A stretch of DNA of 62,573 bases. Origin: Arenimonas fontis (GTDB taxonomy: Bacteria; Pseudomonadota; Gammaproteobacteria; Xanthomonadales; Xanthomonadaceae). Positions 1 to 62,573 of this stretch are shown here, in pieces (the first letter of the stretch is position 1; each line of letters starts with the position of its first letter). The notes under the pieces are model-generated. The model was given only the letters and a program-made list of their open reading frames with translations. It had not been told where the DNA came from and did not search any database. The DNA is taken from contig NZ_VUOD01000011.1 of assembly GCF_008386465.1 (NCBI RefSeq), positions 1 through 62,573 of the forward strand. Direction: 5' to 3'. The position numbers and the translations under genes were made by a program.

Positions 1-1
1 A

Positions 2-121
2 ACCAATCTGGTCGAAGGCATCAACAACAAGATCAAGGTCATCAAGCGGGTGGCCTACGGCTACCGGGACGACGCCTACTTCTTCCTGAAGATCCGGGCG
101 GCCTTCCCCGGACTTGGGTGA
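2..121 (+). pseudogene. ISL3-family transposase, C-terminal end (cut by window edge)
   Basis: The first 39 codons read as the end of a DDE transposase: NLVEGINNKIKVIKRVAYGY, then a run containing YFFLKIRAAFPG and a stop. That ending is characteristic of ISL3-family transposases, which move DNA by cut and paste. The start lies outside the window, so it cannot be said whether the element is intact. Only 18 bases separate its stop from the end of the convergent ABC permease gene, and a GGGGTCAG word (136-143) sits in that gap, the same word as in the repeats at 34.6, 61.3 and 62.4 kb. No terminal inverted repeat could be confirmed from one end. Confidence 0.8.
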
Positions 122-139
122 AGAACCAGAAAAATGGGG

Positions 140-910
140 TCAGCTGCGCAGGCCGGTGCCTTTGGAGAGCAGGCGCAGGGCCAGGGCACCGAGGACCAGC
201 ACGAAAGCCAGCATCAGGGCATAGGCGGTGACTATCGGAACGTCGCTCTGGCCCAGCAGGCCGTAGCGGAAGGCGTTGACCATGTAGAAGATCGGGTTGA
301 GGTGGGTCGCCGCCTCGGCCCAGGCCGGCAGCAGCTTCACCGAATAGAACACGCCGCCGAGGTAGGTCAGCGGGGTCAGGATGAAGGTCGGCACGATGGC
401 GATGTCGTCGAACTTCTTGGCGTACACCGCGTTCACGAAGCCGGCCAGCGAGAAGATCACCGCGCCCAGCACCACCGTGCTCAGCGTCACCAGCGGGTGC
501 GGCAGGCGCACGGTGGTGAACAGCATCGCGATGCCCAGCACGATCGCGCCGACCATCAGGCCGCGCAGCACGCCGCCGGCGACGTAGCCGCCGAGGATCA
601 CCCAGTTCGGCATCGGACTGACCAGCAGCTCCTCGACGTGGCGGCCGAACTTGGCGCCGAAGAAGCTGGAGCTGATGTTGCCGTAGGCGTTCTGGATCAC
701 CGACATCATCACCAGGCCGGGGACGATGAAGTCCATGTAGCCGATGCCGTCCATGGGCCCGATCCGCGAGCCGATCAGGCTGCCGAAGATCAGGAAGTAC
801 AGGGTCATGGTGATCGCCGGCGGCACCAGGGTCTGGCCCCAGATGCGCATGATCCGCGAGACCTCGCGGCGGGCGATGGTGTAGAGCGCGACCAGGTTCG
901 GGTTGCTCAT
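140..910 (-). CDS. yadH: ABC-2 type transporter permease, YadH-like
   Basis: This is the membrane subunit of a two-gene ABC exporter; the substrate is unknown. The 256-residue protein has about six hydrophobic helices and ABC-2 permease features, including the stretch around VPGLVMMSVIQNAYGN and the end-loop PLTYLGGVFYSV. The length suits YadH. The ATG is chosen because it overlaps the stop of the ATPase gene by ATGA (907-910), the usual arrangement for the pair. The longer open frame upstream only runs through the ATPase gene. The two genes form an operon and probably assemble as a homodimeric permease with two ATPases in the inner membrane. Confidence 0.9.
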   Translation of the reverse strand: MSNPNLVALYTIARREVSRIMRIWGQTLVPPAITMTLYFLIFGSLIGSRIGPMDGIGYMDFIVPGLVMMSVIQNAYGNISSSFFGAKFGRHVEELLVSPMPNWVILGGYVAGGVLRGLMVGAIVLGIAMLFTTVRLPHPLVTLSTVVLGAVIFSLAGFVNAVYAKKFDDIAIVPTFILTPLTYLGGVFYSVKLLPAWAEAATHLNPIFYMVNAFRYGLLGQSDVPIVTAYALMLAFVLVLGALALRLLSKGTGLRS

Positions 911-1842
911 ACCGCCACCTCCGGCTTGCCGGTCAGGCGCACGAACAGTTCCTCGAGCCGGTTCGACTTGGTGCGCATGCTGCGCACGCGGATGCCGGCC
1001 TCGGCCAGGCCGGCGAACACGCGGTTGAGATCCATCTCGCGCGGCATCTCCAGGTCCAGGGTGTGGTTGTCCGGCGCCGTCAGGCGCACGCCGGGAATGG
1101 CTGGCAGCATCGGCGGCAGCACGCCGTCGATGTCGAGCAGGAAGCCTTCGACATCGAGCTTGGCCAGCAGGCTGCGCATCGGCCCCTGCTCGATGATGCG
1201 GCCGTGGTCGATGATGGCGAGGTTGCGGCAGAGGCTCTCGGCCTCTTCCAGGTAGTGCGTGGTGAGGATGACGGTGGTGCCGGCGGCGTTCACCTCGCGC
1301 AGGGTCTTCCACATGCCGCGGCGGATCTCGATGTCGACGCCGGCGGTGGGCTCGTCGAGGATCAGCAGCTTCGGCCGGGTCATCATGGCGCGGGCGATCA
1401 TCAGCCGGCGCTTCATGCCGCCCGAGAGCGTGCGCGACATCTTCGTCGCCTTGTCCCAGAGCTGGGCCCGGCGCAGTTCCTCCTCGGCGCGCGGCAGGGC
1501 CTCGCGGCGCGGGATGCCGTAGAAGCCGGCGTAGTTGACCAGGATGTCGAGCGGCTTCTCGAACATGTTGAAGTTGATTTCCTGCGGCACCAGGCCGATC
1601 AGCCGCATCGCTTCCGAGCGCCGCGCGTGCAGGTCGACGCCGAACACGCGGACATCGCCGGCCGTCTTGTTCACCAGCGAGCTGACGATGCCGATCAGGG
1701 TGGACTTGCCGGCGCCGTTCGGCCCGAGCAGGGCATAGAAGTCGCCCGGCTGGACCGTCAGCGAGACGCCCTTGAGCGCCTCGACGCCGTTGTCGTAGGT
1801 CTTGCGGAGATCGCGGATCTCCAGCGCGGCTTGTTCGCTCAT
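907..1842 (-). CDS. yadG: ABC transporter ATP-binding protein, YadG-like
   Basis: This is the ATPase of the exporter pair with the gene at 140-910. The 311-residue protein has Walker A GPNGAGKST near residue 45, signature LSGGMKRR and Walker B LLILDEPTAGVD, followed by the H-loop. The C-terminal 80 residues are typical of the YadG/CcmA-type drug or polymer exporter ATPases. The start is the ATG preceded by an AGGAAC ribosome site. A minus-strand TATAAT (1896-1891) lies about 50 bases upstream and is a plausible -10, although no good -35 is visible. The divergent neighbour is the reductase gene starting at 1969. Confidence 0.92.
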   Translation of the reverse strand: MSEQAALEIRDLRKTYDNGVEALKGVSLTVQPGDFYALLGPNGAGKSTLIGIVSSLVNKTAGDVRVFGVDLHARRSEAMRLIGLVPQEINFNMFEKPLDILVNYAGFYGIPRREALPRAEEELRRAQLWDKATKMSRTLSGGMKRRLMIARAMMTRPKLLILDEPTAGVDIEIRRGMWKTLREVNAAGTTVILTTHYLEEAESLCRNLAIIDHGRIIEQGPMRSLLAKLDVEGFLLDIDGVLPPMLPAIPGVRLTAPDNHTLDLEMPREMDLNRVFAGLAEAGIRVRSMRTKSNRLEELFVRLTGKPEVAV

Positions 1843-1890
1843 GAGGTTCCTGTGGCCGCGGCGCGCCTGCGCCGGGAAGGGTCGGCCGGT

Positions 1891-1896
1891 ATTATA
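1891..1896 (-). promoter_or_regulatory. Candidate -10 box for yadGH
   Basis: A perfect TATAAT on the minus strand lies in the 126-bp divergent gap, about 49 bases before the yadG ATG. The region 17 bases further upstream is GC-rich and shows no TTGACA-like hexamer, so the call rests on the -10 alone. Confidence 0.45.
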
Positions 1897-1968
1897 CGGA
1901 GCCCCTTGCCGCGGCCCCGGGCCGCCGTCCGGGACAGTCCATCCCATCCGCCTGCACCGGAGGCTCCT

Positions 1969-2721
1969 GTGGCCATCGTCCAGTTCCCGCTCCGCCTGGT
2001 GGGCAGCCGCATGCTCGCGCCGAGCGTGCGCCATCTGGTATTCGCCCGTGACGATGGCCAGCCGCTGGACTTCATCCCCGGACAGTTCATCCAGGTGCAT
2101 TTCCAGTACCCGGACGGCACGCCGACCAAGCGCAGCTATTCCCTCGCCACCATCCACGACCATGCCCTGGGACCGGGCGAGGCGGTGGAGATCGCCGTCA
2201 GCTACGTGCCCGGCGGTGCCGCCACTGCCCTGTTCCAGGCCATGGACGAGGGCCAGCAGATCATGGCCAGCGGCCCCTACGGCCGCTTCTGCCTGATGCC
2301 GAACGACGCCAACCGGCGCTACCTGCTGGTCGCCACCGGCACCGGCGTCACCCCCTACCGCTCGATGCTGCCGAAGCTGGCCGAGCTGATGCGCACGCGC
2401 GACATCGAGGTGGTGGTGCTGTTCGGCTGCCGCAGTCCGGCCGAGCAGCTGTACGCCGGGGACTTCCTCGCCTTTGCCGAGAGTCACCCGGGTTTCCGCT
2501 ACATCACCTGCTTCAGCCGGGAGATGCCGGCGGCGCCGCGTCCGGACGACCGTTCCGGCCACGTCCAGGACGTCCTGCCGGAACTGGCGCCCGACCCCGA
2601 CGGCGACATCGCCTACCTGTGCGGCAACCCGAACATGGTGGACGCGGTGTTCGAGGCCTTGAAGGCGGCGGGACTGGCCGTGCCGCGCATCCGGCGCGAA
2701 AAGTACGTCTCCGGCAAATAG
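1969..2721 (+). CDS. fpr: Ferredoxin/flavodoxin-NADP+ reductase (FNR family)
   Basis: This is an FAD-dependent reductase that passes electrons between NADPH and ferredoxin or flavodoxin in the cytoplasm. The 250-residue protein has the FAD motif RSYSLA near residue 54, the nucleotide motif GTGVTPYRSM near 124, CGNPNMVD near 220 and the C-terminal REKYVSGK typical of bacterial Fpr proteins. The start is a GTG with GGAGG five bases upstream; an open frame continues further upstream but overlaps the divergent ATPase gene. It stands alone. A free flavin or other NAD(P)H reductase of the same fold is the main alternative. Confidence 0.85.
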   Translation: MAIVQFPLRLVGSRMLAPSVRHLVFARDDGQPLDFIPGQFIQVHFQYPDGTPTKRSYSLATIHDHALGPGEAVEIAVSYVPGGAATALFQAMDEGQQIMASGPYGRFCLMPNDANRRYLLVATGTGVTPYRSMLPKLAELMRTRDIEVVVLFGCRSPAEQLYAGDFLAFAESHPGFRYITCFSREMPAAPRPDDRSGHVQDVLPELAPDPDGDIAYLCGNPNMVDAVFEALKAAGLAVPRIRREKYVSGK

Positions 2722-2880
2722 CGTGACGGCCGCCGCCGACGCCGGACGGCGTCCGTGTTCCCGCCTTCGGTCCCGGCCCGCCGGCTCCCGTCGCGCCCCG
2801 GCCCGTTCCGTCACATTCCTGCTTCCCGTCCGTCCCTTCTGTCATCCTGACGGCCTTGCGGCCACCGCTGAGGGAGTGTG

Positions 2881-4332
2881 ATGAAGCGAATGCTGTTGTC
2901 GCTGGTTCTGACAGCCGGCCTGGTCCCGGCGACGGGACAAGCGCGAGCCTGGGGCAGCCTGGAATTCACCACGTGCGAGCTGGGCCAGCCCGGTTCCGCA
3001 GTCACGGTCCAGGCCGAATGCGCCCGCCTGGAGGTCCCGGAGAATCCGGATCGACCGGACGGCCGGAAGATCAGTCTCAAGGTGGCCATGCTGGCCGCCC
3101 GCGCCGCCGAGCCGGCTGCCGACCCGGTGATCTTCCTTGCCGGCGGTCCGGGCCAGGCCGCCACCGAAACCTTTCCGGCCATGGCCGCTTCGCTGTCGCG
3201 CCTGCGCGACCGGCGGCATCTGCTGTTCATGGACCAACGCGGCACCGGCGGCTCGCATCCGCTGGCCTGTCCGTTCCCGGACGAGCTCGCCGGCGACCTG
3301 CCGCCGGAACGCCTGGTGGCCCTGGCCCGCGACTGCCTGGCCGAGCTCGATGCCGACGTGGCGCAATACACCACCAGCGTCGCCGTGCGTGACATCGAGT
3401 CGCTGCGGCAGGCCCTGGGCGCACCGGCACTGAACGTCTACGGCGGTTCCTACGGCACCCGGGTCGCGCAGCAGTACGCGCGTCAGTTCCCTGACGCGGT
3501 GCGCAGCCTGATCCTGGACGGTATCGTGCCTCCGGACCTGGCCCTGGGTGCCGAGCACGCGCTGAACCTGGACGCCGCGCTCGAACCGATGCTGGCGGCC
3601 TGCGCGCGGCAACCGGCCTGTGCCGAGGCCTTCGGCCAGCCCTACCGCCGCCTCTACACGCTGCGCGACCGCGCCCGGGCGACGCCGGAAACGGTGCGCA
3701 TCCGCGATCCGCTGAGCCACCGTCCGCGCGAGCTGCGCCTGGACGGGGCCACGGTGGCGATCGTGGCCAGGCTGTTCGCCTATGCGCCGGAAACCGCCGC
3801 CCTGCTGCCGCTGCTGGTGGACGAGGCCCTGCAGGGCCGGCCGGAGTCGCTGCTGGCCCAGGCGGTGATGGTGATGGATTCGCTGACCGGCCAGATCAAC
3901 CACGGCATGCAGCTGTCGGTGACCTGCGCCGAGGACGCGCCGCGGCTACAGCGCAAGGGCGGGGACGAACAGCGCCTGCTGGGCAATGCGCTGGTGGAGG
4001 TGCTGCTGCAGCAGTGCAGCGTCTGGCCCAGGGGACCGGTGGCGCCCGGCTTCGCCGAACCCCTGCGCAGTGACGTTCCAGCCCTGCTGCTGTCGGGCGA
4101 GTTCGACCCGGTGACCCCGCCGCGCTACGGCGAACGCGTGGCCGAGACCCTGCCACGGTCGCGGCACCTGATCGGCAAGGGCCAGGGCCACATCCTGCTG
4201 GCCCGCGGCTGCACCGCGCGGCTGGCCGCCGAGTTCCTCGATTCGCTGGACCCGCAGGGCCTGGACGCGAGCTGCCTGGACGTGCTCGGCGCCAGCCCCT
4301 TCTTCACCAGCTACAACGGAGCCGAGCCATGA
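2881..4332 (+). CDS. Secreted alpha/beta hydrolase, S33 peptidase-like with TAP-like C-terminus
   Basis: This is a predicted serine hydrolase exported by a signal peptide (KRMLLSLVLTAGLVPATGQARA). The nucleophile is the serine of GGSYG near residue 187. The acid and base are probably the Asp of GEFDPVTPP near 407 and the His of KGQGHIL near 437, so the catalytic triad looks complete. The fold matches tripeptidyl or prolyl aminopeptidase-like S33 enzymes with a TAP-like C-terminal part. The ATG at 2881 follows GGGAG; a GTG directly before it is an alternative. Its stop overlaps the next ATG (ATGA), so it heads an operon with natA and natB. Coupling a periplasmic peptidase to an exporter suggests peptide or toxin handling, which is inference. 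Confidence 0.85.
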   Translation: MKRMLLSLVLTAGLVPATGQARAWGSLEFTTCELGQPGSAVTVQAECARLEVPENPDRPDGRKISLKVAMLAARAAEPAADPVIFLAGGPGQAATETFPAMAASLSRLRDRRHLLFMDQRGTGGSHPLACPFPDELAGDLPPERLVALARDCLAELDADVAQYTTSVAVRDIESLRQALGAPALNVYGGSYGTRVAQQYARQFPDAVRSLILDGIVPPDLALGAEHALNLDAALEPMLAACARQPACAEAFGQPYRRLYTLRDRARATPETVRIRDPLSHRPRELRLDGATVAIVARLFAYAPETAALLPLLVDEALQGRPESLLAQAVMVMDSLTGQINHGMQLSVTCAEDAPRLQRKGGDEQRLLGNALVEVLLQQCSVWPRGPVAPGFAEPLRSDVPALLLSGEFDPVTPPRYGERVAETLPRSRHLIGKGQGHILLARGCTARLAAEFLDSLDPQGLDASCLDVLGASPFFTSYNGAEP

Positions 4333-5063
4333 TCGAGGTACGCGACCTGCACAAGGCCTTCGGCAAGGTGAAGGCGGTGGACGGCGTCGGTTTCCGCGCC
4401 GAGGACGGCCGCATCACCGGCCTGCTGGGTCCCAACGGCGCCGGCAAGACCACCACCCTGCGCATGCTCTACACCCTGATGCGTCCGGACCGCGGCCAGG
4501 TGCTGGTGGACGGCATGGACGCCGGCACCGACCCCGAGGCGGTACGCCGGCGCCTGGGCGTGCTGCCGGACGCACGCGGCCTGTACAAGCGCCTGAGCAG
4601 CCGGGAGAACATTCGCTACTTCGGCCGCCTGCACGGTCTGGACGAGGCCACCATCGCCGCCCGCACAGACGCGCTCGCCGCCGCCCTGGACATGGGCGAC
4701 ATCATCGACCGCCGCACCGAAGGCTTTTCCCAGGGCCAGCGGGTGAAGACGGCGATCGCCCGGGCCCTGGTGCACGACCCGCGCAACGTCATCCTGGACG
4801 AGCCGACCAACGGCCTGGACGTGATGGCCACGCGGGCGATGCGCCGCTTCCTGCGCCAGTTGCGCGACGAGGGTCGCTGCGTGCTGTTCTCCAGCCACAT
4901 CATGCAGGAGGTGGCGGCGCTCTGCGACCACATCGTGATCATCGCCCGCGGCCGGGTCGTGGCCGAAGGCAGCGCCGACGAGCTGCGCGCGCAGACCGGC
5001 GAGGACAACCTCGAAGACGCCTTCGTCAAGGCGATCGGCAGTGAAGAAGGACTGATGGCATGA
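4329..5063 (+). CDS. natA: ABC transporter ATP-binding protein, NatA-like
   Basis: This is the ATPase of a NatAB-type exporter. The 244-residue protein has Walker A GPNGAGKTTT near residue 35, a variant signature FSQGQRVK (SQGQ instead of SGGQ, common in NatA) near 133 and Walker B VILDEPTNGLD near 156. Overlaps of four bases at each end tie it to the upstream hydrolase and the downstream permease. NatAB of Bacillus extrudes Na+, but many proteobacterial relatives have no proven substrate, so sodium export should not be assumed here. Confidence 0.88.
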   Translation: MIEVRDLHKAFGKVKAVDGVGFRAEDGRITGLLGPNGAGKTTTLRMLYTLMRPDRGQVLVDGMDAGTDPEAVRRRLGVLPDARGLYKRLSSRENIRYFGRLHGLDEATIAARTDALAAALDMGDIIDRRTEGFSQGQRVKTAIARALVHDPRNVILDEPTNGLDVMATRAMRRFLRQLRDEGRCVLFSSHIMQEVAALCDHIVIIARGRVVAEGSADELRAQTGEDNLEDAFVKAIGSEEGLMA

Positions 5064-6235
5064 ACGCCGGCCTGACCGTGTTCCTGAAGGAGGTCGTGGA
5101 GAACCTGCGCGACCGCAAGACCGTGATGAATGCCCTGGTGATGGGTCCGCTGCTGGGACCGGTCCTGTTCGCCTTCCTGATGGGCTTCATGATCAGCAAG
5201 CAGCTCGACAACGCCGAGAAGCCCTTGCAGGTGCCCGTGGCCGGCGCCGAGCATGCGCCCAACCTGGTTGCCTGGCTGCGCCGCCAGGGCGTGGACGTGC
5301 AGGACGCGCCGGCCGATCCGGAGGCGACGATCCGTGGACGCCAGGCCAGGGTGGTGCTGCGCATCCCGGCCGATTACGGCGCGTACTGGCGCCAGGGCCG
5401 CACCGCCCAGGTCGAAGTCCTGCACGACAGTTCGGACCAGGAAGCGCGCGCCCCGCATTCGCGGCTGGTATCGCTGCTGGAGGCATACGGTCGCCAGCAG
5501 TCGGCCCTGCGGATTTCGGCCCGCGGCCTTCACCCGGCCATTCTCCAGCCGCTGGCGGTGGCCAGCCGCGACCTGGCCAGCAGGCAGCAGCGGGCCGGAC
5601 AACTGCTGGCCTTCCTGCCCTACCTGCTCGTCCTCGGTTCCTTCCTCGGGGGCATGTACCTGGCCATCGACACCACCGCCGGCGAACGCGAACGGCAGTC
5701 GCTGGAGCCGCTGCTGGCCAATCCGGCCAGCCGCGCCCAGATCGTGCTGGGCAAGCTCGGCGCCACCTTCGCCTTCGCCATGGCCAGCATGATGCTGAGC
5801 CTGGTGGTGTTCGGCATCGCCTTCCGGTACATCCCGCTGGACCGGCTGGGCATGAAAGTGGAGTTCGGCGCCTCGCTGGTGCTGAGTGCCGGTCTGCTGA
5901 TGGTGCCGCTGGTGATCTGCTTCGCCGCCCTGCAGACCGTGGTGGCGGCCTACGCGCGCAGCTACCGCGAGGCGCAGACCTACCTGTCGTTGCTGATGCT
6001 GCTGCCGATGATCCCGTCGGTGGTGTTGATGGTCTCGCCGATGCGGCCGGAGGACTGGAATTCGGCGGTGCCCCTGCTTTCGCAGAACCTGCTGGTGATG
6101 GCCCTGGCCCGCGGCGAGGAGATCGGCCTGCTGCGCTACGGCCTCAGCTTCGGCGCCACCCTGGCCCTGGCCACCCTGCTGGTCTGGCTGGCGGTGCGCA
6201 TCTACCACCGCGAACAGCTGGCCGTGTCGGCCTGA
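5060..6235 (+). CDS. natB: ABC-2 permease, NatB-like
   Basis: This is the membrane partner of NatA. The 391-residue protein has an N-terminal helix, a long periplasmic domain (about residues 40-180) and five or six C-terminal helices, the usual NatB architecture. The stretch with TTAGERERQSLEPLLANP, between the first two C-terminal helices, is a strong family mark: it is the cytoplasmic coupling loop of NatB proteins. The start overlaps natA by ATGA. The operon ends here; a hairpin at 6294-6315 follows, oriented mainly for the convergent gene. Confidence 0.88.
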   Translation: MNAGLTVFLKEVVENLRDRKTVMNALVMGPLLGPVLFAFLMGFMISKQLDNAEKPLQVPVAGAEHAPNLVAWLRRQGVDVQDAPADPEATIRGRQARVVLRIPADYGAYWRQGRTAQVEVLHDSSDQEARAPHSRLVSLLEAYGRQQSALRISARGLHPAILQPLAVASRDLASRQQRAGQLLAFLPYLLVLGSFLGGMYLAIDTTAGERERQSLEPLLANPASRAQIVLGKLGATFAFAMASMMLSLVVFGIAFRYIPLDRLGMKVEFGASLVLSAGLLMVPLVICFAALQTVVAAYARSYREAQTYLSLLMLLPMIPSVVLMVSPMRPEDWNSAVPLLSQNLLVMALARGEEIGLLRYGLSFGATLALATLLVWLAVRIYHREQLAVSA

Positions 6236-6293
6236 GCCCGCTTGCGCCGGCGGGCCGCGGCGCCCGGCACGGTGGCGGGTGAAGAAGCAAAAA

Positions 6294-6315
6294 GCCCGGC
6301 GGATCACCGCCGGGC
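6294..6315 (-). terminator. Rho-independent terminator (convergent region)
   Basis: A 9-bp perfect stem (GCCCGGCGG with CCGCCGGGC) has a 4-base loop. Read on the minus strand it is followed by TTTTTGCTTC, so it ends the TonB-domain lipoprotein gene. On the plus strand the tail is TTCCCG, so it may also slow transcription from natB. Confidence 0.8.
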
Positions 6316-6342
6316 TTCCCGTCCCTTTGCTTGTCGCCTTCC

Positions 6343-7347
6343 TTACGGCCGGAAGACGAAGGTGCGCGAGATCGTGACCTGCTCGTCCAGCGGCTCGAAG
6401 CGCCAGTCGCGAACCGTCTGCAGCACCTCGCGGTCGAAGACGCCGCGCGGCTGGGCGGCAACGATCCGCACGTCGGCGACGCTGCCGTCGGTGGCGATCA
6501 CGATCTCCACCGTCACTTCGCCGGATTCGCGGGAGCGATAGGCCGCGCGGGGATAGGCCGGCTGCGGCGTGCGCACCGGGATCGGCGTCGTGCGACGGGG
6601 CCGGGTCGGTTCCGCGGGAGTCTGGGCGGTCGGCTGGGCCGGGGTCGGCGTCGTCGGCGCCGGGGTGGCGGGGGCCGGCGTGGCCGGCTGCGGCGCCGGG
6701 GTGGCGGGCTGCTCCGGCTGGGCGGCGGCGGCCCGCGCGGCTTCCTCCGCGGCGCGCTGGGCGGCCAGCTCCTGCTCGCGCTGGCGCTGCGCCTCGCGGG
6801 CCGCTTCCTGGGCGGCGCGCTCGACCACCGCGGCCTGGCCCTTGGCGATCGAGTCGCGGATGCGCGGCAGGGCCGGTGCCTGGGGATCGGTGCGCTCGAT
6901 CAGGGCACGAAGGCGCTCGGCCTCGGTGAAATCCTCGCGGCCGATGGCCTGTTCGGCGGCGATGATGGCGTAGGGCATCAGGTCGATCAGGGCGCTTTCG
7001 GCCGAGGCATCCGGCTTGTCGCTGCGTTTGCGCAGGGCCAGGTAGTACTCCATGGCGTTGTCGCCGGCCGGCGCGTAAAGACGCTGTTCGCGCAGGGCCT
7101 GGCCGCCGCGTTCACGCAGCTCCTCCACCGACAGGGCGGCGAGGGCGGCCTCGGCCTCGGCGGCGGCCTGCTCGGCGGCGATCTGCTCGGCACTGGGGCC
7201 GGCGGGTTCGGCCGGGGCGGGCGCCTCGGCACCGGTAGTGGCGGCAGGTTCGGACGGTTCGTCCGTCGAGCAGGCGGCCAGGCCCAGGGCGAGGGCCAGG
7301 GCCAGCGTCCAGCGCAGGGAGCTGGCGGAGGCGGCGGATGCGGTCAT
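6343..7347 (-). CDS. Lipoprotein with TonB C-terminal domain
   Basis: This 334-residue protein has a lipoprotein signal ending LGLAAC-S (cysteine about residue 24), a central Ala/Glu/Gln-rich helical stretch that looks coiled coil (about 50-210), a Pro/Ala/Thr-rich linker and a C-terminal TonB-type domain starting TPQPAYPRAAYRSRESGEV. Classical TonB is held in the inner membrane by a helix; this one is lipid-anchored and the residue after Cys is Ser, which favours the outer membrane. It therefore probably does not transduce energy in the usual way and may be a scaffold. The start is an ATG preceded by AGGGGAA. A promoter candidate lies at 7386-7412. Confidence 0.8.
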   Translation of the reverse strand: MTASAASASSLRWTLALALALGLAACSTDEPSEPAATTGAEAPAPAEPAGPSAEQIAAEQAAAEAEAALAALSVEELRERGGQALREQRLYAPAGDNAMEYYLALRKRSDKPDASAESALIDLMPYAIIAAEQAIGREDFTEAERLRALIERTDPQAPALPRIRDSIAKGQAAVVERAAQEAAREAQRQREQELAAQRAAEEAARAAAAQPEQPATPAPQPATPAPATPAPTTPTPAQPTAQTPAEPTRPRRTTPIPVRTPQPAYPRAAYRSRESGEVTVEIVIATDGSVADVRIVAAQPRGVFDREVLQTVRDWRFEPLDEQVTISRTFVFRP

Positions 7348-7385
7348 CGGATTTCCCCTGAAAGCTGCAAGAGCATGACGTTCAG

Positions 7386-7412
7386 CACATAAGAGTTTGG
7401 CCGCATTGTCAA
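7386..7412 (-). promoter_or_regulatory. Promoter candidate for the TonB-domain lipoprotein
   Basis: On the minus strand a perfect TTGACA (7412-7407) is followed after 15 bases by TATGTG (7391-7386), about 40 bases before the start codon. The -35 is strong and the -10 is weak. Confidence 0.45.
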
Positions 7413-7507
7413 GGCCAGCACGTTTCGCGGTGGGCCCTGGCCACGGGCGGAAGCGGGAAAGGTGACGCAGATCGCGGTTTCCGCTGCCCCACCGGCGCCA
7501 GGGCCGC

Positions 7508-8836
7508 CTACTTGCCGATGCAGAAGCTGGAGAAGATCCGTCCCAGTAGCGCGTCGGCATCCACCCGGCCGGTGATCCCGCCCAGCGCCTCCTGGGCCAG
7601 GCGCAGTTCCTCGGCGGCCAGTTCGCCGGCCCCTTCCGCCAGCCGGGCCGCCGCGGCCTCGAGCCGCTCGGCGGTGTCGGCCAGAGCCTCCAGATGCCGG
7701 GCCCGGGCGCTGAAGACACCTTCGCTGCCTTCGCCCAGGCCGGCAGCTTCGCGCAGCGCCATTCGCAGCAGCTCCAAGCCGGCGCCGGTGCGGGCCGAGA
7801 GCCAGAGGTGCCGGCCGTCGGCGCGGTCTTCGGCATGGGGCGGAGCGCCGCTGAGATCGCATTTGTTGTGCAGCCACAGCACCGGCACGCCCGCCGGCAG
7901 GCCGGTCGGCGGCTGCGGCGCGCGGTCGTCCAGCACCGCCAGTATCCGATCGGCCCGCCCGAGTTCGGCGCGGGCGCGGCGGATGCCCTCGGCCTCGACC
8001 GGATCGGGCGAATCGCGCAGGCCGGCGGTGTCCACCAGGGTCAGTTCGATACCGTCCAGGCGCAGCCGCTCGCGCAACAGGTCGCGGGTGGTGCCGGCGA
8101 TGTCGGTGACGATGGCGCGATCCTCTCCGGCCAGGGCATTGAGCAGGGAAGACTTGCCGGCGTTGGGCGCGCCGACGATGACCACGTGCAGGCCATCCAC
8201 CAGGCGCTTGCCGCGCTCGGCCGCGACCCGCAATGCGGCCAGGCCCTCGCGCACCGTCTGCAGGCGCCGGCGCAGTTCCGGCGCGGCCAGAAAGTCGATC
8301 TCCTCTTCCGGGAAATCCAGCGCCGCTTCGAGCCAGGTGCGCAGCGCGGTCAGATCCTCGGCGACTGCGTGCACCCGCTGCGAGAACTCGCCTTCGAGGG
8401 AGCGCCGGGCGGCGCGGGCCGCGGCTTCGGACGAGGCATTGATCAGGTCGGCGACCGCTTCGGCCTGCGCCAGGTCCAGCCGGCCTTCCAGGAAGGCGCG
8501 CTCGGTGAATTCGCCGGGGCGGGCCTGCCGCGCGCCCAGCTCGAGGCAGCGCGCCAGCAGCGCCGCGAGCAGCACCGGGCTGCCATGGCCCTGCAGCTCC
8601 AGCACTTCCTCGCCGGTGTAGGAATGCGGTGCCGGAAACCAGATCAGCAGGCCATCGTCGATCAGCTCGCCGCCGGCCTCGCGGAAGCGCGCGTAGTGGG
8701 CGTGACGCGGCCTGGGCGGGCGGCCCAGCAAGGTCCGCGCGATCTCCGGTGCCCGCGGCCCGGACACCCGCACCACACCGATGCCGGCGGCGCCGGCGGC
8801 GGTGGCGATGGCGGCGATGGTGTCCCGCTGGCTCAT
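7508..8836 (-). CDS. mnmE: tRNA uridine-5-carboxymethylaminomethyl(34) synthesis GTPase MnmE
   Basis: With MnmG, this enzyme modifies uridine 34 of tRNAs that read split codon boxes. The 442-residue protein has the N-terminal folate-binding domain ([21 protein letters not shown]), the GTPase domain with GAPNAGKSS near residue 220 and DIAGTTRD near 245, and the invariant C-terminus FCIGK that carries the modifying cysteine. Length and start fit the family. It lies downstream of yidC in the order rpmH-rnpA-yidC-mnmE that is common beside gammaproteobacterial origins, separated from yidC by a terminator-like hairpin. Confidence 0.97.
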
Positions 8837-8862
8837 CGGGTCCTGCTGGATAAGGATTCAGG

Positions 8863-9021
8863 CGCGGATTTACGCGGATGGACGCGGATAAAGCAATTCG
8901 AGTTCAGGCCGGGAGGTGCTTCCGCGCATCGCCGGGATGAGTGGGGTGCGGAGCCGGAGAGATAAAGAGGGCGGCCTGGGCCGCCCTCTTTTCCGGAACG
9001 CTTCATCCGCGTTGATCCGCG
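8863..9021. repeat. CGCGGAT short repeats in opposed arrays
   Basis: Three copies of CGCGGAT occur exactly 10 bases apart (8863, 8873, 8883). Two copies of the reverse complement ATCCGCG lie at 9005 and 9015, also 10 apart. The two sets face each other across about 115 bases containing the hairpin at 8965-8990. The block fills the 193-bp gap between mnmE and yidC. Similar words are scattered between genes in xanthomonads from memory; no function is known to me. Confidence 0.6.
8965..8990 (-). terminator. Hairpin between yidC and mnmE, possible terminator
   Basis: A 12-bp perfect stem (AAGAGGGCGGCC with GGCCGCCCTCTT) has a 2-base loop. It is followed by TT and CC on the plus strand, and by ATCTC on the minus strand where yidC is transcribed. 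The stem is strong but the T-run is poor, so attenuation or RNA processing is possible instead. Confidence 0.55.
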
Positions 9022-9029
9022 TCAGGAAC

Positions 9030-10754
9030 CTATTTGACCGCCGCCGGTGCGGTCTTGTCGCCGTGGCGCTTGGTGATGACCCACTGCTGCAGCAGGCCGA
9101 GGATGCCGTTGGTGCACCAGTACAGGACCAGGCCGGAGGGAAAGAAGGCCATCAACACGCCGAAGGCGATCGGCATGAAGGTCATGATCTTCTTCTGCAT
9201 CGGGTCCATGCCCGGTGTCGGCGTCATCTTCTGGGTCAGGTACATGACCGCCAGATTGATCGCCGGCAGGATGAAATAGGGGTCGGGCGCGGTCAGGTTC
9301 TGGATCCAGCCGATCCAGGGCGCCTGGCGCATCTCGACGCTCTCCAGCAGCATCCAGTACAGCGCGATGAACACCGGAATGGTGACCAGGATCGGCAGGC
9401 AGCCGGCGGCGGGGTTCACTTTCTCCTTCTTGTACAGCTCCATCACCGCCATCTGGAACTTCTGCCGGTCGTCACCGTAGCGCTCCTTGAGGGCCTCGAT
9501 GCGCGGCTGGATCGCCCGCATCCGGGCGAAGCTCTGGTACTGCTTGGCCGACAACGGGTACAGGATCAGCTTGATGATCAGCACCGTCAGGATGATGGCC
9601 CAGCCCCAGTTGCCGGTCAGCGCGTGCAGCGGCTTGAGCACGAAGTCGAACATCGGCTGGGCCAGGAAGGTGAACACGCCGTAGTCCAGGGTCAGCTTCA
9701 GGCCCTCGGCCACGTCCTGCATCTGCGCCTGCAGCTTCGGGCCCACCCACAGCGTCGCCTCGCGGGTGGCGCTGGCGCCCGGCGCCAGCTCGAAAGGCGC
9801 GCCGACGCTGCGTACCAGGTAGCGGGTCTGGCCGTTGCCCAGGGTCGCCAGCGAGAAGCGCTGTGGTTCGCTCTTGTCCGGAACCCAGACCAGGGCGAAG
9901 TGATGTTGCAGCATGGAGATCCAGCCACCGGTGACGTCCTTGTTCAGCGGCCCGTCCTCGACGAAATCCGCGAAGGTCCGCTTCTCGAACTTGTCCTCCG
10001 GGCTGTACCAAGCGGCGCCGACGAAGCTGTAGGCCTCGGGATTGGTGAAGCTGAAACCGCCACCGCGCTCCGGCGGGGCGACCCGCTGCAGCTGCTGGTA
10101 GCCGTAGCCGCGCCAGACGGCCTCTCCCTGGTTGCGGATCTCCTGGCGGACGGTGATCGCGTAGCTGCCGCGCTCGAGCACCAGAACCTTGCGCACGCCG
10201 AGGCCGCCGGGGTCGGTCCAGACCAGGGGGACCTCGAGCCGGTCCTGGCCCTCGGCAAGTTCGTAGCGGCCACGGCCATCTTCGGTCCGGAACATCGCTT
10301 CATGGCTGGGTGCCGCGCCGGCGCTGGCCACCAGGCCGGACTGCGCCACCGAGAAGTCGGCCGCATCCAGGTCGAGCAGGCGAACCTTGCGCTCCGGCCG
10401 GTCCTTGTCCACCGGGTAGGCCAGCAAGTCGGCGCCGACCACGCTGCCGCCCCGCAGGTCCACGCGCAGGTCCAGCACGTCGGTGCGTACCGTCAGCAGG
10501 CGGGCGGGTTCGGCCGGGTCCGCGGACGCGGCCGGCGCAGTGCCCGACAGGGCCGGCGCTGCCGGCACCGCCGTCGCCTGCGGGACGGAACCGTCACCGG
10601 CGGGCACGGCCCCGTCCCCGGGAAGCGGCTCGGCGCCGGCCTGGGCGTCCGGGCCGGTCGGGGGGACGGGCGCCGGCGCCTGGGTCCATTGCAGATACAG
10701 CATGGCGCCGACGAGCAGCCAGGCGACGAGAAGGAAGGTGCGGGTCTGGTTCAT
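9030..10754 (-). CDS. yidC: Membrane protein insertase YidC
   Basis: YidC inserts and folds inner-membrane proteins, alone or with SecYEG. The 574-residue protein has an N-terminal anchor (TFLLVAWLLVGAMLYLQW), a Pro/Ala-rich linker, the large periplasmic domain (about 75-345) and the C-terminal five-helix core with WGWAIILTVLIIKLILYPLS, the hydrophilic-groove region and the end FPSGLVLYWCTNGILGLLQQW. The length is that of gram-negative YidC. It follows rnpA after 38 bases. The small yidD gene that often sits between rnpA and yidC is not present here. Confidence 0.97.
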   Translation of the reverse strand: MNQTRTFLLVAWLLVGAMLYLQWTQAPAPVPPTGPDAQAGAEPLPGDGAVPAGDGSVPQATAVPAAPALSGTAPAASADPAEPARLLTVRTDVLDLRVDLRGGSVVGADLLAYPVDKDRPERKVRLLDLDAADFSVAQSGLVASAGAAPSHEAMFRTEDGRGRYELAEGQDRLEVPLVWTDPGGLGVRKVLVLERGSYAITVRQEIRNQGEAVWRGYGYQQLQRVAPPERGGGFSFTNPEAYSFVGAAWYSPEDKFEKRTFADFVEDGPLNKDVTGGWISMLQHHFALVWVPDKSEPQRFSLATLGNGQTRYLVRSVGAPFELAPGASATREATLWVGPKLQAQMQDVAEGLKLTLDYGVFTFLAQPMFDFVLKPLHALTGNWGWAIILTVLIIKLILYPLSAKQYQSFARMRAIQPRIEALKERYGDDRQKFQMAVMELYKKEKVNPAAGCLPILVTIPVFIALYWMLLESVEMRQAPWIGWIQNLTAPDPYFILPAINLAVMYLTQKMTPTPGMDPMQKKIMTFMPIAFGVLMAFFPSGLVLYWCTNGILGLLQQWVITKRHGDKTAPAAVK

Positions 10755-10792
10755 GGGCAGGCGGCGATCGCCGGCGGGGCGCCGGGTACGCG

Positions 10793-11323
10793 TCAGGACT
10801 CGGGCGGATTCGTGGCTGGGCGCGCGGACGCGTCCGGGAAGGGCGGCATTGTGCCGCCCGCGGCCGGGGCCTTCAATGACCGGGCACGTTGCAGCAGACC
10901 CGCCAGTTGCTCGCGCAGCGCCGACAGGGGCTGGGCGGCGGCGCCCGGCTGGGCGACCAGGACGTAGTCGCCGGCGGGCAGACCGGCCCGCTCCTGCCGG
11001 AACAGCTCGCGCGCCAGGCGCTTGATGCGGTTGCGGACGACCGCCCGCTTGTCCACTTTCCGCGACACCGCGATTCCGAGCCGGGGCTCGCCGGGCTCGG
11101 AGCGAAGGCGGACGATCAGGCGGAGTTGCGGGCTGGACAGCCGCTTGCCTTGCTTGAAGGCCGCCTGGAAGTCGGCGGCAGCGCGCAGGCGCGCGCGCGG
11201 CGGGAAGGAGCGAGAAATGTCGGGCGCCTGCGGAGCCAAGGCCGGATCCGATGCCCGTGCGGCCACCGCCGGCCGGGCCGGCGGCGACGGGTCAGACGGC
11301 GAGGCGGGCGCGGCCCTTGGCAC
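10793..11323 (-). CDS. rnpA: Ribonuclease P protein component
   Basis: This basic protein subunit of RNase P helps the RNA remove tRNA 5' leaders. The core motif [20 protein letters not shown], with the RNR signature, is intact and is preceded by [18 protein letters not shown]. As drawn, the ORF is 176 residues, longer than the usual 115-150, with about 34 extra Pro/Ala-rich N-terminal residues and a 40-residue C-terminal tail. The ATG at 11323 lies inside rpmH and has no clear ribosome site, so a GTG start nearer the core (within the PAVAAR stretch) is also possible. Transcription comes from the rpmH promoter. Confidence 0.9.
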
Positions 11324-11432
11324 GGCGACGGGCGAGGATCTTGCGGCCGTCGGCGGTCTTCATGCGGGCGCGGAAGCCGTGGTCGCGCTTGCGCTTGAGG
11401 TTGCTGGGCTGGTACGTGCGCTTGGTGGCCAT
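11292..11432 (-). CDS. rpmH: 50S ribosomal protein L34
   Basis: This 46-residue basic protein reads [20 protein letters not shown] and ends [13 protein letters not shown], the standard L34 sequence. It is the first gene of the leftward rpmH-rnpA-yidC cluster and has a strong promoter directly upstream (11474-11502). Its 3' end overlaps the longest reading of rnpA by 32 bases. Confidence 0.97.
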
Positions 11433-11473
11433 GATGGCACCCCGGTAGGCGGAATGGGCGGAAAAGACGCGGG

Positions 11474-11502
11474 ACTATAGCGGCCGGGCCTTTTTGCGTC
11501 AA
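11474..11502 (-). promoter_or_regulatory. rpmH promoter
   Basis: On the minus strand TTGACG (11502-11497), a 17-base spacer and TATAGT (11479-11474) make a near-consensus sigma-70 promoter about 40 bases before the rpmH ATG. It is the best promoter in the origin region and fits the high expression needed for L34. Confidence 0.85.
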
Positions 11503-11559
11503 GGCGAAGCGGCGTGGCATCCGGCCTCGGCCGGCGCTAGACTGCGCCACCCCGATCAC

Positions 11560-11568
11560 TTATCCACA
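11560..11568 (+). promoter_or_regulatory. DnaA box upstream of dnaA
   Basis: TTATCCACA is a perfect match to the high-affinity DnaA box and lies 41 bases before the dnaA ATG. Overlap with the dnaA leader suggests autoregulation. A TAGACT that could serve as -10 lies just upstream at 11538-11543. Confidence 0.8.
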
Positions 11569-11609
11569 GCGGCGCCCCGGTGCCGCGCCGCAGGAATTTT
11601 CCCCACGAC

Positions 11610-12932
11610 ATGGATGCTGCCTGGCCCCGCTGCCTGGAACGACTGGAGGCCGAACTGCCGGCCGACGAGGTGCACACCTGGTTGCGGCCGCTGCAGGCGG
11701 AGGTCCGCCCGGACGGCGTCACCCTGTACGCGCCCAACGAGTTCGTGGTGGACCGGGTGCGTCAGCATTACCTGGCGCGGATCCGCGAACTGATCGCCCA
11801 TTTCACCGGCCAGCCGGCCGCCGTGGGTCTGGCGGTGGGCTCGGCCGGCCGCTCCGAGCCGCAACCCGCGGCGGCGTCCCCGCGGCCGGCCGCGCCGACG
11901 CCGGCGGCACCTTTCCAGGGCAACCTGGATCCGCACTACACCTTCGAGAATTTCGTCGAGGGTCGCAGCAACCAGCTGGCGCGCGCCGCGGCGCTACAGG
12001 TGGCGCAGGCGCCGGCCCGATACAACCCGCTGCTGCTGTACGGCGGTTCGGGCCTGGGCAAGACCCACCTGATGCATGCCGCCGGCAACCTGATGCGGCG
12101 GAACAATCCCGGCATGCGGGTGCTGTACCTGCGCTCGGAGCAGTTCTTCAGCGCCATGATGAAGGCGCTGCAGGAAAAGACCATGGACCAGTTCAAGCGC
12201 CAGTTCCACGAGGTGGACGCGCTGCTGATCGACGACATCCAGTTCTTTGCCGGCAAGAACACCACCCAGGAGGAGTTCTTCCACACCTTCAATGCGCTGT
12301 TCGACGGCAAGCAGCAGATCATCCTGACCTGCGACCGCTATCCGCGCGAGGTGGAGAACCTGGAGACCCGGCTCAAGACCCGCCTGACCTGGGGTTTGAG
12401 CGCCGCCATCGAGCCGCCCGACTTCGAGACCCGGGTTGCCATCCTCAGCACCAAGGCCGCCGAACGCGGCGTGCGCCTGCCCGAGGAGGTGGCTTACCTG
12501 ATCGCCAAGCGCATGCGCTCGAACGTGCGCGACCTGGAAGGAGCGCTCAACACCCTGGCGGCCCGCGCCAACTTCATGGCCCGGGCCATCGACGCCGATT
12601 TCGCCCTGGAGACCCTGCGCGACCTGTTGCGGGCCCAGCAACAGGCGGTCTCCATAAGCAACATCCAGAAGACCGTGGCAGACTACTACCAGCTGCGCAT
12701 GGCGGACCTGCTGTCCAAGCGCCGGACCCGTTCCCTGGCCCGGCCGCGGCAGATGGCGATGGCCCTGTCCAAGGAACTGACCGAGCACAGCCTGCCGGAG
12801 ATCGGCGATGCTTTCGGGGGGCGCGACCACACCACCGTCATGCACGCCTGCAAGGTGATCCGCGAACTGCGCGAGACCGACGGCAAGCTGCGCGAGGACT
12901 GGGACAAGCTGCTGCGCAAGTTGAGCGAATGA
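11610..12932 (+). CDS. dnaA: Chromosomal replication initiator protein DnaA
   Basis: DnaA binds DnaA boxes at oriC, opens the duplex and recruits DnaB. The 440-residue protein has domain I ([20 protein letters not shown]), a Pro/Ala-rich domain II (about 70-105), the AAA+ domain with GGSGLGKTH near residue 145 and LLIDDIQFF near 205, and the C-terminal helix-turn-helix with [11 protein letters not shown] near 403. The ATG at 11610 is chosen because MDAAWPRC aligns with the N-terminus expected in xanthomonads. A GTG at 11580 would add ten basic residues and is less likely. AGGAA precedes the ATG at a longish spacing. Confidence 0.97.
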
Positions 12933-13156
12933 GGCGCTGCCGGGAAACCTCGGGGCGACCTGTGGACAAGCTGGGGGAGGATTCCGGGGCCGGATTCTGT
13001 CCACAGCTTTTCCCGAACGGTCCGGGGTCCGGCCCACAGCCGCGACGCCCAGAAAAGATAAGCAAAAACAAGAGGTTGCATGTGTTATCCGGCATTTTTG
13101 CCGGCTCCACCGCCACCACGTTCTGATATATCCACCCTAGGAGCTTGGGGAACCGC
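12933..13156. other. oriC: Candidate replication origin (oriC) between dnaA and dnaN
   Basis: The 224-bp gap holds DnaA-box-like nonamers: TGTGGACAA at 12961 (one mismatch, reverse), CTGTCCACA at 12997 (two mismatches) and ATATCCACC at 13128 (two mismatches). It also has TTATCC at 13085 and an A-rich stretch at 13051-13076 (AGAAAAGATAAGCAAAAACA), unusual in this GC-rich DNA and a good duplex-unwinding candidate. A small hairpin, CCGGCA/TGCCGG around TTTT, lies near 13090-13105. Position and content fit an origin. The gap upstream of dnaA with its perfect box may contribute. Confidence 0.7.
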
Positions 13157-14257
13157 ATGCGTTTCAGCCTGACGCGAGAAGTCCTTCTCAAACCCCTGCA
13201 GCAGGTCGTCAACGTGGTCGAACGGCGCCAGACGTTGCCGGTGCTGGCCAACCTGCTGGTCAATGTCGAACGCGGTCGCCTGTCCATGACCGGCACCGAT
13301 CTGGAAGTCGAGATGGTGGCCCGGTCCGAGGTCGAGGACGGCCAGGACGGCGAGACCACCATTCCGGCCCGCAAGCTGTTCGAGATCGTGCGGGCCCTGC
13401 CCGACGGCAGCCGGGTCACGGTCAGCCAGTCCGGCGAGAAGGTGACGGTGCAGGCCGGTCGCAGCCGCTTTACCCTGGCCACCCTGCCCGGCAAGGACTT
13501 CCCGGCGGTGGAAGACCTGGAGCTGGTGGAGCGTATCCGTGTTCCCGAGGCGGCGCTCAAGGAGCTGATCGAGCGGACCGCCTTCGCGATGGCCCAGCAG
13601 GACGTCCGCTATTACCTCAACGGGCTGTTGCTCGACCTGCGCGAAAGCTCGCTGCGTTGCGTGGCCACCGATGGCCATCGCCTGGCCCTGTGTGAAGCGC
13701 CATTGCCGGCAGGGGCCCAGACCCGCAAGCAGATCATCCTGCCGCGCAAGGGCGTGCTGGAGCTGCAGCGGTTGCTGGAGGGTGGAGACCGGGAGGTCGA
13801 GCTCGAGGTGGGCCGCAACCACCTGCGCATGCGCCGGGAGGACGTCACCTTCACTTCCAAACTGATCGAGGGCAAGTTCCCGGATTACGATGCGGTGATT
13901 CCGATCGGCGCGGACAAGGAAGTGAAGGTGGATCGGGAAGCGCTGCGGGCCGCCCTGCAGCGCGCCGCGATCCTGTCCAACGAGAAGTACCGGGGCGTCA
14001 AGCTGGAGATCAGCCCTGGCCAGTTGCGTATCGTGGCGCACAATCCCGAGCAGGAGGAAGCGCAGGAAGAGGTCGAGGCCGAGACCCGGGTGGACGGCCT
14101 GTCCATAGGCTTCAACGTGACCTACCTGCTGGACGCCCTGAGTGCGTTGCGGGAAGAGTCGGTGCTACTGAACCTGCGGGACGCCAATTCCTCGGCCCTG
14201 GTCCGCGAGGCCAGCCACGACCGCAGCCGGCACGTGGTGATGCCGCTGCGGCTGTGA
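13157..14257 (+). CDS. dnaN: DNA polymerase III beta sliding clamp
   Basis: This is the ring-shaped processivity clamp of the replicase. The 366-residue length equals that of E. coli DnaN. It begins MRFSLTREVLLKPLQQVVNV with ERRQTLPVLANLLV and ends with the expected ASHDRSRHVVMPLRL. The ATG at 13157 is chosen over a TTG 12 bases upstream because it matches the family start and has GGGGA five bases before it. The region between dnaA and this gene carries the origin candidate, and a hairpin separates it from recF. Confidence 0.97.
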   Translation: MRFSLTREVLLKPLQQVVNVVERRQTLPVLANLLVNVERGRLSMTGTDLEVEMVARSEVEDGQDGETTIPARKLFEIVRALPDGSRVTVSQSGEKVTVQAGRSRFTLATLPGKDFPAVEDLELVERIRVPEAALKELIERTAFAMAQQDVRYYLNGLLLDLRESSLRCVATDGHRLALCEAPLPAGAQTRKQIILPRKGVLELQRLLEGGDREVELEVGRNHLRMRREDVTFTSKLIEGKFPDYDAVIPIGADKEVKVDREALRAALQRAAILSNEKYRGVKLEISPGQLRIVAHNPEQEEAQEEVEAETRVDGLSIGFNVTYLLDALSALREESVLLNLRDANSSALVREASHDRSRHVVMPLRL

Positions 14258-14282
14258 GCCGTGGGTTCGCCCACCCTGCCCG

Positions 14283-14304
14283 CCGCCCGGCCCATGCCGG
14301 GCGG
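14283..14304 (+). terminator. Hairpin between dnaN and recF, attenuator or weak terminator
   Basis: An 8-bp perfect stem (CCGCCCGG with CCGGGCGG) around a 6-base loop is followed by TGTCGTTTTG. The T-run is short and displaced, so partial termination that lowers recF relative to dnaN is the likeliest role. Confidence 0.5.
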
Positions 14305-14354
14305 TGTCGTTTTGTGGGACTGGAAGGGGCTGGCCGGGGTCCGGGAGTAGGCCC

Positions 14355-15437
14355 ATGCGGTTGAATCTGCTGCGGGTCCGCAATCTGCGCTGCCTGGTAG
14401 AGGCGGAACTGGCGCCGGCCCCGGGCCTGAATCTCCTGACTGGCGGGAACGGGGCCGGAAAGACCAGCCTGATCGAGGCCGTGCATTTGCTGGGGTATGG
14501 CCGCTCCTTCCGTGGCCGTGTCCGCGACGGGCTGGTCCGCGGCGGCCAGACGGCACTGGAGTTGTTCGCCGAGTGGCAGGACGGCCAGGGCCGCCGCCGA
14601 AGGGTCGGCCTGCGCCATACCGGCCAGGAGTGGGAAGCCCGCCTGGACGGGGCCCCGGCCCCCAGTCTGACCGAGCTGTGTGCCGAGCTGGCGGTGGTGA
14701 CCTTCGAACCCGGCAGCCACGAGCTGCTTGCCGGCGGCGGCGAACACCGGCGACGTTTCCTGGACTGGGCCTTGTTCCACGTGGAACCGGAGTTTCTCCC
14801 GGTCTGGCGACGTTACGCGCGGGCGCTCAAACAGCGCAATGCCCTGCTCAAGCGGCAGCCGGTCGCCGCCGCCCTCGAGCCCTGGGACCAGGAACTGGCC
14901 CAGGCCGGGGAGATATTGAGCCGGCTGAGAAGTGCCTATCTGGCGCGGCTGGAACCGGTGCTGGCCTCGACGGCGGAGGAGTTCCTGGCCGAGCTGGGTC
15001 GCCCGGGCCTGCGCTTCCAGCCGGGTTGGCGCCGGGAGGAGCAGAGTCTGGCTGATGCGCTGCTGTTGAGCCGGGAGCGGGATCTGGCGCTGGGCTACAC
15101 CAGTCTGGGCCCGCACCGGGCGGACTGGCGGGTGGAGTACCCGGCCCTGCCCGGCCGGGAGGCCCTGTCACGGGGCCAGGAAAAGCTGACCGCCCTGGCC
15201 TGCGTCCTGGCTCAGGCCAGGGCCTTTGCCGCCGACCGGGGCGAGTGGCCCCTGGTCTGCCTGGACGATCTCGCCTCCGAGCTGGATCGGGTGCATCTGG
15301 CGCGCGCGCTCACGTCGCTGGTGGGGTCCGGGGCGCAGATACTGCTGACCGCCACCGAGATGCCCGATCTCCTGGCCGGGCCACTGGCGCCACAAGCACG
15401 GTTCCACGTGGAACAGGGGGTGCCGCGGCCCCTCTGA
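14355..15437 (+). CDS. recF: DNA replication and repair protein RecF
   Basis: RecF loads RecA at gapped DNA together with RecO and RecR. The 360-residue protein has the N-terminal MRLNLLRVRNLRCL, Walker A GGNGAGKTSL near residue 34, the LLGYGRSFRG motif, the SMC-like signature RGQEKLTALA near 275 and Walker B VCLDDLASELD near 300. The ATG at 14355 begins the conserved N-terminus; a longer reading from 14304 has no family support. It lies between dnaN and gyrB as in most gammaproteobacteria. Confidence 0.95.
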   Translation: MRLNLLRVRNLRCLVEAELAPAPGLNLLTGGNGAGKTSLIEAVHLLGYGRSFRGRVRDGLVRGGQTALELFAEWQDGQGRRRRVGLRHTGQEWEARLDGAPAPSLTELCAELAVVTFEPGSHELLAGGGEHRRRFLDWALFHVEPEFLPVWRRYARALKQRNALLKRQPVAAALEPWDQELAQAGEILSRLRSAYLARLEPVLASTAEEFLAELGRPGLRFQPGWRREEQSLADALLLSRERDLALGYTSLGPHRADWRVEYPALPGREALSRGQEKLTALACVLAQARAFAADRGEWPLVCLDDLASELDRVHLARALTSLVGSGAQILLTATEMPDLLAGPLAPQARFHVEQGVPRPL

Positions 15438-19043
<3,606 letters not shown>

Positions 19044-19121
19044 GTTCGGGCCGGGCGGTACACTTTGCCGGCGCCGCACGGCGCCCGCCGGCATGAAGCC
19101 GGAACGCGAACCGGACAGGCC

Positions 19122-20711
19122 ATGAGCAAACGACATCTCTATCTGTTGGCCCTGGCCATCATCGTGGCCGCGCTGGCGGCCATGCACTACAAGTGGAACA
19201 CCCTGCGTTTCCCGGTCGTGCCGGACGCGAAGGTGCAGGTGTGGACCGTGCAGGCGCACGTGGAATACCAGCCGCGCCGCGCCGCCAACACCGTGACCCT
19301 TCAGCTGCCCTGGCACACGCCTGGCTGGATCGTGCTGGACGAGCGTTTCGTCGCCCGCAACTACTCCAAGCTCGAGGAACGCAACGCCCAGGGCCGGGAA
19401 GTGCAATGGGCGATCCGGCGCGCGCTCGGCGAGCAGGACCTGTACTACCGCGCCACCATCGTCCGCTCGGAACTGCGCGACGAGGACCGGCTGGATTTCG
19501 AGCCGGCGATCCCGCCGCCGCCGGAGCTGGAAGAGCCCTACGCCACGGCAGCCCAGACCCTGCTCGACCAGGTTCGCGAACGGTCCTCGAACACGGTCAC
19601 CTTCGCCCGCGAACTGCTGCGCCGCCTGGGCGAAACCGAGCCGAGCGAGGAGGTGGCGTTGCTGCGTGAGCGGTTCGGCCAGGACGACAGCGCCCGCACC
19701 GCCTTCGTGGTGCAACTGCTGGCGATCCGCAACATCCCGGCCCGCATGGTGCATGGCATGCACCTGCCGGAACAGGCCTCGGAACAGGACGGCCGCCTTC
19801 TCAGCTGGCTGCTGGTGCACGACGGCCTGGCCTGGCACATGCTGGATCCGCGCACGGCGGCCGAAGGCATGCCGCGCGACCTGTTCGTCTGGAGCACCTC
19901 GGGCAAGCCGGTCCTGGTGATCGACGGCGAACCGCCGGCGACCCTGCAGTTCAGCGTGGCGCGCAACCTGGCCGACGCCATGGCCACGGCCGAGCGCCGA
20001 CTGGAAGTGCGCGATGCCAACCTGGTGCGCTACTCGCTGCTCAGCCTGCCCCTGCAGGCGCAGCAGACCTACCAGGTGCTGCTGATGGTGCCGGTGGGCG
20101 CCTTCATCATGCTGATCCTGCGCAACCTGGTCGGGGTGAAGACCTACGGCACCTTCATGCCGGTGCTGGTGGCCCTGGCCTTTCGCGAAACCGCACTGGT
20201 GGCAGGCATCGTGCTGTTCGTGCTGGTGGTCGGCACCGGCCTGCTGGTGCGCTTCTACCTCGAGCGCCTGCGGCTGCTGCTGGTGCCGCGGCTGACCGCG
20301 ATCCTGATCGTGGTGGTGCTGTTGATGGCGGCGGTCAGCGTCTTGTCCAACCGGCTGGCCATCGAAGTCGGGCTGAGCGTGGCACTGTTTCCGATGGTCA
20401 TCATGGCCATGACCATCGAGCGGATGTCGGTGGCCTGGGACGAGCGCGGCGGCGCCACCGCCATCCGCGAGGGCATCGGTACCCTGGTGGTGGCCGCGGT
20501 GGCCTACGTGGTGATGAGCTGGCAGCCGCTGGAGCACTTCGTGTTCGTCTACCCGGAGGTGCTGCTGGTGCTGTTCGCCCTGTCGCTGGTGCTAGGCCGC
20601 TACTCCGGCTACCGGCTGAGCGAGCTGGTGCGGTTCCGGGCCCTGGCCGGCGAACCGGACCCGATCGCCCCGCCGCCGGAGAAGCCGGCGGCGCCGGACG
20701 CCAGGGCCTGA
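19122..20711 (+). CDS. Inactive transglutaminase-like domain fused to seven transmembrane helices
   Basis: This membrane protein of 529 residues has an N-terminal anchor (HLYLLALAIIVAALAAMHY), a large soluble domain outside the membrane (about 25-310) resembling a transglutaminase fold, and seven C-terminal helices (about 320-500). It matches the family pair known as Transglut_i_TM and 7TM_transglut. The transglutaminase catalytic cysteine is not evident. ARMVHGMHLP and WHMLDPRT are the recognisable remnants. The gene three bases downstream encodes the ATP-grasp ligase that usually accompanies it. The pair may add amino acids to an envelope target, but no function is proven to my knowledge. 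The ATG at 19122 starts the signal anchor; a TACACT -10-like box is at 19059-19064. Confidence 0.8.
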   Translation: MSKRHLYLLALAIIVAALAAMHYKWNTLRFPVVPDAKVQVWTVQAHVEYQPRRAANTVTLQLPWHTPGWIVLDERFVARNYSKLEERNAQGREVQWAIRRALGEQDLYYRATIVRSELRDEDRLDFEPAIPPPPELEEPYATAAQTLLDQVRERSSNTVTFARELLRRLGETEPSEEVALLRERFGQDDSARTAFVVQLLAIRNIPARMVHGMHLPEQASEQDGRLLSWLLVHDGLAWHMLDPRTAAEGMPRDLFVWSTSGKPVLVIDGEPPATLQFSVARNLADAMATAERRLEVRDANLVRYSLLSLPLQAQQTYQVLLMVPVGAFIMLILRNLVGVKTYGTFMPVLVALAFRETALVAGIVLFVLVVGTGLLVRFYLERLRLLLVPRLTAILIVVVLLMAAVSVLSNRLAIEVGLSVALFPMVIMAMTIERMSVAWDERGGATAIREGIGTLVVAAVAYVVMSWQPLEHFVFVYPEVLLVLFALSLVLGRYSGYRLSELVRFRALAGEPDPIAPPPEKPAAPDARA

Positions 20712-20714
20712 GCC

Positions 20715-21686
20715 ATGGCCTGGTTCAATCCCTTCCGGGTCGCCAGGCGGCTGCGCCAGATCGGCCTGATCGGCATCGGCGAACGCAACGCCCACTACGT
20801 GCTGATGCACAACCCGCGCAAGTTCTACCCGCGGGTGGATGACAAGCTGCTGACCAAGAAGCTGGCGCTCAAGGCCGGCTTGCCGGTGCCCGACCTGTAC
20901 GCGGTCGTGCGCGAAGAGCACGAGATCGCCGAACTGCACGACAAGCTGGCCTGTCGCGACAGTTTCGTGGTCAAGCCCGCGCATGGTTCCGGCGGCGACG
21001 GCATCCTGGTAATCACCGGCCGGCGCGGCGACAAGTACCGGCGCGCGTCCGGCACCCTGATGAGCCGGGAGGAATTCGAGCACCATCTGTCCAACGGCCT
21101 GTCGGGACTGTATTCACTGGGTGGCCAGCCGGATCACCTGATCGTCGAGTACTGCGTGCAGTTCGACCCGATCTTCGATCGGGTCAGCTACAAGGGCGTG
21201 CCGGACATCCGCATCATCGTTTTCCTCGGTTATCCGGTGATGGCGATGATCCGTCTGCCGACCCGCATGTCCGACGGCAAGGCCAACCTGCACCAGGGCG
21301 CCATCGGCGTCGGCATCGACATCCCCAGCGGCCGGACCAAACGCGGCGTCTGGGGCACCGAAGTCATCCGCGAGCACCCCGATACCGAACAGAGCATCGT
21401 CGGCCTGGAGATCCCGCAGTGGCCGCGCCTGCTGGAAATGGCCGCCCGTTGTCACGAACTGTCAGGACTGGGCTACGTCGGCGTGGACTTCGTGCTGGAC
21501 AGGGAGCGCGGCCCCCTGATCCTCGAGCTCAACGCCCGGCCCGGCCTGGCCATCCAGATCGCCAACGGCAATGGCCTGGGGCATCGCCTGCGCAAGATCG
21601 AAGCGCTGCGCGACGCTGGCCGGCTGTCCCGCGATCCGGTCGAGCGGGTTGCCTTCGCGCGCGCCAACTTCCCGACTACCGGCTGA
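20715..21686 (+). CDS. Alpha-L-glutamate ligase-like ATP-grasp protein (RimK-related)
   Basis: This 323-residue ATP-grasp enzyme is related to RimK, which ligates glutamate to ribosomal protein S6. The ATP-grasp motifs are present: FVVKPAHGSGGDGILV near residue 78, the metal-binding end region YVGVDFVLDRERGPLILELN and ARPGLAIQIAN. The start is an ATG three bases after the previous stop. In other genomes this subfamily travels with the inactive-transglutaminase/7TM protein and often with a RimB-like zinc protease, and the protease is not in this window. It probably forms an amide bond using ATP; acceptor and donor are unknown. Confidence 0.82.
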   Translation: MAWFNPFRVARRLRQIGLIGIGERNAHYVLMHNPRKFYPRVDDKLLTKKLALKAGLPVPDLYAVVREEHEIAELHDKLACRDSFVVKPAHGSGGDGILVITGRRGDKYRRASGTLMSREEFEHHLSNGLSGLYSLGGQPDHLIVEYCVQFDPIFDRVSYKGVPDIRIIVFLGYPVMAMIRLPTRMSDGKANLHQGAIGVGIDIPSGRTKRGVWGTEVIREHPDTEQSIVGLEIPQWPRLLEMAARCHELSGLGYVGVDFVLDRERGPLILELNARPGLAIQIANGNGLGHRLRKIEALRDAGRLSRDPVERVAFARANFPTTG

Positions 21687-21875
21687 ACGGCGCCCGCCTC
21701 TTAACGCGGTTTTAAGACCGTGGGCGCACGGTCACGCCATTCTTCGGACGCCAAAGAGCCCCTATACGGCGGCGGACGGTCGAACCGGCCAAAGCCGGCT
21801 TGAGCCGGCGGCGAAATCCCGTTTACCCTAGCCGGCCCCGGCCGCGTTCAGGCGCGGCAGCAAGGAGTATCACCC
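21687..21875 (+). promoter_or_regulatory. Leader and promoter candidate for the TPR gene
   Basis: The 189-bp gap holds a possible promoter: TTGAGC at 21800-21805, 18 bases, then TACCCT at 21824-21829. A good AAGGAG ribosome site follows just before the ATG. CTTAACGCGGTTTTAAG near 21708-21724 is a small AT-rich island. No gene is seen. Confidence 0.4.
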
Positions 21876-23138
21876 ATGAAGGCATTGCAGCATCTCAAGC
21901 TGGTCGCAGTCGCGTTCCTGGTCGCGGCCCTGGCCGTCACCGACGCCGACGCCCGCCGGGAGAAAAAGCAGGAGGCGTCCGTCGACTTCCCGAACGCCAC
22001 CCGCGTGGACCCGAAGCCGGACAGCAGCCCGCGCCTGGCCAAGGACATGCAGCGCATGAACGATGCCTATGGCGACGGAGACATGGAGAAGGTGCTGCAG
22101 ATGGCCGGACAGGTGCTGGCCAGCAGTAGGGCCAAGCCGTACGACATCGCCGTGGCGCACATGTTTTCCGGTTTTGCCGCTTACGATCTCGGCCAGGTCG
22201 ATCTGGCCATCGAGCACATGACCAAGGCGATCGATACGAACGCCCTGCCCAACAACAACCACTTCAGCACCATGCACACCCTGGCGTCGATCTACGCCCA
22301 GGAGGAGCAATACGACAAATCGATCGAGTACCTGGATCGCTACATCGCCGAAACCAGGACCGACAAGGCCGACGTCTATGCCCTGAAGGGGCAGATCCAC
22401 TACAACAGTGAGCAGTACCCGCAGGCAGTGGAGGCCATCAAGCAGGCGATGCAACTGCAGAAGCAGAACCAGCCGGCCAGCTGGCAACAGATCCTGATGG
22501 CCTCGTACCACGAGATGGGCGATGACAACGCGGCCCTGGCCCTGGCAGAGCAACTGTACCGGGACAGCCCCGAAGACAAGCAGGTCGTGCTCAACCTGGT
22601 CACCATCTACAGCCAGCTCGACCAGAGCGACAAGGCCATCGCCCTGATGGAGCAGGCCCGGGCCAAGGGGATGCTCACCGAGCAGCGTGACTATGAGGTT
22701 CTCTATTCCGCCTACCTGAACACCGATGGCGGCGAAGCCAAGGCGGCCGAGGTCATCAAGGAAGGCCTCGACAAGGGACTGCTCCCCGGTGACGCCCGGA
22801 CCTACACCTATCTTGGGCAGGCGTATTACTTCAGCGACCAGGTGAGTCCGGCCATCGAGGCTTTCCGCAAGGCCGCCGCCGCGGCCGCCGACGGCGAGCC
22901 GGGCCTGTATCTGTCGCAGATCCTCAGCAACGAAGACCGGCAGCCGGAGGCCAAGGCAGCAGCCCAGGCCGCACTGGCCAAGGGCCTCAGGAAACCCGGC
23001 GAGGCCTGGATGATCGTCGGTCGGGCCGAGTTCTACATGGACAACCTTCCCGCGGCCCGTGCGGCCTACCAGGAGGCCATGAAGGATCCGGCGACCCGGG
23101 AACAGGCCAGGAAGGCGCTGGCCCAGATAAGCCGCTGA
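21876..23138 (+). CDS. Secreted tetratricopeptide repeat protein
   Basis: This 420-residue protein has a signal peptide (residues 1-26, ending DADA) and TPR-like helical repeats from about residue 60 to the end; examples are YDIAVAHMFSGFAAYDLGQV and YALKGQIHYNSEQYPQAVEA. It probably works in the periplasm as a protein-binding scaffold. It sits directly upstream of tonB on the same strand. A TPR protein beside the TonB cluster recurs in xanthomonads as I recall, so a role in TonB-dependent transport or envelope upkeep is reasonable inference. tonB has its own promoter, so the two are not simply cotranscribed. Confidence 0.75.
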   Translation: MKALQHLKLVAVAFLVAALAVTDADARREKKQEASVDFPNATRVDPKPDSSPRLAKDMQRMNDAYGDGDMEKVLQMAGQVLASSRAKPYDIAVAHMFSGFAAYDLGQVDLAIEHMTKAIDTNALPNNNHFSTMHTLASIYAQEEQYDKSIEYLDRYIAETRTDKADVYALKGQIHYNSEQYPQAVEAIKQAMQLQKQNQPASWQQILMASYHEMGDDNAALALAEQLYRDSPEDKQVVLNLVTIYSQLDQSDKAIALMEQARAKGMLTEQRDYEVLYSAYLNTDGGEAKAAEVIKEGLDKGLLPGDARTYTYLGQAYYFSDQVSPAIEAFRKAAAAAADGEPGLYLSQILSNEDRQPEAKAAAQAALAKGLRKPGEAWMIVGRAEFYMDNLPAARAAYQEAMKDPATREQARKALAQISR

Positions 23139-23148
23139 TTGCGGGCGT

Positions 23149-23176
23149 TTGGTAAACGAAAAGCCTCTGGTATAAG
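23149..23176 (+). promoter_or_regulatory. tonB promoter
   Basis: TTGGTA (23149-23154), a 16-base spacer and TATAAG (23171-23176) form a good sigma-70 promoter in the 114-bp gap between the TPR gene and tonB. The stretch around it is clearly more AT-rich than its surroundings. No Fur-box-like palindrome was recognised. Confidence 0.7.
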
Positions 23177-23252
23177 CTAGCAAGTTCCCGCCGGGCCCCG
23201 GCGGGCCGCGGCCACGATGCCGCCAGAACGAACGAACCGAGCCGCCACCTGC

Positions 23253-23912
<660 letters not shown>

Positions 23913-23960
23913 AGCTCCAAGACCACTCCCAACGGTTCACTACCCTAGAAAGGCACCCTT

Positions 23961-24746
23961 ATGCTGCAGGACATCATTCTCAACGCTGCTGCCGCCGCTG
24001 CCGGCGGTGCCGCCAACAACGCCGAGGCCCTGTCCAAGATGGGCTTCGCCCACCTGATGAACGAGATGATGGGCGACCCGGGCGAGTTCATCGTCTCCTG
24101 GGTCGTGCTGATCATGCTGGTCGTCATGTCCTTCGGTTCCTGGTGGTACACCATCGTCAACGCCATCAAGAACGCCATGATCTCCAAGCGCGCCGACAGC
24201 ATCGTGCGCACCTTCTGGGAGACGCCCAACGCCCAGGATGCGATCCGCTTCATGGAAGAGCAGCCGGCCAACGAGCCGTTCTCCAAGATCGCCCTGGATT
24301 GCGCCCAGGCCGCCGCCCACCATCAGCGCCATGAGGGCAGCCGCCTGGTGGACGCGCTGAACCGCTCCGAGTTCATCGATCGGGCCCTGCGCCAGGCGGT
24401 GACCCGCGAAAGCGCCAAGCTCGAGAACGGCCTGACCTGGCTGGCCACGGTCGGCGCGACGGCTCCGTTCGTCGGCCTGCTCGGTACCGTGTGGGGCATC
24501 TATGGCGCCCTGATCCGCATCGGTGCCACCGGCCAGGCCTCCATCGACGCCGTCGCCGGCCCGGTGGGCGAGGCGCTGATCATGACCGCCCTGGGTCTGT
24601 TCGTCGCCATCCCGGCGGTGCTGGCCTACAACGCCTTCGTGCGCCAGAACCGCAACACCTACGCCAAGTTCGATACCTTCGCGCACGACCTGCACGACTT
24701 CTTCGCCACCGGTTCGCGCGTGGGCGACGCCCCGGGCAAGCGTTAA
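23961..24746 (+). CDS. exbB: Biopolymer transport protein ExbB (MotA/TolQ/ExbB channel)
   Basis: ExbB forms the pentameric proton channel around ExbD in the inner membrane. The 261-residue protein has an N-terminal helix (VSWVVLIMLVVMSFGSWWY), a cytoplasmic domain and two further helices containing TVGATAPFVGLLGTVWGIYG and GLFVAIPAVLAYNAF, the canonical channel motifs. A ribosome-like AGAAAGG precedes the ATG. The gene order tonB-exbB-exbD-exbD with short gaps indicates one operon ending at the terminator near 25.66 kb. Confidence 0.95.
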   Translation: MLQDIILNAAAAAAGGAANNAEALSKMGFAHLMNEMMGDPGEFIVSWVVLIMLVVMSFGSWWYTIVNAIKNAMISKRADSIVRTFWETPNAQDAIRFMEEQPANEPFSKIALDCAQAAAHHQRHEGSRLVDALNRSEFIDRALRQAVTRESAKLENGLTWLATVGATAPFVGLLGTVWGIYGALIRIGATGQASIDAVAGPVGEALIMTALGLFVAIPAVLAYNAFVRQNRNTYAKFDTFAHDLHDFFATGSRVGDAPGKR

Positions 24747-24794
24747 GCAACCGACCGACCAGGAGCCAAAGGCATGGCCTTCTCCAGCAATTCC

Positions 24795-25628
<834 letters not shown>

Positions 25629-25657
25629 GACCCGGCTTCCGGCCATACCCTGCAGCG

Positions 25658-25685
25658 ACGCCGCCCACCCGGGCGGCGTTTTTTT
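25658..25685 (+). terminator. Rho-independent terminator of the tonB operon
   Basis: A 9-bp perfect stem (ACGCCGCCC with GGGCGGCGT) has a 4-base loop and runs directly into seven T residues. It is the strongest terminator in the window and lies 30 bases after exbD2. Confidence 0.95.
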
Positions 25686-25777
25686 GCGCCTTCGGAGCCA
25701 GCGTCCGGAAGCCGGGCCAGGCGCCGGGATCCGGGGCTGTGCCGTTGTGTCAGACCGTCCGAACGGAAAGCGTCGGC

Positions 25778-26539
25778 TCAGCTGCCCTGCCGGCTGGCGG
25801 CGATGATGTCCAGGTAGGCCCGGACGGTGGTGTCCAAGCCGGCGTACAGGGCTTCGCCGATCAGGGCATGACCGATGGAGACCTCCAGGACGCCGGGCAC
25901 GGCGCGCAGGAAATCGCCCAGGTTCTCCTGGCTCAGGTCATGGCCCGCGTTCACCCCCAGTCCCAGTGCCCGGGCGCGCCTGGCCGTTTCCGCGCAGCGC
26001 TCCAGCTCCGGTCCTGCCATGCCGGCCGCGTGGGCTTCCGCGTACGGGCCGGTATAGATCTCGATGCGATCGGCCCCGATCTCGGCCGCCCTGTCCAGGG
26101 CCGGCGCCCCGGCATCCACGAACAGCGACACCCGCACCCCCATGGCCTTGAGCTCGGCTACCAGCGGGCGCAGCCGATCCGCGTCCCGGGCCAGGTCGAA
26201 GCCATGATCGGAGGTGATCTGGCCGTCGCCGTCCGGCACCAGCGTGGCCTGGGTCGGGCGTACCCGCTCCACCAGGGCGAGAAAGCCCGGATAGTCGTCC
26301 CGCGGCGGTGCGAAAGGGTTGCCCTCGAGGTTGTACTCGGCCCGGCCGGCGACCAGCGCCGCCAGAGCGTCCACATCCGCCGGCCGGATGTGCCGCCGGT
26401 CGGGACGGGGGTGCACGGTGATGCCGCCCGCACCGGCGGCGATCGCCACCTCCGCGGCCCGGGTCACGCGCGGTTCGAGTCCGCCGCGGGAGTTGCGCAG
26501 CACGGCCACCTTGTTGACGTTCACGCTCAGTACGGTCAT
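25778..26539 (-). CDS. pdxJ: Pyridoxine 5'-phosphate synthase PdxJ
   Basis: PdxJ condenses 1-deoxyxylulose 5-phosphate with amino-acetone phosphate to make pyridoxine phosphate, the last ring-forming step of DXP-dependent vitamin B6 synthesis. The 253-residue TIM-barrel protein has [16 protein letters not shown] at the start, [21 protein letters not shown] and [15 protein letters not shown], all family marks. The ATG at 26539 begins the conserved strand; the open frame beyond it has no support. It converges on the tonB operon, and that neighbourhood matches the order I recall in Xanthomonas. Confidence 0.95.
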
Positions 26540-26624
26540 GCGTCCAGCGTACTGCGGCCACCGCCCGGCGGAAAACCGGTTCCCGGCCCCTTTTCCGCCC
26601 CCCGGCGGGATGGATAATCGGCCC

Positions 26625-29498
26625 ATGCGCCCGTCCCGCCTCGTCCTGATCGGCCTGTTGGCCTTCTGCCTGCTGGCCCCGCTGCCCGAGGCGAGCGCCG
26701 GGACCATTCCCGGCGCTCCGCTGTTGCAGAGCTTCGGATCGGGCGTCACCAAGGCCATGCCAGGACACTTCGCCCTCGCCACCGGCGCGGGCGGCGAGCT
26801 GTTCGTCGGCAATGTCGAGGGCGTGCTGGTGTACGACGGCGTCACCTGGGAGTTGACCGAGCTTGCCGGTCGCTCCCCGGGCCGTTCGCTGGCCCTGGGG
26901 GCCGACGGACAAATCTACGTCGGCGGCTACGACACCTTCGGCCGGCTGGCCCGCAACGGCGAGGGACGCTTCGTCTACGAAGAGCTGCTGAGCCGGGCCG
27001 GCCTGCGCGATGTCCAACGTCACGTCGGCATCGTCTGGGAGGTGCTGGCCCGACCGGAAGGCGTGTACTTCCGCGCCGAGCGGAACCTGCATTTCCTGCC
27101 CTACGACAACGGCAACCCGGAACGCTGGCCCCTGCCGGAAGAGGCGCGATCGTTCTACGTGGTGGACGACCAGCTTTGGCTGCGCGTGCAGGGCCAGGGC
27201 CTGGTGCGCTTCGACCAGGGCCGCTTCGTTCCGGTACCCGGCGGGGCAAGCTTCGCCGATGTGCCGGTCGCAGGCCTGGTGGAGCGTCCGGACGGAGTCC
27301 TGGTGGTGGCGGAAAATGGGCTCCACCGCCTGGGCGGGAATGGCGTGCAGGCCGTGCCCGGCGAGGGCAGCGACGTGGTCCGCAGCACCCGCAGCTACGT
27401 CGTGCAGGCCTTGGCGGACGAAAGCCTGGTGGTCGGCAGCCTGGACGGAACCCTGTTTCGGCTCGATCGCGAATTGCGTCTGCGCGAGCGCATGGCTCTG
27501 GGCGCGTTCGCCGTCCATGCCCTCGGCCTGGATCGGGAGGGTGGCTTGTGGGTGGCCACCGAGGGGGACCTGTACCGTCTGGCCTTGCCCTCTCCCTGGT
27601 CCTTCCTCGGGCCCGAGCAGGGCCTGGTCGGCACGCCGCTGGATTTCGCCTGGCACCGGAACGCGCTCTGGCTTGCCACCAGCCGCGGCGTCCAGCGCCT
27701 GCGCCAGACCGGAAGCGGCCTGAAAGCCGAGCGGCTGGACTGGACCAGGTTCGAGGCCCACGCCCTGCTGGAGACCGAGGCAGGCCTGCTGGTCGGCCTG
27801 CGCGAAGCCATGATGGTGCTGGATCCAGGCAAGGAAGCGCCTCGCGTCCTCTGGGGTGGGGCGCCCGAGCGGGGCATCTATGCGCTCGAGCGATCGACTT
27901 TCGACAACGGCCTGGTGTACGCGCTCGGCAGCACCGAACTGGTCCTGCTGCGCCTGCACGACAACCGTTGGCAGGCATCGGCGGAAATCCCGCTGGAAGG
28001 GATCAGCGTCAACGGCCTGGAGGAGCTGGCGCCCGGCGAACTCTGGTTCGGCGATACCCGCGGCCCGGTGCAACGCTGGCGCATTGACACGGCGACCGGC
28101 AAGGTACTGGAACGCACCCGCTTCGACGACGCCCGCGGCCTGGTCGTGACCCCGCGCGAGGGCACCTTCGTCTATCAGCTGGATGGGCAGCTGCGCGCGA
28201 TCAGCGGCAAGGCCGGCTTCCGCCGGGAAGGCGAGCGTTTCGTCCCCGATGCGGCACCGCCCTACACCCTGGTGGACAAGCCGCATGAACTGCTGGTGGA
28301 GGAAACGCCGCTGGGCGCCTTCGCCTACACCCGGCGCCAGTTGTGGCACCGCCCTCCCGACGCGGACCGTTGGCTGGCCATGCATCCCGGTTCGCCGCAG
28401 GCCGTCGGCTACGCGAACCTGCGGGTGAACAGGGACGGCGTCCTGCGCATCGCCACCTGGTCCGGGCTGTTGCAGTACGACCCGGAAACGCCGGCGCCGC
28501 AGCCCAGTCCGCTGCATCTAGGCATGGAGACGGTAACGGCGCGCGGCCCGGACGGCAGCGTCCTGCGCCTGCCGACCCGTACCGGAGACCAGCCGGTCGA
28601 GGTGCCGGCGGGCCACAGCCTCAGCCTGCGCTTTGCCATGGTCAGCATGGAAAGCGGCGCCGAGTTCCGCTATCTGCTGCATGGCGTCACCCCGGAATGG
28701 AGCAGCTGGGCCGATCGGGACCTTTTCATCCGCGCGCTGCCGGCCGGCGACTATGCCCTGGAGGTGCAGGCCCGTACCCGCACCGGGCGCATGGCGCCGG
28801 GCATGATCTATCGGTTCCGGGTGCTGCCGCGCTGGTATGAGCAATGGTGGGCCATCGGCCTGGGCTTGCTGGCGGTCGCCGGCTTCGCTTCCCTGTTGAC
28901 CGTCTGGAGCGTCCGTCGCCGCACCGAACGCTACCTGATGGAGAATCGCCGGCTCGAGGCGCGCATTGCCGAGCGCACCCACGAGCTGGAAGAGCTCAAC
29001 CGCAGGCTGGCCGAACTGGTAACCGAGGATGCGCTGACCGGCGTGGCCAACCGGCGCGCCCTGGAAAGCGGTTTGCGCCGCGAGTGGTACCGCTGCCTGG
29101 ACCAGCGCCGGCCGCTGTCGGTGCTGATGATCGACGTCGACCACTTCAAGGCCTACAACGACACCCACGGCCACCTCGAAGGCGACGCCCAGCTGCGCCG
29201 GATCGCCCAGCGGCTGGCCGCCGAGCACGATCCGCAGCGCGAGCTGCTGGCCCGTTACGGCGGCGAGGAGTTCGCCCTGCTGCTGCCGGGGGTGCACCGG
29301 GACGAAGCGGCGCGCAGGGCCGAGCGCATCCGCTCAGCCATCTCCGCTTCGGATATCGGCATGACCGTCAGCATCGGCGTCGCCGGTTACGAGCCGGACG
29401 TGCAGTCCGATCCGGAGAACCTGCTGCGACGCGCCGACGCGGCCCTTTACGCTGCCAAGCGCGCCGGCCGCAACCGCGTCGAAGTCGACGCCGGCTGA
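26625..29498 (+). CDS. Diguanylate cyclase with periplasmic beta-propeller sensor
   Basis: This 957-residue protein has a signal peptide (residues 1-25), a long repeat domain with propeller-like blades (about 30-620; for example [16 protein letters not shown]), a Y_Y_Y-like beta domain (about 625-735), one helix ([21 protein letters not shown]), a short coiled coil ([20 protein letters not shown]) and a C-terminal GGDEF domain with RYGGEEF near residue 879. It probably makes c-di-GMP in response to a periplasmic ligand. The expected inhibitory RxxD site reads RELL, so product inhibition is probably lost. The ATG has no ribosome site but has GATAAT six bases upstream; an ATG at 26610 is the alternative. 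Confidence 0.85.
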
Positions 29499-29534
29499 GG
29501 GCTGGCCTGGAGCCGGCCGCCCCGGCCAGTCCGA

Positions 29535-29777
29535 TCAGGCCTTCTTGATCAGCCCGATGATCGCCAGCAGGATCACCGCGCCGACGAAGGCGGTGATGAA
29601 GCTGCCGACGGTGCCGCCGAAGGCGATGCCCAGCTTCGGCAGCAGCCAGCCGCCGAGCCAGGCGCCGACTACGCCGACGACGATATTGATGATCACGCCG
29701 AAGCCGCGGCCCTTCATCACCACGCCGGCCAGCCAGCCCGCCAGGGCACCGATGAGCAGGAAGATGATCAGGTTCAT
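29535..29777 (-). CDS. GlsB/YeaQ/YmgE family membrane protein
   Basis: This 80-residue, almost entirely hydrophobic protein has three helices and the Gly-rich pattern of the family (FLLIGALAGWLAGVVMKGRG, VVGAWLGGWLLP). Relatives are induced by stress or stationary phase, and their molecular role is unclear. The start is an ATG with AGG-rich sequence upstream (GGAGGTCTGC). It converges on the cyclase gene with a 36-base gap. A second small membrane protein gene lies 38 bases upstream and may be in the same unit. Confidence 0.88.
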   Translation of the reverse strand: MNLIIFLLIGALAGWLAGVVMKGRGFGVIINIVVGVVGAWLGGWLLPKLGIAFGGTVGSFITAFVGAVILLAIIGLIKKA

Positions 29778-29815
29778 GCAGACCTCCGGGGTCGGGAACA
29801 GGGACGTTGCGGTCT

Positions 29816-30088
29816 TCAGGTCGCCGGTCCGTCCGGCGGCGTTCCGCCGTCGCCTGGCGATTTCCTGGCCTCCGCCCGTTCGCGGATGCGGCGCAACTCG
29901 TCCGGGCTCAGGATGTGGCTGACGTCGCGCGAGCGGCTGGCGATGCGCGCCTGCAGCCAGCCCACCACCCAGGCCAGCATGAAGCCGAAGGCGCCGAGCA
30001 GGAACAGGAAGGACAAGGCGGTGGAGATGCCCCGCGACATCGCCAGGGCCAGGCACAGCACCGACAGCAGCAGGTAGATCCAGTACAT
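29816..30088 (-). CDS. Small two-helix membrane protein, function unknown
   Basis: This 90-residue protein starts YWIYLLLSVLCLALAMSRG, has a second helix (FLFLLGAFGFMLAWVVGWLQ) and a charged cytoplasmic tail (SPDELRRIRERAEARKSPG). I do not recognise a named family. The size, clean start and position between glsB-like and cardiolipin synthase genes on the same strand support a real gene. Membrane or stress physiology is the only hint from context. Confidence 0.65.
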   Translation of the reverse strand: MYWIYLLLSVLCLALAMSRGISTALSFLFLLGAFGFMLAWVVGWLQARIASRSRDVSHILSPDELRRIRERAEARKSPGDGGTPPDGPAT

Positions 30089-30150
30089 GGGCGCACCTCG
30101 CGTTGCCCGGCAGTGTAGCCGAAGCCGGCAACGACGCCAGCCCTGCCGGA

Positions 30151-31566
30151 TCAGAGCAGGGGCGACAGCAGCCTTGCCCAGGCTTCACCCAGGCGCCGCC
30201 CGAGACCGCTGGCCCGGCCGGCGACGACTTCGCGGCTTTCCGCCAGGCACGCCGCGATCTCCTTTTCCAGGGCGCCGGCGGTGCCGACGTCGTGCAGCAA
30301 CACGTTCAGCTCGAAGTTCAGGCGGAAGCTGCGGTAGTCGAAGTTGGCGCTGCCTAGCAGGCAGGTATCGCCGTCCACCAACAGCGCCTTGCTGTGCAGC
30401 ATGCGCGGCTGGTACTCGAACACGCGGATGCCGGCCGCCAGCAGCTCGTCGTAATAGGAGCGGGCGGCAGCGCGGACGATGGCGGAATCACTGCGCGCGG
30501 GCACCAGCACGCGCACGTCCAGTCCCCGCAGCGCCGCCGAGGTGAGGGCCATGCGCGCGGCCTCGCCGGGCACGAAGTAGGGGGTCACCAACCAGACCCG
30601 CCGGTCTGCCTGATGGATGGCCTCGACCATGACCCGGTGGATGGCCTCCCAGGGCGAATCAGGGCCGGACGGCAACACCTGGGCCAGCAAGCGGCCAGGC
30701 GGAAGTTCCGGCCACAGATTGCGGTCGCGCAGGGCCACGCCGGTGGTGTAGTGCCAGTCCTCGAGGAAGGCCAGTTGCAGCCAGCGCACCACCTCGCCGC
30801 GCAGGCGCAGGTGCAGGTCGCGGAAGGCGTCGGCGCGCAGGCGTTCGTCCTGGGTGTCGGAAACGTTGATGCCGCCGGTGAAGGCCTCCCGGCCGTCCAC
30901 CACCACCAGCTTGCGGTGGCTGCGCAGGTTCACCCGCGGTCGCCACAGCCAGCGCAGCCGGGCCGGGTGGAACCAGGCGACCTCGGCGCCCGCCTCGCGC
31001 AACGGGGTCAGGAACCGGTTCGGGGTCCGGCCCGAGCCGATCGCGTCCAGCAGCAGCCGGACCCGCACCCCGGCACGGGCGCGCTCGGCCAGGGCGTCAC
31101 GCACCGTCGTCCCGATCCGGTCGGCTTCGAAGATGTAGTACTCCAGGTGCAGGTGGTGCTGCGCGCCGGCGATGGCGGCCAGCAGCGCGTCGTAGGTGGC
31201 GTGACCGCCGACCAGCAGCTCGGCCTCGGTGGCGGTGGCCGGGGCGTAACGAGTGACGGACTGGCCCAGTTTCGCCACCGTGACGCAATCCTCGCTGGCC
31301 CGCAGGCCGTCCGGAAGGGCCGCCTGCAGGCCGGAACGCGCGCGGGTGCGGCGATGCCGTTGCCGGCGGATCCGCTGCGGCCCCAGGAAGTGATAGACCA
31401 CCAGCCCCAGCACCGGCAGCGCCGCCAGCGCCAGCAACCAGCTGAGGGTCGCGATGGGCTCGCGCTTCTGCAGCACGATCCAGCAGGCCAGTACCAGCAG
31501 GTACAGGCCCCACACGGCCAGCAGCCAGGGTTCGAGCTGGGGCCAGAGTTCGCGCATCTGGGTCAT
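30151..31566 (-). CDS. cls: Cardiolipin synthase (phospholipase D family)
   Basis: This enzyme joins two phosphatidylglycerols to cardiolipin at the inner membrane. The 471-residue protein has two N-terminal helices (PWLLAVWGLYLLVLACWIVL and a second near 45-60) and two HKD motifs: HRKLVVVDGREAFTGGINV near residue 213 and HSKALLVDGDTCLLGSANFD near 390. Both are complete, so it should be active. The length and N-terminus fit ClsA-type enzymes. The ATG at 31566 starts the first helix; the longer frame runs over the divergent radical SAM gene and is rejected. Confidence 0.92.
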   Translation of the reverse strand: MTQMRELWPQLEPWLLAVWGLYLLVLACWIVLQKREPIATLSWLLALAALPVLGLVVYHFLGPQRIRRQRHRRTRARSGLQAALPDGLRASEDCVTVAKLGQSVTRYAPATATEAELLVGGHATYDALLAAIAGAQHHLHLEYYIFEADRIGTTVRDALAERARAGVRVRLLLDAIGSGRTPNRFLTPLREAGAEVAWFHPARLRWLWRPRVNLRSHRKLVVVDGREAFTGGINVSDTQDERLRADAFRDLHLRLRGEVVRWLQLAFLEDWHYTTGVALRDRNLWPELPPGRLLAQVLPSGPDSPWEAIHRVMVEAIHQADRRVWLVTPYFVPGEAARMALTSAALRGLDVRVLVPARSDSAIVRAAARSYYDELLAAGIRVFEYQPRMLHSKALLVDGDTCLLGSANFDYRSFRLNFELNVLLHDVGTAGALEKEIAACLAESREVVAGRASGLGRRLGEAWARLLSPLL

Positions 31567-31606
31567 TCGTGTCCCGGCCGGTGAGACGGCGCCGGCGTAG
31601 GCTGGA

Positions 31607-32692
31607 ATGATGGCAGACAAGCCGCCAGTGCAGGCGATCAAGGGCCGGGGCGCCGCCGGCAACGGCGAGGGCCGCTTCGCGGTGACGCGGGTGCAGGCCG
31701 AGGACGACGGCTGGTTCCGGGACGGCGAGCCGCCGCCGAACCCGGCCACCACGGTCACCGAGGAACGGGCCCGTTCGCTGCTGCGGCGGAACGATTCGCC
31801 CGACCTGCCCTTCGACCGGTCGGTCAACGCCTACCGCGGCTGCGAGCACGGCTGCTTCTACTGCTTCGCCCGGCCCTCGCACAGCTACCTGGAGCTCTCG
31901 CCCGGCCTGGATTTCGAGACGAAGCTGTTCGCCAAGAGCAATGCCGTCGAAGTGCTGCGTGCGGAGCTGGCGAAACCGTCCTACCGCTGCGCGCCCGTCG
32001 CCATGGGCACTAACACCGATCCCTACCAGCCGATCGAACGGCGCTGGCGCATCACCCGCGGCATCATCGGGCTGCTGGGAGAATGCCGGCACCCCTTCAC
32101 CATCCTCACCAAGAACGCGCTGGTCGAACGCGACATCGACCTGCTGGCGCCGCTGGCGCGGGAAGGCCTGGTTTCGGTGGCGCTGTCGGTGACGACGCTG
32201 GACAACCGGCTGTCGGCGCGCATGGAGCCGCGGGCCAGCGCTCCGCACGCGCGGCTGCGGGCGATCCGCCGCCTGGCCGAGGCAGGCATTCCCACCGGCG
32301 TGGTGTTCGCGCCGGTCCTCCCCGCCATCAACGACCACGAGATGGAGGCGGTGCTGGCGGCGGCACGCGAGGCCGGGGCCATCCGCGCCGGCTATGTCCT
32401 GCTGCGGCTGCCGCACGAGCTCAAGGACCTGGTCCGCGAGTGGCTGCAGGCGCACTACCCCGAGCGCGCCGCGCACGTGCTCAGCCTGGTGCGGCAGGCG
32501 CGCGAGGGCAAGGACTACGACGCCCGCTTCGGCCTGCGTCAGCGCGGCAGCGGCGCCTGGGCCGAACTGCTGGCGTCGCGCTTCCGCCTGGCCACGCACA
32601 AGTTGGGTTACCGGGAATGGCGAGCGCTGCGGCTGGATGCGACGAAGTTCCGGCCGCCGGCCGAAGCCTCGCCGCAGGGCCGCCTGTTCTAG
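31607..32692 (+). CDS. PA0069-family radical SAM protein
   Basis: This 361-residue radical SAM protein has the cluster motif YRGCEHGCFYCFARPSH near residue 80, where CxxxCxxC binds the 4Fe-4S cluster. It continues with a TIM-barrel-like pattern (MGTNTDPYQPIERRW, HPFTILTKNALVERD, VALSVTTLD). These features fit the PA0069 group, distantly related to spore photoproduct lyase, whose substrate is unknown. Two adjacent ATG codons could serve as start and no ribosome site is clear; TAGGCT four bases upstream may be a -10 for a near-leaderless message. It is divergent from cls with a 40-base gap. Confidence 0.88.
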   Translation: MMADKPPVQAIKGRGAAGNGEGRFAVTRVQAEDDGWFRDGEPPPNPATTVTEERARSLLRRNDSPDLPFDRSVNAYRGCEHGCFYCFARPSHSYLELSPGLDFETKLFAKSNAVEVLRAELAKPSYRCAPVAMGTNTDPYQPIERRWRITRGIIGLLGECRHPFTILTKNALVERDIDLLAPLAREGLVSVALSVTTLDNRLSARMEPRASAPHARLRAIRRLAEAGIPTGVVFAPVLPAINDHEMEAVLAAAREAGAIRAGYVLLRLPHELKDLVREWLQAHYPERAAHVLSLVRQAREGKDYDARFGLRQRGSGAWAELLASRFRLATHKLGYREWRALRLDATKFRPPAEASPQGRLF

Positions 32693-32706
32693 CCGGCAGC
32701 CGGTGC

Positions 32707-32730
32707 GGGAGCAGGGGTTGGGGCAGCGGG
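32707..32730 (+). other. Candidate G-quadruplex in a convergent gap
   Basis: Four G-tracts on the plus strand (GGG, GGGG, GGGG, GGG) are separated by loops of 4, 2 and 4 bases, a textbook quadruplex motif. It begins 15 bases after the radical SAM stop and lies in the 106-bp convergent gap. A direct repeat GCGGGCCA follows. No ordinary terminator is seen here, so it may replace one. Confidence 0.55.
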
Positions 32731-32798
32731 CCCGGCCGGCGGGCCAGCGGGCCAGCGGCCGGGGCGCGTGGCGGGGCCTGCGCGGCGGGGCTTGTGTC

Positions 32799-33497
32799 CT
32801 AGGCCTGCCCGAAAATCTGCTCGGCCCGATTGAACAGGATCCAGCTGGTGGCGATGTACTTGTCGCCGCCCTCTGGCCGGTTGCCGCGATGGGTGTGGGT
32901 GAAGGCCGCCGGGGCGATCACCAGGCTGCCGGTGCGCGGAGCGATCTTGCGGTTCTGGTACAGGAATTCGGTTTCGCCGGCGGCGAAATCGTCGTTGAGG
33001 TAAACCGTCCAGAGCAGGTGCCGGTGCAGGGTCTCGCAGCGGGCATCGCGCGGGTACAGCTCGCAGTGCCAGTAGGGATAGCCGCCCTGGCCGGCGCGGT
33101 AACGCTGCAGGTTGATGGCGCCCGGGCGCAGCAGGCTGCGGGCGATGCTGGTCAGGGATTCGTCGCTCAGCGCGGGGAAATCCTCGGCCCGGAGCGGCCG
33201 CGAGCCGTCCGGCAGCGGCACCTGGATCATCAGCGGCGCGATCAGGCAGTAGGGATAGCGGCGCAGGTAGCGCACCAGGCAGTGGAGCAGGGCCTGGCTA
33301 AGTTGGGCCTCGACATCGCGCCATTCCGGCTTGCCGCTGATGCCGATGTCGCGACTGTCCTTCAGTTCCGGGTGCAAGCCGCCCCCGACCAGGCCGGGCT
33401 GGTCCTCCCCGCTGGCGTCGAACCGGCGCACGATGTCGGCACAGAGCTCCGGCGCCAGGGCGCCCTCGAACACTTCGATGAAATCGTCGTTGCGCAT
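32799..33497 (-). CDS. 2-oxoglutarate/Fe(II)-dependent oxygenase family protein
   Basis: This 232-residue protein has the double-stranded beta-helix pattern of 2OG oxygenases. WHCELYP (about residue 146) gives the iron-binding H and an acidic partner region, LLWTVYLND and GETEFLYQN follow, and the distal His is in AFTHTHRGN near 207 with the Arg for 2-oxoglutarate just after. Relatives hydroxylate proteins or small molecules; the substrate is unknown. The start is set by a strong GGGAGGGG five bases before the ATG. It lies downstream of fbp on the same strand with a 53-base gap, so cotranscription is possible. Confidence 0.8.
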   Translation of the reverse strand: MRNDDFIEVFEGALAPELCADIVRRFDASGEDQPGLVGGGLHPELKDSRDIGISGKPEWRDVEAQLSQALLHCLVRYLRRYPYCLIAPLMIQVPLPDGSRPLRAEDFPALSDESLTSIARSLLRPGAINLQRYRAGQGGYPYWHCELYPRDARCETLHRHLLWTVYLNDDFAAGETEFLYQNRKIAPRTGSLVIAPAAFTHTHRGNRPEGGDKYIATSWILFNRAEQIFGQA

Positions 33498-33550
33498 CCG
33501 TGCCCCTCCCCGGGCAATGGCGACGCCCGTCCGCGGCGTGTCGGGCCGGT

Positions 33551-34552
33551 TCAGCCGTCGGCGTGGTAGCCCACGGCCGCTGCCACCTCGTTGCGCGAGC
33601 CGAGAAACACCGGCACGCGCTGGTGCAGGGCGGTCGGCTGCACTTCCAGCAGGCGCTGGCGGCCGGTGCTGGCGGCGCCGCCGGCCTGCTCGACCACGAA
33701 GGCCATCGGGTTGGCTTCGTACATCAGACGCAGGCGGCCGCCCTTTTCCCGGCACTTGGCATCCAGCGGGTACATGAAGATGCCGCCGCGGCTGAGGATG
33801 CGGTGCACGTCGGCCACCATGCTGGCGACCCAGCGCATGTTGAAGTCCTTGCCGCGCGGACCGGTCTTGCCGGCGAGCAGGTCGGCGATGTAGCGCTGCG
33901 TGGCCGGCTCCCAGTGCCGCTGGTTGGACATGTTGATGGCGAACTCCTGGGTGTCGGCCGGGATCCGCACGTCACGGCGGGTCAGCAGGAAGCTGCCGAT
34001 CTCGCGGTCCAGGGTGAACACGTGCGTGCCGTGGCCGGTGGTCAGCACCAGCAGGGTGCTGGGGCCGTAGACCGTGTAGCCGGCGGCGACCTGGGCGGTG
34101 CCGGGCTGCAGGAAATCCTCGTCGCGCGGCTCGGTCACGCCCTCCGGGCAGCGCAGCACCGAGAAGATGGTGCCCACCGAGACATTGACATCGATATTGC
34201 TGCTGCCGTCCAGCGGGTCGAACAGCAACAGGTAGTTGCCGCGCCGCGCCGCGTCGGGGATGGCCTGGCTATGGTCCATTTCCTCCGAGGCCAGGCCTGC
34301 CAGATGGCCGCCCCAGGCATTGGCTTCCAGCAGGATCTCGTTGCTGAGCACGTCCAGCTTCTTCTGCGCCTCGCCCTGCACGTTGCCGGTGCCGGCCTCG
34401 CCCAGCACGCCCCCGAGGGCGCCCTTGCCGACGGCGATGGAGATGGACTTGCAGGCGCGGGCGACCACCTCGATCAGCAGTCGCAGGTCGGCGTTGATGT
34501 GGCCGGCATGCTGTTCCTCGATCAGGTGGCGGGTCAGGGAGATGGGGCTCAT
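33551..34552 (-). CDS. fbp: Fructose-1,6-bisphosphatase, class 1
   Basis: This is the gluconeogenic enzyme that removes the 1-phosphate from fructose 1,6-bisphosphate. The 333-residue protein has the N-terminal LTRHLIEEQ, the metal-binding [20 protein letters not shown] near residue 112, substrate motifs near YTVYGPST and SNQRHW, and [20 protein letters not shown]. Length and motifs are those of class 1 proteobacterial enzymes. It is divergent from the DUF4010 gene; the 129-bp gap between them holds GGGTCAG-type repeats. Confidence 0.96.
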
Positions 34553-34603
34553 GGCGCTCCGGCAGTTGGCGGGACCCCGCCATTGTCCGACATTTGGAAA
34601 CCC

Positions 34604-34668
34604 GGGTCAGACCCCCTACCCTGAGCCTGGGGTCAGACCCCTGACCTGGAGCCGCTGCTCCGACCCCG
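34604..34668. repeat. GGGGTCAGACCCC repeats and an 18-bp dispersed repeat
   Basis: GGGTCAGACCCC (34604-34615) and GGGGTCAGACCCCTGACC (34629-34646) are near-palindromes that can each form a hairpin. They are followed by GCCGCTGCTCCGACCCCG (34651-34668), which recurs exactly at 49953-49970 upstream of another gene. The core word GGGTCAG also occurs at 137-143, 61.3 kb and 62.4 kb. The set looks like a dispersed intergenic repeat family, perhaps REP-type remnants; no transposase for it is visible. Confidence 0.7.
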
Positions 34669-34681
34669 GTGAGGAGGGGAG

Positions 34682-35914
34682 ATGGCGACGGAAACGCCCT
34701 GGGTACCCCTGGCCACAGCCCTGGGCCTGGGCCTGCTGATCGGCGCGGTGCGCGAACGCCGGCAGCAGGACCGGCCCAGTCCGCCTGAGGCCGGCCTGCG
34801 CACCCATGGTCTGGCGGCCCTGTGCGGCGCCGTCGCCCTGTGGCTGCAGCCGGCGGCGTTCGTGGCCGTCCTGGTGCTGGTGGGCGTATTCGTGGCCATG
34901 AGCTATCGGCAGAGCCGCACCGAGGATCCCGGCCTGACCGGGGAGGTCGCCCTGGTCCTGACCACGCTGCTGGGCGGCCTGGCGGTCGGTCTGCCGGAAC
35001 TGGCGGCCGCCCTGGGCGTGGTGGTGGCCGTGCTGCTGTATGCCAAGGCGCCCCTGCACCGTATCGCCCGCGACCTTGTCAGCGAGGCGGAACTGCAGGA
35101 CGGCCTGATCCTGCTGGCCTCGGCCCTGGTGATCCTGCCGCTGGTACCCGACCGCAACCTCGACCCCTGGGGCGTGTTCAATCCGGCCCTGCTGTGGAAG
35201 CTGGTGGTACTGGTGATGGCCATCAGCGCCATGGGCCACGTCGCCCTGCGGCTGGTGGGCAATCGCTGGGGGCTGGCCGTGGCCGGCTTCTTCGCCGGCT
35301 ATGTCTCGTCCACTGCAGCCGTGGCCGGGTTCGGTCAGCGTGCGCGAAACGCACCCTCCCTGCGGACCCAGGCGGTGGGGGCGGCCATGCTGACCAACCT
35401 GGCCTCGCTCAGCCTGTTCGTGCCGGTGCTGCTGGCCGTGGCGCCGGGCCTGCTGCCGGAGGTCTGGCGGGAGCTGGCGGCGGCGGCGACGGTCCTGGCC
35501 CTGGGCGGCGCGCTGGGCCTGCGTCGCGATGACGGGGGACCGCCGCCGCCCACGGCGGCCCAGCGGATGTTCCGTTTTCGCCAGGCGCTGGCCTTCGCGG
35601 TCATCATCACCGGCGTCCTGATCGTTTCGGCGGCGCTGAACGCCTGGCTGGGACCGAAGGGCGCGATGGCCGGCGCTACCGTCGCCGCCCTGGCCGAGGT
35701 GCATGCCGCGGTCGCCACCGTCGGCAGGCTCAGCGCCGAGAACGTATTCGACGCAGGCCAGGCGCGCTGGGCCCTGGTCGCCCTGCTGGGCGCCAGCGCC
35801 CTGGCCAAGTCGGCGGTGGCCCTGGCCTCCGGCGGCGCCGCCTACGGCCTGCGGGTGACGCTGGGCCTGGCGCTGATGGTCGCCGCCGCCCTGCTGGCCA
35901 TCATCCTGTCCTGA
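34682..35914 (+). CDS. DUF4010/MgtC-like multi-spanning membrane protein
   Basis: This 410-residue protein has about eleven helices. The N-terminal half carries the MgtC/SapB-like pattern (LGLGLLIGAVRERR, then a conserved RTHGLAALCGA), and the C-terminal half matches DUF4010 with FFAGYVSSTAAVAGF. Proteins of this build are widespread and proposed to be transporters or regulators of ion transport, without proof. The ATG follows GAGGAGGGG. The gene after it starts 20 bases downstream, so the two may be cotranscribed. Confidence 0.8.
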   Translation: MATETPWVPLATALGLGLLIGAVRERRQQDRPSPPEAGLRTHGLAALCGAVALWLQPAAFVAVLVLVGVFVAMSYRQSRTEDPGLTGEVALVLTTLLGGLAVGLPELAAALGVVVAVLLYAKAPLHRIARDLVSEAELQDGLILLASALVILPLVPDRNLDPWGVFNPALLWKLVVLVMAISAMGHVALRLVGNRWGLAVAGFFAGYVSSTAAVAGFGQRARNAPSLRTQAVGAAMLTNLASLSLFVPVLLAVAPGLLPEVWRELAAAATVLALGGALGLRRDDGGPPPPTAAQRMFRFRQALAFAVIITGVLIVSAALNAWLGPKGAMAGATVAALAEVHAAVATVGRLSAENVFDAGQARWALVALLGASALAKSAVALASGGAAYGLRVTLGLALMVAAALLAIILS

Positions 35915-35934
35915 GGATCCGGGGAAACGCCGCC

Positions 35935-36534
35935 GTGAACATTGCCCATGTCCCGCTCGCCCTGGCGCTGTCGGCCCTGGCGGCCTGCCGGTCGGATACG
36001 CAGGCTCCTGACGCCGCCGGGGCCGTCGCCCCCGCCGTCGCCGCGCGCCCGCCGCCGACCGCCGCCCCGGCAGACACCGACACGGCCGCAGCGGCGGCCT
36101 CCGGTCCGGACGTCGTTTCCGGCGCCGCAGGGGAAAGCGGCGGGCCGGCACCCGCCATCCTGCGTGGTCGGGTCGCTTATCCCGGCGAGCATTACCCGGC
36201 GATGCGAGTCTGCGCGATCGCCGCCGCCGATCCAGGAAGCGGCTACTGTCTGGAAACGGCGCAGGACGTCCCGGCCTTCGAACTGGTGGTGCCGGCCGGC
36301 GAATGGTGGCTGGCCGCCTGGCCGCTGGAGGAAGCCGCCGCCGAGCCGGGCCTGCTCACCCATGCCTCCGCGTGCATCGCCCGGGCCGAGGCCGGCTGCG
36401 ACGACCACGCGCTGCTGGCCATCGCCGTGGGCGCCGGCGAGATTCGCGAGGGCCTGGCCGTCAACGACTGGTACTACGATCCGCGCGCCTTCCCGCCGCC
36501 GATGCCGCCGCGCGGAGAGCCGGCGCCGGAATGA
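35935..36534 (+). CDS. Putative lipoprotein, function unknown
   Basis: This 199-residue protein starts with GTG. It has a short signal with a lipobox-like ALAAC-R near residue 18, an Ala/Pro/Thr-rich low-complexity linker (about 20-75) and a C-terminal domain beginning ILRGRVAYPGEHYPAMRVCA that resembles the beta-sandwich carboxypeptidase-regulatory style. Four cysteines in the domain (about residues 93, 104, 142, 150) could form disulfides. The family is not recognised. It is tandem to the DUF4010 gene and converges on the response regulator. Confidence 0.6.
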   Translation: MNIAHVPLALALSALAACRSDTQAPDAAGAVAPAVAARPPPTAAPADTDTAAAAASGPDVVSGAAGESGGPAPAILRGRVAYPGEHYPAMRVCAIAAADPGSGYCLETAQDVPAFELVVPAGEWWLAAWPLEEAAAEPGLLTHASACIARAEAGCDDHALLAIAVGAGEIREGLAVNDWYYDPRAFPPPMPPRGEPAPE

Positions 36535-36549
36535 ACGGGCCCGGCCCGC

Positions 36550-37191
36550 TCAGATGATCCGCAGCGTGATCGCCTTCAGCACCGCCCGCGTGCGGTCGCG
36601 GGTGCCCAGCTTGTCCAGGATCTCCGACACGTAGTTCTTCACCGTGCCCTCGCTCAGGTGCACGGCGCGGGCGATCTCCTTGTTCGAGTAGCCGCCGGCC
36701 AGCAGGCGCAGGATGGCCACCTGCCTTTCGCTGAAGGTGTCGGTGGGCGCGCTGGTATCCCGATAGGCGTAACGGGCCCGCACCGGATCGGTGGGCACCG
36801 GCGCCAGCAGGGTGTCGCCGGCGGCGACCCGGGTGATCGCCTCGTACAGGTCTTCCGGCGAGGCGTCCTTGAGCAGGAACCCCTGGGCGCCTGCCTCGGC
36901 CGCGCGCAGGGGCAGATCGTCCTCGTCGAAGGTGGTCAGCAGCACCACCGGGGTGGCGTCGCCACGCGCGCGCAGGGCCCGCACCAGGCCGAAGCCGTCC
37001 AGGCCGGGCATGCGGATGTCCGAGAGCACCACGTCCACGCTGGTGCCGGCCAGGGCGGCCAGCAACTCGTCGCCGTCGCCGGCTTCCAGGATCACTTCCA
37101 GCTGCGGAAAACCGGCCAGCAGGGCCCGGATTCCGCTGCGGACCAGGGCCTGGTCGTCGGCCAGGGCCAGCCGGAGCGCCGGCGCATTCAT
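36550..37191 (-). CDS. NarL/LuxR-type response regulator
   Basis: This 213-residue DNA-binding regulator has a receiver domain with D12/D13, phospho-acceptor D58 (VVLSDIRMPGLDG) and the Lys of FLLKDA near 109, then a LuxR-type helix-turn-helix (FSERQVAILRLLAGGYSNKEIARAVHLSEGTVKNYVSEI, about 150-195). The start is the ATG overlapping the kinase stop by four bases, which marks a tightly coupled two-component operon. DesR-like or LiaR-like systems have this architecture. Targets are unknown; the divergent membrane protein gene at 38472 is a natural candidate. Confidence 0.92.
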   Translation of the reverse strand: MNAPALRLALADDQALVRSGIRALLAGFPQLEVILEAGDGDELLAALAGTSVDVVLSDIRMPGLDGFGLVRALRARGDATPVVLLTTFDEDDLPLRAAEAGAQGFLLKDASPEDLYEAITRVAAGDTLLAPVPTDPVRARYAYRDTSAPTDTFSERQVAILRLLAGGYSNKEIARAVHLSEGTVKNYVSEILDKLGTRDRTRAVLKAITLRII

Positions 37192-38330
37192 CCGGCCACC
37201 GCCGGCAACCAGGCCTGCAGGTGCACGCCGCCGGTTTCGGTGCGGCGCAGCTGCAGACCGCCGCCGGCGGCCTCCAGGCGTTCGCGCATGCCGCGCAGGC
37301 CGTTGCCGGGCCGCAGCTCGCCGGCGCCGCGGCCGTCGTCGCGCAGGTCCAGGCGCAGCCGGCCGTCCTCGCGCCGCAGCACCACCCACAGGGTATTGGC
37401 CTGGGAGTGGCGGGCGGCGTTCACCAGCGCCTCCTGCACCGCACGCAGCAGGGCCTCGGCCTGCTGCAGGTTGGCGGGGCGGGCATCCTCGGCCAGTTCC
37501 AGCTCCAGGCGCGGGCGCGGAAAGCATTCGCCCAGGGCGCGGATGGCGGCGGCCAGGTCCACCCCGTCGCTTCGCCGCATCGCCTGCACCACGCCGCGGA
37601 TGTCCGCCAACAGCTCGTCGGCCAGTTGCACGCACAGGGCGGTACGCGGGTCGGCCCCGGCAACGGGATCGCGGGCCAGTGCCGCCAGGTTGAGCTTGAG
37701 CGCGGTCAGCTTGTGTCCGGCCACGTCGTGCAGATCGCGGGCCAGGCGCAGGCGTTCGCGGTCGCGCGCGCCCTCGGCCAGCAGGGAGCGGGTGGCCAGC
37801 AACTCGGCGTGGGCGGCGCGCAGCGCCTCGCCGGCGCGCTCGGCCCGCATGGCGTAACGCATCACCAGGGCAGCGAACAGTTGGAAACTGCTGTAGCCGA
37901 TGATCGTGATCAGGATGAAATGCTCGCGTTGCCAGGTCCGCCACATGACCAGGCCCATCGCCAGATTGAGCGCGAGCAGCCAGATCCATAGCGCCCGGCC
38001 TTCGTAACGCGCCGCCAGCACCGCCGCCAGCAGCACCATCAGGATCGGGGCCGGCGCATACGGCGCCAGGCCGACCGGCGCGAGGGCGCTGGCGGCCATC
38101 AGCAGGGCCAGGGCCACGAAACCACGCTCGCCGAGCGACTGCCCGATCCGGTCCTCGGCCATGAAGCCGATCAGGAACACCACCGCGCAAGCGCGCGCCA
38201 GCCAGCCGCGGAGGGGATCGTGCTCGACCGCATGGCCCAAGCCCAGCCACACCGCCGCCCAGGCCAGATAGGCCGCCAGGCTCAGCGGAGACAGCCAGCT
38301 GCCCGCGGTGGCGAGGGTGCGCAGTTCCAT
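37188..38330 (-). CDS. Sensor histidine kinase (HisKA_3/NarX-DesK type)
   Basis: This is the partner of the regulator it overlaps. The 380-residue protein has about six N-terminal helices (to residue 170) with almost no periplasmic loop, a short coiled coil, the phosphorylation site RDLHDVAGHKLTALKLNLAA (HisKA_3) and a HATPase with QEALVNAARHSQA and DDGRGAGELRPGNGLRGMRERL. A membrane-embedded sensor suggests it monitors lipid state or small hydrophobic signals, as DesK does. The start giving MELRTLATAG is preferred because helices begin soon after. An upstream ATG at 38402 would add 24 residues. A 16-bp palindrome abuts this start. Confidence 0.88.
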   Translation of the reverse strand: MELRTLATAGSWLSPLSLAAYLAWAAVWLGLGHAVEHDPLRGWLARACAVVFLIGFMAEDRIGQSLGERGFVALALLMAASALAPVGLAPYAPAPILMVLLAAVLAARYEGRALWIWLLALNLAMGLVMWRTWQREHFILITIIGYSSFQLFAALVMRYAMRAERAGEALRAAHAELLATRSLLAEGARDRERLRLARDLHDVAGHKLTALKLNLAALARDPVAGADPRTALCVQLADELLADIRGVVQAMRRSDGVDLAAAIRALGECFPRPRLELELAEDARPANLQQAEALLRAVQEALVNAARHSQANTLWVVLRREDGRLRLDLRDDGRGAGELRPGNGLRGMRERLEAAGGGLQLRRTETGGVHLQAWLPAVAG

Positions 38331-38420
38331 GCCGCAAGCTTGCGGCCGGCCACCGGGCCGGGCAAGGCGGAATCCGCAACTGGTGACTTCCGGCACCCGC
38401 ATCCGATGACCGCCGGCACC
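38331..38420. promoter_or_regulatory. Operator candidates in the kinase/membrane-protein divergent gap
   Basis: GCCGCAAGCTTGCGGC (38331-38346) is a perfect 16-bp palindrome touching the kinase start codon. Two direct copies of CCGGCACC lie 23 bases apart (38390 and 38413), about two helix turns. Either could bind the NarL-type regulator, giving autoregulation and control of the divergent gene at 38472. Confidence 0.5.
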
Positions 38421-38471
38421 TCAGTCGCCGCCGCTGTCGGAGCATCGTGGCGGCGAACCGGGAGGATCGCC

Positions 38472-39158
38472 ATGACCAGCCTGCTCTACCAGACCCTCGT
38501 CCTCATCCATGTGGCGCTCGGCAGCGTAGCCCTGCTCAGCTTCTGGACCGCCGGCCTGAGCCGCAAGGGCAGTCGCGTGCACCGGCTGGCCGGCAGGATC
38601 TACCTGCCGGCGATGGCGGCCCTGCTGGCCGGCGCCGTGCCGATGGTGGCGATCATCCTGCCGAGGGCGCCGGTGATCGGCGGCTTTCTGGCCTATCTGC
38701 TGATCCTGACCGCCACCGCGCTGTGGGCGAGCTGGCGCGCCGTCCGCGACAAGCGCGACTGGGTCCGCTACACCGGCCCGGTCTATCGCGGCCTGGCCTG
38801 GGCCTGCCTGTTGGCCGGCCTGGCGGTGGTGTGGCTCGGCCTGTTCCATGCCCGGCAGATGCAGTGGGTGATCGTGCTGTTCGGGCTGATCGGCATCGTC
38901 GTGTTCGTGCAGGCCAGGCGCTTCGTCAGGCGCCCGCCGACCGATCCGCGCTGGTGGTTGAAGGAGCATCTGGAGGCCATGCTGGGCAACGGTATCGCCA
39001 CCCATGTCGCCTTTCTCGGCATCGGCCTGCCGCGCCTGTTGCCGATGCTGGACCCGCAGATGCTGCGCACCGCCGCCTGGATCCTGCCGATCGGCGTGGC
39101 CCTGGCTGCCGGCGCCTGGCTCAGCCGCAAGTACCTGCCGCCGCGGCCGGCGCGCTGA
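38472..39158 (+). CDS. Seven-helix membrane protein, function unknown
   Basis: This 228-residue protein has about seven helices and a conserved-looking loop WWLKEHLEAMLGNGIATHVAFL containing two histidines that could bind heme or metal. The overall pattern recalls DUF2306-type membrane proteins, but I cannot place it firmly. The ATG is set by GGAGG eight bases upstream. Because it is divergent from the two-component system with operator-like repeats between, it is likely a target of that regulator, perhaps a membrane-state effector; this is inference. Confidence 0.7.
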   Translation: MTSLLYQTLVLIHVALGSVALLSFWTAGLSRKGSRVHRLAGRIYLPAMAALLAGAVPMVAIILPRAPVIGGFLAYLLILTATALWASWRAVRDKRDWVRYTGPVYRGLAWACLLAGLAVVWLGLFHARQMQWVIVLFGLIGIVVFVQARRFVRRPPTDPRWWLKEHLEAMLGNGIATHVAFLGIGLPRLLPMLDPQMLRTAAWILPIGVALAAGAWLSRKYLPPRPAR

Positions 39159-39209
39159 GTCTCGCCGGCGCCGGGCCCGTTGCCGCGATTGCCCGGCCAG
39201 CCGCACCGC

Positions 39210-40730
39210 TCAGGCCGGCCGACGCAGCTCCGCTTCGATGGCCAGCAGCTCGCGGTCGCGGCCGATCGCCGCCGCCGCCAGCAGCCTGCCGTCGCGAAGG
39301 TAGCGGACCAGACAGCGGTCGGACGCGGGCGAGCCATCCATCACCGCTTCGGTCCAGCCCTTGCCATGGCCCAGATAGCGCAGATCCGTGCCGTAGTGGT
39401 GGGTCCAGAAGAAGGGCGGGTCATCGAAGGCCTGTTCGCCGCCCAGCATGTTCGCGGCGGCGACCTGGCCCTGGCGCTGCGCGTGCACCCAGTGTTCGAC
39501 CCGCGCCGTGCCGCCGGCATGCGGATAACGGGCGACGTCGCCGGCCGCGAACACCCCGGCGGCGGACGTGCGCAGGCGCGCGTCGACCAGGATGCCGTCG
39601 TCCACGGCCAACCCGGCGGCCTGGGCCAGGGCGGTGCGAGGGTTGACGCCGACGCCCAGCAGGACCAGGTCCACTTCCAGCCGCCTGCCGTCGGACAGCC
39701 CGAGCCAGCGACCGTCGAAACCGGTCGGCCGGCAGTCCAGGTGGAAGGTCACGCCCTGCTGCCCGTGCAGGTCGAGCAAATGCCGGGCCAGGTCCTCACC
39801 CAGCAGGCCGGCCAGCGGCAGCGTCTCCGGCGCGATCACATGCACGCCCAGGCCTCGCGTGCGCAGCGCGGCGGCGGCCTCCAGGCCGATGAAGCCGGCA
39901 CCGACCAGGGCGATCCGGCGGGCGCCGGAGGCCGCCGCGATCAGCGCGCGGGCGTCGGCCAGCGAGCGCAGCACGTGCACCTCGGGACGATCGAAGCCGG
40001 GCAGGGGCAGGCGCCTGGGCTCGGCGCCGGGGGCCAACAGCAGGGCGTCGTAGGCGAAATCCCGGCCGGCGCGGGTGCTGACGCGTCGCCGCGCCGGGTC
40101 GAGCGCGGCCACTTCACAGTCCAGATGCAGGCGGATGTCCCGCTCGGCGTAGAACGACGGCGGGCGCAGCGGAATCCAGTCCTCCGGCGCGGTGCCGGCC
40201 AGGTAGTCCTTGGACAGGTTGGGCCGGTCGCAGGGCGGCGAGTCGTCGGCGCTGAGCAGGTCCAGCGCCCCGTCGAAACCCAGGGCGCGCAGCCGCTCGG
40301 CAGCGGCAAAGGCGGCCGCGCCGCCGCCGACCAGGACGATGCGACGGGGCTTCCGGTCGGCGGCGGAGAATGCCGGTCCGGCGGCCGGCGCCGGCGCGTG
40401 TTCCCTGACGAAAACGCGGCCGGCCACCGTCTGCACCTGCCAGCGGTCCAGCGAGGCGAAGGCCGGCGCCTTCAGCGCCTGGCCGCTGCGCAGACTGAAG
40501 CAGGCATGGTGCCAGGGACAGCGGATCTCCTCGCCCACCCGCAGGCCCTCGGACAGCGGCGCGCCGTAGTGGCTGCAGCTCCCGGACACCGCATGCAGGC
40601 CGTCGGCCAGGCGTGCCAGCAACACCGGCGTGCCCTCCACGTGGCCGGCGAGAACGCCATCGTCGGGGATGTCGGCCAGGGCAACCCCCAGCCCGAAGTC
40701 AGGTCCGGAAACGGCAGGGATTTCGCCCAT
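39210..40730 (-). CDS. FAD-dependent pyridine nucleotide reductase with N-terminal Rieske domain
   Basis: This 506-residue fusion has a Rieske [2Fe-2S] domain with C52-S-H54 and C71-P-W-H74, then an FAD/NAD(P)H reductase with GGGAAAFAAAERL near residue 137, GAGFIGLEAAAAL near 277 and the FAD motif GVFAAGDVARYP near 400. The build resembles AIFM3-like or ferredoxin/rubredoxin reductase proteins in which NAD(P)H electrons pass through FAD to an iron-sulfur partner. The acceptor is unknown. AGGTGCC precedes the ATG. A minus-strand TATAGA near 40777-40772 may be the -10, about 41 bases before the start. Confidence 0.88.
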   Translation of the reverse strand: MGEIPAVSGPDFGLGVALADIPDDGVLAGHVEGTPVLLARLADGLHAVSGSCSHYGAPLSEGLRVGEEIRCPWHHACFSLRSGQALKAPAFASLDRWQVQTVAGRVFVREHAPAPAAGPAFSAADRKPRRIVLVGGGAAAFAAAERLRALGFDGALDLLSADDSPPCDRPNLSKDYLAGTAPEDWIPLRPPSFYAERDIRLHLDCEVAALDPARRRVSTRAGRDFAYDALLLAPGAEPRRLPLPGFDRPEVHVLRSLADARALIAAASGARRIALVGAGFIGLEAAAALRTRGLGVHVIAPETLPLAGLLGEDLARHLLDLHGQQGVTFHLDCRPTGFDGRWLGLSDGRRLEVDLVLLGVGVNPRTALAQAAGLAVDDGILVDARLRTSAAGVFAAGDVARYPHAGGTARVEHWVHAQRQGQVAAANMLGGEQAFDDPPFFWTHHYGTDLRYLGHGKGWTEAVMDGSPASDRCLVRYLRDGRLLAAAAIGRDRELLAIEAELRRPA

Positions 40731-40824
40731 GACGGCACCTCCCAGGGTTCGATACCCGGCGAGCGGCCACTCTATACCCTTTCCGCCGCGCGCCTCTCCC
40801 GAGCGGGATTGCAGCCGGAGCGGA

Positions 40825-41712
40825 TCAGACGTCGCCGTCGTCCAGCCAGCCCTCGCCGGTGCCGCGATGGATCACCGCATCGCCGGGCTGCACCGAGCCG
40901 GCGGGAAAACTGTCGAGCTGCGCCAGCTTCGCGTAGATCGGCGTGAAGTCCGGCGCAGTCGCCTCCATCAGCTGCTCGTAGCTGTCTATGACGAAATAGG
41001 TCTTCTGGTAGGTATCGATCCGGTAGCGCGTGCGCATGATCCGCTCGAGGTCGAAACCTATGCGGTTGGGCGCCTCGCTTTCCAGGCAGTGGATGGACTC
41101 GCCCTTGGAGCTGACGATGCCGCTGCCATAGATGCGCAGGCCGCCGGCTTCGCGGATCAGGCCGAACTCCACGGTGTACCAGTACAGCCGGGTCAGGTTC
41201 ACCAGCGCGTCGGGACCGATGCCGTGCGCCTTGACGCCGCCACGGCCGTAGGCGGCCATGTAGTCGGCGAATACCGGGTTCATCAGCAAGGGAACGTGAC
41301 CGAACAGGTCGTGGAACAGGTCGGGCTCGCTCAGGTAGTCCAGCTGCTCGGGCTTGCGGATCCACCAGGTGACCGGGAAGCGGCGGTTGGCCAGGTGTTC
41401 GAAGAAGGTCAGTTCCGGCAGCAGGCCCTCGACGCCGATCAGCTCCCAGCCGGTGGCCTTGCGCAGCAACGGATTGAGCTCGTCGAACTTCGGAATGCGG
41501 TCGGCCGACATGCCCATGGCCCGTTGCTGGCGCAGGAACTCCTCGCTGGCCCGGCCCACCAGCACCTGTTGCTGGCGCGCGAACAGGGTGGCCCAGACCT
41601 CGTGGTCGGTGCGGCTGTAGCTGGACCAGGGCTGTTCGACCACGGCGGTGGTGTAGACCGGCACATAGCCCTTGTCGGTGAGCTGGTGTTCGACGCGGCG
41701 CGGCTGGTTCAT
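40825..41712 (-). CDS. phhA: Phenylalanine 4-hydroxylase
   Basis: This enzyme converts phenylalanine to tyrosine with a pterin cofactor and O2, the first step of phenylalanine breakdown. The 295-residue protein has the iron ligands in FHDLFGHVPLL near residue 131 (two His) and the Glu of YTVEFGLI near 176, plus WWIRKPEQLDYL. The start giving MNQPRRVEHQ has GGAGG upstream; a longer reading by 21 residues crosses the promoter and is rejected. The pterin recycling dehydratase is not adjacent. The divergent Lrp-type regulator is its likely controller. Confidence 0.96.
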   Translation of the reverse strand: MNQPRRVEHQLTDKGYVPVYTTAVVEQPWSSYSRTDHEVWATLFARQQQVLVGRASEEFLRQQRAMGMSADRIPKFDELNPLLRKATGWELIGVEGLLPELTFFEHLANRRFPVTWWIRKPEQLDYLSEPDLFHDLFGHVPLLMNPVFADYMAAYGRGGVKAHGIGPDALVNLTRLYWYTVEFGLIREAGGLRIYGSGIVSSKGESIHCLESEAPNRIGFDLERIMRTRYRIDTYQKTYFVIDSYEQLMEATAPDFTPIYAKLAQLDSFPAGSVQPGDAVIHRGTGEGWLDDGDV

Positions 41713-41741
41713 GGCGGCCTCCGGGCTTCCGTATGGGAACA

Positions 41742-41815
41742 AGTCTAGCGCCGGGGAGACGCAATTGCCTTGCATGCTTGCATGATTACCCTGAATGAGC
41801 GCAACATCATTGCGC
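41742..41815. promoter_or_regulatory. phhA/Lrp intergenic control region
   Basis: In this 127-bp divergent gap, GCGCAA-5-TTGCGC (41799-41815) is a perfect inverted repeat. GCAATTGC (41761-41768) is a palindrome, and TTGCATGC-TTGCATG is a tandem repeat right after it. On the minus strand TAGACT (41747-41742) is a -10 candidate for phhA, inside the 13-mer CCGGCGCTAGACT that also occurs before dnaA. The TTGC-rich palindromes are plausible Lrp-type sites. Confidence 0.6.
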
Positions 41816-41839
41816 GAAAAGCAGCATCAGCGATCAATA

Positions 41840-42316
41840 ATGGACAATACGCGCCTCGACCGTACCGACCTGGCCCTGCTGGCCGAGCTGCAGCGCGAAG
41901 GCCGCCTGAGCAATGCCGAGCTGGCCGAACGGGTCCGGCTTTCGCCCTCGGCCTGCCTGCGCCGGGTGCAACGGCTGGAACAGGCGGGCGTGCTGGCCGG
42001 CTACACCGCGGTGCTGGATCCGGCCAGGCTCGGCCTGGGCCTGCAGGCCTTCGTGCGCGTGCAGCTGGAACGGCACGAGCCCGACCTGGTGGCCGCCTTC
42101 GCCGAGCGGGTGAACCGCTGGGACGAGGTGGTGGCCTGCCACGCCCTCACCGGCGACATGGACTACCTGCTGTACGTGGTGGTGCAGGACCTGGAGCATT
42201 TTTCCCGCTTCCTGCTCGACCGCCTGCTCAACGCCAGCGGCGTCGCCGACGTGAACACCAGCTTCGTGCTCAGGACGGTCAAGCCGCCGCGCGGACTGCC
42301 CCTGAGCCATCTGTGA
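41840..42316 (+). CDS. Lrp/AsnC family transcriptional regulator
   Basis: This 158-residue regulator has an N-terminal helix-turn-helix (RTDLALLAELQREGRLSNAE, SPSACLRRVQRLE) and a RAM domain with ALTGDMDYLLYVVVQDLEHF, where amino acids bind and octamers form. The ATG giving MDNTRLDRTD matches the family start; upstream codons in frame lie in the operator region. Divergent from phhA, it most likely regulates phenylalanine breakdown in response to aromatic amino acids and itself by the same sites. Confidence 0.92.
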   Translation: MDNTRLDRTDLALLAELQREGRLSNAELAERVRLSPSACLRRVQRLEQAGVLAGYTAVLDPARLGLGLQAFVRVQLERHEPDLVAAFAERVNRWDEVVACHALTGDMDYLLYVVVQDLEHFSRFLLDRLLNASGVADVNTSFVLRTVKPPRGLPLSHL

Positions 42317-42328
42317 GACAGCGCCGGC

Positions 42329-43528
42329 CTAGGGCCGCGTGTCCACCCATCCGCTCATCGGATCGGCGATCACCAGGTTCCGGCCAGCGTTCTTGGCCGC
42401 GTACATGGCCCGGTCGCCGCGTTGCAGCAGTTGCGAGAACAGGCGATCGGCCGGCGCCAGCACCGCCACCCCGATCGACAGCGTCACCGGCCGCAAGACG
42501 TCTCCCAGCACCAGCGGCAAGGCATTGAAGTTCTCGCGGATGCGCTCGGCCGCCGCCACCGCGCTGGCCGAATCGGTGTTGGGCATCAGCACCACGAACT
42601 CCTCGCCGCCCAGGCGGCCCAGCAGGTCGTCCGCCCGCAGGCAGTCGCGGATCCGCTCGACGGAACGCACCAGGGCCTCGTCGCCGGCGGCGTGGCCGAG
42701 CTCGTCGTTGATGCGCTTGAAGTGGTCCAGGTCTATGACCAGCACCGCCAGCGACATGCCGTGCCGGCGTGCCGCCGCCATCATCCGCGCGCCGAGTTCC
42801 TCGATGGCACGGCGGTTGTAGCAGTCGGTCAGGTAGTCCACCCGCGCGGCCCGCTCGAGCTCGCGCGCGCTGCGCTCGTTGCCCATCAGCAGGAAGCCGA
42901 CCGTGGCGACCACCGGCAGGATGCCGCCGACCGCATAGGTCAGGATCTGCACGTGGTTTAGCGTGAAGACACCGGTGACCCGGGCCGGGTCCACCAGCAG
43001 AACGCCGGCGCGGTAGGCCAGGATGCCGCCGGCCGCGGCGAAGGACAGGCCGACCACGTGATGCAGGCGGTCGCGTCGGTGGGCATGACGGTAGAGGGTC
43101 CGGGCGCCGTAGGCGAGGATCGCGGCCATCGCCAGCGACACCACCACCAGCCGGGCGGTCAGGTCCGGGACGAGCAAGCCCCACCAGACGGAGCCGGCCA
43201 CGACGACCAGCCATGGCGCCAGCAGCGGGGCGGGTCGGGCCCGACTGCCGAAAAAGCGATGCAGGGCCAGGGCATAGGCGACGAAGGCGAAGGCGATCAG
43301 CGCATTGGCCAGCACCACCGTGGCCCAGGCGGGCGCGCCGCCGCGCAGGGTGATCAGGACGAAGCCGGCCGGCTGTACCAGGGTGGCGACCACCCACCAA
43401 CGCACGGCGGGCCGCACGGCGTCCGGAACGGACCGGGCCACCGCCATCAGCACCAGGCCGATCAGCAGGGTCAGCAGCGCGCCGACCAGCAAGGCCGAAG
43501 GGATGTCGAACTGCCAGTCCGGGCTCAT
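42329..43528 (-). CDS. Membrane diguanylate cyclase (GGDEF)
   Basis: This 399-residue protein has seven or eight N-terminal helices (to about residue 215) followed by a GGDEF domain. VDYLTDCYNRRAIEEL starts it, RLGGEEFVVL near residue 302 is the active site, and RADD five residues before it is an intact inhibitory I-site. It should make c-di-GMP and be feedback inhibited. The membrane part is related in style to that of the cyclase at 45614, suggesting a shared sensor type. It converges on the Lrp gene with 12 bases between stops. Confidence 0.93.
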   Translation of the reverse strand: MSPDWQFDIPSALLVGALLTLLIGLVLMAVARSVPDAVRPAVRWWVVATLVQPAGFVLITLRGGAPAWATVVLANALIAFAFVAYALALHRFFGSRARPAPLLAPWLVVVAGSVWWGLLVPDLTARLVVVSLAMAAILAYGARTLYRHAHRRDRLHHVVGLSFAAAGGILAYRAGVLLVDPARVTGVFTLNHVQILTYAVGGILPVVATVGFLLMGNERSARELERAARVDYLTDCYNRRAIEELGARMMAAARRHGMSLAVLVIDLDHFKRINDELGHAAGDEALVRSVERIRDCLRADDLLGRLGGEEFVVLMPNTDSASAVAAAERIRENFNALPLVLGDVLRPVTLSIGVAVLAPADRLFSQLLQRGDRAMYAAKNAGRNLVIADPMSGWVDTRP

Positions 43529-43573
43529 GGCCGGGCAAACGGGGTGGCCGCTGGCGAGCGGACAGCCCCGGCC

Positions 43574-44344
43574 TCAGACATCGCCGTCATCCGTTTCGCG
43601 CCGGCGCGGGCGGAAAGGCAGGACCTGCCCGCGCGGTTCCTCCGGCCGCTGCCAGAGGACGGGCACCTCCCGGGGCGGCGGCGGTTCCAGCGGGTCCTCG
43701 ATCTTCGCGCGCCCGGCATCGCCCTCAGGGTCTTCCGACTCCCAGCTGTAGCGCTGCCGCGGTGGCGGCGGATCCAGCCGGCGCCAGCGCAGGGCCGCCA
43801 GCACGCCCATGGCGGCGCCGCACAGATGGTATTCCCAGGAGACGCCGGGCTCGCGCGGCAGCACCGTCAGCAGCATGCCGCCGTAGAAGAAGAAGGCGAT
43901 CAGGCCGGCGGCGATGGCGGTGCGGTCGCGCCGTAGCAGGCCCAGGGCGAACAGCAGGAACCCCAGGCCGTGGGTGAGGCCGCTGGCGCCGATATGCGGC
44001 GCATCGCCGGCGGCGATGAACCAGGTGCCCAGGCCCGAGCCCAGCCAGATCAGCGGCAGCGCCCGCAGTGTGGCGCGCGGGTACACGGTATGGACCAGCG
44101 GCGCCAGCAACAGCAAGGCCACGCCATTGCCCAGCCAGTGCCCGGGCGAGCCGTGCAGCAGGGGCGCGGTCAGGACCCCGATCAGGCCGGCCGGCGACTG
44201 CGGTACCAGCGCGCCCGGCCAGGGGCCGGAGAAATGGATGGCGCCCAGCGCGGCGACGAAGGCCATGGTGGCCAGCAACCCGCGCCGTAACCTTTGCCGC
44301 ACCGCCTCGGCGTACTGCCGCTGTTCCGGGTCCATGCCGGCCAT
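43574..44344 (-). CDS. Rhomboid family intramembrane serine protease
   Basis: This 256-residue protein has six helices with the catalytic serine in HIGASGLTHG near residue 117 and the histidine in WEYHLCGAAMG near 170; HWLGNG near 69 completes the family pattern. It is probably active and cleaves helices of other membrane proteins. A proline-rich, charged cytoplasmic tail of about 65 residues (from RRLDPPPPRQ) is unusual and may bind partners. It lies between terC and a GGDEF gene on the same strand, 30 bases after terC. Confidence 0.9.
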   Translation of the reverse strand: MAGMDPEQRQYAEAVRQRLRRGLLATMAFVAALGAIHFSGPWPGALVPQSPAGLIGVLTAPLLHGSPGHWLGNGVALLLLAPLVHTVYPRATLRALPLIWLGSGLGTWFIAAGDAPHIGASGLTHGLGFLLFALGLLRRDRTAIAAGLIAFFFYGGMLLTVLPREPGVSWEYHLCGAAMGVLAALRWRRLDPPPPRQRYSWESEDPEGDAGRAKIEDPLEPPPPREVPVLWQRPEEPRGQVLPFRPRRRETDDGDV

Positions 44345-44374
44345 CGTGGGGGCGTCGGCGGCGGGCGCAAGGGC

Positions 44375-45346
44375 TCAGAGGCCCGGCCGGCCCGCCTGCT
44401 CGGTCCTGGGCCGGATCCACAGGCTCAGGGCCATGGCGGTGGCGATGGTCGCGGCCACCACGCCCAGTGAGACCGTGATCGGAATCTTGTAGACGTCCAC
44501 CAGCAGCATCTTGGCGCCGATGAATACCAGCACCAGGGCCAGGCCGTAGGCCAGCAGGTGGAACTTCTCGGCGGCGCCGGCCAGCAGGAAATACAGCGCG
44601 CGCAGGCCCAGCACCGCGAACACGTTCGAGGTCAGCACGATGAACGGGTCGGTGGTGATGGCGAAGATGGCCGGGATCGAGTCCACGGCGAAAATGACAT
44701 CGGTGACCGCGATCATCACCAGCACGATGAACAGCGGCGTGTACTTGCGCCGGCTGCCCTGACCGATCCACAGCGCCTCGCCGTGATAGCGGCGGATCAG
44801 CGGCAGGTGGCCGGTGATCCAGCGCAACACCGGGTTCTTGTCCATGTCCGGCTCCTGGCCGGCGGCCCAGAGCATCTTTACGCCGGTGAACAGCAGGAAA
44901 GCGCCGAAGAAATACAGGATCCAGTGGAAGCGGGCGATCAGCGCCGCGCCGATGAAGATCATGATCGCGCGCAGCACGATCGCGCCGAGCACGCCCAGGA
45001 TCAACACCCGCTGCTGCGATTGCGGCGGCACCGCGAAATAGGTGAACAGCATCAGGAAGACGAAGATGTTGTCCACCGCCAGCGCCTTCTCCACCAGGTA
45101 GCCGGTGAGAAACTCCAGGGCGATGCGTTCGGCCTCCTCCGCCGGCGCCTGGCCGCGCAGGTACCACCACAGGCCGGCGTTGAAGGCCATGGCCAGGGCG
45201 ACCCAGGCCAGGGACCAGACCAGGGCTTCGCGGGTGCTGACCTTGTGTGGACCGTTCTGGCGCAGGACCAGCAGGTCCACGGCCAGCGCGGCCAGGACCA
45301 GGGCGGTGAAGACGACCCACAACAGCGGGGTTCCGATGGTTTCCAT
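44375..45346 (-). CDS. TerC/Alx family integral membrane protein
   Basis: This 323-residue protein has about nine helices with the TerC hallmarks LEFLTGYLVEKALAVDNIFV and VTDVIFAVDSIPAIFAITTD, whose acidic residues bind metal. Family member Alx of E. coli exports manganese and is controlled by a yybP-ykoY riboswitch; the same riboswitch class sits upstream here, so manganese export is the best assignment. GGAG precedes the ATG. It was long annotated as tellurium resistance, which the riboswitch argues against. Confidence 0.93.
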   Translation of the reverse strand: METIGTPLLWVVFTALVLAALAVDLLVLRQNGPHKVSTREALVWSLAWVALAMAFNAGLWWYLRGQAPAEEAERIALEFLTGYLVEKALAVDNIFVFLMLFTYFAVPPQSQQRVLILGVLGAIVLRAIMIFIGAALIARFHWILYFFGAFLLFTGVKMLWAAGQEPDMDKNPVLRWITGHLPLIRRYHGEALWIGQGSRRKYTPLFIVLVMIAVTDVIFAVDSIPAIFAITTDPFIVLTSNVFAVLGLRALYFLLAGAAEKFHLLAYGLALVLVFIGAKMLLVDVYKIPITVSLGVVAATIATAMALSLWIRPRTEQAGRPGL

Positions 45347-45403
45347 GAGGGCTCCGGTGCGGTGACGATCGACCGCGCCGGGCCGGGTTCCGGGACGGAA
45401 CGG

Positions 45404-45520
45404 CCTTCGCCTGACGCGGGCGAAGGTCTCGCTCGCAGGCCGGAACCTGCCTGCCGGACCGGGGCCGGTCGAACCGGCCCGTGATGACGATCACGGCAGC
45501 GGGAGCTACTCCCCTTCTAC
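45404..45520 (-). ncRNA. yybP-ykoY (Mn2+) riboswitch upstream of terC
   Basis: On the minus strand the conserved yybP-ykoY elements are present: AAGGGGAGTAGC (45516-45505), the internal CGTCATCACGG loop region and GCGAGACC (45432-45425). P1 forms between GAAGG (45517-45513) and CCTTC (45426-45422). The same CCTTC can instead open an 8-bp hairpin with GGCGAAGG (45411-45404), so the two folds are mutually exclusive and make a visible switch. No U-run follows the hairpin, so control is probably at translation or through Rho. The start codon lies 58 bases downstream. Confidence 0.88.
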
Positions 45521-45613
45521 GCTGTACAGTCTGCCATGGGCCGTGAGGAGGCTGTCAAAGCCCCCCTCGCGGCGCCCGCCCGGACTGGGCCTGGCGGGCG
45601 AACGGGAGGCAGC

Positions 45614-46786
45614 ATGCTGGATGTCCGGACGATCTTGGTGCTGGCGGTGCTGCTGGGCGTGGTCACCGTCCTGCTGCTGACCCACGCCGGCCGGGCCTTC
45701 CCGGCCGAGCGGCGCAGGCATTTGCGCATCTGGACGGTGGCCCTGCTGTTGCAGCTGGTCGCCTGGACCCTGCTGGCGATGCGCGACCTGGCACCGGACG
45801 CGGCTTCCATCGCCCTGGGCAACGGCCTGCTGCTGCTCGGTTACGCCGAGATGTGCCGGGCGGTGCGCGGGTTCCGGGAGCTGCCCGAACGGGCCGGCGC
45901 CTGGTGGGCGATCGTGCTGGCCGCCACGGTCATGCTGTGGCTGCTTTCGGCCATTTGGCCGCATTACTCGGCGCGGGTGCTGGTGGTGTGCGCGGTCGGC
46001 GTCCTGACCCTGGGGGGAATCGGCTGGGCGCTGCGCCGGCCGTTCCGCCGCGAAGGTTTCGGCGCCGCCCGGTTCACCGGCGTCTACGCCTGGCTGGGCG
46101 TGGCCCTGCTGCTGTGGCGGATGGGCGTGCACGCCGGCGAGCCACAGGCCCAAGGCAGCCTGCTGCAGGCCGCCGCCGCCGACCTGGCGGTATTCGTCTA
46201 CGCCTCCCTCGGCGTCACCTTCCTCAGCCTGGGGTTCGTGCTGATGCACACCGAGAAGGCCTACAACGCCCTGCGCCAGCTGGCCTCGGTGGATCCGCTG
46301 ACCGGCGTGATGGCGCGTGCGGTGCTGCTGGAAGCCGGAACCCGCATGCTGGCGGAGGCCCGCCGGCATGGCCGCGTGGTCAGTGCGCTGCTGCTGGACC
46401 TGGACCAGTTCAAGCCGGTCAACGACAGCCTTGGTCACGAGGCCGGCGACCGCATGCTGCGGCACCTGGCGGAGCGGGCCCGGCAGGTGTTGCGTGGCGA
46501 GGACCTGCTGTGCCGGATGGGCGGCGACGAATTCGTGGCCCTGCTGCCCAATACCGACCTGGCCGGCGCCCGCCGGGTAGCCGAACGCCTGCACGAGGCC
46601 CTGACCCGCGATCTGCTGGTGTTCCGCGGCATCGAGCTGCCGACCCCGGTATCCATGGGCGTGGCCGAGGCCGGCCGCGGCGAGCTCGACCTGGAGGCCC
46701 TGATCAAGCGCGCCGACGAAGCCATGTACGCCGCCAAACGCGCCGGCGGCGATCGCGTCGAAGCGGCGCCGCCGCCGCCGGGCTGA
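45614..46786 (+). CDS. Membrane diguanylate cyclase (GGDEF)
   Basis: This 390-residue protein has seven N-terminal helices (to about residue 220) and a C-terminal GGDEF domain starting ASVDPLTGVMARAVLLEA. The active site is RMGGDEF near residue 302 and RGED five residues upstream is the I-site. The usual NRRAL motif after DPLTG is replaced by MARAV, a modest deviation in the substrate region. The ATG follows GGGAGG. It is divergent from the terC riboswitch. Confidence 0.93.
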   Translation: MLDVRTILVLAVLLGVVTVLLLTHAGRAFPAERRRHLRIWTVALLLQLVAWTLLAMRDLAPDAASIALGNGLLLLGYAEMCRAVRGFRELPERAGAWWAIVLAATVMLWLLSAIWPHYSARVLVVCAVGVLTLGGIGWALRRPFRREGFGAARFTGVYAWLGVALLLWRMGVHAGEPQAQGSLLQAAAADLAVFVYASLGVTFLSLGFVLMHTEKAYNALRQLASVDPLTGVMARAVLLEAGTRMLAEARRHGRVVSALLLDLDQFKPVNDSLGHEAGDRMLRHLAERARQVLRGEDLLCRMGGDEFVALLPNTDLAGARRVAERLHEALTRDLLVFRGIELPTPVSMGVAEAGRGELDLEALIKRADEAMYAAKRAGGDRVEAAPPPPG

Positions 46787-46821
46787 GCCCGTGCCGGCCG
46801 CCGCGCCGGTAGAATGCGGCG

Positions 46822-47994
46822 ATGGAAACCCCCGCCCTGCCGGTGATCCGGCTCAAGATCGAGCGCCGCTCCAACCATCCCTGGATCTTCCAGAAGATGG
46901 TCGAGAAGCCGGTTGCCAAGCCACGCCCCGGCAGTCTGGTCGACATCCTCGACGCCAGCGGCCAATGGGTCGGCCGCGGCTTCTACAACGGCCACTCGCG
47001 CATCGCCCTGCGCGTGCTGACCGACGATCCGGACGAAGCGCTGGACGAGGCCTTCTTCCGCCGCCGCATCCGCGCCGCCGTGGCGCTGCGCCGGGACATG
47101 CTGCGGCTGGACGCGGTTTCCGACGCCTGGCGCGTCGTGCATTCCGAGGGGGATGGCCTCTCCGGCCTGGTGGTGGACCGTTACGGCGACCTGCTGGTGG
47201 TGGAGTTCTTCTCGGCCGGCGCCTTCCGCCACCGCGAATGGATCTACGCCGCGCTGGCGGAGGCATTCCCGGGATGCCGCTTCTACAGCTTCGCCGAGGA
47301 GCACGTGCAGAAGCAGGAGAGTTTCGACTTCCGCGCGCCGGCGGCGCCCGAACCCAGCGTCATCAGAGAGCATGGGCTGAAGTTCCGCGCCAGCCCGGGC
47401 AGCGGCCACAAGACCGGCTTTTTCGCCGACCAGCGCGAGAACCGCGAGTACCTCTCGCGCTTCTGTGCCGGCGCGAAGGTGCTGGACATCTGCTGCAACT
47501 CCGGCGGCTTCGCCATCTACGCCAGGGCCCGCGGCGGCGCCGACGAGGTCACCGGCCTCGACCTGGACGAGGGCATCCTCGAGGTGGCGCAGCAGAACGC
47601 GCGCCTGAACGACGCCAGGGTGCGCTTCGTCCAGGCCGACCTCTTCCCATGGCTGCGCGAGGCGCAGCAGCGCGGCCAGCAATGGGACGTAGTGGTGCTG
47701 GACCCGGCCAAGATGACCCGCGACCGCGAGCAGGTCATTCCGGCCCTGAAGAAGTACCTGGACATGAACAGGCTGGCGCTGTCGGTGGTGAAGCCCGGCG
47801 GCGTCTTCCTCACCTGCTCCTGCACCGGCCTGGTCAGCGAGGAGCAGTTCCTGGACATGCTGCGGCGGGCGGCCTTCTACGCCGGCCGGACCGTGCAGGT
47901 GTTCAAGGTGGCCGGCGCCGGCGCCGACCATCCCTTCCTGGCGCATGTGCCCGAAAGCCGCTACCTGAAGGCGGTGTTCTGCCGCGTGGAGTGA
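46822..47994 (+). CDS. Class I SAM-dependent rRNA methyltransferase, RlmI/YccW family
   Basis: This 390-residue enzyme has an N-terminal PUA-like domain (VIRLKIERRSNHPWIFQKMV), a central domain with DGLSGLVVDRYGD near residue 112 and a Rossmann methyltransferase domain with VLDICCNSGGFAIYA near 220, DLDEGILE and the catalytic CSCTGLVSEEQF near 333. RlmI methylates C1962 of 23S rRNA. The motif usually DPPxF reads DPAKM here, so it may be a paralogue with another target base. There is no ribosome site; TAGAAT lies six bases before the ATG (46810-46815), which suggests a leaderless message. Confidence 0.88.
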   Translation: METPALPVIRLKIERRSNHPWIFQKMVEKPVAKPRPGSLVDILDASGQWVGRGFYNGHSRIALRVLTDDPDEALDEAFFRRRIRAAVALRRDMLRLDAVSDAWRVVHSEGDGLSGLVVDRYGDLLVVEFFSAGAFRHREWIYAALAEAFPGCRFYSFAEEHVQKQESFDFRAPAAPEPSVIREHGLKFRASPGSGHKTGFFADQRENREYLSRFCAGAKVLDICCNSGGFAIYARARGGADEVTGLDLDEGILEVAQQNARLNDARVRFVQADLFPWLREAQQRGQQWDVVVLDPAKMTRDREQVIPALKKYLDMNRLALSVVKPGGVFLTCSCTGLVSEEQFLDMLRRAAFYAGRTVQVFKVAGAGADHPFLAHVPESRYLKAVFCRVE

Positions 47995-47997
47995 CGC

Positions 47998-49200
47998 ATG
48001 CGCAACGCCGCGATGGTGTTCGTGTTCATCGTGGTGCTGCTGGACATCCTGGCCTTCGGCCTGATCATCCCCGTCCTGCCGCACCTGATCGAGCAGTTCG
48101 TCGGCGGTGATACCGCCACCGCCGCGCGCTGGGTCGGGGTGTTCGGCATGGTGTTCGCGGCGGTGCAGTTCGCCTGCGCGCCGATCCAGGGCGCGCTGTC
48201 GGACCGCTTCGGGCGGCGGCCGGTGATCCTGCTGTCCTGCCTGGGCCTGGGCCTGGACTTCATCCTGATGGCGGTGGCGCAGTCGCTGCCGCTGCTGTTC
48301 ATCGGCCGGCTGATTTCCGGTGCCACCGCCGCCAGCTACTCCATCGCCAACGCCTACATCGCCGACGTGGTGCCGCCGGAGCGGCGCGCGCGCGCCTACG
48401 GCCTGCTTGGCTCGGCTTTCGGCCTGGGCTTCATCGTCGGTCCGGTGGCGGGCGGCCTGCTGGGCGACATCGACCTGCGCCTGCCGTTCTGGGTGGCGGC
48501 GGGCCTGGCCCTGGGCAACTTCGGCTACGGCCTGCTCGTGCTGCCGGAATCGCTGCCGCCGGAGCGGCGCAGCGCCCGGGTGGACTGGCGCCATGCCAAT
48601 CCCCTGGGCGCACTGGCGCTGCTGCGCCGCTATCCGCAGGTGCTGGGCCTGGCGACCGTGGTCCTCCTGGGGGCGCTGGCGCACTACGTGTTTCCCAGCG
48701 TGTTCGTGTTGTTCGCCGACCACGCCTACGGCTGGGGCATCCGCGAGGTCGGCTATGTGCTGGCGGCGGTGGGCGTCTGCACGGCCATCGTCCAGGCCGG
48801 GCTGATCGGCCGCATCGTCGCCGCCATCGGCGAGCGCAGGGCGCTGCTGCTGGGCCAGGCCGCCGGTCTGGGCGGGTTCGCGCTGTACAGCATCGCGCCC
48901 AGCGGCGCCTGGTTCCTGGCCGGCATTCCGGTGATGGCGTTCTGGGGCCTGGCCAATCCCTCGCTGCAGGCCCTGGCCACCCGTCGCCTGGGGCCGGACG
49001 TGCAGGGACGGCTGCAGGGCGCCTTCATGAGCCTGGCCAGCCTGGCGGGTATCGTCGCGCCGGTAGTGTTCAGCCAGGTGTTCGCGGCCTCGATCGACGG
49101 CAGCCTGGGCTTCGAATTCCCGGGCGCGCCCTTCGCCCTGTCCATGCTGATCGTGGGCCTGGCGCTGTGGGTGTCGGAGCGGGCCAGCCGGCCGCGCTGA
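47998..49200 (+). CDS. MFS transporter, TetA-like drug exporter family
   Basis: This 400-residue protein has twelve helices. The DHA1 motif D-G-R-K/R appears as [12 protein letters not shown] near residue 65, and the TetA-type [14 protein letters not shown] is in the first helix. [12 protein letters not shown] is the antiporter motif in helix 5. It is a proton-driven exporter, probably of a drug or metabolite; nothing indicates tetracycline specifically and no TetR gene is beside it. It starts three bases after the methyltransferase and is cotranscribed. Confidence 0.9.
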
Positions 49201-49246
49201 GCCGGGGCCGGCTACACTGGCCACCCCGAACCGGGAGGCTGTGACG

Positions 49247-49840
49247 ATGAGCCGGAAGGAGAAGACCGTCAGCCAGGCCGAGGCCGAGGAGGCCGTGCGC
49301 ACCCTGCTGCGCTGGGCCGGCGAGGACCCCGATCGCGAGGGCCTGCTGGACACGCCGCGGCGGGTGGTCGAGGCCTACGGCGACTGGTTCCGCGGCTACC
49401 GCGAGGATCCGCACGACTACCTGGCGCGCACCTTCGAGGAGGTGGCGGGTTACGACGAAATGATCGTGCTGCGCGACATCGAGTTCGAGTCGCACTGCGA
49501 GCACCACATGGCGCCGATCATCGGCAAGGTGCACATCGGTTACCTGCCTGACGGCAAGGTGGTGGGCATCAGCAAGCTGGCCCGGGTGGTGGAGGCCTAC
49601 GCCCGCCGTTTCCAGGTACAGGAGAAGATGACCGCGCAGATCGCCCGCTGCATCCAGGATGTGCTGCAGCCGCGCGGCGTCGGCGTGGTGGTCGAGGGTG
49701 CCCACGAATGCATGACCACCCGCGGCATCCACAAGCGTGGGGTCGGCATGGTCACCTCGAAGATGCTGGGCAGCTTCCGCGAGGACGCCCGCACCCGAGC
49801 CGAGTTCCTCCGCTTCATAGACGTCGGCCCCGGCCGCTGA
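49247..49840 (+). CDS. folE: GTP cyclohydrolase I
   Basis: FolE converts GTP to dihydroneopterin triphosphate, the first step to folate and to the pterin cofactor that PhhA in this window needs. The 197-residue protein has the zinc and catalytic motifs [11 protein letters not shown] near residue 83 and [17 protein letters not shown] near 150, plus [16 protein letters not shown]. The ATG at 49247 is eight bases after GGGAGG; a GTG at 49241 is only two bases after it and is rejected. TACACT (49212-49217) is a possible -10. Confidence 0.96.
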
Positions 49841-49934
49841 CGGCCTCCCGGCGGGGCGCCGGCGTCACCGTCCCGGCTCGGACCCGGCCGACTCCGATCC
49901 TGCCCTGCCAGGACCCCTGGCCGGCGCCGGCCAC

Positions 49935-49988
49935 CGCCCCGTCCGGGGCGTGGCCGCTGCTCCGACCCCGCGGGCGAAAGCCTATAAT
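49935..49988 (+). promoter_or_regulatory. Hairpin, 18-bp repeat and TATAAT before the gene at 49998
   Basis: CGCCCCG-TC-CGGGGCG (49935-49950) is a 7-bp hairpin that may help end folE. GCCGCTGCTCCGACCCCG (49953-49970) repeats the sequence at 34651-34668 exactly. TATAAT (49983-49988) lies nine bases before the next ATG, so its transcript would have almost no leader. No good -35 is present. Confidence 0.55.
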
Positions 49989-49997
49989 CGCCAGGCC

Positions 49998-50567
49998 ATG
50001 AGCGACCCCCGCGCCCAGATCAAGGCCCTCCGCGACGCCATGGTGGCGGCCTCCCCGCCCCAGGCCGGCGCCTGGCTGGTCCGCCTCGAAGCCATCGAGC
50101 AGGCGATGACGGCCCTGCTGGCCGAACGCGAACGCCTGCTGCATGACGTCGAGGCCGCCGAACATTCCCGCGATGCCGCCAAGCTGCAGCAGATGAAGAC
50201 GGCCGGACAGCTCAAGACCCTGCACAAGTCCCTGGCCGCCGCCGCCCCGGACGTGGCCGGCAGCAACGATCCGCAGTCCGATGCCCTGCGCCGCATCGAA
50301 TGGCTGGCCAACCATGGCGGATCCGACCCGGCAGCGGCCGAAGCCGCCAAGGCCGCCGAGATGGACGCGCCCATCCCCGGTCGCGCCGTGCTGGAGGCCG
50401 TGGCCGCCGGCGAGCGCAAGTTCACCAAGGCGCAGCTGGATTTCAGCATCGCCGAGGCCATGGTCCTGACCGGCTGGGAGATGACGCCGCTGGAGCTGAC
50501 CCAGAAGGGCGAGCCCTGGCTGGCCGAGCTGATCCTCAGGCACCAGCAGGGCGAAGCGGTCGGCTGA
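49998..50567 (+). CDS. Conserved-looking soluble protein, function unknown
   Basis: This 189-residue protein has no signal or membrane segment. The N-terminal half is helical and probably coiled coil (AQIKALRDAMV, then ERERLLHDVEAAEHSRDAAK), and the C-terminal part contains GRAVLEAVAAGERKFTKAQLDFSIAEAM and the end GWEMTPLELTQKGEPWLAEL. I do not recognise the family. Codon use matches the neighbours, which supports a real gene. The TATAAT nine bases before the ATG and the lack of a good ribosome site suggest a near-leaderless transcript. Its stop is 12 bases from the convergent oxidoreductase stop. Confidence 0.7.
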   Translation: MSDPRAQIKALRDAMVAASPPQAGAWLVRLEAIEQAMTALLAERERLLHDVEAAEHSRDAAKLQQMKTAGQLKTLHKSLAAAAPDVAGSNDPQSDALRRIEWLANHGGSDPAAAEAAKAAEMDAPIPGRAVLEAVAAGERKFTKAQLDFSIAEAMVLTGWEMTPLELTQKGEPWLAELILRHQQGEAVG

Positions 50568-50579
50568 GTGCCGGCGTCC

Positions 50580-53500
50580 TCAGGCGGCGTCGCGCGCCGC
50601 CTGCGGGTTGCGCCAGCGCGCCAGCAGTTCGGCCTCGCGGGCCTTGGCCCTGGTCAGGTGCGCTTCCTTGACGTGACCGTAGCCGCGGATGTGCTCCGGC
50701 ACCGAGGCGATCTCGGCGGCCAGGTCGGCATTGCCGGCATCCAGGCCCGCCAGCAGCTCTTCGATCACCTGTGCGTAGTCGGCGATCAGCCGCCGCTCCA
50801 TCCGCCGCTCCTCCGTGCGGCCGAAGATGTCGAAGGCGGTGCCGCGCAGGCCCTTCATCTTCGCCAGCAGCCTGAACAGGGTGAACACCCAGGGGCCGTA
50901 CTCCTTCTTGATCAGCCGGCCCTCGGCGTCGCGCCTGGAGAACAGCGGCGGCGCCAGGTTGAAGTGGATGCGGTAGTCGCCCTCGAACTGCTGCTCGATG
51001 CGCTTGCGGAACTGGCCCGAGGTGTACAGGCGCGCCACCTCGTACTCGTCCTTGTAGGCCATCAGCTTGAAGTAGTAGCGGGCCACCGCCTCGGTCAGCC
51101 TGGTCGAGCCCGGCAGCTTGCGCGCCTCGGCCTGGCGCACCTTGTCCACCAGGGCCAGGTAGCGGCCGGCATAGGCCTTGTCCTGGTAGTCGGTGAGGAA
51201 GGCGGCGCGGCGCTCGATCATCCGGTCCAGCGACTCGCTGATGTGTTCGTCGTCCAGCGGATCGGCCGGGCCGGTGGCGACCGGCTGCTCCGCCAGGCCG
51301 GCGGCTTCGAGCACCGCCTGCGGATCCACGGCGGCCAGGCGGCCCCAGGCGAAGGCCTGCTTGTTCATCTCCACCGCGGCGCCGTTGAGCTCGATGGCGC
51401 GGATCAGGGCCTCGAAGCTCACCGGCACCAGACCGCGCTGCCAGGCCACGCCCAGCATGAACAGGTTGGTGGCGATGGCGTCACCCAGCAGGGCGGTGGC
51501 GATCTCGGTGGCCGGCACCTGCAGCGGCTGGCGGCCGCCCAGGGCGGTGCGCACCGCCTCGACGATGCCGGCTGCCGGGAACTGCATGTCCGGCAGGCGG
51601 GTGAAGGGGCCGGGCATGGCCTGGTAGTCGTTCAGCACCACCTCGGTGCGGTCGGCGCGGATCTTCGACAGCGACCAGTAGTCGTTCACGACGACCATGT
51701 CACAGCCCAGCACCAGGTCGGCCTCGCCGGCGGCGATGCGCACGGCGTGGATGTCGGCCGGCGAGCGGGCGATGCGCACGTGCGTGGTCACCGCGCCGCC
51801 CTTCTGTGCCAGGCCGGTCTGGTCGAGCACGCTGGCGCCCTTGTTCTCCAGGTGCGCGGCCATGCCCAGCAGGGCGCCGATGGTCACCACGCCGGTGCCG
51901 CCGACGCCGGTGATCAGGATGTTCCAGGGCCGCTCGAGATCGGAGCGGAACTGCGGCTGCGGCAGCCGCGCCAGGCGCTCGGACGCGTCCACCCCCTTGC
52001 GCTTGCGCAGGCCGCCGCCCTTGATGGTGACGAAGCTGGGGCAGAAGCCCTGCACGCAGCTGAAGTCCTTGTTGCAGTTGCTCTGGTCGATCTCGCGCTT
52101 GCGGCCGTACTCGGTTTCCTTTGGCAGCACGCTGACGCAGTTGGACTTCAGGCCGCAATCGCCGCAGCCCTCGCAGACCAGCGAGTTGATGGCGATGCGC
52201 TTGGCCGGGTCCGGCATCTTGCCGCGCTTGCGCCGGCGGCGCTTCTCGGCGGCGCAGGTCTGGTCGTAGATCAGCACGGTGGTGCCAGGAGTCTCGCGCA
52301 GGCGCCTCTGCACCGCGTCGAGTTCCTTGCGGTCGTGGAACTCGACGCCGGCCGGGAAGATGGACTTGTCCGACCACTTCTCGATGTCGTCGCTGAGCAC
52401 GACGATGGTCTTCACGCCCTCGCTGCGCACCTGGTGGGCGATGTCGGGCACGGTCAGGGTGCCGTCCACCGGCTGGCCGCCGGTCATGGCGACGGCGTCG
52501 TTGTAGAGGATCTTGTAGGTGATGTTGACGCCGGCGGCGATGGACTGGCGGATGGCCAGCGAGCCGGAGTGGAAGTAGGTGCCGTCGCCGAGGTTCTGGA
52601 AGACGTGCTTCTCCTCGGTGAAGGGCGCCTGGCCGGCCCAGGTGACGCCTTCGCCGCCCATGTGGGTGAAAGTGTCGGTGCGGCGGTCCATCCAGGTGAC
52701 CATGTAGTGGCAGCCAATGCCGCCGAGCGCGCGCGAGCCCTCCGGCACCACGGTCGAGGTGTTGTGCGGGCAGCCCGAACAGTAGTGCGGCACGCGCGGG
52801 AAGTTGGCCCGCGGCAGGGCAAGCTCTTTTTCCTTGGCGGCGATCCACTTCAGGCGGTCGTCCATGGCCTCGGAGCGGAAAAAGCGCTGCACGCGGCTGG
52901 CGATGACACGGGCGATGCGGGCCGGGGTCAGCTCGTTGGTGCTTGGCAGCACCCAGTTGCCGTCCTCGTCGTACTTGCCGACGATGCTGGGGCGCTTGCC
53001 GTGCTCCCAGTTGTACATGTATTCCTTCATCTGCCGCTCGACGAAGCTGCGCTTCTCCTCGACGACGATGATGTCCTCCAGGCCGCGGGCGAACTCGCGG
53101 ATGCCCAGCGGTTCCAGCGGCCAGGTCATGCCGACCTTGTAGACGCGGATGCCGATGTCCTCGGCCACCCTGCGGTCGATACCCAGGTATTCCAGGGCCT
53201 GCAGCACGTCCAGGTAGCTCTTGCCGGTGGTGACGATACCCAGGCGCGCCTTCGGCGAATCAATGACCACCTTGTCGATGCGGTTGGCGCGGGCGAAGGC
53301 CTGCGCTGCCTTCACCGCGTACTGGTGCAGGCGCATCTCCTGGTCCAGCGGCGGATCCGGCCAGCGGATGTTCAGGCCGCCCGGCGGCAGTTCGAGGTCG
53401 GTGGGCAGGACGATGTCGAGCTGGTGCGGGTTGACGTTCACCGAGGCCGAGGACTCCACGGTTTCGGCGATCGTCTTGAAGCCGATCCAGCGGCCGGTGT

Positions 53501-54107
53501 AGCGGCTCATGGCCCAGCCCAGCAGGCCCATGTCCAGGATGTCCTGCACGCCGGCCGGGTTGAGCACCGGCATCATTGCGCTCTCGAACTCGCCCTCGGA
53601 GCCGTGCGGCAGGGTCGAGCTGCGGCAGGCGTGGTCGTCGGCGGCCAGGGCCAGCACGCCGCCGAAGCGCGAGGTGCCGGCGGCGTTGCCGTGCTTGAAG
53701 ACGTCGCCGCAGCGGTCCACGCCCGGGCCCTTGCCGTACCACATGGCGAACACGCCATCCACCTTGGCGCCGGGGAAGAGGTTGGTCTGCTGGCTGCCCC
53801 AGACCATGGTCGCGCCCAGGTCCTCGTTCAGGCCGGGGGTGAACTCGATGTTCGATGCCTTCAGGTGCTTGCGGGCCCGCCACAATTCCAGGTCGAAGCC
53901 GCCCAGCGGCGAACCGCGGTAACCGGAGATGAAGCCGGCGGTGTTCAGCCCGGCGGCCCGGTCGCGCATCTGCTGCATCAGCGGCAGGCGCACCAGGGCC
54001 TGCACGCCGGAAAGGTAGATCCGGCCCGTTTCCCGCGTGTACTTGTGTTCGAGCGTGTACTCGCGGTCGACCGGGGCGGCGGCGGGGGTCGGAGCGGGGC
54101 TGGACAT
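50580..54107 (-). CDS. Indolepyruvate ferredoxin oxidoreductase, fused IorA-IorB type
   Basis: This 1175-residue enzyme oxidatively decarboxylates aryl 2-oxo acids such as indolepyruvate, with thiamine diphosphate and iron-sulfur clusters, to aryl-acetyl-CoA. In order it shows a pyrimidine-binding domain (FISGYRGSPLGGFD), CSGCPHN near residue 440, the thiamine site GDGTYFHSG near 505, a cysteine-rich cluster region (CEGCGDCGLKSNC, then NCNKDFSCVQGFC, about 640-690) and the IorB gamma domain from ITGVGGTGVVTIGALL near 735. The single-chain form occurs in aerobic proteobacteria. The start giving MSSPAPTPAAAP has TATAAT (minus 54143-54138) about 31 bases upstream. It fits aromatic amino acid breakdown with PhhA. 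Confidence 0.93.
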   Translation of the reverse strand: MSSPAPTPAAAPVDREYTLEHKYTRETGRIYLSGVQALVRLPLMQQMRDRAAGLNTAGFISGYRGSPLGGFDLELWRARKHLKASNIEFTPGLNEDLGATMVWGSQQTNLFPGAKVDGVFAMWYGKGPGVDRCGDVFKHGNAAGTSRFGGVLALAADDHACRSSTLPHGSEGEFESAMMPVLNPAGVQDILDMGLLGWAMSRYTGRWIGFKTIAETVESSASVNVNPHQLDIVLPTDLELPPGGLNIRWPDPPLDQEMRLHQYAVKAAQAFARANRIDKVVIDSPKARLGIVTTGKSYLDVLQALEYLGIDRRVAEDIGIRVYKVGMTWPLEPLGIREFARGLEDIIVVEEKRSFVERQMKEYMYNWEHGKRPSIVGKYDEDGNWVLPSTNELTPARIARVIASRVQRFFRSEAMDDRLKWIAAKEKELALPRANFPRVPHYCSGCPHNTSTVVPEGSRALGGIGCHYMVTWMDRRTDTFTHMGGEGVTWAGQAPFTEEKHVFQNLGDGTYFHSGSLAIRQSIAAGVNITYKILYNDAVAMTGGQPVDGTLTVPDIAHQVRSEGVKTIVVLSDDIEKWSDKSIFPAGVEFHDRKELDAVQRRLRETPGTTVLIYDQTCAAEKRRRRKRGKMPDPAKRIAINSLVCEGCGDCGLKSNCVSVLPKETEYGRKREIDQSNCNKDFSCVQGFCPSFVTIKGGGLRKRKGVDASERLARLPQPQFRSDLERPWNILITGVGGTGVVTIGALLGMAAHLENKGASVLDQTGLAQKGGAVTTHVRIARSPADIHAVRIAAGEADLVLGCDMVVVNDYWSLSKIRADRTEVVLNDYQAMPGPFTRLPDMQFPAAGIVEAVRTALGGRQPLQVPATEIATALLGDAIATNLFMLGVAWQRGLVPVSFEALIRAIELNGAAVEMNKQAFAWGRLAAVDPQAVLEAAGLAEQPVATGPADPLDDEHISESLDRMIERRAAFLTDYQDKAYAGRYLALVDKVRQAEARKLPGSTRLTEAVARYYFKLMAYKDEYEVARLYTSGQFRKRIEQQFEGDYRIHFNLAPPLFSRRDAEGRLIKKEYGPWVFTLFRLLAKMKGLRGTAFDIFGRTEERRMERRLIADYAQVIEELLAGLDAGNADLAAEIASVPEHIRGYGHVKEAHLTRAKAREAELLARWRNPQAARDAA

Positions 54108-54137
54108 GGGAATTCCGGGCGTGGGCAAAGACGCCGA

Positions 54138-54143
54138 ATTATA
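54138..54143 (-). promoter_or_regulatory. Candidate -10 box for the indolepyruvate oxidoreductase gene
   Basis: A perfect TATAAT on the minus strand lies 30 bases before the start codon in the 189-bp divergent gap. The expected -35 position is GC-only, so an activator would be needed. Confidence 0.5.
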
Positions 54144-54296
54144 CAGGCCCGTCTTCATCGGCCCCGGCACGCCCTGGCCGGATCGGCGGCCCGCCGGCGT
54201 TCTCGCCCTTGCCGACCGGACAGGGCGGCCGGGCGGTTTTCCAGCCGCCGCCGACCGGTTTACAGTGCAGCCTCCGCCACAGGGGACTGGCGACAG

Positions 54297-55493
54297 ATGG
54301 GTTTGTCCGACCTCCGCGTCATGTTGGTCGAGGACCACGGCTTCCAGCGCCGGCTGGGGCTGCGCCTGCTCGCGGACCTGGGGGTGGCGAACCTGCACGA
54401 GGCCGCCGACGGCTTCCAGGCCCTGGAGGTGCTGCGCCGGCTCGAAACCCCGCCCGACGTCATCCTGGTGGACCTGGACATGCCCGGCATGGACGGCGTC
54501 GAGTTCATCGGCATCGTCGCCGAGGAGCGACTGGCCCATTCCATCGCCGTGGTCAGCGCCATGGAACCCGCCTTGCTGCACACGGTTCAGGTGATGGCCA
54601 AGGCTTCCGGCCTGAAGGTGCTGGGTTGCATCGAAAAACCGCTCACGCCCGGCAAGTTGACCACCGTGTTGTCCCTGTACGACATGGACCCGGCCACGGC
54701 CGCGGCCGCCCTGGACGTGCAGGTGTCGCTGGAGGACGCCCGCCTGGCGCTGTCGCGCGGCGATATCCAGGCCTGGTTCCAGCCGCAGGCCGAGTTCCAC
54801 AACGGCAAGATCGTCGGCGTCGAGGCCCTGGCCCGCTGGCGCCTGGCCGACGGCCGCATGGTGCCGCCGACCGTGTTCGTGCCGGTGATGGAGGCCGGCG
54901 GCCTGGCCGACGAACTGACCAGCCTCATGCTGGTGCAGGCCTGCGCCTGGTCCAAGCGCTGGGCGGCCCGGGGCCTGTCCCTGAAGGTGTCGGTGAACGT
55001 GTCCGGGCACAACCTGACCGGTCCGGAAGTGGCCGACCGCTACGAGGACATCCTGCGCGAGCACGGCCTGAAACCCGACCAGGTGGTGCTGGAGATCACC
55101 GAAAGCTCGGTGATGAGCGACACCGCCCGCGGCCTGGGCATGCTGGCGCGGCTGCGGCTCAAGGGCTTCGGCCTGAGCGTGGACGATTTCGGCACCGGCT
55201 ACTCCTCGCTGTCGCAGCTGTCGCAGATCCCGTTCACGGAGCTGAAGATCGATCGCGGTTTCGTCAGCGGCGCCACCGTCCAGCCGCGCAAGCGGGCCAT
55301 GATCGAAACCAGCCTGGATCTGGCGCGCAAGCTGGGTCTGGACGTGGTGGCCGAGGGGGTGGAGACGGAAGAAGAATGGCAGTTGCTGGCCCAGCTCGGC
55401 TGCGATGTCGCCCAGGGCTACCTGATCGCGGCGCCGGTGCCCGGCGAACAACTGCACGACGCCATCCAGCGCTGGCGCCAGGCGCATCCCTGA
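54297..55493 (+). CDS. Response regulator with EAL phosphodiesterase domain (RocR-like)
   Basis: This 398-residue protein has an N-terminal receiver (E12/D13, phospho-site D59 in VDLDMPGMDG, Lys in CIEKPLTP) and a C-terminal EAL domain. All EAL catalytic elements are present: GVEALARW, SVNVSGHN, EITESSV, DDFGTGYSS, KIDRGF and EGVETEEE. It should therefore hydrolyse c-di-GMP under control of phosphorylation, as RocR of Pseudomonas does. The ATG at 54297 is chosen because the receiver begins at once. A hybrid kinase gene starts 12 bases after its stop, which gives a clear partner. Confidence 0.92.
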   Translation: MGLSDLRVMLVEDHGFQRRLGLRLLADLGVANLHEAADGFQALEVLRRLETPPDVILVDLDMPGMDGVEFIGIVAEERLAHSIAVVSAMEPALLHTVQVMAKASGLKVLGCIEKPLTPGKLTTVLSLYDMDPATAAAALDVQVSLEDARLALSRGDIQAWFQPQAEFHNGKIVGVEALARWRLADGRMVPPTVFVPVMEAGGLADELTSLMLVQACAWSKRWAARGLSLKVSVNVSGHNLTGPEVADRYEDILREHGLKPDQVVLEITESSVMSDTARGLGMLARLRLKGFGLSVDDFGTGYSSLSQLSQIPFTELKIDRGFVSGATVQPRKRAMIETSLDLARKLGLDVVAEGVETEEEWQLLAQLGCDVAQGYLIAAPVPGEQLHDAIQRWRQAHP

Positions 55494-55504
55494 GGCTGTC
55501 GGCG

Positions 55505-58354
<2,850 letters not shown>

Positions 58355-58472
58355 GCGGTGGCGCGGTTTGCTGAGCCCTGCCCCGGGGTTTCGCCGGCCC
58401 GGCACGCATCGCCGGGCGCAATCGCTTCAATGGCCCGCTGCCCGCCCGCCTTCGTCGCCGCGCTTTCCCGCT

Positions 58473-60200
58473 TCAATAGCCGGCCGCCTGCCCGTCCTTG
58501 CGGCTCTCGCTGGCGCCGACATAGACGCCGTTTTCGTGGTCACGGGCGATGGCCTGGTAGCCGCCGTAGGGGCCGTCGGCGAACTGGATGCGGTGGCCGC
58601 GGCGCATCAGCTCGCGGATGGTCTCGTAGGGGAAGCCGGTTTCCAGGTTGAGCACGCCGCCGTCACGCATCTCCACCAGCTGGCCGGCCGGGTCGGTGCT
58701 GCCGTCGTGGTGGATGCGCGGGGCGTCGCCGGCTTCCTGCAGGTTCATGCCGAAGTCCACCAGGTTCATCACGATCTGCACATGGCCCTGCGGCTGCATG
58801 GCGCCGCCCATCACGCCGAAGCTGACCCATGGCTTGCCATCCCTGGTGATGAAGGCGGGGATGATGGTGTGGAATGGGCGCTTGCCGGGCGCATAACTGT
58901 TGGGATGGCCGGGCTTGAGCACGAACTGCTCGCCGCGGTCCTGGAAGATGAAGCCCAGGCCGGGCGGGGCCATGCCGCTGCCCATGCCGCGGTAGTTGGA
59001 CTGGATCAGCGAAACCATCATGCCGTCCTTGTCGGCGGTGGTCAGGTAGATGGTGTCGCCCTGGTTGAGCACGGCGCCGGCGTCCACGGCGCGGGCGGCG
59101 CGATCGGGGGCGATCAGGGCGCGGCGCCCGGCGGCGTAGTCCTTGGAGATCAGCCGCTGCACCAGCGCCTGCGCGGCCTTGCGGTCGTCCTCGGGGAAGA
59201 AATCCGGATCGGCATACCAGCGGGCGCGGTCGGCGAAGGCCAGCTTCTTGGCCTCGACGAACAGGTGCACGTGCTCGGCGCTGCCGAAGGGAATCCTCGA
59301 GAAGTCGTAACCCTCGAGGATGTTGAGCATCTGCAGGGCGGCAATGCCCTGGCCGTTGGGCGGCAGTTCCCAGACCTCGACGCCACGGTAGCCGGTGCCG
59401 ACCGGCTCGACCCACTCGCCCTGGTGCGTGGCCAGGTCCTCGTAACGCAGGAAGCCGCCGTTCTGGCGGAAGTAGGCGTCAATGCGGCGGGCGACCTCGC
59501 CCTTGTAGAAGGCGTCACGGCCCTCGCGGCCGATGGTTTCCAGGGTGTTGGCCAGGTTGGGATTGCGCCAGAGCTCGCCCTTGCGCGGCGCGCGGCCGTT
59601 GATGGTGAACTGTTCGGCGAAACCGGGCCACTTCGACAGCACCGGCACGCTGCGACCCCAGTAGTGGGCAATGGTCTCGTGCACCGGGTGGCCCTTGCGG
59701 GCATAGTCGATGCTCGGTTGCAGCACCTCGCGCATCGGCAGGCGGCCGAAGCGGCCATGCAGGGCGAACCAGGCATCCACCGTGCCGGGCACGGTGACGG
59801 GCAGCGGGCCGTGCGGCGGAATTTCGGTGTAGCCGTTTTCCTGGAACCACTCCAGGGTGAGCGCGCGCGGCGAGCGGCCGGAGCCGTTGTAGCCGTACAG
59901 CTTCTTCGTCTTCGGGTCCCAGACGATGGCGAACAGGTCGCCGCCGATTCCGTTGCCGGTCGGCTCCATCAGGCCGAGGGCGGCATTGGCGGCGATGGCG
60001 GCGTCCATGGCGCTGCCGCCGCGGCGCATGGTGTCCAGGGCGATCTGGGTGGCCAGCGGGTGCGAGGTGGCGGCCATGGCCTCGGGCGCGATCACTTCCG
60101 AGCGCGTGGCGAAGGGCTGGCCGGTGATGCGGTCGGCGCACATGGCGGGGGCTCCGGCGAGACTGGTGGCGAGGGCGAGCAGGGCGGGCAGGTGGCGCAT
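58473..60200 (-). CDS. ggt: Gamma-glutamyltransferase
   Basis: This is a periplasmic N-terminal-nucleophile hydrolase that cleaves or transfers the gamma-glutamyl group of glutathione. The 575-residue precursor has a signal peptide (RHLPALLALATSLAGAPAMC), the large subunit with HPLATQIALDTMRRGGSAMDA and NGIGGDLFAIVWD, and the self-cleavage threonine in NQGDTIYLTT near residue 380, followed by the small subunit with FGVMGGAMQPQGHVQ. It lacks the usual TTH motif at the cleavage point, as in one subgroup of family members. The ATG at 60200 opens the signal peptide. It supplies cysteine and glutamate from external peptides. Confidence 0.9.
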   Translation of the reverse strand: MRHLPALLALATSLAGAPAMCADRITGQPFATRSEVIAPEAMAATSHPLATQIALDTMRRGGSAMDAAIAANAALGLMEPTGNGIGGDLFAIVWDPKTKKLYGYNGSGRSPRALTLEWFQENGYTEIPPHGPLPVTVPGTVDAWFALHGRFGRLPMREVLQPSIDYARKGHPVHETIAHYWGRSVPVLSKWPGFAEQFTINGRAPRKGELWRNPNLANTLETIGREGRDAFYKGEVARRIDAYFRQNGGFLRYEDLATHQGEWVEPVGTGYRGVEVWELPPNGQGIAALQMLNILEGYDFSRIPFGSAEHVHLFVEAKKLAFADRARWYADPDFFPEDDRKAAQALVQRLISKDYAAGRRALIAPDRAARAVDAGAVLNQGDTIYLTTADKDGMMVSLIQSNYRGMGSGMAPPGLGFIFQDRGEQFVLKPGHPNSYAPGKRPFHTIIPAFITRDGKPWVSFGVMGGAMQPQGHVQIVMNLVDFGMNLQEAGDAPRIHHDGSTDPAGQLVEMRDGGVLNLETGFPYETIRELMRRGHRIQFADGPYGGYQAIARDHENGVYVGASESRKDGQAAGY

Positions 60201-60319
60201 GGACGTGGCTCCGGGCATGCCAGTGCGGGAAGATAGCGCGGTCGCGGTCGCGGCGCCGGCATCGCCCCCGGCGGCATGCCGACATCCGGCACTGACGGGC
60301 AACACGGAGACGCACGGGA

Positions 60320-61237
60320 ATGCCACCAGCCATGGCCTTGGACGCCTTCGCCCTGATCTTCGCCATGCTGGCCCTTGGCCTGTTGTTCCGGCGCCTGCAC
60401 TTGCTGCCGGAGAACGCCGGCGAAGTGCTCAATCTGGTGGTGCTCTACGTTTGCCTGCCGGCGGCGGTGCTGCTATACGCGCCACGGCTGCGGCTGGAGC
60501 CGGCCCTGCTGGCGGTGGCCGCCGTGCCCTGGCTGTTGCTGGCCGTGGTGGTGCCACTGGTGGCCCTGCTGGTGCGTTGGCTGCACCTGCGTCGTGACGA
60601 AGGGGCGGTGCTGCTGCTCTGCCTGGCCCTGGGCAACACCAGCTTTCTCGGCTATCCGCTGGTGCGGGCACTGCTGGGCGAGGAGGCGTTGCCGTACGCG
60701 GTGGTCTACGACCAGTTCGGCGCCTTCCTGATCCTGTCCACCTTCGGCCTGTACGTGCTGGCGCGCTACGGCGGCGACCACGAGCCGGGCTGGCGCGACA
60801 TGGCGCGGCGCATCGTCACCTTCCCGCCCTTCCTGGCCATGGTGTTCGGCCTGACGCTGATGCCGTCGGATCCGCCGGCCTGGATCGCCGGCGGACTGCA
60901 GCGTCTGGCCGACGCCCTGCTGCCGCTGGTGGTGCTGGCCATCGGCCTCGGCCTGCAGCTGCGGCTGCCGCTGGACGAGCTCAAGCCACTGGCGGCCGGC
61001 CTGGTGTCCAAGCTGTTGCTGTTGCCGCTGGTGGCCTGGGGCCTGGTGTGGCTGCTCGGCGTGCAGGGCACGATGCGCGACGCGGTGGTGCTGGAGTCGG
61101 CGATGCCGCCGATGGTCACCGCCGCCGCGCTGGCCATCTCCCACCGCCTGGCGCCACGCCTCGCCGCGGCCCTGGTCGGCTACGGCATCCTCCTTTCTCT
61201 GCTCAGCCTCCCCGCCTGGACTGCCGTCCTCCGCTGA
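60320..61237 (+). CDS. AEC family transporter (auxin efflux carrier type)
   Basis: This 305-residue protein has ten helices in two halves. The half-repeats carry the AEC pattern: LNLVVLYVCLPAAVLLY near residue 38, GNTSFLGYPLVRALLG near 108, and in the second half LPLVVLAIGLGLQLRLP and ESAMPPMVTAAALA near 262. Bacterial members export or import small organic acids such as malate or malonate. ACGGAGACGC precedes the ATG. It is divergent from ggt with a 119-base gap. Substrate unknown. Confidence 0.88.
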   Translation: MPPAMALDAFALIFAMLALGLLFRRLHLLPENAGEVLNLVVLYVCLPAAVLLYAPRLRLEPALLAVAAVPWLLLAVVVPLVALLVRWLHLRRDEGAVLLLCLALGNTSFLGYPLVRALLGEEALPYAVVYDQFGAFLILSTFGLYVLARYGGDHEPGWRDMARRIVTFPPFLAMVFGLTLMPSDPPAWIAGGLQRLADALLPLVVLAIGLGLQLRLPLDELKPLAAGLVSKLLLLPLVAWGLVWLLGVQGTMRDAVVLESAMPPMVTAAALAISHRLAPRLAAALVGYGILLSLLSLPAWTAVLR

Positions 61238-61248
61238 CCCGCCAACAC

Positions 61249-61282
61249 CTGACCCTTTGTTCTGACCCTTTGTTCTGACCCC
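61249..61282 (-). repeat. Left 13-bp GGGTCAG-type repeat pair
   Basis: Two tandem copies of CTGACCCTTTGTT (61249-61261 and 61262-61274) are followed by CTGACCCC. Read on the minus strand the unit is GGGTCAGAACAAA, one base from the unit of the right-hand array at 62447. It therefore faces that array in inverted orientation across the unknown gene. Confidence 0.8.
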
Positions 61283-61370
61283 AATATCTGGCGAGTGATG
61301 GAAGCCGGGTAGTGCGCGGAAGGGGGAGTGTGGCATGGTCGGGGCGTCACCCAGGCAGGAAGGAACTGGC

Positions 61371-62417
61371 ATGAGAAAGGTCGTGAAAGCCCTGGTGCTG
61401 GCGCTGGCCTGCGGCGTGGCCGCGCCTGTCATGGCGGAGGAAGCACTGGCGACCGATCCGGCCCGGCAGCAGGCCATGACCCGCTACTACCTCGCCGCCG
61501 CAGAAGCCGAGGGTGAGCCGATCTCCGACCTGATGCTGCTCGAGATGCTGCGGCCGGATAGTGGCTTCATCGCCGAGCCGACCGAAGCGGCCCAGGCCGC
61601 GCGCCTGCAGCTGGTCCGCCGCCGGCTGGAAGCCCGTGTCGAGGCCGCCAGCCGGCATGACCCGGCCGTCCTGGCCCAGCGCCTGGGCTGTGACGGCCAA
61701 AACGTCAATACCGAGACTTGCGTCCGCAATCTGGACCACCTGGCCGAACTGGCCGGCGACAATGCTTACTACCACCTCGTGGGCATGTCCTACGCCTGGA
61801 TGCGCAACGACGCCGAGCGCTTCTTCCGGCACGCTGAACTGGCCGCTGTCGCCCCGGAGTACAAGCCGGAGATCTGGCGTCACCTGGATGCCTATCGCGA
61901 TCGCCTGCGGCACGCCCCGGTACAAATGCTGCCCGAACACGCGGAAAACCCCGCGCTTCCGCTGTCGGACATCCAGGCGATGAGCCTGGCTGCGGCGGTC
62001 GCCCTGCCCGCCTTCCACTACTTCAGCCAGCCCTGCCGGGAAGCCGAGGGCCAGCTGCGCCAGCATTGCCTGGCGATCGCCATGAAGATGGTCGGGCAGG
62101 ACGATTCCCTCATCGACCTGTACATCGGCGAGTCCGTGGTGCGCGCGTTGGGCGACGAAGCGCAGAAGACCTGGGCCCGCGAGCGCCGTCGAGGGGCCGC
62201 CTGGCTGACGGAAGCGATCACACCCGTGCTCGCCGACATCGAGGGCGATCCCGAGGCCATCGTTACCTACTTCGACCTGTTGACGGGCGAAGGCGAACTG
62301 GCGGCCATGCGCTGGATCGCCGAAACCCGGGGTCTGCCGGTCACACCGCCGGCCGACTGGGTCGACCGCAGCGAGCGTGAGCGGACCGCCGGCGACGCAC
62401 CGAAGGCCCCTCGCTGA
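61371..62417 (+). CDS. Secreted protein of unknown function
   Basis: This 348-residue protein has a signal peptide (RKVVKALVLALACGVAAPVMA), so it is probably periplasmic. The mature part is helical and contains CDGQNVNTETCVRNLDHLAELAGDNAYYHLVGMSYAWM in pieces that recall Sel1- or TPR-like helical repeats; four cysteines fall in two pairs (about 114/122 and 235/243). No catalytic motif or named family was recognised. AGGAAGGA precedes the ATG. It is flanked on both sides by 13-bp repeat arrays in opposite orientation, which might mark it as a movable or recombination-prone cargo. Confidence 0.7.
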   Translation: MRKVVKALVLALACGVAAPVMAEEALATDPARQQAMTRYYLAAAEAEGEPISDLMLLEMLRPDSGFIAEPTEAAQAARLQLVRRRLEARVEAASRHDPAVLAQRLGCDGQNVNTETCVRNLDHLAELAGDNAYYHLVGMSYAWMRNDAERFFRHAELAAVAPEYKPEIWRHLDAYRDRLRHAPVQMLPEHAENPALPLSDIQAMSLAAAVALPAFHYFSQPCREAEGQLRQHCLAIAMKMVGQDDSLIDLYIGESVVRALGDEAQKTWARERRRGAAWLTEAITPVLADIEGDPEAIVTYFDLLTGEGELAAMRWIAETRGLPVTPPADWVDRSERERTAGDAPKAPR

Positions 62418-62433
62418 CTGAAACCAGAGTCAG

Positions 62434-62573
62434 GGGTCAGACCCTGGGGTCAGATCAAAGGGTCAGATCAAAGGGTCAGATCAAAGGGTCAGATCAAAGG
62501 GTCAGATCAAAGGGTCAGATCAAAGGGTCAGATCAAAGGGTCAGATCAAAGGGTCAGATCAAAGGGTCAGATC
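62434..62573 (+). repeat. 13-bp tandem array, runs off the window end
   Basis: GGGGTCAGACCC (62434-62444) leads into nine full tandem copies of GGGTCAGATCAAA starting at 62447 and a tenth cut by the window end. The copies are exact, indicating recent expansion. No spacers, so not a CRISPR. The unit differs by one base from the inverted repeat pair at 61249-61274. Confidence 0.95.

Follow-up and report, generated by a model that had tools for sequence, protein, structure and literature searches.

What are the two arrays of a 13-bp repeat that face each other across a single gene at the end of this contig, and what brought them there? The window, meaning the whole stretch of 62,573 nucleotides analysed here, is the whole of contig C3 of the Arenimonas fontis genome, and for that reason the right-hand array is truncated where the contig stops. 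The locus, together with a more distant tract of repeats, comprises the following features:

34604 to 34666, plus strand: degenerate repeats of the GGGTCAGACCCC type, lying between divergent genes
60332 to 61237, plus strand: gene for a PF03547 membrane transport protein, a conserved neighbour (alternative start 60320)
61249 to 61281, minus strand: left array, a 7-bp partial unit from 61249 and two exact GGGTCAGAACAAA units (61256 to 61268 and 61269 to 61281), GGGG head towards the secreted-protein gene
61371 to 62417, plus strand: secreted-protein gene (348 aa, signal-peptide-like start), the only ORF between the arrays; upstream alternative start at 61335
62418 to 62446, plus strand: spacer 3' of the secreted-protein gene's stop, containing the degenerate unit GGGGTCAGACCCTG
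62447 to 62573, plus strand: right array, nine exact GGGTCAGATCAAA units (62447 to 62563) and a 10-base partial unit, continuing past the contig end

These exact copies confirm what the first-pass annotation had described, namely facing arrays of two units on the left (minus strand) and at least nine on the right (plus strand) around one gene for a secreted protein of no recognised family; neither Pfam (above cut-off) nor NCBIfam (at E ≤ 0.1) assigns the protein to a family. A search allowing up to two mismatches located 11 unit sites in the window, all 11 exact, while shuffled sequences gave a mean of 2.85 and a largest count of 7, so that none of 100 shuffles reached 11. The left array begins 11 bp past the stop codon of the transporter gene. 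The degenerate repeats at 34604 to 34666 are possibly relics of a related element. Elsewhere in the window, positions 23432 to 23628 hold long GCC/CGC triplet runs and runs of CGCCGCCGG.

One reading of this geometry, also raised in the first-pass annotation, is that of a small mobile cassette in which the secreted-protein gene travels between two inverted arrays, and the same bracketing does recur around a transposase gene described below. The secreted protein, however, is matched in 12 of 60 other genomes (13 loci), where the transporter gene lies beside the homologue at nine loci, the AAA-like gene found at the end of contig C28 likewise at nine, and the order transporter, secreted-protein gene, AAA-like gene is kept at eight, two of these being overlapping loci of one genome. 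GGGGTCAG is absent, on both strands, from all 13 loci, including the eight with both neighbours, and a similar two-unit array stands alone in the genome, with no bracket, at C23:58617. The conserved gene order and the relatives' loci free of GGGGTCAG, an outcome that the first-pass annotation had itself named as refuting its idea, rule out a cassette carrying this gene for practical purposes, and we grant that reading scarcely any probability. The secreted-protein gene is an ordinary resident outside the element, bracketed only because two such elements occupy its two flanking spacers.

Gene order in relatives places the far end of the right array at the end of contig C28, where the AAA-like gene, convergent with the secreted-protein gene, has its stop codon directly beside the array tail. 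The convergent stops of the secreted-protein and AAA-like genes are 7, 1, 1 and 0 bp apart in relatives' loci L156, L157, L158 and L160, 31 bp apart in L162, −4 in L165 and 623 in L159; because they nearly touch in several relatives, the right array sits where those relatives have almost no intergenic DNA. The names AAA-like, release-factor-3-like, HemY-like (for a 415-aa protein), thiolase-like and glutamyltransferase-like, are presumptive designations that we gave to these genes from their sequences.

The repeat is a genome-wide family, as a search for the unit that the first-pass annotation had suggested made plain: GGGTCAGANCAAA is present in 160 copies (49 forward, 111 reverse) in the 2.63-Mb, 32-contig genome, while the same sequence read backwards gave 0 forward and 0 reverse, and the exact two-unit tandem occurs in none of the 60 relatives searched. 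Taking as a run any series of at least two TC[CT]GACCC units at a spacing of exactly 13, we found 30 runs of 2 to 12 units in 19 stretches (420,373 bases) that hold 154 of the 160 units, the other 6 falling outside. The exactness of the copies makes the recent amplification claimed for the locus plausible, without dating it. A typical array has the head GGGGTCAGA, which reads GGGTCAGA where two heads join at CCCTAGGG, and the tail GGGTCAGATCA or a near form. Several arrays are head-to-head pairs, often with one arm long and the other short; an intact short form, located at C28:195093-195144, is perfectly palindromic, its arms each having two units and reading GGGTCAGAACAAA then GGGTCAGATCA, and it folds in a fold computation. 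Of the contig ends read, those at the end of C3 and the starts of C23, C27 and C28 carry heads, and those at the starts of C4 and C7 and the ends of C6 and C28 carry tails, with about 124 to 128 bp of array in each; four arrays whose length defeated the assembler would leave this pattern. A replication-strand bias is no more than possible: when GC skew is taken locally over 20-kb stretches, its sign matches the long arm's strand in 12 of 16 cases, by a hand tally in which some arms are ends of the same array. Units with a GTAAA spacer (GGGTCAGAGTAAA) are mixed with the genome's own type at C1:4234-4317 and C23:72697-72717, and other families of the order (G042, G070, G211) have arrays of this form too.

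A Pfam search with PF01797 identified one Y1_Tnp gene in the genome (C23:47450-48112, 220 aa), whose product carries the motifs HVH (HUH) and YIELNP (Y---NP), as defined in the available portion of PMC6006769. Against the NCBIfam model NF047646, REP-associated tyrosine transposase, the protein scores 85.2 bits, barely above the cut-off of 80, and against the IS200 model 28.8 bits, under the cut-off of 55. The gene is bracketed by inverted arrays at C23:47293-47352 (minus strand) and 48184-48217 (plus strand), in the same geometry as in the window, with the array heads facing the gene, the opposite of most homologues. The first-pass annotation had proposed looking for a RAYT/Y1 transposase, and its suggestion of a REP-type enzyme is right in kind, the genome's single Y1_Tnp gene being array-bracketed and narrowly over the family cut-off.

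Homologues of this protein are frequent: of 397 genomes from the order, 304 contain a match, the protein's own genome among them. Flanks were compared for the 32 Y1 genes in 29 other loci that are the best matches among the 303 other genomes with a match: an inverted repeat of 12 bp or more is shared by the two flanks of 22 of the 32 genes, whereas the controls gave 3 of 93 for swapped flank pairs and 0 of 32 for shuffled ones. In this best-matching set GGGTCAG lies upstream and CTGACCC downstream (heads outward) of 19 of the 32 genes, and the reverse pair (heads inward) surrounds two. The C-terminus of the Y1 protein departs from the end common to most homologues, and no helix-turn-helix was found in it (Pfam at E ≤ 1 gives only Y1_Tnp); on these grounds the protein may be impaired.

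Of 26 readable tails, 16 have TGA before TCTGACCC (or TCCGACCC), 6 have TGT and 4 have some other triplet; two tails (C3:61261 and C4:119) adjoin a degenerate outer unit and so represent internal junctions. Internal junctions likewise read TTTGA followed directly by TCTGACCC, so that the boundary as placed here could be wrong by a few bases. A gene 3' end, by codon-usage gene calls as opposed to curated annotation, lies within 40 bp of 18 of the 26 tails: the stop codon ends exactly at the array in six, its TGA falls within the first unit in five, and it is 9 to 23 bp away in seven. Thus 11 of the 18 coincide with a stop codon, whereas by a rough calculation with two fixed offsets out of about 41, roughly one of the 18 would be expected to do so; 15 of the 26 tails share none. 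Stops also fall within the repeat at two single-unit arms, C23:50709 and C27:248816, and at the degenerate outer unit on C4, all of them outside the 11.

Relatives provide array-free counterparts of two such junctions. At the stop of the AAA-like gene, the plus strand reads TCA GTCGGCGGG in L158 and GGGTCAGA TCA GTCGGCGGGG here, so that the array looks, by this comparison, to abut the native TGA. Between the gene for the 415-aa protein on C28 and its convergent neighbour, L289 reads TGA acc TCA where this genome has TGA directly followed by TCTGACCC; the stops overlap in L286, L290 and L302, and spacers reach up to 1,233 bp in other relatives. At both junctions, to judge from these alignments, the TGA is host sequence. 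Two other relatives, L285 (G004) and L288 (G020), carry other GGGGTCAG palindromes, heads outward, at the convergent-stop junction of the 415-aa gene, as though elements came to land repeatedly at junctions of this kind. In this genome the release-factor-3-like gene has other sequence in place of the final residues and stop codon found in relatives. Truncation of host genes was not seen when the NadC-, YfiH-, RsmE- and DPP4-like proteins were compared with PDB relatives, whose end points differ by no more than two residues for the last three and by up to about 7 to 9 residues for the NadC-like protein; for a PhzF-like protein, full-length PDB matches stop 4 to 22 residues short of its end.

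We interpret the arrays as non-autonomous TIR/REPIN-like elements of the genome's one TIRYT-like Y1 transposase, docked at TGA and grown in tandem, a reading to which we assign a rough probability of 0.72. The elements are dispersed, bracket the Y1 gene, mostly abut TGA with their tails, and have TGA junctions free of arrays in relatives at two sites; mobilisation by the Y1 protein and the mode of array growth are what we infer. In outline, the Y1 protein, now or recently, would set the TCTGACCC end of the element beside a TGA; insertions would survive mainly at gene 3' ends, with the stop codon kept or supplied by the element; and one arm would then extend by 13-bp steps to ten or more units, through replication slippage or through repeated docking at the TGA recreated by each unit (TTTGA before TCTGACCC). 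A bolder version, in which the enzyme itself adds the units without slippage, each ending in TTTGA and so rebuilding the target in a self-priming array seeded by a stop codon, seems to us possible but rather unlikely.

Plain minisatellites, expanded by slippage of a 13-bp unit from GGGTCAGA-like seeds with no transposase involved, would account for the exact copies, the variable number of units (2 to 12) and the variation of tandem periods among genomes. Slippage explains neither the dispersal of the family, nor its palindromic head-to-head pairs, nor the ends at TGA, and the core is common to the TIRs of the 19 outward-flanked genes in the best-matching set; we therefore doubt that it is the whole explanation, and it may be the growth route of copies already dispersed. 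A further alternative, that these are selected functional elements of gene 3' ends, either hairpins ending transcripts or the protein-binding arrays that the first-pass annotation had entertained, draws on the 18 of 26 tails with a gene 3' end no more than 40 bp away, on the strong RNA fold of the right array (−54.3 kcal/mol, z −10.0) and on stops in all frames of the tail-inward strand of the unit, the opposite strand having none. The left array, however, has no RNA fold (z 0.96), periodic repeats inflate fold scores, and the arrays are missing from all 60 relatives searched and so are not a conserved function; selection of this kind appears improbable.

Docked elements of a Y1 transposase, as we prefer to regard them, have close counterparts among described systems. 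The part of PMC3733652 available to us defines TIRtrons, TIRYTs and dispersed TIR families, with GGGGWSAS as the TIR motif of Y1 TIRYTs, and the array head GGGGTCAGA or GGGGTCAG matches that motif. As presented in the available portions of PMC3733652 and PMC6006769, these systems resemble the present one in having a Y1 gene between inverted GGGGWSAS repeats, with related repeats scattered through the genome as singles, pairs and clusters; here, in contrast, the repeats are 13-bp units in tandem arrays that can reach ten or more copies, the heads point towards the Y1 gene, and the Y1 protein has no detectable C-terminal helix-turn-helix. In the same portion of PMC6006769, 20 of 26 TIRYTs belong to subclass 2.1, which is marked by a helix-turn-helix domain at the C-terminus and for which no REP-like sequences were found; with no Pfam helix-turn-helix and a divergent C-terminus, our protein is not filed in that subclass. 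REPs and REPINs with their RAYTs, in the parts of PMC2817692 and PMC3116915 considered here, are likewise short palindromes found mainly outside genes and accompanied by one Y1 gene, and their inverted pairs form hairpins; they differ in their GT[AG]G tetranucleotide next to the palindrome, absent from the unit here, in that what is tandem here is 13 bp and not a whole REPIN with flanks, and in that the stop here is TGA and not TAG. Stop codons from REP termini and tandem REPIN clusters are already published: REPs lie close to gene 3' ends and their GTAG termini often supply a TAG stop (PMC3733652, in part), and clusters of whole REPINs are described in the text seen of PMC3116915. TnpAREP cleaves between C and T according to the available part of PMC8266576, with which the junction TGATC/TGACCC here would, by analogy, be compatible. 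IS200/IS605 elements have the Y1_Tnp Pfam family (PF01797) in common with this system and differ from it in that the dispersed elements here carry no transposase gene and the Y1_Tnp gene is single-copy in the genome. The idea of docking beside a short target is also common to both. An 8-mer literature search of one open library returned nothing relevant by title among the matches listed.

Of 397 genomes from the order, 10 have three successive GGGTCAGA motifs with gaps of 0 to 12; this genome is one of the 10, with 127 hits against 19 in the next. With gaps of 0 to 24, the corresponding figures were 10 of 369 genomes of the class, again including this one, 130 hits and 15. Periods varied in the latter search, and a universal 13-bp period is accordingly rejected. 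A scan of GTDB contigs with the period fixed at 13 by the pattern recovered the triple in 49 stretches from several phyla, of which a number could have matched by chance within coding sequence and from which this genome's own contigs were perhaps left out; many of the 49 are inverted pairs with heads outward. One genome, G211 (L034, L047, L055), has 13-bp GGGTCAGA arrays with 19 triple hits and no Y1 match in an assembly that is 87% complete. Given a homologue in 304 of 397 genomes against triple tandems in 10 of 397, and the arrays of G211 without a homologue, the gene alone does not predict arrays.

What is unusual in this genome is the strongly expanded 13-bp tandem form of a TIR/REPIN-like element, often placed on stop codons. 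Short-read assemblies break at such arrays, as four here apparently did. Repeats of TIRYT-type Y1 transposases are little described in the literature surveyed, insofar as its available parts cover them, and with a defined element end (TCTGACCC), a TGA neighbour, two array-free sites and a single candidate enzyme in one small genome, their cutting, docking and growth are directly testable.
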